Assembly (NCBI RefSeq): GCF_000178995.1
Contig: NZ_ADVZ01000001.1
Location: forward strand, 1,646,001-1,710,000
Source: Afipia sp. 1NLS2
GTDB lineage: Bacteria; Pseudomonadota; Alphaproteobacteria; Rhizobiales; Xanthobacteraceae
Direction: 5' to 3'
DNA: 64,000 nucleotides
A program made the position numbers and the translations under genes. Positions 1 through 64,000 of the stretch are shown here, piece by piece. The notes under the pieces are model-generated. The model saw only the letters and a program-made list of their open reading frames with translations. It ran no database searches and had not been told where the DNA came from. Numbering within the stretch: position 1 is the first letter of the stretch; every line of letters begins with the position of its first letter.

Positions 1-927
1 GCGGCGGGCCATGTCGTCATCCGCGTCAAGGCATCGTCGTTCAACTATCACGACGTTTTCACCGTGCGCGGCATGCCGGGCATCAAGGTCCCGCTCCCGG
101 TCGTGATCGGCCTCGATATGGCGGGCGAAATCACCGAAATCGGCGACGGCGTCAGCGGCTGGAAAAAGGGCGACCGCGTTCTCGTCAATCCGCTCAACAA
201 GAAGAAGGGGCTTCTCGGCGAGATGATGGATGGCGGCATGGCCGAATACTGCATGGTCGATGCCGATCAGCTGATCCATATGCCGGATGGCGTGTCCTAC
301 GAGGACGCAGCGTCGCTGCCGGTGGCTTACGGCACCGCGCACCGCATGATCGTCACCCACAACACCGTCAAGAAGGGCGACCGCGTTCTGGTGCTGGGCG
401 CGTCTGGCGGCGTCGGCACCGGCTGCGTGTTGCTGGCCAAGCATCTCGGCGCTGAAGTCATTGCCTGCGCTGGCGGCGCGGACAAGATGCAGCGTCTGCG
501 CGATCTCGGCGCCGACGAAGTGATCAACTACAAGGATGTCGATTTCTCCAAATGGGCGATCGAGAAGTACGGCAAGCCGCAGCGCCGGAATTATGAAGGC
601 GGCGTCGATGTCGTCGTGAACTTCACCGGCGGCGACACCTGGGTCCCGTCGCTGCGTTGTCTCAAGCGCGGCGGCAAGCTGCTGGTTTGCGGCGCGACCG
701 CCGGCCACGATCCGAAGGAAGACTTACGTTACGTCTGGAGCTTCGAGTTGCAGATCATCGGCTCGAACAGCTTCTACGACGACAACCTCGCCGACCTCAT
801 GAAGCTGATCGCGGAAAAGAAGCTGAGCCCGGTCGTGGACAAGGTTCTGCCGCTCGACAAGGCGGTCGAAGGCCTGCGGCTGATCGAAAACCGCGAAGTG
901 ATGGGCAAGGTTGTCATCACGCCTTGA
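1..927 (+). CDS. Zinc-type MDR alcohol dehydrogenase / quinone oxidoreductase (5' truncated)
   Basis: The frame is open from the first base, so the true start lies left of the window; 308 codons remain. The N-terminal part is a GroES-like domain (HVVIRVKASSFNYHDV, then PVVIGLDMAGEI) and the middle is a Rossmann domain with the nucleotide-binding motif VLGASGGVGTGCVLLAKHLG. This is the medium-chain dehydrogenase/reductase family, which reduces or oxidises carbonyls and quinones with NAD(P)H in the cytoplasm. The structural zinc cysteine cluster of classical alcohol dehydrogenases is not visible, which favours the zinc-independent quinone oxidoreductase type, although the N-terminal catalytic residues are partly missing. 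It is followed 37 nt later by a thioesterase gene on the same strand, so it probably belongs to a catabolic operon. The substrate cannot be read from the sequence. Confidence 0.85.
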   Translation, partial: AAGHVVIRVKASSFNYHDVFTVRGMPGIKVPLPVVIGLDMAGEITEIGDGVSGWKKGDRVLVNPLNKKKGLLGEMMDGGMAEYCMVDADQLIHMPDGVSYEDAASLPVAYGTAHRMIVTHNTVKKGDRVLVLGASGGVGTGCVLLAKHLGAEVIACAGGADKMQRLRDLGADEVINYKDVDFSKWAIEKYGKPQRRNYEGGVDVVVNFTGGDTWVPSLRCLKRGGKLLVCGATAGHDPKEDLRYVWSFELQIIGSNSFYDDNLADLMKLIAEKKLSPVVDKVLPLDKAVEGLRLIENREVMGKVVITP

Positions 928-964
928 TCCCAATCACCACAGGAAACGCAAAGGATAAGAAAAA

Positions 965-1393
965 ATGGCAGAAAAACTGACGCCGGCCGCCGTCGAGGCG
1001 ATGCTCACCAAGGGTCCCTTCCATCAGTGGCTGGGCATCAAGGTTCAGAAGGTCGATGAAGAAGGCATCGAGCTGACCGCGACGTGGCGCGAAGAGTGGG
1101 TGGTAAACCCTGAGCGCCGCTACACGCATGGCGGCATCCTCGCCGCCCTCGTCGATCTCACCGCGGACTGGGCTCTCGTCTCTCATACGGGTCGCGGCGT
1201 GCCGACGATCGACATGCGGGTCGACTATCACCGCGCGGCGATGCCGGGCGATCTCACGGCCAAGGGCCGCATCGTCAAGATGGGCGGTCAGTTCTCCGTC
1301 GCCGAGGCGAACGTCTACGACAAGGACGGCAAGCTCTTGGCCAGTGGCCGCGGCGTCTACATGACGGCTCCTCCGCCTCCACCCAAGGGTTGA
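965..1393 (+). CDS. PaaI-family hotdog thioesterase
   Basis: A 142-residue protein of the hotdog-fold thioesterase superfamily, the usual length for PaaI/YbgC-like acyl-CoA thioesterases. The signature is YTHGGILAALVDLTADWAL at about residues 54-72: HGG starts the central helix and the acidic residue that follows is typical of the PaaI subfamily active site. It should hydrolyse an acyl- or aryl-CoA in the cytoplasm. The ATG is preceded by a purine-rich AAGGATAAG. The C terminus ends in an odd run of five prolines. The gene sits between an oxidoreductase and a glyoxalase-like gene and two genes before an acyl-CoA synthetase, so a role in a CoA-dependent catabolic route is a reasonable inference. 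The substrate is unknown. Confidence 0.85.
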   Translation: MAEKLTPAAVEAMLTKGPFHQWLGIKVQKVDEEGIELTATWREEWVVNPERRYTHGGILAALVDLTADWALVSHTGRGVPTIDMRVDYHRAAMPGDLTAKGRIVKMGGQFSVAEANVYDKDGKLLASGRGVYMTAPPPPPKG

Positions 1394-1407
1394 GTGGGGA
1401 GGCCATC

Positions 1408-2310
1408 ATGGCGGCTCCCGTCAATGAAGGCAGGGCTGGCGATGCGGCGGTTTCCACCGCCGCATCGCCGCGCGAGGGAATGTTCGATCACGCCGTTCTC
1501 AACCTGCATTACGATCTCGACTCTGGCGAGGCGTTGTTCAGGGCGCTCGGGTTCAACGTCACGCCGAGGAGTTTCCATACGCTCGGTTCGATGAACAACC
1601 TGATGGTGTTCGGCACCAACTACCTTGAGCTGGTCGGTATCGATCCGTCGAATCCGAATCCGCGCAAGGAATTGTTGGACTGGCCGGTTGGGCTCAACGG
1701 GCTTGTGTACGGAAGCGACGACATCGAGCTGACTGCGGCGCGGCTGCGGTCTGCTCGGCTTCCGATGCTCAAGCCCAAAGCGTTCAGCCGCGAGGTGGTG
1801 ATCGAAGGCGTGACCGACGAGGCGCGCTTTCGCACGGTCCATCTCGCTCCGGATTATTTCCCCGCCTCGCGGCTTTACTTCTGCGAGCACCAGACGCCTC
1901 ATCTGGTCTGGCATCCTGCCTTCATGTCGCATCCGAACTCCGCGCGTTGTCTGAAGCGTCTCACCATCGTCGCCGACGATTTCGAGACGCAGGCTCAGTC
2001 CTTCACGCGGATGTTGGGGCTGCGGCCGGACCCCGATGCGCGGGTCTGGAGCCGGGGCACGCGGATCGATTTCGTGTCACGCAAGCGGCTGGCCAATCTC
2101 TATCACGGTCATGCAGATCCGGGACCGGGCAAACCGAAAGTCGCTGTGATGAGCATCGGCGTGGCCTCCATTGCCATGTTGAAGGCTGTCATGGAGCCGC
2201 GGCTCGCGCAAAAGCTGATCGACATCGACAAGTCTTGTTTGCTGCTCCCCGCATCGGAATGCTTCGGGGTCGCGATCGAATTTCTAGCAACGAATATGAG
2301 TTTGGTATGA
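1408..2310 (+). CDS. Glyoxalase-like (VOC superfamily) protein
   Basis: 300 residues. The sequence FDHAVLNLHYDLDSGEALF followed by LGSMNNLMVFGTNYLELVGI matches the glyoxalase-like domain (Glyoxalase_3 type), with a second vicinal-oxygen-chelate half from about residue 175 (RLTIVADDFETQAQSFTRML). Members often bind a metal and act on small carbonyl, aromatic or CoA substrates, but many have no known activity. I chose the ATG at 1408 because GGGGAGG lies about six bases upstream; the frame can be extended to a TTG at 1390 that overlaps the previous stop. The end overlaps the next gene by ATGA, so the two are translationally coupled. A function beyond the fold cannot be assigned. Confidence 0.75.
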   Translation: MAAPVNEGRAGDAAVSTAASPREGMFDHAVLNLHYDLDSGEALFRALGFNVTPRSFHTLGSMNNLMVFGTNYLELVGIDPSNPNPRKELLDWPVGLNGLVYGSDDIELTAARLRSARLPMLKPKAFSREVVIEGVTDEARFRTVHLAPDYFPASRLYFCEHQTPHLVWHPAFMSHPNSARCLKRLTIVADDFETQAQSFTRMLGLRPDPDARVWSRGTRIDFVSRKRLANLYHGHADPGPGKPKVAVMSIGVASIAMLKAVMEPRLAQKLIDIDKSCLLLPASECFGVAIEFLATNMSLV

Positions 2311-3827
2311 CACTGTCGCCTAATCTGGGATCGTTGGTCGACCGCTCGCGTGCGATGGACAAGATCGCCATCATCGATTTCGACGGCACCAAGAGCCGGG
2401 ACGTCACCTATGCGCAACTCGATGAGCTCGCCGACGGCATCGCCCGCGCTTTGACGAAACGCGGATACAAGCGCGGAGACCGGATCGCGATCCTGTCCGC
2501 CAACAGTTCGGATTGCCTCGCGGCGCATTTCGGCATCATGCGGGCCGGGTTCGTCTCGGTGCCGATCAACCATCGCCTGCCGCGCAAGACCGTCGATTAC
2601 ATCATCCAGGACTCAGGGGCCCCGCTGGTGTTCTGCGACAACGAGCGCCGCGCCGTCATTCCCGACGGAATCGAGGTGGTGAATTTCGACACGCCGGATT
2701 ACGCCGCGTTCGTCGATCGCGGGCCGTTCGAAGCCGTCATTCCCGAAAAGGACGAGCCTTCGACCTTCCTGTACACGTCCGGCTCCACCGGGCGCCCGAA
2801 AGGCGTGATCCTGTCTCACGACGCGCAGCGTTGGGTGGTCGAGGTACGGCTTGCGGACCGCGACGTCGAACACGAACGCGCTTTGGTCGCAGCGCCGCTC
2901 TATCATATGAACGCATTGGCGCTGTCGCATCTCGTGCTGGCCGGACATTCCAGCATGGTGCTGATGACGCAGTTCAAGGTGCAGCCTTATGTCGATGCGA
3001 TCGGCTGCTTCAAATGCACATGGCTGACGTCCGTGCCGCCGATGATCGCCATGATGCTCGACGACAAGAAGGCGATGGCGACGGCCGACCTGTCGTCGGT
3101 GACAAGTCTGCGGATGGGCTCGGCACCCGCCAGTGAGACCTTGCTCGATGAAATTCGTCGCGTGATGCCGCAGGTGCGCATTCTGAACGCCTATGGCACG
3201 ACCGAAGGCAGCCCGATTGTGTTCGGTCCCCATCCGGACGGCAAGCCGACGCCGACGCTCTCGCTCGGCTACAAGCATCGCGGCGTGGATCTTCGGATCG
3301 TCGATGCCAACGGCAAGGAAGCCGACGAGGGTGTTCTCGAGATCCGCTCGCCGGCGATGATGAACGGCTATCACAACCGGCCCGACATTCCGGTGCCGTT
3401 CACCAGGGACGGCTACTACCACACCGGCGACGTGTTCCGCCGCGATGCCGATGGATTCTATTATTTCATCGGCCGGGCCGACGACATGTTCGTCAGCGGC
3501 GGCGAGAATATCTTCCCCGGCGAGGTGGAGAGAATGCTCGAAACCCATCCGGATGTGATGCAGGCGTGCGTTGTGCCGATCGACGATCCACTCAAGGGCA
3601 AGAAGCCGGTCGCGTTCGTTCGTCTGGCGCCGGGTGCCAAGGTCGATGAGGCCGGCCTGAAGGCCTACGCGCTGGAGAACGGCGCGGCGTATCAGCATCC
3701 GCGCTCGATCTGGTTCATCGACGAGTTTCCGCTCGCCTCCACCAACAAGATCGACCGGGCGTTGCTTGCAAACCGTGCGCGTGACCTGTCGAATGCGGAA
3801 AAAACCGAAGGCGCTCACGCGCAATAA
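2307..3827 (+). CDS. Acyl-CoA synthetase (AMP-dependent synthetase/ligase, ANL superfamily)
   Basis: 506 residues. It converts a carboxylic acid plus ATP and CoA to acyl-CoA through an acyl-adenylate. Diagnostic motifs appear in order: the phosphate-binding loop FLYTSGSTGRPKGVILSH (about residue 155), YGTTEG (about 295), YYHTGD (about 370), the hinge region GRADDMFVSGGENIFPGEVE and a C-terminal lysine motif TNKIDRALL. The frame stays open upstream to 1947, but those codons overlap the glyoxalase-like gene and look like noise; the ATG at 2307 overlaps the previous stop as ATGA and begins the recognisable domain. It sits in a run of five catabolic genes, so it probably activates the acid whose breakdown they serve. 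The acid is not known. Confidence 0.88.
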   Translation: MTLSPNLGSLVDRSRAMDKIAIIDFDGTKSRDVTYAQLDELADGIARALTKRGYKRGDRIAILSANSSDCLAAHFGIMRAGFVSVPINHRLPRKTVDYIIQDSGAPLVFCDNERRAVIPDGIEVVNFDTPDYAAFVDRGPFEAVIPEKDEPSTFLYTSGSTGRPKGVILSHDAQRWVVEVRLADRDVEHERALVAAPLYHMNALALSHLVLAGHSSMVLMTQFKVQPYVDAIGCFKCTWLTSVPPMIAMMLDDKKAMATADLSSVTSLRMGSAPASETLLDEIRRVMPQVRILNAYGTTEGSPIVFGPHPDGKPTPTLSLGYKHRGVDLRIVDANGKEADEGVLEIRSPAMMNGYHNRPDIPVPFTRDGYYHTGDVFRRDADGFYYFIGRADDMFVSGGENIFPGEVERMLETHPDVMQACVVPIDDPLKGKKPVAFVRLAPGAKVDEAGLKAYALENGAAYQHPRSIWFIDEFPLASTNKIDRALLANRARDLSNAEKTEGAHAQ

Positions 3828-3837
3828 GGAGTCCCTG

Positions 3838-5637
3838 ATGCCGACCTCGTTTGATACCAGCTTCACGACACGGCCCGAAATCACGGGCTCGTTCGGCGTC
3901 GTCGCGACGACGCACTGGATCGCCACCGCGGTGGGCATGGGCATCCTTGAGCGCGGCGGCAACGCCTTCGATGCGGGCGTCGCTGTCGCCTTCGTGCTGC
4001 AGGTGGTCGAGCCGCATCTGAACGGCCCCGGCGGCGACGTGCCGATCCTGGTTTACGACGTGAAAAAGAAAAAGCCGGAGGTGATCTGTGGTCAGGGTCC
4101 CGCGCCCGCCGCCGCGACCATCGCGCGCTTCCAGGAGATGGGCCTCGATATGATCCCGGGTTCGGGCCTGCTCGCCACGTGCATTCCCGGCTCGTTCGAT
4201 GCCTACATGCTGCTGTTGCGCGACTACGGCACCATGTCGGTCGAGGACGTGCTTGCGCCCGCGATAAGCTACGCGCGGAACGGTTATCCGCTGGTGTCGC
4301 GGATCTGCGAAACCATCGCGACGGTCGAAAATCTGTTTCGCGAGCACTGGCACACCTCGGCGGCGCTCTATCTGCCGAATGGCGAAATTCCGAAGGCAGG
4401 AGAGATTTTCCGCAACGAGAAACTTGCCGACACTTACTCGCGCGTTCTCAGCGAGACGAAATCTTCAGGCGGCAACCGCGAGGCGCAGATCGAGCGCGCC
4501 CGCAAGATCTGGTCGCAGGGCTTCATCGCCGAATCGATCGATGCGTTCTGCCGCAACAATGAGGTGATGGATTCCTCCGGCACACCGCATCGGGGTCTGC
4601 TCACCGGGCAGGACATGGCGGGATGGAGCGCCTTCGTCGAAGCGCCGATCAGTTACGACTACCGCAACTACACGGTTTACAAGGCAGGCCCATGGACGCA
4701 GGGCCTCGTGCTGCTTCAGCAATTGGCGTTGTTGAAGGGTTACGATCTCGACAAGCTCGATCCATGCAGCGCGGAATTCATCCATCTGCAGGTGGAGTGC
4801 GCCAAGCTCGCCTTCGCTGACCGCGACGTGTTCTACGGCGATCCGAAATTCAGCGAGATACCGGTCGCGCAGTTGTTGTCGGATTCCTACAACGCCGAGC
4901 GGCGCAAGCTGATCACCGACAAGGCGTCGATGGAATTGCTGCCCGGCACGATTCCGGGTTTCGGCAAGACCATCGGGATGCGCGAAGGCAGTTCGCGCGA
5001 GGCGGTGTCTGCTTTCGGCACCGGCGAGCCGACGGTTGGAAAGATCAGCGCCGAGCGTGGCGACACCGTGCATTTCGACATCATCGATCGCGACGGCAAC
5101 ATGATCTCGGTGACGCCATCGGGCGGCTGGCTGCAATCGTCGCCGGTCATTCCCGAACTTGGCCTGTGTCTCGGCACGCGCGCGCAGATGTTCTGGCTCG
5201 ATGAGGAGCATCCTGCTTCGCTGCAGCCGGGCAAGCGTCCGCGCTCGACTTTGTCGCCGACCTTCGCGATGCGTGACGGCAAGCCGTATCTGGCTTGGGG
5301 CACGCCCGGCGGTGATCAGCAGGATCAGTGGGCGACGCAGTTCCTGCTTCGCCACATCCATGCCGGATACAATCTGCAGCAGGCGATCGACGCGCCGGCG
5401 TGGCACACCGAACATTTCCCGGCATCGTTCTGGCCGCGTCTCGCGCGGCCCGGCGTTCTTGTTCTTGAGGGCCGCGTCGCGCCCGACGTGATCAAGGATC
5501 TGCGCGGACGCGGACATGTCGTTGAGGTTGGTGAGGATTGGTCGGAGGGGCGGCTGACCGCAGCCTCCCGTCACGAGGGTTGGCTCAGAGCCGCCGCAAA
5601 TCCGCGCGGCATGCAGGCCTATGCGGCCGGACGTTAG
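3838..5637 (+). CDS. Gamma-glutamyltransferase-family N-terminal nucleophile hydrolase
   Basis: 599 residues, close to the usual GGT length. The family is made as a proenzyme that cleaves itself before a threonine, which then attacks gamma-glutamyl or related amides. Here the processing site reads GDTVHFDIIDRDGNM with candidate nucleophile Thr410 (codon at 5065), aligned to the TTHYSVVD pattern of classical GGT but with Val in place of the second Thr. The oxyanion glycine pair is in WGTPGGDQQDQ. The N-terminal part has GGNAFDAGVAVAFVLQVVEP and NGPGGDVPILV, typical of the large subunit. No secretion signal is evident at the chosen ATG, which follows AAGGAG. Glutathione, another gamma-glutamyl compound or an unrelated amide are all possible substrates. 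Confidence 0.85.
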   Translation: MPTSFDTSFTTRPEITGSFGVVATTHWIATAVGMGILERGGNAFDAGVAVAFVLQVVEPHLNGPGGDVPILVYDVKKKKPEVICGQGPAPAAATIARFQEMGLDMIPGSGLLATCIPGSFDAYMLLLRDYGTMSVEDVLAPAISYARNGYPLVSRICETIATVENLFREHWHTSAALYLPNGEIPKAGEIFRNEKLADTYSRVLSETKSSGGNREAQIERARKIWSQGFIAESIDAFCRNNEVMDSSGTPHRGLLTGQDMAGWSAFVEAPISYDYRNYTVYKAGPWTQGLVLLQQLALLKGYDLDKLDPCSAEFIHLQVECAKLAFADRDVFYGDPKFSEIPVAQLLSDSYNAERRKLITDKASMELLPGTIPGFGKTIGMREGSSREAVSAFGTGEPTVGKISAERGDTVHFDIIDRDGNMISVTPSGGWLQSSPVIPELGLCLGTRAQMFWLDEEHPASLQPGKRPRSTLSPTFAMRDGKPYLAWGTPGGDQQDQWATQFLLRHIHAGYNLQQAIDAPAWHTEHFPASFWPRLARPGVLVLEGRVAPDVIKDLRGRGHVVEVGEDWSEGRLTAASRHEGWLRAAANPRGMQAYAAGR

Positions 5638-5656
5638 CGCGTCCGGCACGAAGGCC

Positions 5657-5679
5657 CTTTGCATCGGCACGATGCAAAG
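5657..5679 (+). terminator. Perfect 10-bp hairpin after the GGT-like gene
   Basis: CTTTGCATCG, a three-base loop GCA, then CGATGCAAAG forms a perfect stem 20 bases after the stop codon of the GGT-like gene. There is no T-run after it (the next bases are purine rich), so it is a weak intrinsic terminator at best; it could also be an RNA 3'-end stabiliser or an operator. Confidence 0.4.
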
Positions 5680-5800
5680 AAGAGAAAGACAAAGGGGGTG
5701 ACGGGACCTTCGGGCTCCGGCGCAGGCGGCATCGGTTCGCGTTACGTTTGAGCGGGCTCGTGCTGCTACCAGAAGATGTAAATAGCGTCGTTCAAAGATG

Positions 5801-5867
5801 TTGAAGTTAGTCCTGTTTTGTATAATAAAGAACTTTAAACATGTTTAAGATGTCGCAAGAAGCGACA
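5801..5867 (+). promoter_or_regulatory. AT-rich leader with two adjacent palindromes before the symporter gene
   Basis: Three elements lie in a 67-bp stretch. TTGAAG (5801-5806) and a perfect TATAAT (5821-5826) are separated by only 14 bp, which is short for a sigma-70 promoter. TTAAACATGTTTAA (5835-5848) is a perfect 14-bp palindrome. TGTCGC-AAGAA-GCGACA (5851-5867) is a perfect 6-bp inverted repeat. The stretch is strikingly AT-rich for this genome and ends 41 bases before the symporter ATG. I read it as a regulated promoter region with one or two operators; the regulator is not known and no regulator gene is adjacent. Confidence 0.5.
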
Positions 5868-5908
5868 CAGGGGCCATCCGTCGAAATCGGGCAAGGAGGG
5901 GACTTGAG

Positions 5909-7336
5909 ATGCACGCCAATTATGTCGCTCTAGCGATTGTTGCGGTTTACATCGTCGGACTGGGGATCGTGACATCGATCATCCAGCGCTCGGTGAAAAC
6001 CGCCAATGTTTTCACTTCGGGCACGACCGGCAAGACCGGCGTTCCGGCTGTTCTTGTCGGCATGATGCTGATGTCCGAGTTCATCGGCACCTCGGCAAGC
6101 GTGGGTACCGCGCAGGAGGCCTACAAGTTCGGCATCTCCGCTGCCTGGAACATCATCGCGCTGGCGGCGGGCTTTGTGTTTTACGGCTTCTTCCTCGCCG
6201 GGCGATACAAGAGTTCAGGCCACAACACGATCTCGGCCATCCTCAACGATGTCTATGGCCGTCCCACCAAGCTTGCGACATCGCTGGTGATGATCTTCGC
6301 ACTGGAGATCGTCGCGGTTGCGATCTATGCCGGCGGCGGCACGATCCTCAGCGCCTTGCTTGGCATTCATAAGACGCTGGCCATCGTGATCTGCGGCGTG
6401 GTGTCTGTGCTTTACGTGTTCATGGGCGGCATGAAGTCGGTGGTCTACACCAACATCGTGCATTCCGTCGCCAAGTATGTCGGCATCTGCGTCGCGCTTT
6501 ATTTCGGCCTCACCAATGTCGGCGGCTGGTCGGAGCTTCATGCCAAACTGCCGCCAGAGATGTTCTCATGGCATAATGTCGGCTTCGGCAAAATCTTTGC
6601 CTGGTTCATTGCCGGCATGGGCGCGACCTTCTCCACCCAATACGTGATCCAGGCGATCAACACGACCAACAGCCCGCGCAGCGCAAAGATTGCGAGCTTC
6701 TCGACGGCGGTCTTCCTCGTTCCGTTCGGCATCATCTGCGCGCTGGTGGGCATGTGTTCGCTCGTGCTGTACCCGAACATCCCGTCGATCAAGGCCTTTT
6801 CGGCTCTGATCGCGCATATGGACGGGCCGATGGCCGGTGTGGTGGCTGCGGGTCTCGCAGCGTCGCTGTTCGGATCGCTGGCCGCGTTCTCGGTGGCGAC
6901 CGCAACGCTTCTCTACAAGGATTTCTATATCGGCATGATCGTCGAGAATCCGAGTGAGAGAAACTCGCTGATGTTCATCCGTCTTGCGACCATCGCGATG
7001 GGCCTGTTGCCGATCATTCTTGCGATCTACACGCCGAACGTTCTGTCGATGACGTATCTCGGAAAGGCACTGCGTGCCTCGCTCTCGGTGCTGGTGCTGT
7101 TCGTCTTCTTTGCTCCGATGTTCGGCAGCAGGATTGGCGCATTCGTCAGCATCATTGCATCGCTGATCGGCACGGTGGGCTGGTTCATGATGGGCAACCC
7201 CTTCGGAATCCATAACGCCTATATCGCACTCATCGTGCCGCTCCTGGTGATGGTGGTGAGCCACATCTTCAAGGGCGCGCCCGCTGCCACCGCCGCTGTG
7301 CCCTCGACCGGAAGCTCCGCGTCAGGAAACGGATGA
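5909..7336 (+). CDS. Sodium:solute symporter family permease
   Basis: 475 residues, almost entirely hydrophobic, with about 12-13 predicted membrane segments. The fold is that of the solute:sodium symporter family: an N-terminal helix (YVALAIVAVYIVGLGIV), a conserved glycine/serine-rich second segment (MMLMSEFIGTSASVGTAQEA) and the segment FMGGMKSVVYTNIVHSVAKY, which corresponds to the GGMKAV.WTD region of the family. It would take up a small solute across the inner membrane using the sodium gradient. The ATG follows a strong AAGGAGGGG. Its own leader carries two palindromes, so it is probably transcribed separately from the preceding catabolic genes. The solute could be a carboxylate, amino acid or peptide; the sequence alone does not tell. 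Confidence 0.88.
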   Translation: MHANYVALAIVAVYIVGLGIVTSIIQRSVKTANVFTSGTTGKTGVPAVLVGMMLMSEFIGTSASVGTAQEAYKFGISAAWNIIALAAGFVFYGFFLAGRYKSSGHNTISAILNDVYGRPTKLATSLVMIFALEIVAVAIYAGGGTILSALLGIHKTLAIVICGVVSVLYVFMGGMKSVVYTNIVHSVAKYVGICVALYFGLTNVGGWSELHAKLPPEMFSWHNVGFGKIFAWFIAGMGATFSTQYVIQAINTTNSPRSAKIASFSTAVFLVPFGIICALVGMCSLVLYPNIPSIKAFSALIAHMDGPMAGVVAAGLAASLFGSLAAFSVATATLLYKDFYIGMIVENPSERNSLMFIRLATIAMGLLPIILAIYTPNVLSMTYLGKALRASLSVLVLFVFFAPMFGSRIGAFVSIIASLIGTVGWFMMGNPFGIHNAYIALIVPLLVMVVSHIFKGAPAATAAVPSTGSSASGNG

Positions 7337-7350
7337 TCGAATGCGTGCGA

Positions 7351-7378
7351 GCCGGACATCGCATGTGTGATGCCCGGC
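7351..7378 (+). terminator. Imperfect hairpin after the symporter gene
   Basis: GCCGG and CCGGC close an outer stem and CATC-G-C pairs with G-T-GATG inside it, with one A-C mismatch and a very small loop. It starts 15 bases after the symporter stop codon. No T-run follows, so termination here would need another factor. Confidence 0.35.
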
Positions 7379-7401
7379 CCGCCCGTTAGCTGGAGTGAGA
7401 G

Positions 7402-7530
7402 ATGAAATTGACGGGAAACAAGAAACTGCAAACGACGCGGGATCGGAATGTCGGGCCGGCTGCCGACATGTCGAGAACCGGCGCAGGACAAATCAGGGCC
7501 ATGGAGCACCGAAGGAGATGGAAGGGCTGA
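7402..7530 (+). CDS. Possible 42-residue basic small protein or leader ORF
   Basis: An ATG at 7402 is preceded by TGGAGTGAGAG, a good ribosome binding site with about six bases of spacing. The frame encodes 42 residues, starting MKLTGNKKLQTTRDRNVGPA and ending RRRWKG, strongly basic, with no cysteine, no signal peptide and no membrane segment. It lies in the otherwise empty 285-bp interval between the symporter gene and the cysteine desulfurase-like gene and stops 91 bases before the latter. I recognise no family. It could be a translated leader, a real small protein or chance; the quality of the ribosome binding site is the only positive evidence. Confidence 0.3.
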   Translation: MKLTGNKKLQTTRDRNVGPAADMSRTGAGQIRAMEHRRRWKG

Positions 7531-7621
7531 GGCGATCGCTCGCCTGATCCACTCCCACTATCGAGGCGCGTCGCACAGAGCGTCGACAAGTAAAAAACGG
7601 CCTATTTCTCGGAGTTTCGCA

Positions 7622-9121
7622 ATGACCATGGTTAGTCAGCACTACCTCTTTGCCCGCAAATTGCTGGATGAGTTCGGCGCGGGCCTTGGGACGCCGGATC
7701 GTCTCGAGCGGATGGCCGCCGATCTTATCGGCAAGGACGCCAATATCGTCGGGCCGTTCGGGTCGAAGCGGCTAGTCTACGCCGATTACGTCGCCTCCGG
7801 CCGCGCGTTGATGTGCGTCGAGCAGTTCGTCATGCAGAACGTGCTGCCGTACTACGCCAACAGCCACACCGAGGCGTCCTACTGCGGCGGCGCGATGACC
7901 GGATTTCGCCGCGCGGCGCGCGAGACGGTCGCGGCCTGCTGCGGAGCGACCAGTGATCATGCGGTGATCTTCACCGGCTCCGGCGCAACCTCCGGCCTCA
8001 ACCGGCTTGTGAATCTGCTTGGCGTCACCGCAAGCATGAAAGCCGGCGTGCGGCCGCGCATCGTCGTCGGTCCCTATGAGCATCACTCGAACATTCTTCC
8101 CTGGCGCGAAAGCGGCGCGGAAATCGTCGAGGTCAGGGAAGCGGCAACCGGCGGGCCGGATCTCGATGATCTCGATGCGGCGCTCAGTAGCGCCGGCGAG
8201 CGTCTTGTTGTCTGCGCGCTGTCCGCCGCCTCGAATGTCACGGGCATCATTGCCGACGTTGCCGGGTTGACGAAGCGGGTGAAGGCGACCGGCGCGAAGC
8301 TGGTGTGGGATTACGCCGGCGCGGGCCCCTATATGTCGATTGCGATGGAGCCTGCGCCCGGTGCGCTGATCGATGCAGTGGCGGTGTCGCCGCACAAGTT
8401 CATCGGTGGTCCCGCGGCGACAGGCATCCTGATCGTGCGTCACGACGCGGTCGATACGGTGAAGCCGACATGGCCCGGCGGCGGCACGGTGAAATTCGTC
8501 ACGCCCACGGAACACGATTACAGCGACAGCCTCGAGGTGCGCGAGGAAAGCGGAACGCCCAACGTGGTTGGCGACATCCGCGCGGCGCTGGCCTTCCTCG
8601 TCAAGAAGGCCATCGGTGCGGAAACCATGGCGAAGCGCAACGCCGAGGTGCGCGCGCGCGCCCTGACGGCGTGGAGCGGGATCGAGCGTCTTGAGCTTCT
8701 CGGCAACATGCAGGCTGAAAGCCTGCCGATCTTCTCGTTCCGTGTGAAGGACGGAAAGGGCGGATACATCCATCAGCAACTGGTGACGCGGATGTTGAGC
8801 GACCGCTTCGGCATTCAGGCGCGCGGCGGCTGCGCCTGCGCGGGACCTTATGTTCATCGCCTGCTGCTGATCGACGAAGACGAGTCGACTGTGTTGCGCC
8901 GGCTGATCGCCGAAGGCGATGAGATTCGCAAGCCGGGATTCACGCGGCTGAACTTCAGCGTGCTGCTGCCGGACGACAAGGTGGATTTCATTCTGAAGTC
9001 GGTCGCCCAGCTCGCAAGTGATGCCGCCGCGTTCACGGATCGCTATGCGGTCGATGTCGGCCGGGCGATTTTCTTTCCCCGCCAGGGGCCCGGCGCGCCG
9101 GTCCTGTCGGCTGCAAGCTGA
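7622..9121 (+). CDS. Class V aminotransferase, cysteine desulfurase-like
   Basis: 499 residues, longer than SufS/IscS (about 400). It is a fold-type I PLP enzyme: substrate and cofactor motifs include FTGSGATSGLNRLVNLLG, YEHHSNILPW and the Schiff-base lysine in VSPHKFIGGP (Lys259, codon at 8396). The segment RGGCACAGPYVHRLL occupies the region where SufS-type enzymes carry the active-site cysteine loop. The expected chemistry is removal of sulfur (or selenium) from a cysteine-like substrate, leaving alanine and an enzyme persulfide. The ATG at 7622 has GGAG seven bases upstream; a second ATG lies two codons later, and the longer frame from 7448 overlaps a leader ORF and was rejected. It is followed at once by a persulfide dioxygenase-like gene and a sulfite exporter-like gene, which supports a sulfur role. 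Confidence 0.8.
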   Translation: MTMVSQHYLFARKLLDEFGAGLGTPDRLERMAADLIGKDANIVGPFGSKRLVYADYVASGRALMCVEQFVMQNVLPYYANSHTEASYCGGAMTGFRRAARETVAACCGATSDHAVIFTGSGATSGLNRLVNLLGVTASMKAGVRPRIVVGPYEHHSNILPWRESGAEIVEVREAATGGPDLDDLDAALSSAGERLVVCALSAASNVTGIIADVAGLTKRVKATGAKLVWDYAGAGPYMSIAMEPAPGALIDAVAVSPHKFIGGPAATGILIVRHDAVDTVKPTWPGGGTVKFVTPTEHDYSDSLEVREESGTPNVVGDIRAALAFLVKKAIGAETMAKRNAEVRARALTAWSGIERLELLGNMQAESLPIFSFRVKDGKGGYIHQQLVTRMLSDRFGIQARGGCACAGPYVHRLLLIDEDESTVLRRLIAEGDEIRKPGFTRLNFSVLLPDDKVDFILKSVAQLASDAAAFTDRYAVDVGRAIFFPRQGPGAPVLSAAS

Positions 9122-9141
9122 CGAGAAATCGAGATTGATCC

Positions 9142-10032
9142 ATGACCATCGCCCATTCCGGCAAGCCTGACGTCAAAGGCTTCTTCGATCCGCGCACGTG
9201 GAGCATCCAGTACGTGGTGTCGGACCCGCGCAGCAAGGAATGCGTGATCATCGATCCCGTTCTCGACTACGACGAGAAGTCGGGCTCGGTCGCGACAAAC
9301 AGCGCCGACGCGATCCTGGCCTATATCGCTGAGCGCGGACTGAAACTGACGGCGATCCTCGATACCCATCCTCATGCCGATCATTTTTCCGCCGCGCAAT
9401 ATCTGAAGAAAGCCACCGGCGCGCCCACGGCGATCGGCGAGCGCATTGTCGATGTACAGCGGTTGTGGCAGGTCATCTACAATTTCCACGGCCTCGCGAC
9501 CGACGGCTCGCAATGGGATCGCCTGTTTGCCGATGGTGATCGCTTCAAGGTCGGCGACATCGAAGGCCGCGTGCTGTTCTCGCCGGGGCACACGCTTGCG
9601 TCCGTCACTTACGTGATCGGCGATGCGGCTTTTGTGCATGATACGCTGTTCATGCCCGACAGCGGCACGGCGCGCGCGGACTTCCCCGGCGGCAGCGCCG
9701 TGAAGCTGTGGTCTTCGATCCAGCAGATTTTGGCGTTGCCCGACGACACCCGGATTTTTCCGGGCCACGATTACCAGCCGGGCGGCCGCGCGCCGCGGTG
9801 GGAAAGCACGGTGGCGGAGCAGAAGGCACACAATCCGCATGTCGCCGGAATGAATGAAGCTGATTACGTCGCTCTGCGCGAAGCACGCGACAAAACGCTG
9901 CCGATGCCGAAGCTGATCCTGCATGCGCTGCAGGTCAATATTCGCGGCGGACGGCTCCCTGAACCGGAATCCAATGGCAATCGCTATCTGAAGATTCCGC
10001 TCGATGCCTTCGGACAGGTGTCATGGGGCTGA
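9142..10032 (+). CDS. MBL-fold hydrolase of the persulfide dioxygenase / rhodanese-associated type
   Basis: 296 residues with a complete metallo-beta-lactamase metal set: DTHPHADHFSAAQYL (the HxHxDH motif), FSPGHTLASVTYVIG (third histidine), DTLFMPDSGTARADFPGG and IFPGHDY (last histidine). The spacing and the DTLFMPDSGTARADFPGG segment fit the ETHE1/BlhA-like branch, which oxidises glutathione persulfide to sulfite and glutathione with a single iron. Glyoxalase II and other MBL hydrolases share the metal site, so the dioxygenase activity is an inference. It starts 20 bases after the cysteine desulfurase-like gene and is followed by a TauE/SafE transporter, a context seen around sulfide and persulfide oxidation genes. 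Confidence 0.8.
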   Translation: MTIAHSGKPDVKGFFDPRTWSIQYVVSDPRSKECVIIDPVLDYDEKSGSVATNSADAILAYIAERGLKLTAILDTHPHADHFSAAQYLKKATGAPTAIGERIVDVQRLWQVIYNFHGLATDGSQWDRLFADGDRFKVGDIEGRVLFSPGHTLASVTYVIGDAAFVHDTLFMPDSGTARADFPGGSAVKLWSSIQQILALPDDTRIFPGHDYQPGGRAPRWESTVAEQKAHNPHVAGMNEADYVALREARDKTLPMPKLILHALQVNIRGGRLPEPESNGNRYLKIPLDAFGQVSWG

Positions 10033-10072
10033 TGGGACGCGGCACGGAAAGTTTCGAGGCGGCCGAGGCATG

Positions 10073-10852
10073 ATGCAGATCGCATTCGTGCCGGCCCTTG
10101 CGTCAGGCGGCGCGGTCGGTTTTTCTCTGGGGTTGATCGGAGGCGGCGGCTCGATTCTGGCGACGCCGCTGCTGCTTTATGTCGTTGGCGTGGCGCAGCC
10201 GCATGTCGCGATTGGCACCGGCGCGCTCGCCGTCGCGGTCAACGCATTCGTTGCGTTCGCAGGGCACGCGCGCGCCGGCAATGTACGCTGGCTGTTTGCA
10301 GGCATCTTCGCGGCGGCTGGCACGCTCGGCGCCTTTGCAGGCTCCAGCATCGGCAAGGTGATCGACGGCCAGCACCTGCTGTTCTTCTTCGGCCTTGCGA
10401 TGGTGGCGGTGGGTTTGGCTATGCTGCGTCCGACCCCGCCGGACGGCACATGCGAACGTGAGACCGATCTCAAGACCTGCTCGGGTGTGATCGCGGTTGC
10501 CTTTATCGTCGGCGCGGCCTCGGGCTTTTTCGGCATCGGCGGCGGTTTTCTGATCGTGCCGGGTCTCGTGCTTGCGACCGGCATTCCGATGATCCACGCG
10601 GTCGGGTCGTCATTGTTCGCTGTCGGTTGTTTCGGTCTCGCCACTGCTCTGAATTATGCGTGGTCGGGATTCATCGACGGGCCGGTGGCTGGCACTTTCA
10701 TTATCGGCGGCGTCGCGGGCGGATTGCTCGGCATGCTGCTGGCCAATCATCTGTCGCGCGGAAAGAATCTGCTGCGCTATGTGTTCTCCGCCATCGTGCT
10801 GATCGTCGCGGCGTATGTGCTGTATCGCAGCGGACACGCCATGATGGGTTGA
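10073..10852 (+). CDS. TauE/SafE-family permease (sulfite exporter-like)
   Basis: 259 residues, about eight hydrophobic segments. Two internally similar halves each carry the family's glycine-rich motif: GFSLGLIGGGGSILATPLLL near the N terminus and ASGFFGIGGGFLIVPGLVL in the second half. The family exports sulfite, sulfoacetate or related anions across the inner membrane. The start is uncertain between adjacent ATGs at 10070 and 10073; the second has better spacing from GAGG. It begins 40 bases after the persulfide dioxygenase-like gene, so exporting the sulfite that enzyme would make is the simplest hypothesis. The end is three bases from the convergent Lrp gene. Confidence 0.8.
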   Translation: MQIAFVPALASGGAVGFSLGLIGGGGSILATPLLLYVVGVAQPHVAIGTGALAVAVNAFVAFAGHARAGNVRWLFAGIFAAAGTLGAFAGSSIGKVIDGQHLLFFFGLAMVAVGLAMLRPTPPDGTCERETDLKTCSGVIAVAFIVGAASGFFGIGGGFLIVPGLVLATGIPMIHAVGSSLFAVGCFGLATALNYAWSGFIDGPVAGTFIIGGVAGGLLGMLLANHLSRGKNLLRYVFSAIVLIVAAYVLYRSGHAMMG

Positions 10853-10855
10853 CCG

Positions 10856-11332
10856 TCAGCCGTTCAGGACAGCAGGCGAGACGCTGCGCTGGACCACGGC
10901 GCGCATCGCGAAACTCGAATGCAGGCGGGCGACGCCGGGCATGCGCGACAGATGCTGCTTGTGGATGCGCTCATAGTCCGCCATGTCGCGGGCCTGCACC
11001 TGAACCAGATAATCGTCGCTGCCCGACATCAGGTGGCACGCCACCACCTCATGGCATTCCGTGACCTCTTTTTCGAATCGCGCCAGCGCGTCCTCGCTCT
11101 GGCGGTCGAGCGTGATGTGAACCAGCACCGTCATCATGAAGCCGAGACCGGCGGCATCGATATTGGCGGAGTAACCGCGGATCACGCCGGACTGTTCGAG
11201 CTGCTGGAGGCGGCGCGCGCAGGCGGTCGGAGACAGGCCCACTTTTTCGGAAAGCAGGACGTGGCTGATCCGCGCATCCTTGACCAGTTCACGCATGATT
11301 TTCCGATCCATATCAGTGGGTTCGATGGTCAT
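10856..11332 (-). CDS. Lrp/AsnC-family transcriptional regulator
   Basis: 158 residues, the normal Lrp length. The N-terminal helix-turn-helix (MDRKIMRELVKDARISH, then LSEKVGLSPTACARRLQQLE) is followed by an RAM ligand-binding domain from about residue 65 (MMTVLVHITLDRQ, then HLMSGSDDYLVQVQARDMAD). Such proteins form octamers that sense an amino acid. It is divergent from the alanine racemase and D-amino acid dehydrogenase genes, the same arrangement known for the DadR-type regulator of dadAX in Pseudomonas, so control of alanine catabolism is the likely role. The 160-bp divergent region carries AT-rich repeated motifs that could be its sites. Alanine as the ligand is inference. Confidence 0.88.
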   Translation of the reverse strand: MTIEPTDMDRKIMRELVKDARISHVLLSEKVGLSPTACARRLQQLEQSGVIRGYSANIDAAGLGFMMTVLVHITLDRQSEDALARFEKEVTECHEVVACHLMSGSDDYLVQVQARDMADYERIHKQHLSRMPGVARLHSSFAMRAVVQRSVSPAVLNG

Positions 11333-11372
11333 GCGTCTCTCCTGCCGTTATTCGCGCTCGACTATAGCGAAA

Positions 11373-11429
11373 CTATCTCAGTATAAGCATTTATCCTGCG
11401 TTATTGCGACACTTTCTATCTGAATAAGC
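11373..11429. promoter_or_regulatory. Imperfect direct repeat in the Lrp-alr divergent region
   Basis: CTATCTCAGTATAAGC at 11373-11388 is echoed as CTATCTGAATAAGC at 11416-11429, 43 bp apart, about four helical turns. Lrp-family proteins bind several helically phased AT-rich sites, and these repeats sit between the Lrp gene and the operon it probably controls. Function is inferred from position only. Confidence 0.4.
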
Positions 11430-11492
11430 CGAGTTCCGCCAACTTGACGCTGATACCTTGCTTGAAAGCACCATGATGCGGCGAGGCGGTTG

Positions 11493-12644
11493 ATGGAGAA
11501 GAACGGGCGGTTCAGGGGAGGGACGCTGGCGGTCGATCTGCGGGCCGTCCGTTCGAATTATCGCCTTCTGCGCTCCAGGCTGAGAGCCTCAACCCTTTGC
11601 GCGGGTGTGGTGAAAGCCGACGGCTATGGGCTCGGCGCCACTTACGTGTCGCGCGCGCTGTTCGCGGAAGGGTGCCGGCACTTCTTCGTCGCCCATCTCG
11701 ATGAAGGGCTGGCGCTGCGGCCTTATCTGCCGCGTTCGGCCGCGATTTTCATTTTGAATGGTTTGCCGCGCGGCGCGGAGAGAGAGTGCGCGGCGGCAGG
11801 GCTCGTCCCCGTGCTCAATTCGCCGGAGCAGGCCGGGGCCTGGGCTGGTTGCGCGCGGACACGCGGACAGCGTTTGCCTGCCGTGCTCCAGGTCGATTCC
11901 GGCATGAACCGACTCGGCCTCACAGCCGGTGAGGCCGCGCGCTTCGCGGAAACGCCCGCGCGATCCGGCGTCGTCGATCTGCGCTACATCATGAGCCATC
12001 TCGCATGCGCTGACACGCCTGCGCATGAAGCCAACGCGATGCAGCTCGCAACATTCAGGCAGCTCGCAGGGTTGTTTCCCGACGTGCCGCGCTCGCTGGC
12101 GAATTCGTCGGGCATTTTTCTCGGGCCCGATTATCATTTCAGTCTCGTGCGCCCGGGGTCTGCGCTGTACGGCGTCAACCCCGATCCCGCCGCCACCAAT
12201 CCGATGCAGAGCGTGGTGCGGCTGACGGCGAAAGTGATTCAGTTGCGCAACGTGATGCCGGGCGATTGTGTCGGTTATGGTTGGGACGCGCGCGCGCGCG
12301 GCGAAGCGCGGCTCGCCACGCTGTCGCTTGGATATGCCGACGGCTTTCATCGCGCATGGGGCAAAGGCGGCGCGGTGTTTTTCGAAGGCCTGCGATTGCC
12401 GGTGGTGGGGCGCGTGTCGATGGACAGCATCGTGATCGATGCGAGCGCCATCGCGCCCGGGCGTCTGGGTCCGGACTCCGAGGTCGAAGTGATCGGCGAC
12501 GATCAGCCGCTGGATGATCTCGCCTCGGTTGCGGGCACTATCGGTTACGAAGTCCTGACCGGGCTCGGTTCCCGCTATCAGCGCATTTATCTCGGAGCGG
12601 AGGAGAGCGTGCCGTCCGCGATGCTTGAGGACAGCCTGCAATGA
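11493..12644 (+). CDS. alr: Alanine racemase, catabolic type
   Basis: 383 residues. Alanine racemase interconverts L- and D-alanine using PLP. The PLP lysine is in [12 protein letters not shown] near residue 40, the N-terminal TIM barrel continues with [12 protein letters not shown], and the C-terminal beta domain carries SLGYADGF and [11 protein letters not shown], where the family has its partner tyrosine and carbamylated region. The ATG at 11493 follows GAGG; an overlapping TTG just upstream is less likely. Its stop overlaps the start of the D-amino acid dehydrogenase gene, so racemisation of L-alanine followed by oxidation of D-alanine to pyruvate is the evident pathway (DadX role). Whether another racemase supplies the cell wall cannot be seen here. 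Confidence 0.92.
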
Positions 12645-13900
12645 AAGTTCTGGTACTGGGCGCCGGCGTCATCGGCGTCACGACATCCTATTATCTTGCG
12701 AAAGCCGATTGCGAGGTGACGGTGCTGGACCGCCAGCCCGGACCCGGACTCGAAACCAGCTTCAGCAATGCCGGAGAGATTTCTCCGGGCTATGCGTCGC
12801 CATGGGCAGGGCCGGGCGTTCCGCTCAAGGCGGTGCGCTGGCTGATGGACAAATACGGTCCGCTCGTCGTCCGCCCGCAATGGGATCCGGCGATGTGGCG
12901 TTGGATGCTGCAGATGCTGCGCAACTGCACCTCTGCGCGCTACGCCGTCAACAAATCGCGCATGGTCGGCATTGCCGAATACAGCCGCGATTGCCTGCGC
13001 ATCCTGCGCCGCGACGAAGGCCTTGCCTACGACGAACGCGGCCAGGGTACGCTGCAGCTGTTCCGCAAGCAGTCGCAGCTCGATGCCATCGGCGGCGACG
13101 TCGAAGTTCTGAAGCAATATGGCGTGCCTTACGAGATTCTCGATCCCGCGGGTTGCGTGAAGGTCGAGCCGGGACTGGCGCGCGCCCATACATCTTTTGT
13201 CGGCGGATTACGATTGCCGGACGATGAAACTGGCGACTGCTACATGTTCACCGACGGCCTTGCGAAGATCGCAGCCGGTCTTGGCGTGAAGACGGTGTAT
13301 GACACCACGATCAAGTCCATCGACGTGACCGGCGGACGTGTTGCGCAGGTCACGACCGACAAGGGCGTATTCAGCGCCGATACGTATGTCGTCGCGCTCG
13401 GCAGTTTTTCGCCGCTGTTGCTGCGTCCGCTCGGTATCGACATTCCGGTCTATCCGGTGAAGGGCTATTCGCTCACCGTTCCCATCGTGGACGCAAGCGC
13501 CGCGCCGGAATCGACCGTGATGGATGAGAGCTACAAGGTTGCGATCACCCGGCTTGGTGATCGCATCCGCGTCGGCGGCACCGCCGAGGTTGGCAGTTAT
13601 CAGGTGAAGCTGCGGCCGGAACGCCGCCTGCCGCTCGACCGTTCGCTGGGCGATCTGTTTCCCGAGGGTGGCGACGTCAACCGCGCGCATTTCTGGAGCG
13701 GGCTGCGGCCGATGACGCCCGACGGTCCGCCGGTGATCGGCCCGACGCAATTGGGCAATCTCATGCTCAACACCGGACACGGCACGCTTGGATGGACCAT
13801 GGCGTGCGGTGCAGGGAAGGTGGTTGCCGACCAGATCGTGGGTATCAAGCCGGATATTCCGGTCGAAGGATTATCGCATCTGCGCTACGCGCATGCTTAA
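12641..13900 (+). CDS. dadA: D-amino acid dehydrogenase small subunit
   Basis: 419 residues, the standard DadA length. This FAD flavoprotein at the inner membrane oxidises D-alanine and other D-amino acids to keto acids and ammonia and passes electrons to the quinone pool. The N-terminal dinucleotide fold is [18 protein letters not shown] with the FAD ribose acid in [27 protein letters not shown] is a strong DadA signature, and the C-terminal [14 protein letters not shown] and [14 protein letters not shown] motifs close the FAD site. It overlaps alr by ATGA and is followed 25 bases later by a RidA gene, which would remove the reactive imine made by the reaction. Confidence 0.94.
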
Positions 13901-13925
13901 GCACTATGTTTTCAGGGAGAGAGTG

Positions 13926-14384
13926 ATGAGTGAAGTCGAACGTAAATTGCAGGAACGCGGCCTGAATGTGCCCGCCGCGGCCAAAAGCCTTGCCGATTAT
14001 GTGCCGGTGAATCGCGCAGGCAATCTTGTTTTCGTGTCGGGGCAACTGCCGGTGCAGGACGGCAAGCTCGCTTTCGAGGGCATCGTCGGCAAGGATATCG
14101 ACACCGAGACCGCCAAGAAGGCGGCTGTTCTCTGTGCGCTCAACATCATAGGCCAGCTCAAGGCTGCCGTGCCTTCACTCGACAGCCTGCGCTGCATTCG
14201 TCTCGGCGGCTTCGTGCAGAGCGCGGCCGGATTCAGGGATCATGCGGCCGTGGTCAACGGTGCGTCCGAGCTGATCGTCCATGCCTTCGGCGAGAAGGGG
14301 CGGCATGCCCGCGCCGCGGTCGGTTGCAGTTCGCTGCCGCTCGGCGCTCCCGTCGAAGTCGAGGCGATCTTCGAGATCGACTAG
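13926..14384 (+). CDS. RidA/YjgF-family enamine/imine deaminase
   Basis: 152 residues, about 20 more than classical RidA, which fits the YjgF-YER057c subgroup of 150-residue proteins. The C-terminal signature GRHARAAVGCSSLPLGAPVEVE contains the arginine and cysteine of the family's trimer-interface pocket. RidA proteins hydrolyse 2-aminoacrylate and other imines released by PLP and flavin enzymes. I chose the ATG at 13926, which follows GAGAGAG, over the longer frame from 13788, which runs inside dadA. Its place after alr and dadA suggests it clears the iminopropionate formed when D-alanine is oxidised. Confidence 0.88.
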   Translation: MSEVERKLQERGLNVPAAAKSLADYVPVNRAGNLVFVSGQLPVQDGKLAFEGIVGKDIDTETAKKAAVLCALNIIGQLKAAVPSLDSLRCIRLGGFVQSAAGFRDHAAVVNGASELIVHAFGEKGRHARAAVGCSSLPLGAPVEVEAIFEID

Positions 14385-14430
14385 CCGAAAGCCTCAGGCC
14401 TTCGAGCTGAAAGAAGTGTCTGGCTGGTTC

Positions 14431-14462
14431 AAAGCCCGTGCGTCAACCAGCGCGCGGGCTTT
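14431..14462 (+). terminator. Terminator of the alr-dadA-ridA operon
   Basis: AAAGCCCGTGCG and CGCGCGGGCTTT pair over 12 bp with one T-G wobble around an 8-base loop. It starts 46 bases after the ridA stop and is followed by GGCTTTTG. A modest T-run makes this a plausible intrinsic terminator. Confidence 0.6.
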
Positions 14463-14554
14463 GGCTTTTGAGCCCGACGATCAATAATTCTTTTGTCTGG
14501 CGATTTGCCTCTGATACCAATCTGGCAGGTAAGCTTGGAAGCTGGCGGGGAGCG

Positions 14555-15739
14555 ATGAGCAATCGGGCGGACGGAGGCAATCCTGCCGAAATATTTTCAG
14601 CTTTTCTGAAACTGGGGCTCACCTCATTTGGCGGCCCGGTCGCGCATCTCGGCTATTTCCGGTTCGAGTTCGTCGAGCGGCGGAAGTGGTTGAGCGAAGA
14701 GAGCTACGCCGACCTCGTGGCGCTCTGCCAGTTTCTTCCCGGTCCTGCATCGAGCCAGGTCGGAATCTCAATCGGTCTGTTGCGCGGCGGCTATCTCGGC
14801 GCCCTCGCCGCATGGATTGCGTTCACGCTGCCGTCCGCACTCGCGCTCGTGCTTTTCGCGTATGGGCTCGCAGCCTTCGAGAACAGTTTCGGCGGCGGCT
14901 GGCTGCACGGGTTGAAGGTTGCCGCCGTCGCTGTCGTGGCGCTGGCTATTCTCGGCATGGCCAGAACGCTGACGCCTGATCGTCTCAGGGTGACGCTTGC
15001 AATTGCCGCAATGGCGGTGGCGCTCATGCTGCCGTCGGCGTGGGGACAGATCGCGGGCATTGTGCTCGGCGGGTGTGTCGGCTGGTTCTGCATCAAGGGA
15101 AAATCTTCCACCGATCAGGCCGTGCTGCCGCTTCCGATCAGCCGGAGGGTCGGCGTCGCGATGCTTGTTGCGTTCGCCGTTCTGCTGGCAGGCCTGCCTC
15201 TCGCCGCAGCGGCAACCGACAGCCCATCACTGAAGCTGTTCGACATCTTTTATCGCGTTGGATCGCTGGTGTTCGGCGGCGGCCATGTCGTTCTGCCGCT
15301 GCTCAAGGCGGAAGTCGTCCCGGCCCTTGTGAGCAGCGACAATTTCCTTGCGGGCTACGGCGCCGCGCAGGCCGTTCCGGGTCCGCTGTTCACGTTCGCC
15401 GCTTATCTCGGCACGGTCATGGGCGGATGGACAATCGCAGTCGTTTGTCTTGTCGGCATCTTCCTGCCGTCATTTCTGCTCGTCATCGGCGTGCTGCCGT
15501 TCTGGGATGTGCTGCGAAGAAAACCGGCGGCGCAAGCCGTGCTGGCGGGAGTGAACGCGGCAGTGGTCGGATTGCTGCTCGCCGCTTTCTACGATCCGGT
15601 TTGGACCGCGGGCATCACCAACAGCTATGACTACGCGCTCGGGTTGGGCGCATTCGTGCTGCTGTTCGTATGGAAGGCACCGCCGTGGCTTGTGGTGGTC
15701 CTCTGCGGGGCGGCGGAGCAATGGCTCTCCTATTGGTGA
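14555..15739 (+). CDS. chrA: Chromate transporter ChrA, two-domain type
   Basis: 394 residues, with two homologous CHR halves as in full-length ChrA, which expels chromate from the cytoplasm. The N-terminal half starts with KLGLTSFGGPVAHLGYF and has LCQFLPGPASSQVGISIG; the second half starts with FYRVGSLVFGGGHVVLPLL and has GAAQAVPGPLFTFAAYLG. The paired FGGP and FGGGH motifs and the PGP signatures are diagnostic. About ten membrane segments are visible. The ATG at 14555 follows GGGGAGC; upstream in-frame codons lie in the terminator of the previous operon. There is no ChrB regulator next to it, so whether chromate is the physiological substrate is open. Confidence 0.9.
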   Translation: MSNRADGGNPAEIFSAFLKLGLTSFGGPVAHLGYFRFEFVERRKWLSEESYADLVALCQFLPGPASSQVGISIGLLRGGYLGALAAWIAFTLPSALALVLFAYGLAAFENSFGGGWLHGLKVAAVAVVALAILGMARTLTPDRLRVTLAIAAMAVALMLPSAWGQIAGIVLGGCVGWFCIKGKSSTDQAVLPLPISRRVGVAMLVAFAVLLAGLPLAAAATDSPSLKLFDIFYRVGSLVFGGGHVVLPLLKAEVVPALVSSDNFLAGYGAAQAVPGPLFTFAAYLGTVMGGWTIAVVCLVGIFLPSFLLVIGVLPFWDVLRRKPAAQAVLAGVNAAVVGLLLAAFYDPVWTAGITNSYDYALGLGAFVLLFVWKAPPWLVVVLCGAAEQWLSYW

Positions 15740-15765
15740 ACTGGCCGGGGTTGCGGAGATTCTGT

Positions 15766-15795
15766 TCAGCGGCTACAGAGCCTCACCGCCGCTGA
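15766..15795 (+). terminator. 8-bp inverted repeat after chrA
   Basis: TCAGCGGC and GCCGCTGA form a perfect 8-bp stem with a 14-base loop, 26 bases after the chrA stop. There is no T-run, so this is a weak terminator candidate. Confidence 0.3.
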
Positions 15796-15877
15796 TTGCG
15801 GGCCATCTCAACGCGTGTTGTTGGGGCCGCGATTTCAGCAAGCACATTACTGTAAGAGAATCTTCCAGGAGTGGCTT

Positions 15878-16270
15878 TTGAAATACGCGCTTCTTGTTCT
15901 GGCCGCCGTGCCTGCGCTCTGGGTTGCTCCGGCCGCTGCCGTCGATGCCCGGTTTTATAACAGCCTGAAGCGGCTCGATCCCGACACGAGACTCGAGCAG
16001 GTCTGCGACATCGAGGCGATGAACCGGATCGATCGTGATCCCACGCCCTATCATCCCGACCGCGCCAAGAGCGACGTGCTGAGCACGCCGCGCCACATCG
16101 GCGACACGGTGAAGGGCAATGGTGGCGCCTTCCGCAGCAAGGGCAAGTGGTACTCGTATTCCTTCGTCTGCAAGGGATCGCCGGATCATTACAAGGTGCT
16201 GTCGTTCAGCTACAAGATCGGCGGGCCGATTCCCGAAACCAAGTGGGCGTCGTACGGGCTCTGGCGCTAA
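15878..16270 (+). CDS. Secreted DUF930-family protein
   Basis: 130 residues from a TTG start at 15878, chosen because AGGAG lies about six bases upstream and because it gives a clean signal peptide (KYALLVLAAVPALWVAPAAA, cut before VDARF). Longer starts at 15815 put a charged stretch before the signal. The mature part has LDPDTRLEQVCDIEAMNRI and YHPDRAKSD, then a beta-rich C terminus (GKWYSYSFVCKG), which matches the DUF930 family as I remember it from Hyphomicrobiales. Two cysteines could form a disulfide in the periplasm. Function is unknown. The stop overlaps the convergent NYN gene by four bases. Confidence 0.75.
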   Translation: MKYALLVLAAVPALWVAPAAAVDARFYNSLKRLDPDTRLEQVCDIEAMNRIDRDPTPYHPDRAKSDVLSTPRHIGDTVKGNGGAFRSKGKWYSYSFVCKGSPDHYKVLSFSYKIGGPIPETKWASYGLWR

Positions 16271-17004
16271 CGCGACGGCGATTTCCGCTCCGGCTTGGCG
16301 CGCATATGGATGTGGCCGCCCTCGACCTTCTCGACTTCAAAGGCTCCGGTTTTCCGGATGAGATCGCTGAGTTTGGAACAACCATAGGTTCGCACGTCAA
16401 AATCCGAAAACAGATTTGAGATGTGCTGGCCGACAGGGCCGAGCATCACCCAGCCATCCTCACTTTCGATTTGCGAAATCGCCTTCATCAGAATTGGGAT
16501 GGCCGCGCTCAGAGGTTCACGCGGTTTCGATTTCGTAGAATCGCCTGGCGATGTGGGCGTAGGTAGTAGATTTTCCGTGTAGACAAATCTGCGGCAGGCT
16601 TGGCGGAAGCTCTCGGGCGTTTTCTGCGTGCCGAAGCCGTAAACGTCCGCGCCTTGTTCGCGCAAGCGCGAGGCGAGGCGAGTGAAGTCGCTATCGGATG
16701 ATACCAGGCAAAATCCATCGAAGCGTCCACTGTGCAGAAGGTCCATGGCATCGATCACCAGCGCGATGTCGGAGGCATTCTTGCCTTTCGTGTAGGCGAA
16801 TTGCTGGTACGGGTCGATAGCGTGACGTTGCAAGATGTCAGCCCATGATTTGAGTCGCGAGCTGGAAAAGTCACCATAAATACGCCGCACGCTGGCTTCG
16901 CCGAATTTCGCGATCTCCTCGAACAGGCCTTCAGTGATTTGCGGAGAGGTATTGTCCGCGTCGATCAGAACCGCAAAGCGCGGTGGCCGGGATTCGGCGG
17001 GCAT
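16267..17004 (-). CDS. NYN-domain putative RNase with C-terminal OST-HTH/LOTUS domain
   Basis: 245 residues. The N-terminal half is a NYN (PIN-like) nuclease domain: FAVLIDADNTSPQ supplies the first catalytic aspartates, DIALVIDAMDLLHSG the middle acid and FCLVSSDSDFTRLASRLRE the last ones. From about residue 165 comes a winged-helix OST-HTH/LOTUS domain (AIPILMKAISQIESEDGW, then FDVRTYGCSKLSDLIRKTG). The combination is known from bacteria and from eukaryotic RNA-control proteins such as MARF1; LOTUS domains bind RNA, often G-rich or hybrid structures. I infer an RNA-cleaving protein in the cytoplasm. The ATG follows AAAGGAG. The neighbours (DUF930, glycogen phosphorylase) do not suggest a target. 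Confidence 0.85.
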   Translation of the reverse strand: MPAESRPPRFAVLIDADNTSPQITEGLFEEIAKFGEASVRRIYGDFSSSRLKSWADILQRHAIDPYQQFAYTKGKNASDIALVIDAMDLLHSGRFDGFCLVSSDSDFTRLASRLREQGADVYGFGTQKTPESFRQACRRFVYTENLLPTPTSPGDSTKSKPREPLSAAIPILMKAISQIESEDGWVMLGPVGQHISNLFSDFDVRTYGCSKLSDLIRKTGAFEVEKVEGGHIHMRAKPERKSPSR

Positions 17005-17096
17005 GAAAACTCCTTTGGTGAAAAGCGGTAGGATTCAAAAGAACAGACTCTCAGGATAGTCCGTTGTGGCTGTGGGTCCAGATCGGAGCCACGAAT

Positions 17097-19601
<2,505 letters not shown>

Positions 19602-19712
19602 CCCGCGCAACAAACCGGAGAGCCACGCGATGGGTTCCAGCAGAGTCAAAGATTAAGGCCATAGGCTGACATCGGACCCAGTGAGGGGAAGAAAGCTGTG
19701 GGCGGAAAACTT

Positions 19713-19725
19713 AATCAAGTTATTG
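19713..19725. promoter_or_regulatory. Perfect IHF consensus match in the glgP-rnd divergent region
   Basis: AATCAAGTTATTG fits the IHF consensus WATCAANNNNTTR at every fixed position. It sits in an AT-rich patch (about 19706-19756) in the 263-bp divergent space between glgP and the RNase D gene. An IHF subunit gene (ihfB) is in this window. Binding is inferred from sequence alone. Confidence 0.45.
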
Positions 19726-19864
19726 ATAATTATGAATTATTTTAAAATTCCGCGCGGATAGCCGCTAAAATTTGCTTTCTTCGTCCAATTGGGATTTTTC
19801 AGCTTCAGGATTTTTCAGGGTTGGCGCGCTAGCCTGCCCGCCATTGGATTTGGAACAAAGCATC

Positions 19865-20479
19865 ATGACCATCCGGCTGCATCGCGGCGATTTGCCTGAC
19901 CTTTCGCGCTACACGCACTCCGTCGCGATCGACACCGAAACACTCGGCCTCAATCCGCATCGCGACCGGCTCTGCGTGGTGCAGCTTTCGAACGGCGACG
20001 GCAGCGCCGATGTCGTGCAGATTCCGGCGGGTCACACCGACGCCCCGAACCTGAAGAAGCTGCTCGGCGATCCTGCGATCACCAAGCTGTTTCACTTCGC
20101 CCGGTTCGACATTGCCGTGCTGTACCATGCCTTCGGCGTGATGGCGCAGCCGGTCTACTGCACCAAGATCGCCTCGAAGCTGGTGCGCACCTACACCGAC
20201 CGGCACGGCCTGAAGGATCTGGTGCGCGAGATGCTCGGCGTCGAAATCTCCAAGCAGCAGCAGTCGAGCGATTGGGGTGCGGCGTCGCTGTCGGAAGCGC
20301 AGTTGAGCTACGCCGCCTCCGACGTGCTGCATCTGCATGCGCTGCGCGACAAGCTCGATGCCATGCTCGCGCGCGAGGACCGCGAGCCTCTGGCGAAGGC
20401 CTGCTTCGAATTCCTGCCGACGCGCGCGAGGCTCGATCTGCAGGGCTGGGAAGAAACCGATATTTTCGCGCATTCGTAA
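19865..20479 (+). CDS. rnd: Ribonuclease D-like 3'-5' exonuclease (catalytic domain only)
   Basis: 204 residues, about half of E. coli RNase D (375), because the HRDC domains are absent. The DEDDy exonuclease motifs are complete: SVAIDTETLGLNPHRDRLCV (Exo I, the D and E), FHFARFDIAVLYHAFG (Exo II, D) and LSYAASDVLHLHALRDKL (Exo III, Y and D). It should trim RNA 3' ends, as RNase D does for tRNA precursors. Short RNase D forms are common in alphaproteobacteria. The ATG at 19865 begins the domain; the longer frame from 19772 covers the AT-rich promoter region. It is followed 124 bases later by lptC. Confidence 0.88.
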   Translation: MTIRLHRGDLPDLSRYTHSVAIDTETLGLNPHRDRLCVVQLSNGDGSADVVQIPAGHTDAPNLKKLLGDPAITKLFHFARFDIAVLYHAFGVMAQPVYCTKIASKLVRTYTDRHGLKDLVREMLGVEISKQQQSSDWGAASLSEAQLSYAASDVLHLHALRDKLDAMLAREDREPLAKACFEFLPTRARLDLQGWEETDIFAHS

Positions 20480-20603
20480 AGAGCGCGCATCGTCCGAAAG
20501 TCGCGATGTCCGAAAGTTATGGGCAGGGGTCCTGCGCGGCAGAGCGCGGCCCTTATATTGTCGCGATAGAGCGTAAGCTTGATGGCGTAACCCGGGAACC
20601 AAG

Positions 20604-21305
20604 GTGGCCACACAGACGCCGGCATATCAGGGAGACGATCCCCGCTTCGTGCGCGCCGCACGCCACAGCCGCCGCGTGCGCTGGCTGCGCCGCGCCGTGC
20701 CCGCGGTGGTGATCCTGTCGCTGGCACTCATCATCGGCGCGTCGGTGTTCAATCCGTTCCGCTTCCTCAAGAAGCTTCCGATCGATCTCAGCAAGCTGTC
20801 GGTCTCGGGCACCAAGATCACGATGGATGCGCCCCATCTTGCGGGTTATCTGCCCGATCGGCGGCCTTATGAAGTGTGGGCGAAGGCGGCGACGCAGGAC
20901 GTCACTGACCCGACCAAGGTGGACATGCTCGACATCCGCGCGCAGGTGCAGATGCAGGACAAGTCGACGCTGCGGGTGGATGCGCAGAACGGCCATTTCG
21001 ATACCAAGACGCAACTGCTCGATCTCACCAACCAGATTCTGTTGCAGACCACGACCGGCTATCAGGCGCAGCTCACGCAGGCGCGCGTCGATCTTGCGAC
21101 CGGCATCATCAGCTCGGATCAGCCGGTGGCAGTGAAGCTCACCAACGGCACGCTGAACTCGCAGAATTTGCGGATCACCGATCATGGCGCGTCGGCGGTG
21201 TTTGGCGGCGGCGTGACGATGCTGCTCGATCCGCCTGCGGACAAGACCAATGCCGACGCCACGGCCGGGAGCGTGCCTGCCGATGCGCCGGCGGAATCCC
21301 AGTGA
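20604..21305 (+). CDS. lptC: LPS export protein LptC
   Basis: 233 residues from a GTG start. A single N-terminal membrane anchor (AVPAVVILSLALIIGASVF) precedes a periplasmic beta-jellyroll domain, with ITMDAPHLAGYLPDRRPYEV and LRVDAQNGHFDTKTQLLDL typical of LptC. LptC sits in the inner membrane, receives lipopolysaccharide from LptFGB and hands it to LptA. It is longer than E. coli LptC (191) because of an Ala/Pro-rich tail. The order lptC-lptA-lptB-rpoN that follows is the standard one for proteobacteria and supports the call. Confidence 0.9.
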   Translation: MATQTPAYQGDDPRFVRAARHSRRVRWLRRAVPAVVILSLALIIGASVFNPFRFLKKLPIDLSKLSVSGTKITMDAPHLAGYLPDRRPYEVWAKAATQDVTDPTKVDMLDIRAQVQMQDKSTLRVDAQNGHFDTKTQLLDLTNQILLQTTTGYQAQLTQARVDLATGIISSDQPVAVKLTNGTLNSQNLRITDHGASAVFGGGVTMLLDPPADKTNADATAGSVPADAPAESQ

Positions 21306-21336
21306 GGCGACGATTGAAATCGGATATGGATGCACG

Positions 21337-22089
21337 ATGCGAGTAATGGAACACAATCTGTCAGGCGGTCGGAAGGTGCGCGCGGTGTGCGGTCGCGCGA
21401 CGCTCGGCCTGTCTGCGCTTTTTGCGTTCGCTGTGTGTGTGTCCGCCGCGCAGGCGCAGACCAGCACGGTGTCGGGCGTGCCGAACGCGGTGCAGGGTTT
21501 CTCGAAAAATCGCGGCCAGCCGATCCAGATCGATGCGCTGTCGCTCGAAGTGCGCGACAAGGACAAGATCGCGACCTTCTCCGGCAATGTGAAGGTGGTG
21601 CAGGGCGACACCACGATGCGCTCGAAGACGCTCGTGGTGTTCTACGATCAGGACAAGGCGGGCGCGAAGCCCGGCATGAAGACGGCGCAGCCGGGACCGG
21701 GTGGCAATTCGAGCGTGCGGCGGCTGGAAGCGCGCGGCGGCGTCGTCGTCACGCAGAACGATCAGACCGTGACGGGCGAGACCGGCATCTTCGACATGAA
21801 GACCAACACCGTGACGATGACCGGCGGCGTGGTGCTGACCAAGGACAAGAACGTGCTGAAGGGCGACCGGCTGGTGGTGGACATGACGACGGGCGTCTCG
21901 CGCGTCGAATCCAGCGGCGGGCGTGGCGTCTCCGGGCTGTTCAATTCCACTTCGCCGAACAAGAATGGCGGCGGGCTCAGCCTCGTGCCCGGCTCGGGAC
22001 CCAAGACGGAAACCGCGCCGTCCACGCGTACTCCCGGAAAGCCGATGAAACTCAATAACTTGCAAAGCCGCACGGGATCGCGCGGTTGA
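21337..22089 (+). CDS. lptA: LPS transport periplasmic protein LptA (OstA-like)
   Basis: 250 residues. A signal peptide (LGLSALFAFAVCVSAAQAQ, cut near TST) leads into an OstA domain: QPIQIDALSLEVRDKDKIAT, FSGNVKVVQGDTTMRSKTLV and VVVTQNDQTVTGETGIFD. LptA forms the periplasmic bridge that carries LPS between LptC and LptDE. Start choice is uncertain: ATGs at 21337 and 21346 both give a signal peptide with a long basic n-region; I prefer 21337, which is preceded by GGATATGGA. The longer frame from 21250 would overlap lptC. The C-terminal 60 residues are disordered (Gly/Ser/Pro-rich). Confidence 0.88.
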   Translation: MRVMEHNLSGGRKVRAVCGRATLGLSALFAFAVCVSAAQAQTSTVSGVPNAVQGFSKNRGQPIQIDALSLEVRDKDKIATFSGNVKVVQGDTTMRSKTLVVFYDQDKAGAKPGMKTAQPGPGGNSSVRRLEARGGVVVTQNDQTVTGETGIFDMKTNTVTMTGGVVLTKDKNVLKGDRLVVDMTTGVSRVESSGGRGVSGLFNSTSPNKNGGGLSLVPGSGPKTETAPSTRTPGKPMKLNNLQSRTGSRG

Positions 22090-22224
22090 ACCTTGGCCCG
22101 CGAGCCTATATCAAGGGCCGGGGACGGATTCTGACAGGCGGGCGTGCAGGCGGGGTGCCGGCGCGCCGATTCCGCCGCGGGGTCGCAAGCTGGCAAGCCA
22201 GCCTTTGAAAGGCCGATCGAGCGG

Positions 22225-23391
22225 ATGGTGGATCTCCTGCGCATGTTTCGCCGCCGTGCCCCTTCGCGGGGCAAGCAGGGCTTTGCCCGCTCCGGCGGCG
22301 ACATCACCTCGTTCAGCGCCCGCATGGGCGACATGTTCAAGAGCGCGAAGGGCGAGGTGCCCGTGCAGCCGCAGCCTGCATCGCGGCAGCCGTTTCAGTT
22401 GACCGAACAACAGCAGCAATGGGCCTCTTACAGCGAGATGGCCGTGATGCTGGCGGACGATGGTGCGACATCGTTCGAACGTTCATCGCCGATTCCGCGC
22501 GGCGAGCCGCAGCGTGTGCCGGGCGAGGAGCGCCGCGCGCCGCCAAGACAGACAGAGTTAAGACAGGCAGAGTCAAGGCAGGCGGAGCCGGGACCAACCC
22601 AGCAACGGCAAACGCAACAACGTTCGACACAGCAAAGCAGGCCCGCGCCGCAGCGTTCGCAACCGCGCGCGGGCTACCTTGCCGTGCACGGCATCGAGAA
22701 AAGTTTCGGCACCCGCAAGGTCGTGCGCGGCATCAACATCTATGTGCGCCGGGGCGAAGCGGTTGGCCTTTTGGGCCCGAACGGCGCGGGCAAGACCACG
22801 GCGTTCTACATGATCACCGGCCTGATCAAGGCCGACAAGGGACGCATCGAACTCGACGGCTACGATGTCACCAGCCTGCCGATGTATCAGCGCGCGCGGC
22901 TCGGCATCGGCTATCTGCCGCAGGAAGCCTCGATCTTTCGCGGCCTTTCCGTGGAGGACAACATCCGCGCCGTGCTCGAGGTGGCGGAGCCCGACCGGCG
23001 CAAGCGCGAATACGAGCTGGATTCGCTCTTAGAGGAATTCAACATCGTGCGGTTGCGCAAATCGCCGTCGATCGCATTGTCGGGCGGCGAACGCCGCCGC
23101 GTTGAAATCGCGCGCGCACTGGCGACCAAGCCGAACTACATGCTGCTCGACGAACCGTTCGCGGGCATCGACCCGATCGCGGTCGGCGACATCCAGCAGT
23201 TGGTGCGTCATCTCACCAACCGCGGCATCGGCGTGCTGATCACGGACCACAATGTGCGTGAAACGCTCGGCCTCACCGACCGCGCCTACATCGTCTATGC
23301 CGGCGAGGTGCTGACCGAGGGCCAGCCCGAGGAGATCGTCAACGATCCCGATGTGCGCCGCCTCTACCTCGGCGAGGAATTCCGCCTCTAG
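22225..23391 (+). CDS. lptB: LPS export ABC transporter ATPase LptB with long N-terminal extension
   Basis: 388 residues from the ATG at 22225, against about 240 for E. coli LptB. The ATPase occupies the last 240 residues: Walker A in LLGPNGAGKTTAFYMITG, the LptB Q-loop GYLPQEASIFRGLSVEDN, signature ALSGGERRRVEIARAL and Walker B YMLLDEPFAGIDPIA. It powers LPS extraction with LptFG. The first ~150 residues are low complexity, rich in Arg, Gln, Ser and Pro, including a near-perfect RQxEx repeat encoded at 22546-22590 and Gln runs after it. The extension has no recognisable domain. The frame is open further upstream to 22144. It ends 139 bases before rpoN. Confidence 0.92.
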   Translation: MVDLLRMFRRRAPSRGKQGFARSGGDITSFSARMGDMFKSAKGEVPVQPQPASRQPFQLTEQQQQWASYSEMAVMLADDGATSFERSSPIPRGEPQRVPGEERRAPPRQTELRQAESRQAEPGPTQQRQTQQRSTQQSRPAPQRSQPRAGYLAVHGIEKSFGTRKVVRGINIYVRRGEAVGLLGPNGAGKTTAFYMITGLIKADKGRIELDGYDVTSLPMYQRARLGIGYLPQEASIFRGLSVEDNIRAVLEVAEPDRRKREYELDSLLEEFNIVRLRKSPSIALSGGERRRVEIARALATKPNYMLLDEPFAGIDPIAVGDIQQLVRHLTNRGIGVLITDHNVRETLGLTDRAYIVYAGEVLTEGQPEEIVNDPDVRRLYLGEEFRL

Positions 23392-23530
23392 CTCTGGCGG
23401 TACCGCCCTGCGGGCATGCGGCTGTCCGTTGCGGGCAAAAACTCAGTCCCGTCAAGTCGTATACAGGGGCATCTAAAAGAGCTAAGCAAGAATTGGACCA
23501 ATTGGGGCGAATCTCGAGCTGGATGCCATT

Positions 23531-25156
23531 ATGGCGCTGACGCAACGCCTGGAATTTCGCCAATCGCAAGCGCTGGTGATGACGCCGCAGCTCATGCAGG
23601 CGATCAAGCTGCTGCAATTGTCCAATCTCGATCTGGTGGCATTCGTCGAGGGTGAGCTTGAGCGCAACCCGCTCCTGGAGCGCGGCAGCGAGGACGACGC
23701 ACCGGTGCGCGGCGAAGGCGCGTCGGCGGAACAGGATTTTCCCGGCGGGGATGACGGCGCGGACAGCGGCGCAGGCGGCGAGGGCGTTCGCGGCAATGGC
23801 GAGCCGTCCGACGACTGGATGTCGCGCGAACTCGGCAGCCGCGCCGAGATCGAACAGACTTTCGACACCAGCATGGACAACGTCTTCACCGAGGAACCCT
23901 CGGAAACGGCGACCCGTGCGGCGCAGGATGCCGCGCCGACCTCCTACACCGAATGGGGCGGCGGCGCGTCCAGCGATGAAGATTACAATCTGGAGGCCTT
24001 CGTCGCCGCCGAGACCTCGCTGCAGGATCATCTGGCCGAACAGCTCGCGGTCGCGCTGACCGACGCCTCGCAGCGCATGACCGGGCAATATCTGATCGAC
24101 CTCGTCGATGAGGCAGGCTATCTGCCGCCGGATCTCGGCGAGGCCGCCGACAAGCTCGGCACCACGCAGGAAGCCGTCGACGCCGTGCTCGCGGTGTTGC
24201 AGACGTTCGATCCGCCGGGCATCTGCGCGCGCAATCTGAGCGAGTGCCTGGCGATCCAGTTGCGCGAGCGCGACCGCTTTGATCCGGCGATGCGTGCGCT
24301 GGTCGAGAATCTCGATCTGCTCGCCAAACGAGATATTGCGGGTCTGAAAAAAATCTGCGGCGTCGATGACGACGACATCGCCGACATGATCGGCGAGATT
24401 CGTCATCTCGATCCCAAGCCCGGACTGAAATTCGCGACCGGACGAACACAGACCGTGGTGCCCGATGTCTATGTGCGCCCGGGACCTGATGGCGGCTGGC
24501 TCGTGGAACTCAACAGCGACACGCTGCCGAAGGTGCTCGTCAACCAGTCCTATTACGCAACCCTCACCAAAACGCTGCGCAAGGACGAGGACAAATCCTA
24601 TTTCGCTGACTGCCTGCAGAACGCAACCTGGCTGGTGCGGGCGCTCGACCAGCGCGCGCGCACGATATTAAAAGTTGCAACCGAGATCGTCCGCCAGCAG
24701 GACGGATTCTTCACGCGCGGCGTGGCGCATTTGCGTCCGCTCAACCTCAGGGCGGTGTCGGACGCGATCCAGATGCATGAATCGACGGTGTCGCGCGTCA
24801 CCGCCAACAAATACATGGCGACGAATCGCGGTATTTTTGAATTGAAATATTTCTTCACCGCGTCGATCGCCTCCGCCGACGGCGGCGAGGCGCATTCGGC
24901 CGAATCCGTGCGGCACCGCATCAAGCAGATGATCGATGCCGAAGAGGCAAACGACGTTCTGTCCGACGACACGCTGGTGGAACGTCTTCGCGCCGAAGGC
25001 GTTGATATTGCCCGGCGCACCGTCGCGAAGTACCGGGAGGCTCTGCGGATACCGTCTTCCGTCCAGCGCCGTCGCGAAAAACGGTACGCGCTTGGCCATT
25101 CGGGTGGTGCAATATCTTCTTCCAACGACCGATCACGCGACATAGCTCCCGCTTGA
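23531..25156 (+). CDS. rpoN: RNA polymerase sigma-54 factor
   Basis: 541 residues. The glutamine-rich region I is intact (QRLEFRQSQALVMTPQLMQA, then IKLLQLSNLDLVAFVE), followed by an acidic linker, the core-binding domain and the DNA-binding domain that ends in the RpoN box ARRTVAKYREALRIPSSVQR. Sigma-54 directs polymerase to -24/-12 promoters that need an enhancer-binding ATPase, typically for nitrogen and carbon source genes. It lies between lptB and hpf, the conserved order in proteobacteria, and the hpf and ptsN genes downstream belong to the same regulatory block. A short palindrome, AATTGG-A-CCAATT (23491-23503), lies 28 bases before the start. Confidence 0.95.
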   Translation: MALTQRLEFRQSQALVMTPQLMQAIKLLQLSNLDLVAFVEGELERNPLLERGSEDDAPVRGEGASAEQDFPGGDDGADSGAGGEGVRGNGEPSDDWMSRELGSRAEIEQTFDTSMDNVFTEEPSETATRAAQDAAPTSYTEWGGGASSDEDYNLEAFVAAETSLQDHLAEQLAVALTDASQRMTGQYLIDLVDEAGYLPPDLGEAADKLGTTQEAVDAVLAVLQTFDPPGICARNLSECLAIQLRERDRFDPAMRALVENLDLLAKRDIAGLKKICGVDDDDIADMIGEIRHLDPKPGLKFATGRTQTVVPDVYVRPGPDGGWLVELNSDTLPKVLVNQSYYATLTKTLRKDEDKSYFADCLQNATWLVRALDQRARTILKVATEIVRQQDGFFTRGVAHLRPLNLRAVSDAIQMHESTVSRVTANKYMATNRGIFELKYFFTASIASADGGEAHSAESVRHRIKQMIDAEEANDVLSDDTLVERLRAEGVDIARRTVAKYREALRIPSSVQRRREKRYALGHSGGAISSSNDRSRDIAPA

Positions 25157-25213
25157 CGGCTTGCGGGGCTTTGGCATTGTGGTGGTGTTGTAACAAGACG
25201 ACGAGGTGCGTCC

Positions 25214-25819
25214 ATGACGCTTCGAGTTTCCGGCAAAAGCATCAACATCGGTGAAGCCATTCGCGGTCGTGTCGCGGGTCGAACGGAAGAGGTGTTACGA
25301 AAATATTTCGACGGGAATTATTCGGGGCATTTCACTTTCAGCAAGGACGGTTTCGGTTTCAAGGCGGACTGCGCGCTGCATCTGGATTCCGGCGTGACGC
25401 TGGAGGCCGACGCGATGGCCGCCGATGCGTATGCCAGCGCGGATCAGGCGCTGATCCAGATCGAGAAGCGGCTGCGTCGCTACAAGAGCAGACTCAAGGA
25501 TCGTTCTGCGCGCAAGGCGCATGCGGAATCCGAAGCGATGGCCGCGATCGCCTTGGATGGCATCGATGCGTCGAGCTACGTGCTCGAAGGCCCTTCCTAC
25601 GATGAAGACGATGACGAGATCACCGCGTTCAATCCGGTGGTGATCGCGGAATCGACTCACACGCTGCGGCGCTTTTCGGTCAGCGAAGCGGTGATGGAGC
25701 TCGACATGACGGGCGCGCCCGTCATCGTATTTCAGCATGGTTCAAGCGGACGGGTGAACATCATTTATCGGCGCTCCGACGGCAATGTGGGCTGGATCGA
25801 TCCGCCCGCGGCGAAGTAA
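25214..25819 (+). CDS. hpf: Ribosome hibernation promoting factor, long form
   Basis: 201 residues, which marks the long HPF type that makes 100S ribosome dimers without RMF. The N-terminal S30AE/YfiA domain (MTLRVSGKSINIGEAIRGRV, then YASADQALIQIEKRLRRYKS) sits in the decoding channel, and after an acidic linker (SYDEDDDEITAF) the C-terminal dimerisation domain runs from about 140 (RRFSVSEAVMELDMTGAPVI, then VNIIYRRSDGNVGWIDP). The ATG follows GAGG. It is the usual gene after rpoN and is often controlled by nutrient stress; no stress promoter was recognised here. Confidence 0.93.
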   Translation: MTLRVSGKSINIGEAIRGRVAGRTEEVLRKYFDGNYSGHFTFSKDGFGFKADCALHLDSGVTLEADAMAADAYASADQALIQIEKRLRRYKSRLKDRSARKAHAESEAMAAIALDGIDASSYVLEGPSYDEDDDEITAFNPVVIAESTHTLRRFSVSEAVMELDMTGAPVIVFQHGSSGRVNIIYRRSDGNVGWIDPPAAK

Positions 25820-25860
25820 TCGTGGTCGGGATTCCGGGCCGAAATAGCCCGAGGAAGACC

Positions 25861-25889
25861 TTGACGCCCTCCTTGGCCCTCCCTATGGT
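25861..25889 (+). promoter_or_regulatory. Candidate sigma-70 promoter for ptsN
   Basis: TTGACG (25861-25866) and TATGGT (25884-25889) are separated by exactly 17 bp. The -35 preceded by CC and the -10 preceded by C agree with the CTTGAC-N17-CTATAT form of alphaproteobacterial housekeeping promoters. Start of transcription would be about 100 bases before the ptsN ATG. Confidence 0.5.
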
Positions 25890-25994
25890 CCGCCGCCTCG
25901 ACGGACCAGGGGCGGGCAAGCTCGGTCCATGCCCTCAATCGGCTTCACGCCTTTTAACGGCTTACGGTTTCACCCTTCACTCTCGGACAGCTCC

Positions 25995-26456
25995 ATGACG
26001 ATCACCGATCTGGTTGCGCCGGAGGCGATCCTTCCCGCGCTCAAGGTCAACAGCAAGAAGCAGGCGCTGCAGGAACTGGCGGCGCGTGCGGCTGAGCTGA
26101 CCGGACAGAACGAGCGCGCGATCTTTGAAGTGTTGCTTCAGCGCGAGAAGCTCGGCACCACGGCTGTCGGTTACGGCATCGCCATTCCGCACGGCAAGCT
26201 GCCGAAGCTTGAGAAGCTGTTCGGCCTGTTCGCGCGGCTCGAGCGGCCGATCGATTTCGAGGCGATGGACGGCGCGCCGGTCGATCTGTTGTTCCTGCTG
26301 CTCGCGCCGGAAGGCGCGGGCGCTGATCACCTCAAGGCGCTGGCGCGGGTCGCGCGGCTGTTGCGCGATCAGGAAGTCGCCAAGAAGCTGCGCGCCTCAA
26401 GCGATGCGCAGGCGCTTTATTCGGTGCTGGCGCTGCCGCCGGCCACCGCCGCATAA
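25995..26456 (+). CDS. ptsN: PTS IIA-like nitrogen regulatory protein PtsN (EIIA-Ntr)
   Basis: 153 residues, the standard EIIA-Ntr length. The phospho-accepting histidine is in AVGYGIAIPHGKLPKLEKL (about residue 66). PtsN receives phosphate from the PtsP-NPr chain and regulates potassium transport and other processes; it is not a sugar transporter. The ATG at 25995 was chosen because it begins the domain (MTITDLVAPEAILPALKV); upstream codons in the same frame lie in the promoter region. It ends the lptC-lptA-lptB-rpoN-hpf-ptsN block and is closed by a strong terminator. Confidence 0.93.
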   Translation: MTITDLVAPEAILPALKVNSKKQALQELAARAAELTGQNERAIFEVLLQREKLGTTAVGYGIAIPHGKLPKLEKLFGLFARLERPIDFEAMDGAPVDLLFLLLAPEGAGADHLKALARVARLLRDQEVAKKLRASSDAQALYSVLALPPATAA

Positions 26457-26461
26457 AAAAA

Positions 26462-26494
26462 CCGCCGCGGATCGCGCGGCGGGCTTTTTCTTTT
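26462..26494. terminator. Bidirectional terminator between ptsN and ilvD
   Basis: CCGCCGCG-GATCG-CGCGGCGG is a perfect 8-bp stem (26462-26482), preceded by a run of seven A and followed by GCTTTTTCTTTTTC. It can end transcription of ptsN on the + strand, and the A-run serves ilvD on the - strand. Confidence 0.85.
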
Positions 26495-26531
26495 TCATTG
26501 CAATGTCTGGATTGGCCGCAAGCGGCTTCGC

Positions 26532-28373
26532 TCAGTCGCGCACGCGCCGGACCGCGCCGAGCGCCGCGCTGGTGGTGAGCGCGGCATAAGCCTTGAGCGC
26601 GGTGGTGACGCGGCGCTTGCGTGGCGCGGGCCTCCACGCCTCGTTGCCGCGCGCGTCCATCGCCTTGCGGCGGCGGTCGAGTTCGGCATCGTCAACCGCG
26701 ACATTCACCGTGCGGTTGGGGATGTTGATCCTGATGATGTCGCCTTCCTCCACGAGACCAATGGCGCCGCCTTCCGCCGCTTCCGGCGAGACGTGGCCGA
26801 TCGACAGGCCCGACGAGCCGCCGGAGAAGCGGCCATCGGTGATCAGCGCGCAGGCTTTGCCAAGCCCCTTCGATTTCAGGTAGCTCGTCGGATACAGCAT
26901 TTCCTGCATGCCGGGTCCGCCGCGCGGGCCCTCGTAGCGGATCAGCACGACATCGCCGGCCTTGATCTTGCCGCCGAGGATTGCGTCCACCGCCGCGTCC
27001 TGACTTTCGAAGATGCGCGCGGGGCCTTCAAACTTCAGAATGCTGGTGTCGACGCCCGCGGTTTTCACGATGCAGCCGTCGCGTGCGATGTTGCCGAACA
27101 GCACGGCGAGACCGCCATCCTTGAGGAAGGCATGTTCGGCATCGCGGATGCAGCCTTTGGCGCGGTCGGTGTCGAGTGCGTCGTAACGGCGTTCCTGACT
27201 GAACGCGACCTGCGTCGGCACGCCGCCTGGCGCAGCACGATAGAAGGTGCGGACGCTGTCGCTCTTGGTGCGCATCACGTCCCAGCGCTCCAGCGCGTCC
27301 TTCAGGCTCTTGCTGTGAACGCTCGGCAGGCTGGTATCGATCAGCCCGGCGCGGTCGAGTTCACCCAGAATGGCCATGATGCCGCCGGCACGATGCACGT
27401 CCTCGAGATGCACGTCGGCGACCGCAGGCGCGACCTTGCACAGCACCGGCACGCGGCGCGACAGCCGATCGATGTCGGCCATCGTGAACGGCACTTCGCC
27501 TTCATAGGCAGCGGCGAGCAGATGCAGCACGGTGTTGGTCGAGCCGCCCATCGAGATGTCGAGCGTCATCGCGTTTTCGAACGCCTTGAAGCTCGCGATG
27601 TTGCGCGGCAGCGTCGTCTCGTCGTCCTGCTCGTAGTAGCGCCGCGCGAGATCGACGATCAGATGCCCGGCCTCGACGAACAGACCCTTGCGGTCGGCGT
27701 GGGTGGCGAGCACCGACCCGTTGCCCGGAAGCGCCAGGCCGAGTGCCTCGGTGAGGCAGTTCATCGAATTGGCGGTGAACATGCCCGAGCATGAGCCGCA
27801 GGTCGGGCAGGCCGACCGCTCGATGCTTTCCACTTCGGCGTCGGTCACGGTGTCGTCGGCGGCAGCGACCATCGCGTCAATCAGGTCAACGGAGCGCTTC
27901 TCGCCCTTGATGACGACCTTGCCGGATTCCATCGGCCCGCCGGAGACGAACACGGTGGGGATGTTGAGGCGCAGCGAGGCCATCAGCATGCCGGGCGTGA
28001 TCTTGTCGCAGTTCGAGATGCACACCATGGCGTCGGCGCAGTGCGCGTTGACCATGTATTCGACGCTGTCGGCGATGATCTCGCGCGAGGGCAGGCTGTA
28101 GAGCATGCCGTCATGGCCCATCGCGATGCCGTCATCCACCGCGATGGTGTTGAACTCCTTGGCGACGCCGCCGGCCTTCTCGATTTCGCGCGCGACAAGC
28201 TGCCCGAGATCCTTGAGGTGGACGTGGCCCGGCACGAACTGCGTGAAGGAGTTCACCACCGCGATGATCGGCTTGCCGAAATCCTCGGTCTTCATGCCGG
28301 TGGCGCGCCACAGGCCGCGCGCGCCGGCCATGTTGCGGCCGTGGGTGGATGTGCGGGAACGATAGGGAGGCAT
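26532..28373 (-). CDS. ilvD: Dihydroxy-acid dehydratase
   Basis: 613 residues, typical for IlvD. It dehydrates dihydroxy-isovalerate and -methylvalerate in valine and isoleucine synthesis, using an iron-sulfur cluster. Cluster cysteines are in [12 protein letters not shown] and [18 protein letters not shown], the carbamylated lysine or magnesium region is near [20 protein letters not shown], and [12 protein letters not shown] and [11 protein letters not shown] are conserved. I chose the ATG at 28373 ([14 protein letters not shown]) because IlvD proteins begin close to this motif; the frame runs on to 28484 without support. It stands alone and is transcribed away from the DUF1150-hsp20 unit. 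Confidence 0.95.
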
Positions 28374-28485
28374 TTTGGAATTCCTCAAGGACAATTGATT
28401 GGTTCCATACTCGCCTGCCGGAGGGAAGCCAATAAGAAGTCCGTATGGCAGCCATACGCGGAAGGCCGCGAGGAGACCGGACAAG

Positions 28486-28517
28486 CAAAAAGCGGCAACG
28501 CTTTCGCGCTGCCGCTT
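28486..28517 (-). terminator. Terminator of the hsp20-DUF1150 operon
   Basis: Read on the - strand, AAGCGGCA pairs with TGCCGCTT, with an inner CGC/GCG pairing, and is followed directly by TTTTTGC. It lies 36 bases after the DUF1150 stop codon. Confidence 0.75.
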
Positions 28518-28552
28518 CGTGGTCTGTCAGCAGGCCGTTCAGCCGAACGGGG

Positions 28553-28825
28553 TCAGTGCAGGCTGACGGTCTGAAGCTCGTTGCTCCAGGCGTTGGCGAT
28601 CGCAGCCTCGCGGCTGTCGGTCAGCATAATAGGGGTGCCATCGGCGGCGTGCAGCGCGAACAGCGTCACGCCCGGCGCGATCTCGGGTGCCTGCGGGAAC
28701 AGGCCCGGCACATCCTCGGAACGGATTTGCTTGACGTAGGCGAGATGACCCTCGCCCAGCGCGGCCAGCGCCTCCAGCGAAACCGGTGATTGGTCTCTTG
28801 GCTCATGGTGCAGAATAGTAGCCAT
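28553..28825 (-). CDS. DUF1150-family protein
   Basis: 90 residues, the usual size of DUF1150 proteins of alphaproteobacteria. The core reads HLAYVKQIRSEDVPGLFP, then GVTLFALHAADGTPIMLTDS and REAAIANAWSNELQTVSLH; the DGTPI..T.SR.AA..NA.E pattern is the family hallmark and is also seen in YfhJ-like small regulators. Function is unknown. It lies 48 bases downstream of hsp20 on the same strand and the ATG follows AAGGAG, so the two are almost certainly one operon under heat-shock control. That linkage suggests a role in stress, by inference only. Confidence 0.85.
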   Translation of the reverse strand: MATILHHEPRDQSPVSLEALAALGEGHLAYVKQIRSEDVPGLFPQAPEIAPGVTLFALHAADGTPIMLTDSREAAIANAWSNELQTVSLH

Positions 28826-28873
28826 GTCCTCGACTCCTTCTAAGTCAGACAGCGGTCGAGTCCGCCCATTGCA

Positions 28874-29299
28874 TTATTCGTGTTCATTGATGGCTATCGT
28901 CTTAACGATCCGCTCGGGTTCTGGTCTTGCGAGGTCGACCGACAGCAGCCCGTTCTTCAAGTCCGCGCCAAGCACGTACATCCCCTCCGCCAGCACGAAG
29001 GTGCGCTGGAAGTGGCGAGCGGCGATGCCGCGATGGATGTATTGCCGGGTCTTGTCGTCCTGCTGGCGACCGCGGATGACGAGTTGATTTTCCTCAATAG
29101 TTACATCGAGTTGGTCGCGGGTGAAGCCCGCCACAGCCAGCGTGATGCGCAGCCTTTCGGGCTGGCCGCTACAGCGCTCGCATCGCTCGATGTTGTAGGG
29201 AGGATACCCGTCGGCGCCTTTCACGACGCGGTCGAGCGCACGCTCGATCTCGTCGAATCCCAGAAGGAACGGACTGGATAACGAAGGAACACGCGACAT
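28874..29299 (-). CDS. Small heat shock protein, Hsp20/IbpA family
   Basis: 141 residues from the ATG at 29299. The alpha-crystallin domain spans about residues 35-125: PPYNIERCERCSGQPERLRI, LAVAGFTRDQLDVTIEENQL and YIHRGIAARHFQRTFVLAEG, ending with LKNGLLSVDLARPEPERI, the conserved GxLx pattern. Such proteins hold unfolding proteins for refolding by DnaK and ClpB. The frame extends upstream to 29566, but that covers the promoter and tRNA and was rejected. The 5' leader folds into a ROSE-type thermometer and a sigma-32-like promoter lies upstream, so heat control at both levels is likely. Cysteines in ERCERCSG are unusual for this family. Confidence 0.93.
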   Translation of the reverse strand: MSRVPSLSSPFLLGFDEIERALDRVVKGADGYPPYNIERCERCSGQPERLRITLAVAGFTRDQLDVTIEENQLVIRGRQQDDKTRQYIHRGIAARHFQRTFVLAEGMYVLGADLKNGLLSVDLARPEPERIVKTIAINEHE

Positions 29300-29301
29300 T
29301 C

Positions 29302-29372
29302 CAAAGTCCTCTCGAAGCGACTTTGCTCGGCTTCCGGCCCGGATGGACCTTCCGCCAAGGGCCCTTTCGGCG
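29302..29372 (-). promoter_or_regulatory. ROSE-type RNA thermometer in the hsp20 leader
   Basis: The mRNA just before the hsp20 start reads CAAAGUC-G-CUU-CGA-GAG-GACUUUG, a hairpin (29302-29325) that ends three bases before the AUG. It contains UCGCU pairing with AGGA of the Shine-Dalgarno with one bulged G, the defining feature of ROSE elements (UYGCU box against the SD). Two further hairpins precede it: GGUCC-AUCC-GGGCC (29336-29349) and one closed by CGCC/GGCG (29353-29372). In the family, heating melts the SD hairpin and allows translation. ROSE elements were first described in Bradyrhizobium hsp genes. Confidence 0.75.
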
Positions 29373-29414
29373 CCCTTCGCCGGAGGAGCGTTCCCGCCCG
29401 CCCAGCTTTCACCG

Positions 29415-29444
29415 ATATGGCGATGTTTGGACGGTTGTTCAAGG
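29415..29444 (-). promoter_or_regulatory. Candidate sigma-32 (heat shock) promoter for hsp20
   Basis: On the - strand CCTTGAA (29444-29438) is followed after 17 bp by CCATAT (29420-29415), close to the CTTGAA / CCCATNT sigma-32 elements. It lies between the tRNA-Ala gene and hsp20 and would give a leader of about 110 nt containing the three hairpins. Confidence 0.45.
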
Positions 29445-29517
29445 CCATGGCTGCCCGCGGGACAGGCCATGCACCACAAGCTGCTTGATGGAGAGATGGT
29501 GATGGGAAAGGGGCGGT

Positions 29518-29593
<76 letters not shown>

Positions 29594-29675
29594 TTAGTCA
29601 AACCGCGTTCGGATGGGTCCGATGCGTCTGCCGATCGGAACCGGCCGTCTGGCCGTGCCCGTGAATCGTCAGGAC

Positions 29676-29700
29676 CGACCTGAAACCACGTTTCAGGTCG
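29676..29700 (-). terminator. Perfect 11-bp hairpin after the FYDLN protein gene
   Basis: CGACCTGAAAC and GTTTCAGGTCG form a perfect stem with a 3-base loop, 18 bases after the stop of the FYDLN protein gene (read on the - strand). No T-run follows on that strand, so it may act as a factor-dependent terminator or RNA stabiliser. Confidence 0.45.
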
Positions 29701-29718
29701 TATCTCAAGTCTCTTGTC

Positions 29719-30135
29719 TCAGGATTCCTCGTCGCCGGAGACGTCGCCGATGATGTCGGTCACGTCTTCGTCTTCTTCCTCTTCATCGGGGATGAAGGTG
29801 GAATCGTCATCGTCGTCATCGATGGTGTCGTCGACCTCGATGTCGTCCTCGGATTCCGGCACCACGGCCTTGACCTTGCCGGTATTCTCCTCGGCGTCGG
29901 CCTCTTCCAGCGAGACCAATTCCTCCTCGTTCTCCGCAACCTCGGTTTCCTGCGAGGCTGTGGTGGCGGCGGCGCGTGCGGCGGCGTCATTGCGCGCACC
30001 ACGGGGCGGTGCAACCGGCGCGATCGGCACGATTTCGCCCGTGTAGGGCGAGATCACCGGCGTCTTGTTGAGGTCGTAGAATTTTTTGCCCGTCACGGGG
30101 CAGGTGCGTTTGGTTCCGAGATCGGCTTTGGCCAC
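29719..30135 (-). CDS. TIGR02300/FYDLN acidic-domain protein
   Basis: 138 residues from a GTG start with AGGA upstream. The N terminus has the family signature KRTCPVTGKKFYDLNKTPVI, then SPYTGEIVPI; the rest is a disordered, extremely acidic tail including a run of six aspartates and EEEEDEDVTD. The family is widespread in alphaproteobacteria and has no established function; the CP...GKKFYDLN motif resembles half of a zinc knuckle, but only one cysteine is present. It faces aroA divergently across about 150 bp, as in many relatives. Any function proposal would be speculation. Confidence 0.88.
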   Translation of the reverse strand: MAKADLGTKRTCPVTGKKFYDLNKTPVISPYTGEIVPIAPVAPPRGARNDAAARAAATTASQETEVAENEEELVSLEEADAEENTGKVKAVVPESEDDIEVDDTIDDDDDDSTFIPDEEEEDEDVTDIIGDVSGDEES

Positions 30136-30287
30136 GGGCGAAGATCCTGGGAATTTCGAAAAAAGCGGTGCTTCACTTGGGCGGTTGCGAGCGCTCTGTC
30201 AATAGTGCTCTGGGCGGCCCGCGCAGGGCGGGTGACGTATCCCGGCACCCATGGTAGGAGCCGTTCAAATTGTACAGGAATTCCGCC

Positions 30288-31619
30288 GTGAGCCAGTCCG
30301 TTGAGCCGACCCCCTTGGAAGCGCGAGGCGCCAGCCCGCTGACCGGAAAGGTCCGGGTGCCGGGCGACAAGTCGATCTCCCATCGGGCCCTGATCCTTGG
30401 CGCGCTCGCCGTCGGCGAAACGAAGATCACCGGCCTGTTAGAGGGCGAGGACGTCCTCAACACCGCCAAGGCGATGGCGGCGCTCGGTGCGAAGGTCGAG
30501 CGGACCGGCGAGGGCGCGTGGTCCGTGCACGGCGTCGGCGTCGGCGGTTTCAAGGCTCCTGACGGACCGCTCGATTTCGGCAACAGCGGCACCGGCTGCC
30601 GGCTGGCGATGGGCGCGGTCGCGGGCTCGCCGATTGCGGCGACCTTCGACGGCGACGCCTCGCTGCGTTCTCGACCGATGCGGCGGATTCTCGACCCATT
30701 AGAACTGATGGGCGCGGTTGTATCGGGTGGCGACGGCAAGCGGTTGCCGCTGACGCTGACCGGCGCGCGCGATCCGATCCCGATGGCTTACCGCACGCCG
30801 GTGGCGTCGGCGCAGATCAAATCCGCCGTGCTGCTGGCTGGCCTGTCGGCGCCCGGCGTGACCACGGTGATGGAGACGGAAGCGAGCCGCGACCATACCG
30901 AATTGATGCTGAAACAATTCGGCGCCGAGATCAGCGTCGAAAAGGAAGGCGAACACGGCCGCCGCATCACGCTCACCGGCCAGCCCGAGCTGCACGGCGC
31001 AAACGTCGCGGTACCGGCCGATCCGTCCTCGGCGGCGTTTCCGCTGGTCGCGGCACTGATCGTGCCGGACTCGGATTTGACCCTCACCGATGTGATGACA
31101 AACCCCTTGCGGACCGGGCTTTTCACGACACTCAGGGAAATGGGCGCCTCGATCGAGGAGAGCGATGTGCGTGACGCCGGCGAGCCGATGGCGAACCTGC
31201 GCGTGCGCGCCTCAAAACTGCGCGGCGTCACCGTGCCGCCGGAGCGCGCGCCGTCGATGATCGACGAATATCTGGTGCTCGCGGTCGCCGCCGCGTTCGC
31301 GGAGGGCACAACGCGGATGCGCGGTCTGCAGGAATTGCGCGTCAAGGAATCCGACCGGCTGGAAGCGACCGCCGACATGCTGCGCGTCAACGGCGTCAAG
31401 GTCGAGATTTCCGGCGACGATCTGATCGTGCATGGCGAAGGTTTCGTGCCCGGCGGCGGGCTCGTCAAAACCCACATGGATCACCGCATCGCGATGTCGG
31501 CGCTGGTGATGGGCTGCGCGTCGGAAGCGCCGGTCAAAGTGGACGACACCGCGTTCATCGCCACGAGCTTCCCGGATTTCATTCCGATGATGCGCAGACT
31601 GGGAGCGGATTTCGCATGA
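30288..31619 (+). CDS. aroA: 3-phosphoshikimate 1-carboxyvinyltransferase (EPSP synthase)
   Basis: 443 residues from a GTG at 30288 (AGGA eight bases upstream; a TTG at 30270 is also in frame). The enzyme joins shikimate 3-phosphate and PEP in aromatic amino acid synthesis. Motifs: [46 protein letters not shown] and [16 protein letters not shown]. The spacing and [20 protein letters not shown] with SRDHTELML resemble the class II (Agrobacterium CP4-like) branch. The position that is alanine in the glyphosate-insensitive CP4 enzyme (GNAATGCR) is glycine here (GNSGTGCR). The stop overlaps cmk by ATGA, so aroA and cmk are coupled. Confidence 0.94.
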
Positions 31620-32245
31620 TCATCGCCATCGACGGCCCCGCGGCATCGGGCAAGGGGACGCTCGGCAAACGGCTCGCGCACCATTACGGCTTCCGCCATC
31701 TCGACACCGGCGTGATCTATCGCGCGGTGGCGCAGGCGCTCTTGGAATCGGGCGCGGCGCTGACCGACGAGGCCGCGGCGGTCACGGCGGCGATGGAACT
31801 CGACCCGGAAAAATTCGGCAATCCCGTGCTCAAGACCCAGACAGTCGGCGATGCCGCATCCGTGGTGTCCGCGATCCCGAAGGTGCGCGAGGTGCTGCTC
31901 AATTTCCAGCGCCAGTTCGCCGCCGGCCCGCCCGGCGCGGTGCTCGACGGCCGCGACATCGGCACCGTGATCTGTCCCGATGCCGACGTGAAAATTTTCG
32001 TCGTCGCTGACCCAAAAGTGCGCGCGCATCGCCGCACGCTGGAGGCGCGCGGACGCGGCGAGGCCGCCGACGAGGCGCTGGTGCTCGCCGACATCCTCAA
32101 GCGCGACGAGCGCGACAAGAACCGCGCCACGGCGCCGCTGAAATGCGCGCCCGACGCCCATGTGCTGGACAATTCCAACCTCGACATCGAAGGCGGCGTG
32201 CGCGCCGCGATCGCGATCATCGAAAAGGTCCGCACCGCGCGGTAA
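31616..32245 (+). CDS. cmk: Cytidylate kinase
   Basis: 209 residues, slightly short of E. coli Cmk (227). It phosphorylates CMP and dCMP with ATP. The P-loop is [18 protein letters not shown], the substrate-binding region follows as [12 protein letters not shown], and [20 protein letters not shown] is the conserved Cmk motif for the pyrimidine nucleotide and lid. The gene overlaps aroA and precedes rpsA, as in many proteobacteria (aroA-cmk-rpsA). It begins at an ATGA overlap, so its translation depends on aroA; no separate promoter was recognised. Confidence 0.94.
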
Positions 32246-32650
32246 GACGGTTCCCTCCGCTAGGGGCTGCACAGGGCCAAAACAGCCCGAAACTGCGCTC
32301 AAAAGGCCGTTTCCGGGTCATCCGCGGCGATTCCGGCCTTGCCCCAAAAGGCGTGGAGGGCTATATCGCCCCGGTTCGGGTTGCTCGACAGGATCGAGGC
32401 CATTCCCGAGCGGGCCGGCACGGTTGATCCCTGCCGTCATTGGAGGACAGCCCGCTCTGAAGGTCTTTGAGGTCGAATTTTTTTAAGACCCGCGACAAAA
32501 ATCATCGCATCGCTCGTGCAGGCACCGGCCGGCCCGTTCTCGTGAACCGTGAAGGTTGGCGAGGCGGTCGTCAAAGGTCGTGGAACCTTTGGCCCTTCAT
32601 GCGCAATGCGTTCATCAACCCACTGTCGGCCAACCGCATCTGGAGAATCC
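32246..32650 (+). other. 405-bp gene-free leader upstream of rpsA
   Basis: No credible gene. It contains a long-loop inverted repeat AAGGCCG / CGGCCTT (32303-32309 and 32334-32340) and a run of seven T at 32478-32484 (GGTCGAATTTTTTTAAGACC) without a clear stem before it. rpsA leaders in other bacteria are bound by S1 for autogenous control, so this length is suggestive. I could not assign a promoter here. Confidence 0.4.
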
Positions 32651-34351
32651 ATGGCTTCGACTGCATCTTCCTATAACCCGAGCCGCGACGATTTCGCGGC
32701 GATGCTCGATGAATCCTTTTCGGGCGGCAACCTTCAGGAAAGCTCTGTCATCAAGGGCAAGGTTGTGGCGATCGAGAAGGACATGGCCGTCATCGACGTC
32801 GGCCTGAAGACCGAAGGTCGCGTGGCGCTTCGCGAATTCAACGGCCCCGGCCGTGAGAACACCCTCAAGGTCGGCGACGAAGTCGAAGTCTTCCTGGACC
32901 GGATCGAAAACGCTCTCGGCGAAGCCGTGCTGTCGCGCGACAAGGCGCGCCGCGAAGAAAGCTGGGGCAAGCTCGAGAAGGCGTTCAACGCCAACGAGAA
33001 GGTTCACGGTGTCATCTTCAATCAGGTCAAGGGCGGCTTCACGGTCGACCTCGACGGCGCCGTGGCGTTCCTGCCGCGCTCGCAGGTCGATATCCGTCCG
33101 ATCCGCGACGTCGCGCCGCTGATGAACAACCCGCAGCCGTTCCAGATCCTCAAGATGGATCGCCGCCGCGGCAACATCGTCGTCTCCCGCCGCACGGTTC
33201 TCGAAGAGACCCGCGCCGAGCAGCGCCAGGAGCTGGTGCAGAACCTCGAAGAGGGTCAGGTGATCGACGGCGTCGTCAAGAACATCACCGATTACGGTGC
33301 GTTCGTTGACCTCGGCGGCATCGACGGCCTGCTGCACGTCACCGACATCGCGTGGCGCCGCGTCAACCATCCGACCGAGGTTCTCACCATCGGCCAGACG
33401 GTGAAGGTCAAGATCATCAAGATTAACCACGAGACCCACCGCATCTCGCTCGGCATGAAGCAGTTGCTGGACGATCCGTGGCAGGGCATCGAGGCGAAGT
33501 ATCCGCTCAACGCCCGCGTCACCGGCCGCGTCACCAACATCACCGACTACGGCGCGTTCGTCGAACTGGAGCCGGGCATCGAAGGCCTGATCCACGTCTC
33601 GGAGATGTCGTGGACCAAGAAGAACATGCACCCCGGCAAGATCGTTTCGACCTCGCAGGAAGTCGAAGTGCAGGTGCTGGAAGTGGATTCGGCCAAGCGC
33701 CGCATCTCGCTCGGTCTCAAGCAGACCATGCGCAATCCGTGGGAAGTGTTCGTCGAGAAGTTCCCGGTCGGCTCGACCGTGGAAGGCGAGGTCAAGAACA
33801 AGACCGAGTTCGGTCTGTTTCTGGGTCTCGACGGCGACGTCGACGGCATGGTGCATCTGTCCGACCTCGACTGGAAGCAGCCGGGCGAGCAGGTGATCGA
33901 CAACTTCAAGAAGGGCGACATGGTCAAGGCCGTGGTGCTCGATGTCGATGTCGAGAAGGAGCGTATCTCGCTCGGCGTGAAGCAGCTCGAAGGCGACCCC
34001 TTCGCCGAGCCGGGCGACGTCAAGAAGGGCGCGGTCGTGACCTGCGAGATTCTCGACGTCAAGGATGCCGGCATCGACGTGCAGATCGCCGGTACCGACT
34101 TCACCACCTTCATCAAGCGCTCCGAGCTTGCTCGCGACCGCAACGACCAGCGCGCCGAACGTTTCGCCGTCGGTGAGAAGGTCGATGCCCGCGTCATCCA
34201 GTTCGACAAGAAGGCCCGCAAGGTCCAGGTGTCGATCAAGGCGCTCGAAGTGGCCGAGGAGAAGGAAGCCATTGCGCAGTACGGGTCTTCGGATTCGGGT
34301 GCGACGCTCGGCGACATTCTCGGCAACGCGCTGAAGAAGCGCGAGAAGTAA
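32651..34351 (+). CDS. rpsA: 30S ribosomal protein S1
   Basis: 566 residues with six S1 (OB-fold) repeats, the full-length proteobacterial form. Repeats are visible as VIKGKVVAIEKDMAVIDVGL (first), VIDGVVKNITDYGAFVDLGG (third), RVTGRVTNITDYGAFVELEP (fourth) and VEGEVKNKTEFGLFLGLDGD (fifth). S1 binds mRNA and helps unfold structured or weakly SD-led messages on the 30S subunit. The ATG at 32651 has GGAG five bases upstream; in-frame codons from 32549 are in the leader. It follows cmk and is closed by a strong terminator. Confidence 0.96.
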   Translation: MASTASSYNPSRDDFAAMLDESFSGGNLQESSVIKGKVVAIEKDMAVIDVGLKTEGRVALREFNGPGRENTLKVGDEVEVFLDRIENALGEAVLSRDKARREESWGKLEKAFNANEKVHGVIFNQVKGGFTVDLDGAVAFLPRSQVDIRPIRDVAPLMNNPQPFQILKMDRRRGNIVVSRRTVLEETRAEQRQELVQNLEEGQVIDGVVKNITDYGAFVDLGGIDGLLHVTDIAWRRVNHPTEVLTIGQTVKVKIIKINHETHRISLGMKQLLDDPWQGIEAKYPLNARVTGRVTNITDYGAFVELEPGIEGLIHVSEMSWTKKNMHPGKIVSTSQEVEVQVLEVDSAKRRISLGLKQTMRNPWEVFVEKFPVGSTVEGEVKNKTEFGLFLGLDGDVDGMVHLSDLDWKQPGEQVIDNFKKGDMVKAVVLDVDVEKERISLGVKQLEGDPFAEPGDVKKGAVVTCEILDVKDAGIDVQIAGTDFTTFIKRSELARDRNDQRAERFAVGEKVDARVIQFDKKARKVQVSIKALEVAEEKEAIAQYGSSDSGATLGDILGNALKKREK

Positions 34352-34382
34352 GCCTGTTTCAGGCGTTTCTTCCATCAGCTGC

Positions 34383-34412
34383 AAAGGGCCCCGGTTTCCG
34401 GGGCCCTTTTTG
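34383..34412 (+). terminator. rpsA terminator
   Basis: AAAGGGCCCCGG-TTT-CCGGGGCCCTTT is a perfect 12-bp stem followed by more T (TTTG), 31 bases after the rpsA stop. A textbook intrinsic terminator. Confidence 0.92.
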
Positions 34413-34598
34413 TTTGAGTGATTGGGTGCGGCACCGTGGCTGAAGGTGACTGTGGCCGGATCGGGACAAGTCCGGTGATGACACATCGAGAGATCGCGGG
34501 CGGCCTCAATACCTTCAAATTACCCGGCAATTGATGTATCGAAGTCACTCAATCGCAAGCATTGAGCGGGGATAACGCGCCGCCCACCGGAGAACCGC

Positions 34599-35579
34599 AT
34601 GTCGTTCGAGTCCGACCTGATCGTTGACCGCCGCCGCATTCGCCGCAAGCTGACGTTCTGGCGCGTGGTGAGCGGCCTGCTCGTCATCCTGGCGGTGGTT
34701 GGCGGCGGAATGCTGCTCACGCCTGCCGGACGTCAGGCGCTGACCGGCAAAAGCGCCATCGCGCGGGTCAAAATCGAAGGGCTGATCCGCAGCAACGACG
34801 AGCGCGTCGCAGCACTGGAGCGGCTGGAGAAGTCGGACGCCGCCGCCGTCATCGTGCACATCAATTCGCCCGGCGGCACCACGGCGGGCTCCGAGCAATT
34901 GTTCGACGCGCTGACGCGGCTGAAAGCGAAGAAGCCGCTGGTCGTCGTGATCGAGGGGCTTGGCGCGTCGGGGGCCTACATCACCGCGCTGGCGTCGGAT
35001 CACATCATCGCGCAGCAGACCTCGCTGGTCGGCTCGATCGGCGTGCTGTTTCAGTTCCCGAACTTCACCGATCTGTTGAAGACCGTCGGCGTCAAGGTCG
35101 AGGAGGTGAAGTCGGCGCCGCTGAAGGCCGCGCCGAACGGCTACGAGCCGACTTCGCCGGAAGCGCGCGCCGCGCTCGACGCGCTGGTGAAGGATTCCTT
35201 CGCGTGGTTCAAGGATCTGGTGAAGACGCGGCGGCACATGGACGATGCCACGCTTCAGACCGTCTCCGACGGGCGCGTATTCACCGGCAGGCAAGCGATG
35301 GGGCTGAAGCTGGTCGACGAACTCGGCGACGAGAAGACCGCGGTGAAATGGCTGCAAGCCCAGAACAAGATCAAGGGCGACCTGCCGGTGCGCGATTACA
35401 AGCTCTCACCGCGCTTTTCCGACATGACATTCCTGCGCGCGGCGGCGGCTACGACGCTTGAATCGCTCGGGCTGCCCACGGTGGCGCGGTTTGTCGGCGG
35501 AAATGGCGCCGCCAGCCTCAGTGAGCAGTTGCAACTCGAAGGCATGCTGGCATTGTGGCGGCCAGCAGGCACGAATTGA
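34599..35579 (+). CDS. sppA: Signal peptide peptidase SppA, short type
   Basis: 326 residues, the short SppA/SohB class (E. coli SppA is a 67-kDa tandem). An N-terminal membrane anchor (VVSGLLVILAVVGGGMLL) precedes the S49 protease domain. The catalytic serine is in VIEGLGASGAYITALAS and the general-base lysine in KSAPLKAAPNGYEPT, with the conserved TSLVGSIGVLFQFPN between them. It cleaves leftover signal peptides in the membrane, active site facing the periplasm. It lies between rpsA and ihfB, which are usually adjacent in gammaproteobacteria. Confidence 0.92.
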   Translation: MSFESDLIVDRRRIRRKLTFWRVVSGLLVILAVVGGGMLLTPAGRQALTGKSAIARVKIEGLIRSNDERVAALERLEKSDAAAVIVHINSPGGTTAGSEQLFDALTRLKAKKPLVVVIEGLGASGAYITALASDHIIAQQTSLVGSIGVLFQFPNFTDLLKTVGVKVEEVKSAPLKAAPNGYEPTSPEARAALDALVKDSFAWFKDLVKTRRHMDDATLQTVSDGRVFTGRQAMGLKLVDELGDEKTAVKWLQAQNKIKGDLPVRDYKLSPRFSDMTFLRAAAATTLESLGLPTVARFVGGNGAASLSEQLQLEGMLALWRPAGTN

Positions 35580-35738
35580 ATGTCTGAATCGTGTTTCATC
35601 GCTCCGGCGGCCTGTGTGCCGGGGCGAATGCTTTCAATTGTCACGCAAAATCGCTCTCGTCTTGGGCGTTATGCGACTTGACAGTTCAAGGCTTTTTCAA
35701 GGAAATGTCACCCGCAACGACCGCGAGCCCCCGAACCG

Positions 35739-36050
35739 ATGATCAAATCAGAACTCGTTCAGCGCATTGCCGAGCATAATCCGCACCTCTACCAGAGAGA
35801 CGTGGAGAACATCGTCAACGCGATCCTCGAGGAAATTGTCTCGGCGCTATCGCGTGGTGATCGTGTCGAGTTGCGAGGTTTCGGCGCATTTTCGGTGAAG
35901 CACCGCCCGGCGCGCGCGGGCCGCAATCCGCGCACCGGCGAGCATGTCCCCGTCGAGCAGAAGAGCGTGCCGTTCTTCAAGACCGGCAAGGAAATGCGCG
36001 AACGGCTGAACCGCAACGGCCACGACGAGGAAGCCGCGGCGTCCTCCTGA
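35739..36050 (+). CDS. ihfB: Integration host factor subunit beta
   Basis: 103 residues of the HU/IHF family. The beta-ribbon arm sequence [20 protein letters not shown] is followed by [20 protein letters not shown], including the proline that intercalates into DNA. The start [17 protein letters not shown] is typical of IHF-beta. As a heterodimer with IhfA it bends DNA at WATCAANNNNTTR sites and assists sigma-54 promoters. Its C terminus is a short acidic/Ala tail. A candidate TTGACA lies upstream at 35678 but no matching -10 was found. lapA follows 55 bases later. Confidence 0.94.
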
Positions 36051-36105
36051 TCGTTCGCGCGGCGTTCTCGCGCGCTGATACGCCGGACCATTCGGAAAGG
36101 GCGGG

Positions 36106-36480
36106 ATGCGTAAGATCGTCAACACCGTGGTGATCGTACCGCTCGCGCTGGTGTTGCTCGCCTTCGCGCTCGCCAACCGCCGTTTCGTCACCCTGTCGTT
36201 CAACCCCTTCGACCCCAGCGATCCCGCGCTGGCGCTGACCCTGCCGCTGTTCGTCGTCATTATCGCCTCGGTGATGCTGGGCGTGCTGGCGGGTGGTCTC
36301 GCGGTCTGGTTCGGGCAGCGCCGCCACCGCAAGGCGGTCCGCCGGCTGGAGGCGGAGGCCGCGCAGACCCGCGCCGAGCTTGCGGAACTGCGGCGAAATG
36401 CGGCTTTTCCGGCCCCCGCACCCCGGCCCGGCGTCCCGCCGCTGGCCATTGCACAAGACAAGCAGCACGCGACGTTGTAG
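36106..36480 (+). CDS. lapA: LapA-domain membrane protein (DUF1049)
   Basis: 124 residues with two membrane segments, VVIVPLALVLLAFALANR and LFVVIIASVMLGVLAGGLAV, followed by a basic segment (GQRRHRKAVRR) and a cytoplasmic coiled-coil (LEAEAAQTRAELAELRRN). This is the LapA/YciS fold; in E. coli LapA works with LapB on FtsH control of LpxC, hence LPS amount. There is no LapB gene next to it, so the pairing is not shown here. The order ihfB-lapA-trpF recurs in alphaproteobacteria. The Pro-rich C terminus is disordered. Confidence 0.85.
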   Translation: MRKIVNTVVIVPLALVLLAFALANRRFVTLSFNPFDPSDPALALTLPLFVVIIASVMLGVLAGGLAVWFGQRRHRKAVRRLEAEAAQTRAELAELRRNAAFPAPAPRPGVPPLAIAQDKQHATL

Positions 36481-36525
36481 AACGCGCCTTCACTGCTTGG
36501 ATCGCTTAAAATCAGCTCAAACCCC

Positions 36526-37203
36526 ATGTCCCTGATCGTGAAAATCTGCGGCCTGTCCGAACCGGAGACGCTTGAGGCGGCTCTGGATGCGGGTGCCGAA
36601 ATGGTCGGGCTGGTGTTCTTTGCGCCTTCGCCCCGCAATGTCGATCTGGCGCACGCGGCGGAGTTGGCAGCGCGGGCGCGCGGGCGCGCGGAGATCGCGG
36701 CGCTCACCGTCGATGCCGACGCCAGGCTCATGGACGCGATCGCGGAGCAGGTTCGCCCCGACTGGTTTCAGTTGCATGGCGCTGAGACGCCCGAGGCCGC
36801 GGCGGCGATCCGCGAGACGTACGATACGCGGGTGATGAAGGCGATTGCGGTGGCAGCCCGCGCCGATCTCGGCAAGGTGGCGCCCTATGCGTCCGTCGTG
36901 GACCGCATCCTGTTCGATGCCCGCGCGCCGAAGGACGCCACGCGCCCCGGCGGGCTTGGCGTGCCGTTCGACTGGAACATTCTCGAGGGGCTCGATCTGG
37001 CCAAGCCGTTTGTGCTGTCGGGCGGACTGAACATGGGCAATCTCGCGCAGGCCGTCCGGATCGCGCGGCCGCACGGCGTCGACGTGTCCTCCGGTGTCGA
37101 GCGCGCGCTCGGCGTCAAGGACGCCAACATGATCCGCGCCTTCATCGGCGCGGCACGCGGGGCTGAGGCCAGCTTACGCACGGCAACCGCCAATGCGGGA
37201 TAA
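36526..37203 (+). CDS. trpF: Phosphoribosylanthranilate isomerase
   Basis: 225 residues, monofunctional TrpF. It converts phosphoribosylanthranilate to CdRP in tryptophan synthesis. The catalytic cysteine is in LIVKICGLSEPETLEAAL at the N terminus, the acid partner in the DRILFDARAPKDATRPGG region, and LSGGLNMGNLAQAVRIARPHG with GVDVSSGVERALGVKDANM closes the phosphate site. It is the first of trpF-trpB-trpA and is followed by trpB after 84 bases. The anthranilate steps (trpE, trpD, trpC) are elsewhere in the genome, as usual for this group. Confidence 0.94.
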   Translation: MSLIVKICGLSEPETLEAALDAGAEMVGLVFFAPSPRNVDLAHAAELAARARGRAEIAALTVDADARLMDAIAEQVRPDWFQLHGAETPEAAAAIRETYDTRVMKAIAVAARADLGKVAPYASVVDRILFDARAPKDATRPGGLGVPFDWNILEGLDLAKPFVLSGGLNMGNLAQAVRIARPHGVDVSSGVERALGVKDANMIRAFIGAARGAEASLRTATANAG

Positions 37204-37287
37204 TTTCGCGGCCTCGACACCGGTCGGGGCTTACAACAAGTAGAACGTGGATGACCGGAACGGGTTCGGTCATCGCCAAGGATAGTC

Positions 37288-38505
37288 ATGAGTCTTCCAA
37301 AACCAAATTCCTTCCGTTCCGGCCCGGACGAGCGCGGCCATTTCGGCACTTTCGGCGGCCGCTTCGTCGCCGAAACGCTGATGCCGCTGATCCTCGATCT
37401 GGAAAAGGCCTATGCGCAGGCCAAGGCCGACCCGGCGTTTCAGAAGGAGATGAACGCCTATCTGAAGGACTATGTCGGCCGTCCGTCGCCTTTGTATTTC
37501 GCCGAACGGCTCACCGAACATCTCGGCGGCGCGAAAATCTATTTGAAGCGCGAGGAGCTGAACCACACCGGCTCGCACAAGGTCAACAACGTGCTCGGCC
37601 AGATCATGGTCGCGCGCCGCATGGGCAAGAAGCGCATCATCGCTGAGACCGGCGCGGGCCAGCACGGCGTTGCCACTGCAACGCTGTGCGCGCGGTTCGG
37701 ACTTGAGTGCATCGTCTACATGGGCGCGGTCGACGTCGAGCGGCAGCAGCCGAACGTGATCCGCATGGAAATGCTTGGCGCCAAGGTGGTGCCGGTGCAG
37801 TCCGGCACCCGCACGCTGAAGGATGCGATGAACGATGCGCTGCGCGACTGGGTGACCAATGTCGCCACCACGTTCTATTGCATCGGTACGGTTGCGGGGC
37901 CGCATCCCTATCCAATGATGGTGCGCGACTTTCAGTCGGTGATCGGCGTTGAGACCCGCGCGCAGATGATGGAAGCCGAAGGCCGCCTGCCGGATTCGCT
38001 GGTAGCCTGCATCGGCGGCGGCTCCAACGCGATGGGGTTGTTTCATCCGTTCCTCGACGATCCCGGCGTCGAGATTTTCGGCGTCGAGGCGGCAGGCCAT
38101 GGCCTCACCAATCTGCATGCGGCCTCGCTTGCGGGTGGCCGCCCCGGCGTGCTGCACGGCAACCGGACGTATCTTTTGATGGACGAGGACGGTCAGATTC
38201 AGGACGCGCACTCGATCTCGGCGGGCCTCGATTATCCCGGCATCGGCCCCGAGCATGCATGGCTGTACGAGACCGGCCGCGTCACCTATCTGTCCGCGAC
38301 CGACGAGGAGGCGCTGGCCGCGTTCCAGTTGCTGTCGCGGCTGGAAGGCATCATTCCGGCGCTGGAATCCGCGCACGCCATCGCCAAGCTCTCGGAGCTT
38401 GCGCCGAAACGGCCACGCGATCATCTGATGGTCGTCAATCTCTCCGGACGCGGCGACAAGGACGTGCCGCAGGTCGGCGATATTCTGCGGGGGCGCAAGT
38501 CATGA
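37288..38505 (+). CDS. trpB: Tryptophan synthase beta chain
   Basis: 405 residues. PLP enzyme that joins indole, channelled from TrpA, to serine. The PLP lysine is in [17 protein letters not shown], the COMM-domain sequence [20 protein letters not shown] follows, and the phosphate cup is [16 protein letters not shown]. The start [20 protein letters not shown] fits the family (the GxFGG motif follows). The ATG is preceded by AAGGAT. It overlaps trpA by ATGA, ensuring equal synthesis of the two subunits. Confidence 0.96.
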
Positions 38506-39338
38506 CCACGCGCCTCGACACCCGTTTCGCCGAACTGAAGAAAGAGGGCCGCGCCGCGCTCGTCACTTTCGTGATGTGCGGCGATCCGGACCTTGCCACC
38601 TCGCTCGAAATTCTCAAGGCGCTGCCGAAAGCGGGCGCCGACGTGATCGAGATCGGCATGCCATTTACCGATCCGATGGCGGACGGCCCCGCGATTCAGG
38701 CGGCGGGCCTGCGCGCGCTGAAGGCCGGCACCACGCTGAAGAAGACGTTGCGGGTCGTGCGCGAATTCCGCGCGACCGAGCCCGCGACGCCCGTCGTGCT
38801 GATGGGCTATTACAATCCGATCTTCATCTATGGCGTCGACAAGTTTCTGGTGGATGCAAAAGCCGCTGGCGTCGATGGCTTGATCGTGGTCGATCTGCCG
38901 CCGGAGGAAGACGAAGAGCTTTGCATTCCGGCGCTGAAGGCTGGCGTGAACTTCATCCGTCTCGCGACGCCGACGACCGATGACAAGCGCCTGCCTGCGG
39001 TGCTCACCAACACCTCGGGCTTTGTCTATTACGTCTCGATCACCGGCATCACCGGCTCGGCCTCCGCCGACGACAAGCAGGTCGGCGAGGCGGTGGCGCG
39101 GATCAAGCGCCATACCAAGCTGCCGGTCTGCGTCGGCTTCGGCATCCGCACGCCCGAGGCTGCGGCGCGCATCGCGTACCACTGTGAAGGCGCGGTGGTC
39201 GGCTCCGCGCTGATCGATGCGCTGCGCGGAACACTCGACGCCGACGGCAAGGCGAGCGCGAAGACGGTACCTGCGGTCACGGACCTCGTGGCGGCGCTGG
39301 CTGCCGGCGTGCGCGGGTTTAAGGCCGCCGCGCAATAG
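38502..39338 (+). CDS. trpA: Tryptophan synthase alpha chain
   Basis: 278 residues. TIM-barrel enzyme that cleaves indole-3-glycerol phosphate to indole and GAP. The catalytic glutamate and aspartate are in [20 protein letters not shown]; the phosphate-binding loop is [12 protein letters not shown] and [20 protein letters not shown]. The ATG at 38502 overlaps the trpB stop (ATGA); the longer frame from 38259 lies inside trpB and was discarded. accD follows after 78 bases, the standard alphaproteobacterial order trpFBA-accD-folC. Confidence 0.96.
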
Positions 39339-39416
39339 ATTTATTTGAAAATGTTCGGGTTGCCCGGCCCGCGCCGGGCGTCCATATATCGGCTGAATTG
39401 AAGCGGGAGCCCGCCC

Positions 39417-40349
39417 ATGAACTGGTTGACCGACGTCGTCCGTCCGAAAATCCGCAACATGATCCGTCGCGAGACGCCGGAGAATCTCTGGATCAAGTGT
39501 CCGGATTCAGGTCAACTCGTGTTCTACAAGGATGTCGAGGCGAACCAGTTCGTCATTCCCGGCTCGAACTATCACATGCGCATGGGTGCGACCGCGCGGC
39601 TGAAGTCGGTGTTCGACAACGAGACGTGGTTCGATGTGGCGCTGCCGGATGTCGCGGCCGATCCGCTGAAGTTTCGCGATGAGCGCAAATATGCCGACCG
39701 CATCAAGGACGCCCGTGCCAAGACCGGCATGAACGACGCGGTGAAGGTCGGTTATGGCCGGATCGAAAGTACGCCCGCCGTGGTCGCGGTGCAGGATTTC
39801 GATTTCATGGGCGGCTCGCTCGGCATGGCGGCGGGCGAGGCGATCGTCAAGGGATTGCAGCTCGCGGTCGAGAAGCATGCGCCCTTCATCATGTTCGCAG
39901 CCTCCGGCGGCGCGCGGATGCAGGAAGGCATTCTGTCGCTGATGCAGATGCCGCGCACGACGGTCGCCATTCAATTGCTGCGCGAAGCCAAGCTGCCCTA
40001 CATCGTGGTGCTGACCAACCCGACCACCGGCGGCGTTACCGCGTCCTACGCGATGCTGGGCGATGTGCAGCTCGCCGAGCCGGGCGCGCTGATAGGCTTC
40101 GCCGGCGCGCGCGTGATCGAGCAGACCATCCGCGAGAAATTGCCGGAGGGCTTCCAGCGGGCCGAATATCTCAAGGACCACGGCATGGTCGACATGGTGG
40201 TGCACCGCCATGATATGCGCGCCACGCTGGCGCGGCTGTGCCGCCTCCTGATGAAGGCGCCCGCGCCGCAGGCCGATCAGGCCGCCGCGCCGCGGCTGCC
40301 GGATGTCGAAGTGCTGCCGCCGGATACGGCGGTGCCGTCATCAGCGTGA
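39417..40349 (+). CDS. accD: Acetyl-CoA carboxylase carboxyltransferase beta subunit
   Basis: 310 residues. With AccA it moves the carboxyl group from biotin to acetyl-CoA, the first step of fatty acid synthesis. The crotonase-type core is complete: [54 protein letters not shown] and [20 protein letters not shown]. The N-terminal zinc ribbon is degenerate: E. coli has four cysteines, but here only one remains ([15 protein letters not shown], then [14 protein letters not shown]). Close relatives seem to share this loss, so it is probably a lineage trait rather than damage. The stop overlaps folC. Confidence 0.95.
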
Positions 40350-41674
40350 GCGCCGCCGCACCTGCGCGCCGCGAGCTCGACAATCTCCTGACGCGGCTGA
40401 CGGCGCTGCATCCCAAGCGCATCGATCTCGATCTGTCGCGTATCCAGCGCATCCTCGCGGCGCTGGATCATCCCGAGCGCCGCTTGCCGCCGGTGATCCA
40501 TGTCGCGGGCACCAACGGTAAGGGCTCGACGGTCGCGTTCCTGCGCGCGATCTGTGAGGCGGCGGGCCTGCGTGTCCACGTCTACACCTCGCCGCATCTG
40601 GTGCGCATCAACGAGCGCTTTCGCATCGCGGGCGTGCTTGCGACCGACGCGCAGCTCGAGGATGCGTTTGCCCAGTGCGAGCGCGCCAATGGCGGCGCGC
40701 CGATCACGCTGTTTGAAATCGAGACCGCCGCAGCCTTCGTGCTGTTCTCGCAGCACATCGCGGATCTGCTCCTGCTCGAGGTCGGACTCGGCGGCAGGCT
40801 GGACGCGACCAATGTTGTCGATGAGCCGCTGGCGAGTGTGATTACGCCCATCGGCATGGATCATCCCGAATTCCTCGGCGATACGCTGATCAAGATCGCG
40901 GGCGAGAAGGCAGGCATCATCAAGCGCGGCGTGCCGGTGATCTCGGCCGAGCAGCAGGCTGAAGCGCAGGCCGTGATCGAGCAGACCGCGCGGAAGATGC
41001 GCGCGCCGCTACTTTCCGCGACACAGGAATGGCATGTCGGCGTCGAGCACGGGCGGCTTGTCTATCACGATGAGCGCGGCCTGCTCGATCTCGCGGCTCC
41101 CCGCCTGTTCGGCCGCCACCAGTTCGACAATGCCGGGCTTGCGATTGCCACGCTGCGCGCCATCGCATCCTTGACCATCGAGCCTGCGGCGTTCGAGCAG
41201 GGCATTGCGCGCGCCGAGTGGCCCGCACGAATGCAGCGGCTGCCCTCAGGCGCGTTGTTCGCGCACGCGCCGGAAGGCTGCGAGTTGTGGCTCGACGGCG
41301 GCCACAACGCCGATGGCGGGCGCGTCACGGCGGCGGCGCTGGCCGACCTCGGCGAGCGCATCGAGCGTCCCGTGGTGCTGATTGTCGGTATGATGGCCAA
41401 CAAGGACGCGCGGGCCTTTCTCGCGAACTTCTCGGGCTTGACCCGTCATGTGGTCGCGGTGCCCATTCCTGAGAATGACAATGCGATGGAGCCGGAGGAA
41501 CTCGCGGCCGTCGCGCGCGCGCAGGAAATGCGCGCCGATGTCGCGCCCGGCGTGGCCGAGGCATTGAGTTTCATTGCCTCGATGGCCTACGAGACCCCGC
41601 CGCGCATCCTCATCACCGGCTCGCTCTATCTCGCGGGCCATGTGCTGGCGGAGAACGGCACGCTACCGACCTAA
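40346..41674 (+). CDS. folC: Bifunctional folylpolyglutamate synthase / dihydrofolate synthase
   Basis: 442 residues from the GTG at 40346, which overlaps the accD stop as GTGA; in-frame codons further upstream lie inside accD. FolC adds glutamate to dihydropteroate and then to folates. The Mur-ligase P-loop is [20 protein letters not shown], the folate and magnesium region is [16 protein letters not shown], and the C-terminal domain starts with [15 protein letters not shown] and contains [12 protein letters not shown]. It is the last gene of the accD operon and faces trxA through a bidirectional terminator. Confidence 0.93.
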
Positions 41675-41686
41675 ATCGCAAAACAA

Positions 41687-41716
41687 AACGGCCGGTGAAA
41701 TCACCGGCCGTTGTTT
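41687..41716. terminator. Bidirectional terminator between folC and trxA
   Basis: AACGGCCGGTGA-AA-TCACCGGCCGTT is a perfect 12-bp stem, preceded by CAAAACAAA and followed by GTTTTAAT, so it can end both the + strand folC transcript and the - strand trxA transcript. Confidence 0.85.
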
Positions 41717-41737
41717 TAATCCGTATATGCGCGCGGC

Positions 41738-42058
41738 TTACACCGCAGCGGTGATCCACTGCTGCAGCTTCTGCTTCGGCGCGGCGCCGACCTGACGGGA
41801 GGCCATCTCGCCGCCCTTGAAGATCATCAGGGTCGGAATCGACATCACGCCATACTTCGACGCGGTCTTCGGGCTCTCGTCCACGTTGAGCTTGACGATC
41901 TTGACCTTGTCGCCCATCGCGCCTGCGATTTCGTCGAGCGCCGGAGCGATCATGCGGCAGGGGCCGCACCACTCCGCCCAGAAATCCACCACGACCGGAC
42001 CTTCCGCCTTGAGAACTTCAGCCTCGAAGTCGGTATCCGAAACTTTGCCTACGCCCAT
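41738..42058 (-). CDS. trxA: Thioredoxin
   Basis: 106 residues, the classical thioredoxin size. The redox site is [20 protein letters not shown] and the cis-proline loop is [16 protein letters not shown]. It reduces protein disulfides in the cytoplasm using thioredoxin reductase. I chose the ATG at 42058 ([15 protein letters not shown]); the frame continues to 42154, but the extra residues have no place in the family. It follows addA on the same strand after 157 bases, an arrangement common in alphaproteobacteria, and probably has its own promoter in that gap. Confidence 0.96.
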
Positions 42059-42215
42059 GATCTGCCTCGTTGATGAAGGCGCCGAATTGAGAATCGGCGC
42101 CCGTTTGATTGGCGCAAACGTATGAATGCCCTTCAACCCGGTCAAGGCTGGCAAAGCGTCCGTGTTGCTGCTATGCCGAATCGCCGGGCGTAATATTGTG
42201 TAATGATATCAATGG

Positions 42216-45200
42216 CTAGGTTGTATCCCCGGACAAGGCCGCCGCCAGCCCTGAGTCCAACGTCGCAGACGGGACCTCGACCATCCGCGCGGTTTCCGTC
42301 CACAGCAGCGCGCCGCGAATGGTCCTGTCGGGATAGAGTTTCGCGAGCACCGCGCGGTACAGCGCGAGCTGGCGGACATAATGCGGCGGTGTTTCCGCGC
42401 GCGGTGCGGGGCCGGTCTTGTAATCGACGATGATAATATCGTGTGGCGTAATCACGAGACGGTCGATCTGCCCTGACACCCGCGCGATCTTGTTCCCGAT
42501 ATTGATCCGGCCCGCGATCGAGACTTCCGCGCGGCTGCCCGGCGCAAACAGCGCGGCAAATTGCGGCTCTCCGATCAGATCGACGACCTGTTGCGCGAGC
42601 TGATTGAGGTCGTCCTGGTTAAATCCATCCTGCGCATGGCGGGCGAGAAAACGCTCCGCCGCCGCCTTGCGCTGATCGGGCGCGATGTCCGGCAGCGATT
42701 GCAGCAGCCGATGCACCCACTGGCCGCGCAGTCGTGCGCGCTGGCGCAGGAGCGCCGCTTCGGGTGCCAGCGTGGGCAGGGACACATCGTCGCTCGCATC
42801 GGATGGCGCGATTGATCGTTCGCGCGGAATCTCCAGCGGCGCACTCGCACGCAGCCAGTCCGGCAGTGGCGCGGGCGCGGCGGGCTTTGCCGCCACGTCC
42901 TCTGCGACCTTGGGCTCGACATCGCCCGCGCGGGTGTAGCGCCTGACGGGACCGAAGGGCGTTTCGATTTCCGTCATGACAAGGGGCGAGGCGCCAAGCC
43001 CTTTGTCGATCAGATCGTACCATGACAGCTCGCGCACATTGTTGCGATTGCCGGGCTTGCAGCCGCCGACGATCAGCCGTTCGGCGGCGCGCGTCATCGC
43101 GACATAGAGCAGGCGGCGGTATTCGTGCTCGGTGTCGTCGCGCATCGCGGCGCGCGCCTGCGCTACGGCTTCTGTGTCGTCGCGCTTCGCGCCAGCCCAC
43201 AATACGACGTCGCCAGGCCCGGCATTGCCGTGCGCCATGCGGATCAGCTTCAGGCGCTGCGTATCCGAAGGCGAGGTGGTGGTATCGACCAGAAACACCA
43301 CGGAAGCCTCGAGGCCCTTCGCGCCGTGCACGGTCATGACGCGAACCTCGTCGCGCAGGATCTCCATGTCGCGCTTCACTTCGGTGTCGGCGGCGCGCAG
43401 CCACGCGATGAAGCCCTGCAGCGAGGCCGCGGCCTTGCGTTCATAGCTCAGCGCGAGTTCGAGAAATTCGTCGAGCGCATCGTTCGCCTCCGGCCCGAGC
43501 CTGCGCAAAATGCGCGCCCGCCCGCCGCTGCCGCCGCCTTCGCCGCCGAGCAGCCATGCGAAAAATGCGAATGGTGTGACGCGCGCGAAACGCTTCTCGC
43601 ATTGCATGAGGAAATCGTTTACCGATTTCAATTTCGGCAATGTGTCCGCATGCGCCTGCAATGCCGCGCGCAGAGAGCCGGTGCGGGCAGGCGCGATGGC
43701 GAGGAGGTCATCGTCATCGAGCCCGAACAACGGGCTTTTCAGTGCCACCGCCAGCGCGAGATCATCTTGTGGGAGCAACAGCGCATCGGCGAGATGCATC
43801 AGGTCGATCACCGCGATGTGCTCGGTGAGTTTGAGCCGATCCGCGCCCGCGACCGGGATGCCCGCATGCTTGAGCGCCTGAATGACCGCATCGAAGGTCG
43901 TGCCGCGCCGACGGACCAGAACCATCACGTCGCCATAACGCAATTTGCGGCGGTGGCCCGTAGTGCCGGTCATGGTGCCTGCGTCGATCAGCGCCTTGAT
44001 CTCGGCGGTCACGCGGCGCGCGAGCTTCACATCTGGGCTCGTGGTGGAGATCGTATCGAACGGTGCATCCCAGCCCTCGATCTCCTCGCGCGTATCCGGT
44101 TCTTCCAGATTCCATAATTCGACCATCGCGGGTGCGGCGTCGGGCAGCGCGTCGTGGACCGGATAGGCGTCGTCATTATGGATGCTTTTGTAGATCGCCT
44201 GCTCCCGGAACACGTAATCGACCGAGTCGAGGATCGCGGCACCCGAGCGGAACGAATGCTTGAACGACACCGATTCGAAGGCAAGTTTCGCGTGGGCGTG
44301 GCGCGTCATCATCGCGCGGCGGCGCAAATCGAATTCGCGCGGAGCCGCGCCCTGAAACGAGAAGATCGACTGCTTCTCGTCGCCGACCGCGAACACGGTA
44401 CGACGAATGTCGCGCGCACCCGCGCCCGCGGTGAATTCGGAGACGAAGCTCTCGATGATGTCCCATTGCCGCGGGCTTGTGTCCTGCGCCTCGTCGATCA
44501 GCACGTGGTCGATACCTCGGTCGAGCTTGAAATGCACCCAGGAGGCGTAGCCGCCGGTCAGCATCGTGTGGGTCTTGTCGATCAGATCGTCATAATCCAA
44601 GAGGCCGCGCGCCTGCTTCTCGCGGCGGTAGTGCGCCGCGACCGCGCTTGCGATCACCAGGAGTGCATGGGTGCGGTCGCGCTGGATCACGGCGCGGCGC
44701 TGTTCGTCGAGTTGAAGGAGGCGCGGCTGTTCCTGCATGAGCGCGGCGGCCAGCGCACCTTGCGTGGCGGCGAGCGCCTTGGTCATCAGCGTTTTGCGGG
44801 CGCCGCCTTCGCCTGTGATGAACAGGCTGAGATATTCATCAAGCTGCGCTTCGCCTGACAAAGCTGCTGCGGCTCGCAGGCGGGCGCCTTGCGTGGCGTC
44901 GCTCTTGCCGCCTTGCTCGAAGGCCTCAGCCGCCGCGAGCCAGCGGCGGCGCGGCAGATGCGGGCCATCGACCATCTCGCGCTCGATGGCGTCAAGCTGC
45001 GCGTCGGAGGTGACACCGAGCGCGCGGCAGACCTGAATCATCGCGGCATCGATGCTGCCCGCGCCGTCCGCCCACGCCATGAAATGCTCGCGGCTCAGGC
45101 ATGCCTCGTGCACCACCTCCTTGAAGGTGATGTCGGCGGCCTGCGCCATGGCGAAGGCGAGCGCGCGGCCGAGCGCGCCGTCCGGTGTGCGCGCGGCCTC

Positions 45201-45707
45201 CAGCAGAACCGCGAGATTGGCGCGCTCCATCATGTCGGTCTGGTCGCGCTCGTCGAGCACCGCGAAGTGCGCGGGCACGTTGGCCTCGAACGGAAACTGC
45301 TGCAGCAGGCGGGTACAGAGCGCATGGATGGTCTGCACCTTCAGCCCGCCCGGCGTCTCCAGCGCGCAGGCGAACAGTTTGCGTGCTCGCGCGCGCACGT
45401 CGCGCGTGACCTGTGCGCCGGAATTGCGGATCGCGGCGTCCAGCTCATCGTCGGAGAGAGCGACCCATTTCCCTAAGGTGTCAAACACGCGCTGCGCCAT
45501 GTTGGCGGCGGCGGCCTTGGTGAAGGTGATACAGAGAATCTTTTCCGGCGCGACATCGTCGAGCAGCAGGCGGATCACGCGGTTGACGAGCACGTAAGTT
45601 TTGCCCGACCCCGCATTGGCGGCGACGAAGGCGGAGGATTGCGGGTGCGAGGCGCGCAACTGCGCTTCGCGGACGGCTTCCGGAATATTGGCGCGCGGCT
45701 TGCTCAT
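42216..45707 (-). CDS. addA: Double-strand break repair helicase/nuclease AddA
   Basis: 1163 residues. AddA is the UvrD-type helicase plus nuclease subunit of AddAB, which resects double-strand breaks and loads RecA. Helicase motifs: Walker A FVAANAGSGKTYVLVNRVIR, motif II HVLIDEAQDTSPRQWDIIE, FAVGDEKQSIFSFQGA, and MTVHGAKGLEASVVFLVDTT. The C-terminal RecB-like nuclease has GQIDRLVITPHDIIIVDYKT with the metal-binding D and catalytic K. The ATG at 45707 overlaps the addB stop (ATGA); a longer frame to 45743 lies inside addB. Confidence 0.94.
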   Translation of the reverse strand: MSKPRANIPEAVREAQLRASHPQSSAFVAANAGSGKTYVLVNRVIRLLLDDVAPEKILCITFTKAAAANMAQRVFDTLGKWVALSDDELDAAIRNSGAQVTRDVRARARKLFACALETPGGLKVQTIHALCTRLLQQFPFEANVPAHFAVLDERDQTDMMERANLAVLLEAARTPDGALGRALAFAMAQAADITFKEVVHEACLSREHFMAWADGAGSIDAAMIQVCRALGVTSDAQLDAIEREMVDGPHLPRRRWLAAAEAFEQGGKSDATQGARLRAAAALSGEAQLDEYLSLFITGEGGARKTLMTKALAATQGALAAALMQEQPRLLQLDEQRRAVIQRDRTHALLVIASAVAAHYRREKQARGLLDYDDLIDKTHTMLTGGYASWVHFKLDRGIDHVLIDEAQDTSPRQWDIIESFVSEFTAGAGARDIRRTVFAVGDEKQSIFSFQGAAPREFDLRRRAMMTRHAHAKLAFESVSFKHSFRSGAAILDSVDYVFREQAIYKSIHNDDAYPVHDALPDAAPAMVELWNLEEPDTREEIEGWDAPFDTISTTSPDVKLARRVTAEIKALIDAGTMTGTTGHRRKLRYGDVMVLVRRRGTTFDAVIQALKHAGIPVAGADRLKLTEHIAVIDLMHLADALLLPQDDLALAVALKSPLFGLDDDDLLAIAPARTGSLRAALQAHADTLPKLKSVNDFLMQCEKRFARVTPFAFFAWLLGGEGGGSGGRARILRRLGPEANDALDEFLELALSYERKAAASLQGFIAWLRAADTEVKRDMEILRDEVRVMTVHGAKGLEASVVFLVDTTTSPSDTQRLKLIRMAHGNAGPGDVVLWAGAKRDDTEAVAQARAAMRDDTEHEYRRLLYVAMTRAAERLIVGGCKPGNRNNVRELSWYDLIDKGLGASPLVMTEIETPFGPVRRYTRAGDVEPKVAEDVAAKPAAPAPLPDWLRASAPLEIPRERSIAPSDASDDVSLPTLAPEAALLRQRARLRGQWVHRLLQSLPDIAPDQRKAAAERFLARHAQDGFNQDDLNQLAQQVVDLIGEPQFAALFAPGSRAEVSIAGRINIGNKIARVSGQIDRLVITPHDIIIVDYKTGPAPRAETPPHYVRQLALYRAVLAKLYPDRTIRGALLWTETARMVEVPSATLDSGLAAALSGDTT

Positions 45708-48700
45708 TCGCCACCTCCGCCGAGATGGCCCGCGACCGACCATTCCTTGATGCGCGCGAGGTCGTCATAGGTGCCGTAGCGGTTCGACCACATCGCAAGG
45801 TCGAGCGAGGTGTAGGCCTGTTCGGGGTTCTCGAATTTTTTGATCAGCGCCGTCAGCTTCGCGAGCGCCTCGTCGGCGGCATCGTCCGGCAATTGCGGTT
45901 CGTTGCCACGCGCGATGCGCAGATCGACGATCTTCTCTTCGCCCGCCGGGTTGTTGCCGTTGAGCCGGACGTAGACAAGTTCACTGACGCTGGCGCGAGC
46001 CGGGAACGGTTTGAATCCCCCGCCGCGCAGGATCGCGGCCTCCAGCGTGAGCTGCGGCGCGAGACCAAGCCGCACCTGCTTGCCGCTCGGCGGCGTGCCC
46101 GTCTTGTAATCGACGATTGCGAAGGTGCGATCACTGCGATACTCGATGCGATCGGCGCGTGCGCTCAGAATGAAGCGGCGTCCGTTCGCGAGCGGAATCG
46201 GAATCTCGCCGCGCAACTCGGCGGCGATCTCGGTGATGTCCTCGCGGCGTTTGATTTCCCATCCGGCAAACCATTCCGCGATGCGCAGGAAGCGCGGCCA
46301 CCACAGCGCCCGGGCCTCGGGATGCTCCATCAGCGCCGCGAAATGCCGTTCCCCGAAAGACCGCAGTTCTGCCGCAATATTGCCCGGCAGGTTTTTGCTG
46401 TGCGCTTCGGTGAAATCCCCGAGTGCATTATGGATCGCGGAGCCGCGATCCGCAGCGGTCAGAGGAAGATCGATCGGATCGAGTGGCGTGAGTTTCAAAA
46501 TGCGCTTGGCGAAGATCGTATAAGGATCGCGCAGCCAGTCCTCGATCTCCGTCACCGACATCTGCAACGGTCGCAGCGTCACCGGCGGCTTTGGCGCAGG
46601 CTGTGCAATCGGCTGAATACTATCGGGATGATCGAGCGCTTCGGCGTAGCGGATATAACGCGCGCCCCGTTCAAGCGCTGCGTCCCACGCCTCCGGCTTT
46701 GCAATTGCCTTCATCCGGTGGAGGAAACGCGAGGCGACCGATGGCGCGCCGCCAGCCTTGGCGGCGTGAGTGAGGATCACATCCTCCGCGCCGAGCAGTT
46801 GCGCGAAATCGTGCGCGGTGAGGCCGATGCGCCGTTCCGGCAGATCGAGGCCGAGATCGTGGCGCATCGGCCGCGATAGCCACGGATCGATGCGCGGTGC
46901 AGGTGGCCACACGCCTTCAACAAGGCCGCCGAGAATCACGCGGTCGCATTGCGTGAGGCGCGCTTCCAAGAGGCCGTAAATCCGCAACGATGCATCTTCG
47001 TTTTGCGGCCGCCGCACCATGCCACTGGCAAAAGCGGTCGCGAACAAATCGGGATAATCTGCAATCTCAAGCGCGATGTGCGTTTGCGCGGGGGAAGTCG
47101 CGTCGCCGCTGGGCAGAAGCAGTTCGTCGAAAGCTTGCGCAAGTTGCTGGCCGTCATGGCCGCCGAAGACAGCGATGCGGCCATCGTCAGACGTGGACAG
47201 ACGGATCAGCGTTTCGCGATGGAGCTGCGCCAGTGTCGCGAGGTCATGCGCGCCACGCGCGATGTTTTCCAGCGGCGTGAGTGCTTCCGTAAGCGCAACG
47301 AGAAGGCGCGCAATGCCATCGATGTCGCCCTGTGTCAGCCGGCAGCGCGGCTCGGAGCGATGAAGCGCGGAGTGCTCCTTGCGTCGTGCTTTGCCCCATT
47401 CATCAACGAACCACGCAAAGGCCGCCTGCAATCCTTCGCAGCCGGGCGCCGGACGGGTGCCGCGCAGCACCGCCAGTTCGAGATCGTGGACCGTTTTGGT
47501 CCATGCGCCTTCCGCCTGCCCCAGCCGCAGCAGCGGATGTTTGAGCAAGGCGAGCAGCGTCGGCGGCGACAGCCCGGTTGTGATCGTCTCCGCCGCAATG
47601 CGCGCGAAGATGCCGGCCGGCGTATCCATCAGCGAGTCGCCGCCGGAATCGTCGAACGCCAGTTTCCAGCGGCCGAGCGCGGCCATCACGCGGCGTGCCA
47701 GCGCGCGATCCGGCGTCACCAGCGCAGCCGTTTTGTTTTTCTGCCGCGCTTCCCGCATCGCGACCGCGATGGCGAGCGCTTCCATTTCCGGATTGGCGGC
47801 CTCGATGACGGTGAGAGTTTCAAAACCGCTTGCGATGCGCGCGGCAACGTCCTGCTCGGCAAGGCGATCATGCCATTGCGCGGTCTCGGCGGCGGGCCGC
47901 ATCGCTTCGGAGGCGAGCAACTCGCGGCCATGCGAGGCAGGTTCGGCGAGTGGGATCACGTCGCGCCGTTCCAGTCCGAGCAACTCCAGCAGGCCATGCA
48001 GCGCATACTGCGGATGGCTCGACAAGGGATGTTCGGTGAAGCGTCCCTCGGAATCGCGTATGCCGCCAATTGCGCGCCATGACTCGCTGTCGAGATCGAT
48101 GTCGAGTCCCGGCAGCACGACAGCACCCTGCGGATGTTTCGCGATGGCATGCAGGAATTTCGCGGTGGACGGCATCGAGCCGGTCGAGCCTGCGGCAATG
48201 AACGGGCCGGGTAATGTCGCGATCCGCGCGGCTTCCGTCTCAATCAAAAGATCGCGGCGGCGCGCTGGCTCAATGAGGTTCTGTTCACCGAGATAAGCAG
48301 GCCACGCGTCCTTGGCGATCTTGAGGAAGTCGAGCGTGAGTTGCCAATACCGGTCGAGATCGTCCGGCACGAGATTGTCGAGCGCGCTCCAGTCGACGCC
48401 GCGCGTGGTCATGTCGTCGATCAGACGTGCAAGATCGTCGGCCAAAGCGAGCGTCGATGCAGGTCCGCCCGCGACCAGAGGTGCGGCTGCAAGCTCACGC
48501 GAGCCGAGCCGCTTGGCCCACGCATCCACAAGGCGCATCAGCACCAGCCGGCGCGGCAGGCCATCCAGCGCTTCCGGCACGGCGAGCGAGAAGAATTCGA
48601 CGGCCTCACCTCGCGCGAAGTCGAGTTCGTCTTCGTCGACATGGCCGAGGGCGACAATGCGCGGCAGCAGCACGGCATCCTGTCCCATGACGTCGAGAAA

Positions 48701-48871
48701 AATCTCGCGCGCCATGCGGCAGGCGCGCTGGGTCGGCAGATAGAGCGTTGCCTGTGCCAGACGCTCGGGTGCTTCACGCGCGCGAAAGCCATCGATCAGG
48801 CGACCGTCGACCAGCGCGCTCAAAAGCGTGCGCAGAAATGGTGCCGATGAGGGAATGTTGGAAACGCGCAT
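45704..48871 (-). CDS. addB: Double-strand break repair protein AddB
   Basis: 1055 residues, the alphaproteobacterial AddB type. Its helicase-like core is inactive-looking: no clear Walker A is visible near the N terminus (ATLYLPTQRACRMAREIFL). A RecB-type nuclease domain lies near the C terminus, with the conserved aspartates and lysine in RTFAIVDYKTGTPPSGKQV. There is no cysteine set for the iron-sulfur cluster known from Bacillus AddB. The ATG at 48871 was chosen over an upstream GTG at 48883. It overlaps addA and follows murU by 65 bases. Confidence 0.92.
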   Translation of the reverse strand: MRVSNIPSSAPFLRTLLSALVDGRLIDGFRAREAPERLAQATLYLPTQRACRMAREIFLDVMGQDAVLLPRIVALGHVDEDELDFARGEAVEFFSLAVPEALDGLPRRLVLMRLVDAWAKRLGSRELAAAPLVAGGPASTLALADDLARLIDDMTTRGVDWSALDNLVPDDLDRYWQLTLDFLKIAKDAWPAYLGEQNLIEPARRRDLLIETEAARIATLPGPFIAAGSTGSMPSTAKFLHAIAKHPQGAVVLPGLDIDLDSESWRAIGGIRDSEGRFTEHPLSSHPQYALHGLLELLGLERRDVIPLAEPASHGRELLASEAMRPAAETAQWHDRLAEQDVAARIASGFETLTVIEAANPEMEALAIAVAMREARQKNKTAALVTPDRALARRVMAALGRWKLAFDDSGGDSLMDTPAGIFARIAAETITTGLSPPTLLALLKHPLLRLGQAEGAWTKTVHDLELAVLRGTRPAPGCEGLQAAFAWFVDEWGKARRKEHSALHRSEPRCRLTQGDIDGIARLLVALTEALTPLENIARGAHDLATLAQLHRETLIRLSTSDDGRIAVFGGHDGQQLAQAFDELLLPSGDATSPAQTHIALEIADYPDLFATAFASGMVRRPQNEDASLRIYGLLEARLTQCDRVILGGLVEGVWPPAPRIDPWLSRPMRHDLGLDLPERRIGLTAHDFAQLLGAEDVILTHAAKAGGAPSVASRFLHRMKAIAKPEAWDAALERGARYIRYAEALDHPDSIQPIAQPAPKPPVTLRPLQMSVTEIEDWLRDPYTIFAKRILKLTPLDPIDLPLTAADRGSAIHNALGDFTEAHSKNLPGNIAAELRSFGERHFAALMEHPEARALWWPRFLRIAEWFAGWEIKRREDITEIAAELRGEIPIPLANGRRFILSARADRIEYRSDRTFAIVDYKTGTPPSGKQVRLGLAPQLTLEAAILRGGGFKPFPARASVSELVYVRLNGNNPAGEEKIVDLRIARGNEPQLPDDAADEALAKLTALIKKFENPEQAYTSLDLAMWSNRYGTYDDLARIKEWSVAGHLGGGGE

Positions 48872-48936
48872 GAAGGATTCCACTGACGGCCAAGCGGATC
48901 ACGGCCGGGCAGGGTTTGTCGAGAGAATATAGGAAA

Positions 48937-49659
48937 TCAGGCCGCGCTGGCCAGAAACGCTTTTTCCGCCGCCGCGATGGCGTCCGGCGTGCCGACATGC
49001 ATCCACACGCCCTCCAGCCGCAGGCCGAACAGCCGCTCCTGCGCCGCCGCTTCATCGAACAGCTTTGTGAGCGAGAATTCGCCTTGTGGCGCGCCCTTGA
49101 AGATCGTGGGCGAGAGGATCGCGACACCCGCATAGACGAACGGCACCACATGCTGCTCCCTGCGCCGTTGCAGGCGGCCATCCGTCAGCATGGTGAAATC
49201 GCCAGCCCCGTCATAACCGATGCTGCCGGTGGTCGGCGCCATCAGCAGCAGAATATCCATCCGCGCGGGATCGAAGGCATCGGCGAGGCGCTGGAGATTC
49301 GGGGTGACGCTGTCGATCCACAACGTGTCGGCGTTGAGATGGAAGAACGGATCGGTGCCGAGCAGCGGCAGTGCTTTGACCACGCCACCGCCGGTGCCGA
49401 GCACTTCGTTGCGCTCATCGGAGATGACCACCTTCGGCTTTTGCCGCGCGGCGGTGTGCGCGATGATCTGCTCGCCGAGATAGTGCACGTTGATGACGGT
49501 TTTATCGACACCAGCCTCGCCAAGGCGGTCCAGCACGTGATCGAGCAGCGGCTTGCCCGCGACCTCGACCAGCGGCTTTGGCTTGTGGTCGGTCAGCGGC
49601 CGCATCCTTGTGCCGAAACCAGCGGCAAGCACCATGGCGGTATGAGGCTGAAAAGGCAT
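48937..49659 (-). CDS. murU: N-acetylmuramate 1-phosphate uridylyltransferase (MurU-like)
   Basis: 240 residues, a short nucleotidyltransferase. The pyrophosphorylase signature is AMVLAAGFGTRMRPLTDHKP with KPLVEVAGKPLLDHV, then the nucleotide-binding GTGGGVVKALPLLG and the metal aspartate in FFHLNADTLW. MurU transfers UMP to MurNAc-1-phosphate in the peptidoglycan recycling route that bypasses de novo UDP-MurNAc synthesis and fosfomycin inhibition. An AmgK-type kinase is encoded two genes upstream, which supports MurU over a generic sugar-phosphate nucleotidyltransferase. Confidence 0.85.
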   Translation of the reverse strand: MPFQPHTAMVLAAGFGTRMRPLTDHKPKPLVEVAGKPLLDHVLDRLGEAGVDKTVINVHYLGEQIIAHTAARQKPKVVISDERNEVLGTGGGVVKALPLLGTDPFFHLNADTLWIDSVTPNLQRLADAFDPARMDILLLMAPTTGSIGYDGAGDFTMLTDGRLQRRREQHVVPFVYAGVAILSPTIFKGAPQGEFSLTKLFDEAAAQERLFGLRLEGVWMHVGTPDAIAAAEKAFLASAA

Positions 49660-49810
49660 CGTCGTCTCTCAAGCGAATCGCCGGATGATCTGGGCGAAGC
49701 CTAGAGCATCGCAGCGCGGCCTGTCATCACCAGGCGTGACGCAGGGCGTTGAACCGCTGTAATTCGCTTCTGTGACGGCAATACGACTCCTGCGCGGAGG
49801 ATGCGCAGGA

Positions 49811-50143
49811 TCAGATTTCGACGACCTGATTGCTGTTGCTGTTCTTGCGCGTGGTGGCGCCGCGGCGCTTCGGGTCCTGCTTGAGGAACTGCACGCCGAT
49901 CTGTTCGCCGTTCACCCAGCAGAGTTCGCAACGACGATAGGCAAGGCCGGTCGAAGACAACAGCAGGAAGAATTCCTTCAGCGCCAGTCCTTCCACGTTG
50001 CCTTGCACCGTGAGCTTTGCACCGGATTCGGAAATATCCTCGACGAGGCAGCTTCGGCGCCATGTGCCGTCGATGCCCATCATATGAGCTGCAAAGCCGC
50101 GTTCGAAAACGACTCGCTCGCCTTTGCGTCGTTCTGTTGCCAT
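49811..50143 (-). CDS. PilZ-domain protein (c-di-GMP receptor type)
   Basis: 110 residues made almost entirely of one PilZ domain. Both c-di-GMP-binding motifs are present: the RxxxR motif in ERRKGERVVF and DxSxxG in VEDISESGAKLTV, so it should bind the nucleotide. A basic C-terminal tail (KRRGATTRKNSNSN) follows. Such single-domain proteins transmit c-di-GMP levels to a partner. It stands between the tsaE-amgK fusion and murU with gaps of about 100 and 150 bases, so it may be transcribed with them, but whether c-di-GMP acts on cell wall recycling is unknown. Confidence 0.88.
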   Translation of the reverse strand: MATERRKGERVVFERGFAAHMMGIDGTWRRSCLVEDISESGAKLTVQGNVEGLALKEFFLLLSSTGLAYRRCELCWVNGEQIGVQFLKQDPKRRGATTRKNSNSNQVVEI

Positions 50144-50244
50144 TCGGGGTCTCCGCCCGTTGTGTCTTGCGGCCGGTATGACAGCAGCAAGACGATGCCG
50201 CCAAAAATACCGTCAGGCGACCTAATGGCGCGTAAATTTTCGTT

Positions 50245-51774
50245 TCAAATGCGATCGATAGGGGGCGGGACGTTCGCCGTAAACCAATCCTTAAGGCTGT
50301 TCAGGGCGGGGTGAGCGAAAGCCCGCTGTAGATAGCCCCATATCCGGGGCTGATGCCGCAGATATTGCGGTTTGCCGTCACGGCGGTTGAGCCGTGCGAA
50401 GGTGCCGAGCAGGCGCGTATTCCGTTGCGCGGACATGATGGCGTACTGCTCGGCGAAGCTTGCGGCGTCGAATGCCGGATTTGTCTGACGCCGTGCGGCG
50501 ACGTAGCGGCCGAGCAGCGGAATTTCCACGGTATCGGGCACGTCGATCCGCGCATCCTGCAGCAGCGACACGAGATCATAGGCTTCCGGCCCCATCACCG
50601 CGTCCTGGAAGTCGAGCAGGCCGACGCGACTGGTGTCCTTGCGTCCGCTCAGCCAGATCAGGTTCGGCGAGTGGAAATCGCGTAGCATCCAGGTCTTGCG
50701 CGTCGTATCAAATCGGCCGAGCAGGTCCTTCCAGATCACGAGGAAGTCGGCATGCATCATGCCGCTCAGCGTCACACCGTGATCGGGGAGATACCAGTCC
50801 AGCATCAATCCGACTTCGACCATCATCGCCTCGAAGTCGAACTGCGGGATCCGATAAGTGATCTTGGGTGCGAGCGGCAGCGTGTCGGGCAGGTCGATGC
50901 CGTGAAGTGCGGCCAGCATCGTGGCGGCGGCCTGATAACGTTCGACTATGGGGGCGGGCGGTTCGCCCTGCACGAAGGTCGCGCCACCGAGGTCCTCGAG
51001 CAGCAGAAAACCCGCGTCGAGATCGGCGTGATACACCGCGGGCGCGGAGAAACCCTGACGGCGAAGGCCGTTGGCGAGCGCGACGAAGGGACGGACATCT
51101 TCGGCGAGATGCACGGCGGCGCTGTAGGATTTGCCGTTGTGGATCGCGGGGCCGTCGGGGCGCGGCGGCGAATTCATCAGTACCAGCGAGCCCTGGTCGC
51201 CAATCACGCGCGCATAAGAGCGTGTCGAGGCATCGCCCGCCATGCGCTGCCGGTCAGAGGTGGCATGGCCGGATAGATTGAGGAAACGCCTCAGCGCGGC
51301 GAGGCGCGCGACCTTGGCGATGGCCTCGCCGTGCCCGGTGATCTCGGCGGCACGCGCCGACGAGCCGAGCGAAGGCCTGTGGCTGAAGGCGATGTCGATG
51401 CGGTTGTCCGGCATCGCTTCGGGAGCGCGTTCGGGCCATTCGATCAGCGCCAGAGTGCCTTCAGGCAGCGGCGACAGGCCGATCTCCTCCAGCTCTGTCG
51501 CGTCGGCGATGCGATAGAGATCCGCATGCAGTACGGGATAGGGCGGCAGATCGTAGGTTTGCGTCAGCGTGAAGGTCGGGCTCGGGACTTCATAGGCCTC
51601 GTCGCCCGCCAGATAGCGGATCATCGCGCGCGCCGCGGTCGTCTTGCCCGCGCCAAGATCGCCGGACAGCGTGATGGTGTCGCCGGGGCCGACCAGCAGC
51701 GCGAGATCGGCCATCAGGTGGGCCGTCGCGATCTCATTGGGAAGGGCAACCGAGAAGGATGATGGTTCGTTCAT
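50245..51774 (-). CDS. TsaE-AmgK fusion: tRNA t6A ATPase fused to cell-wall sugar kinase
   Basis: 509 residues combining two enzymes. Residues 1 to about 150 are TsaE, the ATPase that assists t6A modification of tRNA: Walker A in ITLSGDLGAGKTTAARAMI, then VPSPTFTLTQTY, VLHADLYRIAD and LALIEWPERAPEAMPDN. After a short linker, about 170-509 is an aminoglycoside phosphotransferase-like kinase with LRDFHSPNLIWLSG and VGLLDFQDAVMGPEAYDLVS, the AmgK type that phosphorylates MurNAc and GlcNAc at C1. MurU is encoded downstream. The ATG at 51774 overlaps the divL-like stop as ATGA; an extended frame to 51819 was rejected. Confidence 0.88.
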   Translation of the reverse strand: MNEPSSFSVALPNEIATAHLMADLALLVGPGDTITLSGDLGAGKTTAARAMIRYLAGDEAYEVPSPTFTLTQTYDLPPYPVLHADLYRIADATELEEIGLSPLPEGTLALIEWPERAPEAMPDNRIDIAFSHRPSLGSSARAAEITGHGEAIAKVARLAALRRFLNLSGHATSDRQRMAGDASTRSYARVIGDQGSLVLMNSPPRPDGPAIHNGKSYSAAVHLAEDVRPFVALANGLRRQGFSAPAVYHADLDAGFLLLEDLGGATFVQGEPPAPIVERYQAAATMLAALHGIDLPDTLPLAPKITYRIPQFDFEAMMVEVGLMLDWYLPDHGVTLSGMMHADFLVIWKDLLGRFDTTRKTWMLRDFHSPNLIWLSGRKDTSRVGLLDFQDAVMGPEAYDLVSLLQDARIDVPDTVEIPLLGRYVAARRQTNPAFDAASFAEQYAIMSAQRNTRLLGTFARLNRRDGKPQYLRHQPRIWGYLQRAFAHPALNSLKDWFTANVPPPIDRI

Positions 51775-54275
51775 TCGGCAGCGCTGCGATGGGCGGTCTG
51801 GTCGGCGGGAAATTCGCACGTCACCGTAGTGCCTTCACCCACCACCGAGTCAACCCTCACCCGGCCGCCATGCAGTTCGACAAAGGAGCGCACCAGCGAC
51901 AGGCCAAGCCCTGCGCCACGGTGACGCGAGCCGTTGGCGCGGCTCTCGAACCAGTCGAACACCTTGTCGCGCACGTCATCCGGAATGCCGGGACCAGCGT
52001 CGGCGACGGCGCAGCAGATGAGGCCGTTCTCACGCCATGCGTTGAGGCGGACTGTGCCATTGGTGGGCGAAAAACCGATCGCGTTGGCGAGCAGGTTGTA
52101 GAAAATCTGCACGATGCGCCGCTCATCGGCGATGAAGCCTGCGGCGGAGGGATCGATATCAATCACGAGCCGGATGTTGTCGTGCACCAGGCGATCCTGC
52201 AGCCCGGCGGTCGCTTCCTCGACGGTCTTGCGCAGATCGACTGGCCCGAGGTCGAGTGTCATCGCGCCCGCATTGATAGTGGCGAGATCGAGGATGTTGT
52301 TGATGATCGCGAGCAGCGCGTTGGTCGAGGTGGTAATGTAGTTGAGATACTCGCTCTGCTTCACCGTCATCGGCCCGGTCGCGGGGTCGCTGAGGAAGTG
52401 GGCGAAGCCGATGATGGTGGTCAGCGGCGAGCGCAGTTCGTAAGAAACGTGGTGGACGAAATCCACCTTCATCTGGTCGGCGGCCTCCAGCGCATCGTTA
52501 CGTTCACGCAACGCGCGCTCCACGTTCACGCTGTCGGTGACGTCCTGGAAGGCCAGCATGGTGGCGCCGTCAGGCAGCGGAATCGTGGTGCAGTCGAGCA
52601 CGCTGCCGTCCTTGCGCTCGATCCGGGTTTGCAGCGCGGTGCGGCTGTCGATGCCGGTGATAGCGGCGCGGATGGCTTGCCAGGTTGCGGCATCCTCGAA
52701 CAGCGGCCTGCACCATTGCTCGATGGTCTCGATGTGAGGCTGCTGCTGAAGCGCTTCGGTTGAGAGTTTCCAGAGCTGCGCGAATGGCGGGTTGAACAAC
52801 TGCGCGCGGCCATTGCCGCCGAACACCGCCACCGCTTCGGACAAATTGTCTAGCGTTTCGCGCTGGACGCGCAGCAGCCCGTCGTGCTGGCGCTGCAGCT
52901 TGAGGCTCTCGGTGACATCATCGAACAGGTAGGTCACGCCGCCTTCGGGATTGGGCGTGGTGACGATGCTGACCGCGCGCCCGTCCGGCAAGTACCAGGT
53001 TTCCTTGGCGGGTTCGATGGCGCGGTAGGCTTCGTGCAGGCGAGCCTTCCAGGCGCGGAAATCCGGCTGCTCGGGAATCTTGCGCTCGGCACGCAGCTTT
53101 TCCAGTACACTGGAATCGCTCGGGTTGGAATCGAGGAACGCGCGGTCGAGATCCCACAGCCTGCGATAGGAATCGTTGTAGAAGGCGAGGCGTTTGTCGG
53201 CATCGAACACGGCGACGCCGGACGACAATTGATCGAGCATCCGCCGGTGCGCATCCGCCATGCGCATCAGTGCGTCCTTGAACGCGACGGTCTCGCTGCA
53301 ATCGATCGCCACGCCGACGCTGCCATCGGTGACGTTGTAGGCGAACACATCGAAGATGCGCCGCTCGCCGCCGATTGCGACCGGCAGACGCGCGCGATAA
53401 GGCTTGCCCTCGGCAAGCGCGTGGCGCATCGCGGCGCGGTCCTCGCTGTCGAGTAGTTCGACACCGCGCTCAATGGCGTCGGAGGGGTTTGCTGCTTCCG
53501 CCGCTCGGGCGTAGGCGGCATTCGCATAGCGCAGCGTGCCGTTGGCGCGCCGCGCCCACAGAGGTTGCGGGATTTCGGCGGCGAAGGCGCGCAATGCGTC
53601 GGTTTCTTCGATGAGATGCAGATGGCGCTGCGTCATCTCCGCGAGTTCGAGCCGCACGCCACTCAATTCGCGAATGCGCACGATGGCCTGTCCGCCGACC
53701 GCACGCCCTATCGCCTCGATGGCGCGGCCGTTCGAGGCCGACATTGTCAGCAGGAAGCTTTCGCCGCGCTCGCGCAGAGCATCGACGGCATGATCCATCG
53801 CAAGCGCCTGCTCGGGCAAAAGCCAGGTGCCGAACGCCAGAACGCGCTGAGCGGACGTAGCCTGGCCCTGTGGCATCAGCAGCGCGATGTCGCCGGTGAT
53901 GTCGGGCCGCTCGTCGCCGGCGGACCATGCGATCAGCACCTGCGGCTCGGCAAACAGCAAGGCGCGCAGGCGATCGGATTCATGCTGCAGCGATTGATTG
54001 TCGGCGCGCAGTTGCGCCTCCATCGCTTCCGCGCGCAGCCGCGTACGCATCAAAAGGATCGCTGACACCACCGAGAAGCAGAGCACGGAGGCGGACAGCG
54101 CGAGCCCCGTAATTTCAGGCCGGTTCAGGTTGCCGAGGATGGCGAGTGTGGTGTCGATGGCGCCATTCCCCGCGGCATGTGCAGGCAGCGTTCCTGCGAG
54201 GATGGCGAAGCCGCCCTGCACGATCGACGTGCATGACAACAAGCTTCGACGCATCGTCCGGAGGACGCCTGACAT
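51771..54275 (-). CDS. divL: DivL-like sensor kinase with tyrosine at the phospho-acceptor site
   Basis: 834 residues. An N-terminal signal-like segment and a membrane helix (LALSASVLCFSVVSAILLM) precede a coiled coil and at least three PAS domains (for example WARRANGTLRYANAAYARAA, SSGVAVFDADKRLAFYNDSY, EAVAVFGGNGRAQLFN). The dimerisation helix reads DFVHHVSYELRSPLTTIIGF: the usual phospho-histidine is replaced by Tyr612 (codon at 52442-52440). The ATPase boxes are kept (NLLANAIGFSP, DAGPGIPDD, GAGLGLSLV). This Tyr is the hallmark of Caulobacter DivL, which steers the CckA-CtrA cell-cycle pathway. It overlaps tsaE-amgK by ATGA. Confidence 0.8.
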   Translation of the reverse strand: MSGVLRTMRRSLLSCTSIVQGGFAILAGTLPAHAAGNGAIDTTLAILGNLNRPEITGLALSASVLCFSVVSAILLMRTRLRAEAMEAQLRADNQSLQHESDRLRALLFAEPQVLIAWSAGDERPDITGDIALLMPQGQATSAQRVLAFGTWLLPEQALAMDHAVDALRERGESFLLTMSASNGRAIEAIGRAVGGQAIVRIRELSGVRLELAEMTQRHLHLIEETDALRAFAAEIPQPLWARRANGTLRYANAAYARAAEAANPSDAIERGVELLDSEDRAAMRHALAEGKPYRARLPVAIGGERRIFDVFAYNVTDGSVGVAIDCSETVAFKDALMRMADAHRRMLDQLSSGVAVFDADKRLAFYNDSYRRLWDLDRAFLDSNPSDSSVLEKLRAERKIPEQPDFRAWKARLHEAYRAIEPAKETWYLPDGRAVSIVTTPNPEGGVTYLFDDVTESLKLQRQHDGLLRVQRETLDNLSEAVAVFGGNGRAQLFNPPFAQLWKLSTEALQQQPHIETIEQWCRPLFEDAATWQAIRAAITGIDSRTALQTRIERKDGSVLDCTTIPLPDGATMLAFQDVTDSVNVERALRERNDALEAADQMKVDFVHHVSYELRSPLTTIIGFAHFLSDPATGPMTVKQSEYLNYITTSTNALLAIINNILDLATINAGAMTLDLGPVDLRKTVEEATAGLQDRLVHDNIRLVIDIDPSAAGFIADERRIVQIFYNLLANAIGFSPTNGTVRLNAWRENGLICCAVADAGPGIPDDVRDKVFDWFESRANGSRHRGAGLGLSLVRSFVELHGGRVRVDSVVGEGTTVTCEFPADQTAHRSAAE

Positions 54276-54405
54276 TCTTGATTCTCAACCACCGCCCGCG
54301 AATCAAAACACAATAACCTCCCGGGGACTCGGGGGGTAAGAGTCCAGACCGTGAACGTGGGGAAGGAACGGCAATAAGGCGTGCGGCGGGGATGAAAACC
54401 GCGAA

Positions 54406-54864
54406 TCAGCGGCCCGTGGAGCCGAAACCGCCCGCGCCTCGCGCGCTCGGCGGAAGTTCCCCGACAGATTCAAACGCCACCTGTACCACCGGTGCCACCA
54501 CCATCTGCGCGATGCGTTCGCCGCGTCGGATCGTGAAGGTTCCGCGGCCATGATTGATGAGCGGCACGCCGATCTCACCGCGATAGTCGGCATCGATGGT
54601 GCCGGGCGAGTTCAGAACGGTCAGGCCATGTTTGATGGCAAGGCCGGAGCGCGGGCGCACCTGCGCTTCATAGCCCGCAGGCAGCGCGATCGCGAGACCC
54701 GTCGGAACCAACACGCGGTCGCCGGGCGCAAGCTGGATTGGCTTGTCTTCCGGCACGGCGGCAAGCAGATCGAGACCGGCGGCGTGCTCGGTCTGGTAGG
54801 CGGGCAAGGCAAGGCCTTCGCCATGCGGGAGTTGGGTGACGGCGATCCGCAGCGGCTCGGTCAT
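54406..54864 (-). CDS. dut: dUTP diphosphatase (trimeric dUTPase)
   Basis: 152 residues with all five trimeric dUTPase motifs: [10 protein letters not shown] (motif 1), [11 protein letters not shown] (2), [16 protein letters not shown] (3), [11 protein letters not shown] (4) and the flexible C-terminal [12 protein letters not shown] (5). It hydrolyses dUTP to dUMP, keeping uracil out of DNA and feeding thymidylate synthesis. The ATG at 54864 overlaps the coaBC stop as ATGA, an order (coaBC-dut) conserved in many bacteria. An apparent longer frame to 55716 is a different reading of coaBC DNA and not a fusion. Confidence 0.96.
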
Positions 54865-56282
54865 GGGCGTGCAATGCTTTCCGTGGGTGAGAATGTGTCC
54901 GCGATCCGGGCGATCAGGCGCGTTGCGACATCGTCCTTGCTCATGGCGGGCCAGCTTTCCGGCGCGGCCCGGTCCTTCATGAAAATCTGTACAGCGTTGC
55001 TGTCGCCGCCCATGATACCGGTTGCGGGTGACACGTCGTTGGCGACGATCCAGTCGCAGCCTTTGCGCGCGAGTTTCGCAGCGGCGTTTTCCGCGACATG
55101 CTCGGTCTCGGCGGCGAAGCCGATCACCAGTGGCGGCCGGTTCGATGTCCGTTTGGCGACGGTGGCGAGGATGTCGGGATTCTCCACCATTTCGAGCGGC
55201 GGCATGCCGTGCGCGGTTTTCTTGATCTTCTCCGCGCCTGCATTGGCAACGCGCCAGTCCGCGACGGCGGCGGCGAAGATCGCGATATCGGCGGGAAGAG
55301 CGCGTTCGACCTCGGCCAGCATGTCGCGTGCGGCTTCGACGCGAATGGTTTTGACGCCTTGCGGGTCGGGCAGGTTCACTGGGCCGGACACCAGCACCAC
55401 CTCCGCGCCAGCCTCTGCGGCTGCTGCGGCAATGGCGTAGCCCTGTTTGCCGGAGGATCGGTTGGCGATGTAGCGCACCGGGTCGATCGGCTCGTGCGTG
55501 GGCCCCGCCGTGATCAGCACGCGCCGGCCCTGCAAAATTGGAGGGTGCGCAGGCTGTAGCAAAGCGAGCGCGCGCGTCGCGATCTCCACGGGCTCTGCCA
55601 TCCGCCCAAGGCCTGCTTCGTTGGCTTCCGCCATCTCGCCGCGGTTCGGGCCAATGAGGATGCGGCCGTCGCGGACAAGCTGGGCGACATTGCGCTGTGT
55701 GGCGGCGTTGTTCCACATCGCCGGATTCATCGCGGGCGCGAGCAGCACCGGCTTGCTGGTTGCAAGCAGAATGGCGCTGGCGAGATCGTCGGCCAGGCCC
55801 TGCGCCATCTTCGCCATCAGGTCAGCAGTCGCGGGTGCGACCACTACGAGATCGCAATGGCGCGCGAGGCGAATGTGCCCGGCGTCGAACTCGCTCTCGG
55901 CATCGAACAAGTCAGTGTAGCAGCGATTGTTCGCGAGTGCGCTGGCACTCAATGCGGTGACGAATTTTTCCGCCGCCCGCGTCAGCACGCAACGGACCTC
56001 ACAGCCGCGCTCCTTCAGGCGGCGGATCAGGTCGAGCGCCTTGTAGGCGGCAATGCCGCCGCCGATGATGAGGGTGACGCGGTGGCGTGCCTGTCCCGGC
56101 TCAGGGTGCGGGACTTCCAAAACAGATGAGTTGGGTCGTACCGGCAAAGCCTCGCCTTGCGCCGCGGCTTGCCGCAGGATCACCCGAACCTCGTCCTCAA
56201 CCGAACGGCCGCTCTGGGCCGCGCGCAGCTTCAGCGCGGTCTTGATGTCGTCGTCGAGCTTGCGGACGGTGAGGCTGGCCAT
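54861..56282 (-). CDS. coaBC: CoaBC (PPCDC/PPCS) with an N-terminal FitA-like ribbon-helix-helix domain
   Basis: 473 residues. Residues about 68-250 are the flavin decarboxylase CoaC ([35 protein letters not shown]) and about 255-473 the CoaB ligase ([42 protein letters not shown]), the two steps from phosphopantothenate to 4'-phosphopantetheine. The first ~40 residues, [20 protein letters not shown] followed by [19 protein letters not shown], match FitA-type RHH antitoxins (N. gonorrhoeae FitA as I recall it starts MASVVIRNL), including Arg7 in the DNA-contacting strand. A linker of about 25 residues joins them. No ATG or GTG start with an SD lies inside the linker, so the fused form is the likely product. 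A palindrome precedes the gene. Confidence 0.9.
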
Positions 56283-56298
56283 GCGTCAGCCTAGCATG

Positions 56299-56336
56299 TG
56301 ATTGCAATGCAATCAAATTTTTCTAGAGTGATTGCA
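56299..56336 (-). promoter_or_regulatory. Palindrome and spaced inverted repeat in front of coaBC (putative RHH operator)
   Basis: Between ubiB and coaBC (55 bp) lies TGATTGCAATGCAATCA (56299-56315), a perfect 17-bp palindrome, and a third copy of the half-site TGATTGCA at 56329-56336. The inner pair gives TGCAATCA-N13-TGATTGCA. From memory the FitA operator half-sites are TGCTATCA/TGATAGCA, one base different. The site begins 16 bases upstream of the coaBC start codon, where an autorepressor would bind. Confidence 0.6.
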
Positions 56337-56337
56337 T

Positions 56338-57906
56338 CTAGAAGGAAATCCAGAGAAATCCAAGCAGACTCAACGCAATAATCCAGAGCGCCACTGTCTC
56401 CCAATGCCGCCCGCGCCGCTCCGATCGCCCCAAGGCGGCTATCGTATCTGGCGACAGCACCAGTCCATCGCGGGTCATGGCCTCGAATTGCTCCAGCGCG
56501 GCGACCGAGCGCGCGGCAATGGCGGGCAGACCGAAGAGAATGCGGCCAAGGTCACCCGCGCCGCTCGCGGCCTGCTGGATACGGCCAAGCGGGCCGAGGT
56601 TGCGCTCGATCCACTCACGCACCACGGGTTCGGCGGTCTTCCAGATGTCGAGTTTGGGGTCGTAGGAGCGCGCGACGCCCTCCACCACCACCATGGTCTT
56701 TTGCAGCAGGATCAGTTCAGGCCGCGTCCGCATGTCGAACAGGCCGGTGACTTCGAGCAGCAGTGTGAGCAATTTCGCCATCGAGATTTCGTCGGCGGCG
56801 CGGTTGTGGATCGGCTCGCCGATGGCGCGAATGGCTTGTGCGAAATTCTCCACCGAATGATGCGAGGGCACGTAACCCGCCTCGAAATGTACTTCCGCGA
56901 CCCGGCGATAATTGCGGGTGATGAAGCCGTAGAGAATTTCGGCGAGGAACTGCCGCTCCTTCAGTCCGAGCCGGCCCATGATGCCGAAATCGACGGCTAC
57001 GAGTCGTTCGTTGCTGTCGACGAACAGGTTGCCCGGATGCATGTCGGCGTGAAAGAAGCCGTCGCGCAGCGCGTGACGGAGGAAATTCTGGATCACCTTG
57101 CGACCGAGCGCGGGCAGGTCGAGATTTGCGGCCTCTAACCGGGCGCGGTCGTTGAGCGCGATGCCCTCGATCCACTCCATCGTCAGGACATGATGGCTGG
57201 TGCGGTCCCAATCGACGGTTGGCACGCGGAAGTCGGAATCCTCGCGCGTGTTTTCCGCCATCTCCGAGAGCGCCGCTGCCTCGATGCGCAGATCCATTTC
57301 CATGGCGACCGAGCGCGCCAGCGTCTCGATGATCTCGGTCAGGCGCAGCCGCCGCGCTTCGGATGAAACGCCCTCCGCCTTGCGCGCGGCGTAGCGGAAT
57401 GCATTGAGGTCATGGTTGAAGCGCGCGCCGACATTGGGGCGCAGAATCTTGACGGCGACGGGGCGCGTGCCGTTGATGTCCGAAACCTCGGCGCGATGCA
57501 CCTGTGCGATGGAAGCGGCAGCAACGGATTCGCCGAAATGCGAAAATACTGATGTAATGGGCTTTTCCAAGCCCATCTCGACCACGGCGATGGCCTGGTC
57601 CTGCGGAAACGGCGGCAGACGATCCTGAAGACTCTCGAGGTCGCGCGCCATCGCGACGCCGACGACGTCGGGGCGTGTTGCGAGAAATTGTCCGAGCTTG
57701 ACGTAAGTGGGACCTAATCGCGTCAACGCGTGCGACAGTCGCGCGCTGGATTTCGTACCCCGGCGTTCGATCAGGCGCGCGGCGCGGATCGCGGCCTGCG
57801 CGGGTGGAGGCAAGGGCGAGGGGTCGACGACGCCGAACACGCCTTCGCGCGCGAACACGAAAGCGGCGTGCGCAAGCCGGGTGATGTGCATGAGCGAAGA
57901 AATCAC
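56338..57906 (-). CDS. ubiB: Ubiquinone biosynthesis accessory kinase UbiB
   Basis: 522 residues. UbiB/ADCK proteins are atypical kinases that support the Coq/Ubi complex, perhaps by extracting lipid precursors with ATP. The KxGQ motif is in [17 protein letters not shown], the Ala-rich nucleotide loop is [14 protein letters not shown], and the C-lobe has [15 protein letters not shown] and [15 protein letters not shown]-terminal membrane helix ([19 protein letters not shown]) anchors it. The start is GTG at 57906 overlapping the ubiE stop as GTGA; an ATG at 57891 is an alternative. It is coupled to ubiE. Confidence 0.93.
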
Positions 57907-58667
57907 AGACGCCAGCCTGAATGCAGCGCGACGATGCCGCCTGAAAAAATCTCATGGGCCACGCGCGAGAACCCGGCATCGCGGATCATCTCCGCGAAGG
58001 TGTCGGGCTTCGGAAACTGGCGAATCGATTCGACCAGATAGCGATAGGATTCGGCATCGCCCGTCACGGCCTTGCCGATCTGAGGAATGATGTTGAACGA
58101 GAAGATGTCGTAGATCTTGTCGAGGCCCGGCATGGTGACCGAGGAGAATTCGAGGCAGAGAAAGCGCGAGCCGGGCTTCAGCACGCGCCAGGCCTCGCGT
58201 AGCGCCAGCGGAATCTGCGGCACGTTACGGATGCCGAACGCGATGGTGTAGGCATCGAAGCTTCTGTCAGCGAAGGCGAGCGCCTCGGCGTTGCCCTCGA
58301 CGAAATCGACGCGATCATCCAGTACCTGGGCCTGTGCCCGCTCGCGGCCTACCGCCAGCATGTCAGTGTTGATGTCGCAGACGGTGGAATGGAAGTTGGG
58401 GCCTGCCGCCTTGGCCGCGCGGAAGGAAATGTCGCCAGTGCCGCCCGCGACATCGAGCATTCTGAAGGGGGCTTCCCCGCGCGGCGGATTGAGCGTTTCC
58501 ACCATCAGGTTCTTCCAGACCCGGTGCAGCCCGCCCGACATCAGGTCGTTCATCAGATCGTAGCGCTTCGCGACGTTGTGGAAGACCTCGTTGACGAGGC
58601 CCTGCTTTTCGCCGGGCGAAACCTCCCGATAGCCGAAATGTGTCGAATTATCTGGCGCTTGGCTCAT
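57903..58667 (-). CDS. ubiE: Ubiquinone C-methyltransferase UbiE
   Basis: 254 residues. It methylates the ring of demethyl-ubiquinone (and menaquinone where present) with SAM. Motifs: [20 protein letters not shown] near the N terminus, SAM-binding [18 protein letters not shown], and [20 protein letters not shown] with FLCLEFSSV. The start at 58667 (MSQAPDN) was chosen; the frame continues to 58691. It is divergent from mutM over 77 bases and overlaps ubiB, forming a ubiE-ubiB pair that continues, across the putative operator, into coaBC-dut. Confidence 0.95.
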
Positions 58668-58716
58668 GTTGGGCTCTCCGGCGGGCACCATAGCGTGGCG
58701 GGCGCAATGGCGCTAT

Positions 58717-58736
58717 CACCTTGGGCGCTCAAGGTG
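58717..58736 (+). promoter_or_regulatory. Hairpin covering the mutM Shine-Dalgarno
   Basis: CACCTTG-GGCGCT-CAAGGTG is a perfect 7-bp stem whose right arm contains AAGGTG, the only purine-rich ribosome binding site for mutM, eight bases before its ATG. It could hold mutM translation low; the role is inferred. Confidence 0.35.
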
Positions 58737-58744
58737 AATCCGAA

Positions 58745-59626
58745 ATGCCCGAATTACCCGAGGTTGAAACGGTCCGCCGCGGTCTGATCCCGGCCATGGA
58801 GGGCGTGCGAATCGCTCGCGTCACGGCCCATCGCGGTGACCTGCGCTTTCCGCTGCAAAAGGATTTTGCGGCCCGCCTGGCCGGCCACGTCATTACCGGG
58901 CTTGGCCGCCGCGCCAAATATCTTTTGGCTGACCTCGATTCCGGCGATGTGCTGTTGATGCATCTGGGCATGTCGGGCTCGTTTCGCGTCATGCAGGGTG
59001 ACAACGGCAAGATACCGGCCGTGTTTCATCATCCGCGCAGCGAGAACCGCACCCACGACCACGTCGTGTTCGAGATGGGCAACGGCGCGGTGATCTCGTT
59101 CAACGATCCGCGCCGCTTTGGCTACATGAAGATCGTGCCGCGCGCGGATCTTGAGGGCGAACCATTCCTCAGGGCGCTCGGCCCGGAGCCGCTCGGCAAT
59201 GCGTTCGACGCGGCCATGCTGGCGCAGGCTTGCGCGGGCAAGAAGACATCTTTGAAGGCCGCGCTGCTCGACCAGCGCGTTGTCGCGGGGCTTGGCAATA
59301 TCTATGTCTGCGAGGCGCTGTTTCGCGCGCATCTGTCGCCAAAGCGTCAGGCGTCCACGCTCGCAACGAAAAGCGGCGCGCCGACCGATCATGCCGTGCG
59401 GCTTGTTGCTGCGATTCGCGCGGTGCTGAACGCAGCCATTGAAGCAGGCGGCTCGTCGCTGCGTGATCACCGCCAGACTTCGGGCGAACTCGGTTATTTC
59501 CAGCACTCGTTTCAAGTCTACGATCGCGAGGGCGAGCCATGCCGCACGCGAGGTTGCCGTGGCACCGTGAAACGCTTTACTCAGAACGGCCGCTCGACCT
59601 TCTGGTGTCCGAGCTGTCAGAAGTAG
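58745..59626 (+). CDS. mutM: Formamidopyrimidine-DNA glycosylase (Fpg)
   Basis: 293 residues. It excises 8-oxoguanine and formamidopyrimidines and cuts the strand by beta/delta elimination. The catalytic proline follows the start methionine ([14 protein letters not shown]), with Glu3 next; the H2TH region has [20 protein letters not shown] and [20 protein letters not shown]. The C-terminal zinc finger is complete: C-x4-C in [10 protein letters not shown] and WCPSCQK. The ATG at 58745 is fixed by the need for Pro2. In many relatives mutM is next to ubiE, as here. A ThiF/MoeB-like gene follows after 12 bases. Confidence 0.97.
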
Positions 59627-59638
59627 GTTCCCGATATC

Positions 59639-60439
59639 ATGCTGACCTCCGAAGAACTTGAACGCTATGCCCGCCACATCGTCCTGCGCGAAGTCGGCGG
59701 GCAGGGGCAGGCCGCGCTCAAGGCCGCGAAGGTTCTGGTGATCGGCGCGGGCGGGCTTGGCGCACCGGCCCTGATGTATCTGGCCGCCGCCGGTATCGGC
59801 ACGCTCGGCGTCGTCGACGACGACACCGTGACGCTGTCGAATTTGCAGCGTCAGATCATTCACGCCACGTCCGATGTCGGCCGCCTGAAAACGCAGAGCG
59901 CTGCTGATAGCGTTCGCGCGCTCAATCCGCATGTCGCGTTCGTTACGCATGAGACGCGGCTTGATGCTTCCAATGCGATGGAGATCATCGGCGGCTATGA
60001 CATCGTCGTCGATGGCTCCGACAATTTTACCACGCGCTATCTCGTCTCGGATGCCTGCTACCTTGCTGGAAAGACGCTGATTGCAGGCGCGCTCGGGATT
60101 TTCGACGCCTCGCTGACGACGATCCGCGCGCATGAGAAGAATGCGGATGGTGAGTTCAATCCGACCTATCGCTGCCTGTTTCCGGAAGCGCCGCCGCCGG
60201 GCACGATCCCGACCTGCGAGGAAGCGGGACTTGTCGGTGCGTTCGCGGGCGTGCTGGGTTCGATGATGGCGCTGGAAGCAATTCGCGAGATCGTCGGCTT
60301 CGGCGAAGGGTTGGTCGGCCGCCTATTGATGATCGATGCGCGCGCGATGCGCTTTGAGACGCTGCGCTATGCGCGCGATCCCGCCAACCCGCTCAACGGC
60401 GATCATCCGACGATCAGGGATTTGTCGGCGCACCGCTGA
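59639..60439 (+). CDS. ThiF/MoeB/HesA-family adenylyltransferase
   Basis: 266 residues. The family adenylates the C-terminal glycine of ubiquitin-like sulfur carriers (MoaD, ThiS). The nucleotide fold is VLVIGAGGLGAPALMYLAAA, followed by GVVDDDTVTLSNLQRQIIH, DIVVDGSDNFTTRYLVSDAC and YRCLFPEAPPPGTIPTCEEA. The two CxxC zinc pairs of E. coli MoeB are absent: only isolated cysteines remain at YRCLF and PTCEE. It could be MoeB, ThiF or a cysteine-synthesis paralogue; no moaD, thiS or rhodanese gene is adjacent to decide. It is 12 bases after mutM and ends six bases from a convergent gene. Confidence 0.82.
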   Translation: MLTSEELERYARHIVLREVGGQGQAALKAAKVLVIGAGGLGAPALMYLAAAGIGTLGVVDDDTVTLSNLQRQIIHATSDVGRLKTQSAADSVRALNPHVAFVTHETRLDASNAMEIIGGYDIVVDGSDNFTTRYLVSDACYLAGKTLIAGALGIFDASLTTIRAHEKNADGEFNPTYRCLFPEAPPPGTIPTCEEAGLVGAFAGVLGSMMALEAIREIVGFGEGLVGRLLMIDARAMRFETLRYARDPANPLNGDHPTIRDLSAHR

Positions 60440-60445
60440 GGTGGA

Positions 60446-61444
60446 TCATAGCATGTTCGGCAGCACGCGATCCGGCGGCTTGTGGCCGTCGAGGAAGGTG
60501 CGGATGTTGATGATGACCTTCTCGCCCATGTCGACGCGGCCCTCGATCGTGGCCGAGCCCATATGCGGCAGCAGCACGACCTTGTTGGCCTTGGCAAGGC
60601 GCGCCAGCTTGGGGTGCACGGCGGGTTCGTGTTCGAACACGTCAAGCGCGGCACCGGCGATCTCGCCGTCCTCGATCAGCTTCACCAGCGTCGCCTCGTC
60701 GATGATCTCGCCGCGCGCGGTGTTGATGATGTAGGCGTCCTTGCGGATGAGCTTGAGGCGCCGGGCCGAAAGCAGGTGGTAGGTCGCGGGCGTGTGCGGA
60801 CAGTTCACCGAGATGAAGTCCATCCGCGCCAGCATCTGGTCGAGGCTTTCCCAGTAGGTCGCGCCGAGTTCTTCCTCGATCGCCGGGCTGACGGGACGGC
60901 GGTTGTGGTAGTGGATCTGCATGCCAAAAGCGTGTGCGCGCCGCGCCAGCGCCTGACCGATGCGGCCCATGCCGATGATGCCGAGCCGCTTGCCGCCGAT
61001 CCGATGGCCGAGCATCCAGGTCGGCGACCAGCCGGCCCAGTCGCCACTCGTGAGGATGGCCGCGCCTTCGATCAGTCGCCGCGGCACGGCGAGGATCAGC
61101 GCCATGGTCATGTCGGCGGTGTCTTCGGTGAGCACCTTCGGCGTGTTGGTGACTGTGATGCCGCGCGCGACGGCGGCGGCGACATCGAGATTGTCCACGC
61201 CGTTGCCGAAATGAGCGATCAGGCGCAGCTTGCCGTTGGCATGGCTGAGAATGTCGGCGTCGATCTCATCACTGACGGTCGGCACCAGCACGTCCGCGTT
61301 TTGGACCGCGTCGATCAACTGGGCCTTCGTCATCGGGACATCGTCGATGTTGAGCCGGGTGTCGAACAGTTCGCGCATGCGCGTTTCGGTGCTGTCCGGC
61401 AATTTGCGCGTGACGACGATCAGCGGCTTTTTCTTACCCGACAT
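60446..61444 (-). CDS. D-isomer specific 2-hydroxyacid dehydrogenase (glyoxylate/hydroxypyruvate reductase-like)
   Basis: 332 residues. The NAD(P)-binding fold is KRLGIIGMGRIGQALARRAH with the cofactor-specificity site IHYHNRRPVSP (two arginines, which suggests NADPH). Catalytic residues: Arg in INTARGEIIDEATL, Glu in DVFEHEPAV and His in LLPHMGSATIEGRVDM. It matches the glyoxylate reductase (GyaR) branch, which reduces glyoxylate and hydroxypyruvate in the cytoplasm. The ATG follows AAGGATGAG. It has no metabolic neighbours and ends six bases from the ThiF-like gene, convergent with it. Confidence 0.88.
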   Translation of the reverse strand: MSGKKKPLIVVTRKLPDSTETRMRELFDTRLNIDDVPMTKAQLIDAVQNADVLVPTVSDEIDADILSHANGKLRLIAHFGNGVDNLDVAAAVARGITVTNTPKVLTEDTADMTMALILAVPRRLIEGAAILTSGDWAGWSPTWMLGHRIGGKRLGIIGMGRIGQALARRAHAFGMQIHYHNRRPVSPAIEEELGATYWESLDQMLARMDFISVNCPHTPATYHLLSARRLKLIRKDAYIINTARGEIIDEATLVKLIEDGEIAGAALDVFEHEPAVHPKLARLAKANKVVLLPHMGSATIEGRVDMGEKVIINIRTFLDGHKPPDRVLPNML

Positions 61445-61705
61445 TGCTCATCCTTAAGACCGGATTGTCCGGCGTTCAGTCCGCATTAACCGGCGTGTTC
61501 GAATGTACGAATTGGACTCCGGCTGCAAGGTTTCCCGTTCCTGTGCCCAAGGTGTCCCGCGTTGAAGGCTTCGGTCCTCTCTATCAGAAGGCCGGATCAA
61601 GACAAGAACCAGGATGGCCCGGCGAAGGCAGTTGCGGCGGGATATGGCCCGCGTCTCGTCCGAACGTCTAAGGCCATGGTGCTGCGGTTAAATTACGGAA
61701 TGCGG

Positions 61706-62233
61706 ATGATGGAATTACGGTCTTCGATCTGGGCAATGCTGATGGCGCTCGCAACCTGGGGAATGACGGGCGGAACCGGGCATGCGGCCAAGGATGTGCA
61801 GACCACGAGCGGGTTGCCGGTGCCGCGTTACGTCAGCCTGAAGTCCGATCACGTCAATGTCCGGGTTGGCCCGACCAAGGATCAGGACGTGAGCTGGATC
61901 TACACCCGTGCGGGGCTGCCGGTGGAAGTGACGGCGGAATTCGAGAACTGGCGGCGCGTCCGCGATTCCGAAGGCTCGGAAGGCTGGGTGTATCACTCGC
62001 TATTGTCCGGCCGCCGTACTGCGGTCGTCACCATGAAGACAAAGGGCGAGCTTGCTGCGCTGCGGGATGATCCGAGCGAGGACAGCGCGGTGTCGGCGCG
62101 CCTGCAGGCCGGTGTGATCGCGCAGGTGAAGCGCTGCACCGGGAAGTGGTGCCGTATCACCGGCGAAGGATTTGACGGCTGGATCGAGCAGCAGCGGCTG
62201 TGGGGTGTCTACGCCGACGAGAAGGTGAACTGA
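61706..62233 (+). CDS. Secreted protein with two bacterial SH3 domains
   Basis: 175 residues from the ATG at 61706. A signal peptide (SSIWAMLMALATWGMTGG, cut after HAA) is followed by two SH3-like repeats: YVSLKSDHVNVRVGPTKDQD with PVEVTAEFENWRRVRDSEGS and EGWVYHSLLSG, and a second from about residue 120 (AALRDDPSEDSAVSARLQAG, then CTGKWCRITGEGFDGWI). Such domains often bind peptidoglycan or peptides in the periplasm. Start choice is uncertain: ATGs at 61676, 61700 and 61706 are possible; GGA six bases before 61706 and the signal-peptide layout favour it. It shares a bidirectional terminator with irr. Confidence 0.8.
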   Translation: MMELRSSIWAMLMALATWGMTGGTGHAAKDVQTTSGLPVPRYVSLKSDHVNVRVGPTKDQDVSWIYTRAGLPVEVTAEFENWRRVRDSEGSEGWVYHSLLSGRRTAVVTMKTKGELAALRDDPSEDSAVSARLQAGVIAQVKRCTGKWCRITGEGFDGWIEQQRLWGVYADEKVN

Positions 62234-62263
62234 CTGACCGCCAGTAAATAAATAATCAGGCGC

Positions 62264-62300
62264 AAAAAAAGCCGGCCGGATCATCCGGCCGGCGTTTTTT
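62264..62300. terminator. Bidirectional terminator between the SH3 protein gene and irr
   Basis: GCCGGCCGGA-TCA-TCCGGCCGGC is a perfect 10-bp stem with seven A before it and seven T after it, so it serves the + strand SH3 gene and the - strand irr gene equally. Confidence 0.92.
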
Positions 62301-62331
62301 TGAAAATTGTCGATGCGGCGCAGCGCGCCGT

Positions 62332-62826
62332 TCAGCGCTTCTTGCGCAACCGCACGACCATATCGACGCGGCTGATTTCGTAGCCTTCCGGCACATCCGG
62401 CATCTGCTGCAGCATCAGGTTCTGGTCGGGAATGTCGACCAGCTCGTGATTGCCTTCGAGATAGAAGTGGTGGTGCGCGGTGACGTTGGTGTCGAAATAA
62501 GTCTTGGTGCCGTCGACGCTGACCTGACGCAACAGGCCGGCTTCGGTAAGCTGATTCAGCGTGTTGTAGACGGTTGCGAGCGATACCGGGACCTTGGCAA
62601 GCGTCGCTTCCTCGTACAGCATTTCCGCGGTCAGGTGGCGGTCACCCTTGCCGAACAAAAGCCAGCCGAGCGCCATGCGCTGGCGGGTGGGGCGCAGTCC
62701 GACGGATTGCAACATTTCGTTGACGTCATGCCACGGGCAGCCGGTGAGCACCGGCGCATGGCCATGAACGTATCCATGGACGTGACCGGCATCGGTATGC
62801 CCCTCGGTGCTGTCGATCTCGCTCAC
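62332..62826 (-). CDS. irr: Iron response regulator Irr (Fur family)
   Basis: 164 residues from a GTG at 62826 with AGAGG eight bases upstream; this matches the 163-residue Bradyrhizobium Irr. The frame extends to an ATG at 62881-62883, but that would put a conserved palindrome inside the gene. The heme regulatory motif GCPWHDVNEMLQSVGLRPTR begins near residue 26, the winged helix is RPTRQRMALGWLLFGKGDRH, and the second heme-binding site is AHHHFYLEGNHELVDIP. Irr is degraded when heme is plentiful and represses heme and iron genes when iron is low. A His-rich N terminus (HVHGYVHGHAP) precedes the HRM. Confidence 0.93.
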   Translation of the reverse strand: MSEIDSTEGHTDAGHVHGYVHGHAPVLTGCPWHDVNEMLQSVGLRPTRQRMALGWLLFGKGDRHLTAEMLYEEATLAKVPVSLATVYNTLNQLTEAGLLRQVSVDGTKTYFDTNVTAHHHFYLEGNHELVDIPDQNLMLQQMPDVPEGYEISRVDMVVRLRKKR

Positions 62827-62853
62827 TTTTCGGACCTCTGAAATACGCAACGC

Positions 62854-62872
62854 TTGGAAACTAAGTTTCCAA
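62854..62872. promoter_or_regulatory. 19-bp palindrome upstream of irr
   Basis: TTGGAAACTAAGTTTCCAA is a perfect palindrome around a central A, 28 bases upstream of the irr GTG. It lies in the divergent irr-fabA region and is the size of a Fur-family box. The bound protein is not known. Confidence 0.55.
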
Positions 62873-62896
62873 AGATATGCCATATCGTAGCGAAGG

Positions 62897-62924
62897 ATGC
62901 AACTACATGCAAGTTTTTCGCAAC
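62897..62924. promoter_or_regulatory. Phased GCAA direct repeats upstream of irr
   Basis: ATGCAA (62897), ATGCAA (62907) and CGCAAC (62919) repeat the GCAA core at 10-12-bp steps, on one face of the helix. The Bradyrhizobium irr promoter is known to carry imperfect direct repeats bound by Fur; this could be the equivalent site, which is my inference. Confidence 0.35.
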
Positions 62925-63038
62925 TGGATCAAAGACTTTGATCGAGGGTTCCGGAAAACCAATCGCTGCTTTGCCTGGCTGAAATGGCTATGTTAGGACC
63001 GGTTCGCAACCGGCATCGGGCCGATTGGGGGAGATTCG

Positions 63039-63569
63039 ATGCGCGAGCGGCAAAACAGCTATAATTACGAGGACTTGCTGGCTTGTGGCCGCGGCGAATT
63101 GTTCGGCCCCGGCAATGCCCAATTGCCCTTGCCGCCGATGCTGATGTTCGACCGAATTACCGAGATCTCGGACACCGGGGGCGAATTCGGCAAGGGGGTC
63201 ATCCGGGCGGAGCTCGACGTTAAGCCCGACCTGTGGTTTTTCGGCTGCCACTTCAAAGGCGACCCCGTGATGCCGGGCTGCCTCGGCCTCGATGCGCTGT
63301 GGCAGATGGTCGGTTTTTTCCTTGGCTGGACTGGCGGTGCCGGACGCGGGCGCGCACTTGGCCTTGGCGATCTGAAGTTTTCCGGTCAGGTGCTGCCAAA
63401 CGTCACCAAGGTTCAGTACCACATCGATATGAAGCGTGTGATGCGCTCCAAGCTCGTGCTCGGCGTGGCCGATGGCTGGCTTTCGACCGATGGCGAGATT
63501 ATCTATCGCGCAAGCGATCTGAAGGTCGGGCTTTTTCAACAGGACGCGCCGGCACAGGCCGGAAAGTAA
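63039..63569 (+). CDS. fabA: 3-hydroxydecanoyl-ACP dehydratase/isomerase FabA
   Basis: 176 residues, the standard FabA size. It dehydrates beta-hydroxyacyl-ACP and isomerises trans-2- to cis-3-decenoyl-ACP, which starts anaerobic unsaturated fatty acid synthesis. The active-site histidine and the following helix are [20 protein letters not shown] with [11 protein letters not shown], and the catalytic aspartate is in [18 protein letters not shown] lies six bases before the ATG. It is divergent from irr and followed 89 bases later by fabB, the conserved fabA-fabB pair. Confidence 0.96.
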
Positions 63570-63658
63570 TTCAGTGCGGGAGGTGCCTGGATTAAACTTC
63601 CAGGGCCGGTGAACGGCCGGACACAAGGCCACAACACGGAATCGAGTGAGGCAAAATC

Positions 63659-64000
63659 ATGCGACGAGTTGTCGTCACGGGGATGGGGATCGTCTCGTCC
63701 ATCGGAAACAACACTCAGGAAGTTCTGGCGAGTCTGCATGAGGCGAAGCCGGGCATCACGCGCGCGGAGGAATATGCCAAGCTTGGATTCCGTTCGCAGG
63801 TGCAGGGCGCGCCGACTCTGAATCCGGCCGAGGTGGTGGACCGCCGCGCAATGCGTTTTCTCGCGGAAGGGGCGGCGTGGAATCATGTCGCGATGGAACA
63901 GGCGATCCGCGATTCCGGCCTTGAGGAATCCGATGTGTCCAACGTGCGCACCGGCATCATCATGGGATCGGGCGGGCCTTCCGCGCGCACCATCGTCGAA
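63659..64000 (+). CDS. fabB: 3-oxoacyl-ACP synthase I FabB (3' truncated by the window)
   Basis: 114 codons are visible before the right edge cuts the gene (full length about 405). The N terminus MRRVVVTGMGIVSSIGNNTQ, then EVLASLHEAKPGIT, and further on FLAEGAAWNHVAMEQAI and GIIMGSGGPSARTIV are characteristic of FabB rather than FabF. It elongates cis-unsaturated acyl-ACPs after FabA. The catalytic cysteine and the two histidines lie beyond the edge and cannot be checked. It follows fabA on the same strand and a fabI gene usually comes next in this group. Confidence 0.93.
   Translation, partial: MRRVVVTGMGIVSSIGNNTQEVLASLHEAKPGITRAEEYAKLGFRSQVQGAPTLNPAEVVDRRAMRFLAEGAAWNHVAMEQAIRDSGLEESDVSNVRTGIIMGSGGPSARTIVE

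Follow-up and report, generated by a model that had tools for sequence, protein, structure and literature searches.

MetJ, a ribbon-helix-helix (RHH) repressor tied to a cofactor pathway, acts on tandem arrays of 8-bp boxes, and the half site of the FitA antitoxin is TGCTATCA/TGATAGCA. To our knowledge, the transcriptional control of bacterial coenzyme A (CoA) synthesis has been little described, and we know of no FitA origin for the RHH of PutA. PutA is an RHH-enzyme autorepressor with a modular RHH (PMC5293562). In FitAB, the toxin makes no contact with DNA and promotes DNA binding by stabilising the complex (PMC3920265). As for CoaBC itself, PMC7794376 describes the mycobacterial enzyme as a dodecamer, whose CoaB is inhibited by CoA and its thioesters, probably at its active site, and the M. 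smegmatis protein as starting at CoaC (residues 1-179) without a DNA-binding domain.

The window (the whole stretch of 64,000 nucleotides that was analysed) encodes a CoaBC with an RHH at its N-terminus. Like PutA (PMC5293562), this fusion joins an N-terminal RHH to a flavin-dependent enzyme with several activities, and PutA represses its own gene; the likeness is drawn from descriptions rather than from a sequence comparison, and PutA is catabolic whereas RHH-CoaBC is anabolic. The working principle of RHH-CoaBC would resemble that of PutA. A further difference is that the RHH and the candidate operator are similar to a toxin-antitoxin module that relatives carry at the corresponding junction. 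The likeness to FitAB lies in a PF22513 RHH above cut-off, inverted-repeat boxes at the promoter and fitA-fitB at the junction in five relatives; CoaBC differs from it in having neither an adjoining toxin gene nor a toxin-binding tail, and in that its DNA-binding domain is joined to CoaBC. Because the toxin and the tail are gone, RHH-CoaBC is not a toxin-antitoxin pair. MetJ, again compared by description, is not fused to an enzyme, and mycobacterial and E. coli CoaBC share with the window's protein the full CoaC-CoaB architecture (best fold match 6tgv). By sequence, CoaBC shows two traits of a trigger enzyme, namely a predicted DNA-binding domain in the same polypeptide and, judged also by co-occurrence, a candidate operator at its own promoter. 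The gene and the parts of its product are the following.

54861-56282, minus strand: coaBC open reading frame, 473 aa, ATG start
56157-56282, minus strand: FitA-like ribbon-helix-helix domain, CoaBC residues 1-42 (PF22513, phmmer, predicted helices, Arg7/Thr5)
56088-56156, minus strand: variable linker, CoaBC residues 43-65 (low conservation, low pLDDT)
55563-56087, minus strand: CoaC (phosphopantothenoylcysteine decarboxylase) domain, residues 66-240 (PF02441, TIGR00521, Foldseek 6tgv)
54903-55535, minus strand: CoaB (phosphopantothenate-cysteine ligase) domain, residues 250-460 (PF04127, TIGR00521, Foldseek 6tgv and 1u7z)

By profile, the N-terminal domain of CoaBC is a FitA-like RHH. Residues 2-40 matched PF22513 (FitA-like_RHH, Pfam) at 62.2 bits against a cut-off of 27 (E 4.3e-17), Arg7 is present, as the preliminary description of this DNA had it, and a phmmer search of solved chains at E <= 1 returned as sole matches the FitA of the FitAB entries 2h1o and 2bsq (E ~4e-4). 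That description had also read an in-frame fusion to a complete CoaC-CoaB, which was borne out by the NCBIfam model TIGR00521 (coaBC_dfp), matched by residues 66-460 over almost its full length (positions 3-391 of 392) at 405.9 bits against a cut-off of 219.7. The PAMN, NRSSGK and KIKK motifs of the predicted enzyme activities were all found in the sequence, and the top Foldseek match was M. smegmatis CoaBC (6tgv, E 7e-36). The 45-residue N-terminal piece searched alone matched no NCBIfam model at E <= 1. A marginal Pfam match of residues 32-97 to PF09664 (DUF2399) was taken as a chance match (25.7 bits against a cut-off of 23.4).

In the AlphaFold model (mean pLDDT 85.7, pTM 0.61) the enzyme core is present, helices are predicted at residues 11-24 and 28-42, and linker residues 44-63 are disordered (pLDDT <50). 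The RHH strand was left unassigned by DSSP in this single-chain model, residues 1-10 having a mean pLDDT of 66, with Arg7 kept. Among 33 aligned proteins, the mean frequency of the commonest residue was 0.36 in the linker against 0.84 in the RHH, 0.88 in CoaC and 0.84 in CoaB, and the C-terminal toxin-neutralising tail of an antitoxin was absent, its place being taken by the linker and then CoaC.

The candidate control elements in front of coaBC, and the gene behind it, are listed below.

56299-56306, no strand assigned: candidate operator box 1, TGATTGCA on the plus strand (palindrome, genome scan, co-occurrence)
56308-56315, no strand assigned: candidate operator box 2, TGCAATCA on the plus strand (9-bp centre spacing to box 1)
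56329-56336, no strand assigned: candidate operator box 3, TGATTGCA on the plus strand (half site 13 bases past box 2)
56311-56316, minus strand: -35-like TTGATT (read from sequence; overlaps operator box 2; mostly kept in the genus alignment)
56288-56293, minus strand: -10-like TAGGCT (17 bp from the -35-like hexamer; TGCTA in most relatives)
54406-54864, minus strand: dut-like gene (ATGA overlap with the coaBC stop codon)

A single A at 56307 parts boxes 1 and 2, and the palindrome TGATTGCA-A-TGCAATCA lies 16 bases from the coaBC ATG; the coordinates confirmed both this palindrome and the third half site after a 13-base spacer, which had been described before. Box 3 occupies the place of a second palindrome seen in 14 of the 29 genus genomes, where two palindromes, each differing from TGATNGCANTGCNATCA in no more than one letter, stand in tandem before coaBC; the window's gene has one palindrome and a lone octamer, not two palindromes.

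A terminator-like stem with a T run can be read on the plus strand at 56299-56315. We nevertheless regard it as highly improbable that the palindrome is a transcription terminator or a chance repeat, given that relatives, inspected by eye, retain the boxes and not the T run, that its direction would be antisense to coaBC, and that the site varies yet holds TGnnnnCA-n-TGnnnnCA. The terminator was rejected on the unconserved T run.

A promoter scan with an E. coli-type consensus did not find the coaBC hexamers, and their assignment is drawn solely from conservation. The RNA start of coaBC is predicted at or near the ATG; as the -10-like element lies very near the ATG, the window's coaBC transcript would be leaderless. 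Many relatives carry about 25 extra bases before the ATG with a possible ribosome site, unlike the window (56283-56293). The frame downstream of coaBC, which we take from its sequence to be Dut-like, probably shares one operon with it. The upstream frame, presumably UbiB-like (likewise named from sequence), ends 55 bp before coaBC, whose transcription may also start at a more distant upstream promoter.

Searching the window for the palindrome with up to three mismatches gave one match, which was exact (mean of 0.31 such matches in 100 shuffles). The 3.97-Mb genome contains one exact copy, none with one mismatch, one with two and seven with three, and the arrangement TGCAATCA-N(10-16)-TGATTGCA occurs in it a single time. 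These numbers bear on the reading that RHH-CoaBC chiefly represses other operons in trans and its own only secondarily. One-mismatch sites do occur elsewhere in many genus genomes, some of them letter-identical in two genomes, and a second site stands 3.7-4.3 kb upstream of coaBC in six genomes; however, the window's own genome has no further site at 0-1 mismatch, and we consider this reading very unlikely. The idea of a regulon was dropped on the same own-genome search (up to three mismatches, no other site at 0-1).

The second palindrome of these six genomes, among the 29 of the genus, is exact in four and has one mismatch in two (L053, at 2621-2637, and L054, L055, L056, L157 and L158), and it lies near the mutM 3' end in five of the six loci. 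In a mutM-anchored alignment, which anchored 9 of 12 loci (L053, L054 and L158 were left out) and in which L163 aligned badly, the flanks of the distant palindrome are conserved too, so that a role as a remote operator, with looping via a second site ~4 kb upstream, would be only a possibility. The window holds no second distant palindrome at up to three mismatches.

Turning to the distribution of the fusion, our set of relatives comprised 61 genomes: 29 of the genus, eight from other genera of the family and 24 from other families of the order, one each. Every one of the 29 genus genomes carries the RHH on CoaBC, with a frameshift separating it from the enzyme in G019. Five of the eight other genera carry it too (G030, G031, G033, G035 and G036); two members of the same family (G029 and G034) have a CoaBC without RHH, and the CoaBC match of G032 is only partial. 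In the 24 genomes from other families, the CoaBC matches start at the enzyme or cover part only. An even order-wide sample of 297 genomes gave matches running from residue 1-2 into CoaC in at least 16 genomes, distributed, among the matches listed, over 12 of the 14 genomes of the window's family, one in f16 and three in f24. Within the window's family, G110 is unfused and G321 is not among the matches listed, and three further f24 genomes (G134, G161 and G245) are fused by direct locus sequence. Named relatives bearing the fusion include Bradyrhizobium, Rhodopseudomonas, Mesorhizobium, Phyllobacterium and Zhengella, as well as a Nitratireductor MAG, Brucella thiophenivorans and a Bartonella; on the CoaBC tree, the window's protein clusters with Bradyrhizobium and Rhodopseudomonas (Nitrobacteraceae).

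The frameshift of G019 (locus L032), whether real or a sequencing error, falls in the linker and leaves an RHH of 53 codons followed by a stop, separate from CoaBC. The RHH would thereby be freed from the enzyme, which counts against an autorepressor.

We then compared the presence of the domain with that of the boxes in 152 loci with a CoaBC body, which gave 85 fused and 53 unfused loci after dropping L001 and L052-L056 (duplicate places), L072 (identical to L029) and L095 (cut by a contig end), and after excluding the frameshifted L032 and five fitAB loci from the unfused set. Loci were classed with an RHH model built from ten segments of the same loci, and the operator played no part in the classing. 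In fused loci, the 120 bp preceding the RHH start were scanned. In unfused loci, the strict and control patterns were sought in the 200 bp preceding the CoaC start, and the count with one change allowed used 120 bp.

TGnnnnCA-n-TGnnnnCA precedes 73 of the 85 fused genes and none of the 53 unfused ones, and when one of the eight fixed letters may differ, the box pair stands before 84/85 and 1/53, respectively. Of three control patterns, the first occurred in none of the 85 fused and none of the 53 unfused loci, the second in 3 and 0, and the third in 0 and 1. The pair recurs in the genus clade (strict 25/30; up to one change 30/30), in the other Nitrobacteraceae/Xanthobacteraceae (28/32; 31/32) and in the Rhizobiaceae-like clade (20/23; 23/23), while L058 is fused yet has no recognisable operator. 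An earlier, cruder pass had found the pair in 68 of 79 fused loci and 0 of 55 others, against a mean of 0.37 and a maximum of 3 of 79 with shuffled upstream regions. The commonest octamer of the operators was TGATTGCA (98/204), followed by TGATAGCA (26/204), which we take to be the FitA half site, in a tally that pools strands and counts overlapping pairs twice. The palindrome thus accompanies the domain in relatives, as had been put forward, with few independent contrasts: kinship inflates the counts, and only three tree-based contrasts on supported branches were available (median p 0.25), which is not significant alone. Averaged over 200 random pairings, 2.6 contrasts showed the operator changing along with the domain, and no pairing gave a contrast in the opposite direction.

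No genus genome (29 examined, 23 of which are at least 90% complete) had an above-cut-off match to PF22513 other than the CoaBC domain, a count in which a few candidates of G026 and G019 were left unscored; consequently, no other FitA-like protein would be available as partner of the operator. G016 holds a second PF22513 fragment below threshold (profile positions 17-36), with a palindrome, TGATTGCGGTGCAATCA, ~80 bp before it (G016:C1:2265165-2265320); the two are perhaps a decayed free-standing antitoxin.

Arg7 is found in 85/85 fused loci and Thr5 in 84/85. Mean dN/dS was 0.162 for the RHH and 0.158 for the enzyme (112 usable of 120 pairs, 16 loci), and pooled pN/pS was 0.232 and 0.250, respectively, in pairs with shared branches and strong divergence at synonymous sites (pooled pS 0.53-0.55). 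By these substitution ratios, purifying selection acts equally on the RHH and the enzyme. A start codon before the RHH, as assumed in the preliminary description, agrees with a frame that is open through the RHH in the 85 fused loci, with this purifying selection and with the position of the candidate operator directly before the ATG.

One might instead see the RHH as a remnant of an antitoxin fusion that is inert or has a structural use, for example as an oligomer aid, and assign the palindrome to another regulator. RHH domains dimerise, and most families sampled have listed matches starting at CoaC, so that in those families the enzyme manages without an RHH. We hold this explanation to be unlikely, considering that the operator tracks the domain (73/85 against 0/53), that Arg7 is invariant in 85 and that none of the 29 genomes has another PF22513 match above cut-off.

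The window has no space for a PIN toxin gene beside coaBC, which is flanked by the UbiB-like and Dut-like frames; the earlier statement that no toxin gene adjoins CoaBC therefore holds, and a toxin stands at the same place in five relatives. Likewise, no PIN match turned up in the 1.3 kb before any of the 79 loci that had been read as fused. In the five relatives, fitA-fitB frames lie between the UbiB-like gene and an unfused coaBC: L104 (Mesorhizobium sp. J18), L105 (M. xinjiangense), L115 (a Rhizobiaceae MAG), L137 and L144. Pfam identified PIN in all five toxins and PF22513 in both antitoxins submitted (L104 and L115), the other three antitoxins (L105, L137 and L144) being identified by the RHH model built from fused loci. 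TGnnnnCA boxes at 9-bp steps precede the first antitoxin-like gene in 5/5 of these loci, with one box pair at L104, two overlapping pairs at L105 and three pairs each at L115, L137 and L144. Ahead of fitA-fitB-coaBC, L137 has a lone RHH frame (69 codons, counted from its ATG), giving two antitoxin-like genes in a row.

Four free-standing FitA-like genes were inspected as well, and the box pair was found at L048, where a PIN-like frame follows, and not at L049, L050 or L051. The proposition that all FitA-like genes carry the box pair was rejected; at 1/4, the family as a whole does not share the pair.

These pairs at the junction support the suggestion, already made in the preliminary description, that CoaBC captured an antitoxin module. 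The fused protein of L094 (Mesorhizobium sp. B2-3-4), which is not one of the 33 aligned proteins, keeps a stretch resembling the tail of the L137 antitoxin (RHH and tail, BLASTP 42 of 101, E 6e-20 for a single comparison), and this tail piece is followed by sequence resembling the start of an unfused CoaBC. Such a layout is as expected from a toxin-removing deletion, and L094 would be an apparent intermediate. FitA homology and this remnant of a tail could also be taken to mean that RHH-CoaBC still acts as an antitoxin against a PIN toxin encoded elsewhere. With a variable linker in place of the toxin-binding tail in 33 aligned proteins and no other FitA-like gene in the genome, we give this almost no credence.

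On the tree of 123 CoaBC bodies, a quick search with SH-aLRT only and with a long-branch warning at L087 and L132, the fused state requires nine changes, at least five of them on supported branches, a count that does not separate gain from loss. The Nitrobacteraceae and part of the Xanthobacteraceae form one clade of 56 rows, of which 54 are fused; the others are the frameshifted G019 and L095, which is scored unfused although its N-terminus is merely cut by the contig. The Rhizobiaceae-like families are a patchwork of fused, toxin-antitoxin and plain coaBC loci.

Sequence evidence is available for the domain, the candidate operator, their co-occurrence, the purifying selection and the toxin-antitoxin pairs at the junction. 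On this basis, we think it probable that CoaBC is a trigger enzyme that would bind the boxes of its own promoter through a FitA-derived RHH and repress coaBC-dut. DNA binding, repression, tethering and the order of the evolutionary steps are what we infer, as follows. A fitA-fitB module would once have sat between ubiB and coaBC; the toxin and the antitoxin tail would then have been lost, and the DNA-binding domain of the antitoxin and its operator retained. The CoaBC oligomer would display RHH dimers, which would bind the TGnnnnCA boxes at their 9-bp spacing, the oligomeric enzyme taking the place of the toxin in tethering them. As the boxes overlie the -35-like element and the spacer of the putative coaBC-dut promoter, RNA polymerase would be blocked and the enzyme would limit its own synthesis.

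More tentatively, occupation of the CoaB site by CoA or acyl-CoA (or by CTP/phosphopantothenate) might alter the display of the RHH on the box array and so provide transcriptional feedback, an extension that we consider possible but rather doubtful. The oligomer may then bridge RHH dimers as the toxin did and, together with the site ~4 kb upstream, may loop the DNA.

If true, this would directly exemplify feedback at the gene level in the essential CoA pathway. The locus would further illustrate the domestication of an antitoxin, the toxin-antitoxin pair, the fused form and the apparent intermediate being preserved at one place across related bacteria. We found no account of an RHH-CoaBC fusion in the literature searched, whose scope left out most subscription journals and all bioRxiv preprints.

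Two minor observations concern the enzyme and the junction. The flap of E. coli CoaC has a catalytic Cys; the CoaC flap of the window (55599-55652, minus strand) is without the cysteine found at that spot in Ruegeria CoaBC (GPNEGDMACGESGPGRM), as are 10 of the 11 CoaBC loci compared, fused and unfused alike. At L111 (Microvirga pudoricolor), the 1 kb upstream of coaBC holds, directly before the gene, a PIN toxin together with an antitoxin of the Phd/YefM type. This pair represents a second, unrelated toxin-antitoxin type at the coaBC junction, and the site before coaBC may be a hot spot for such modules.
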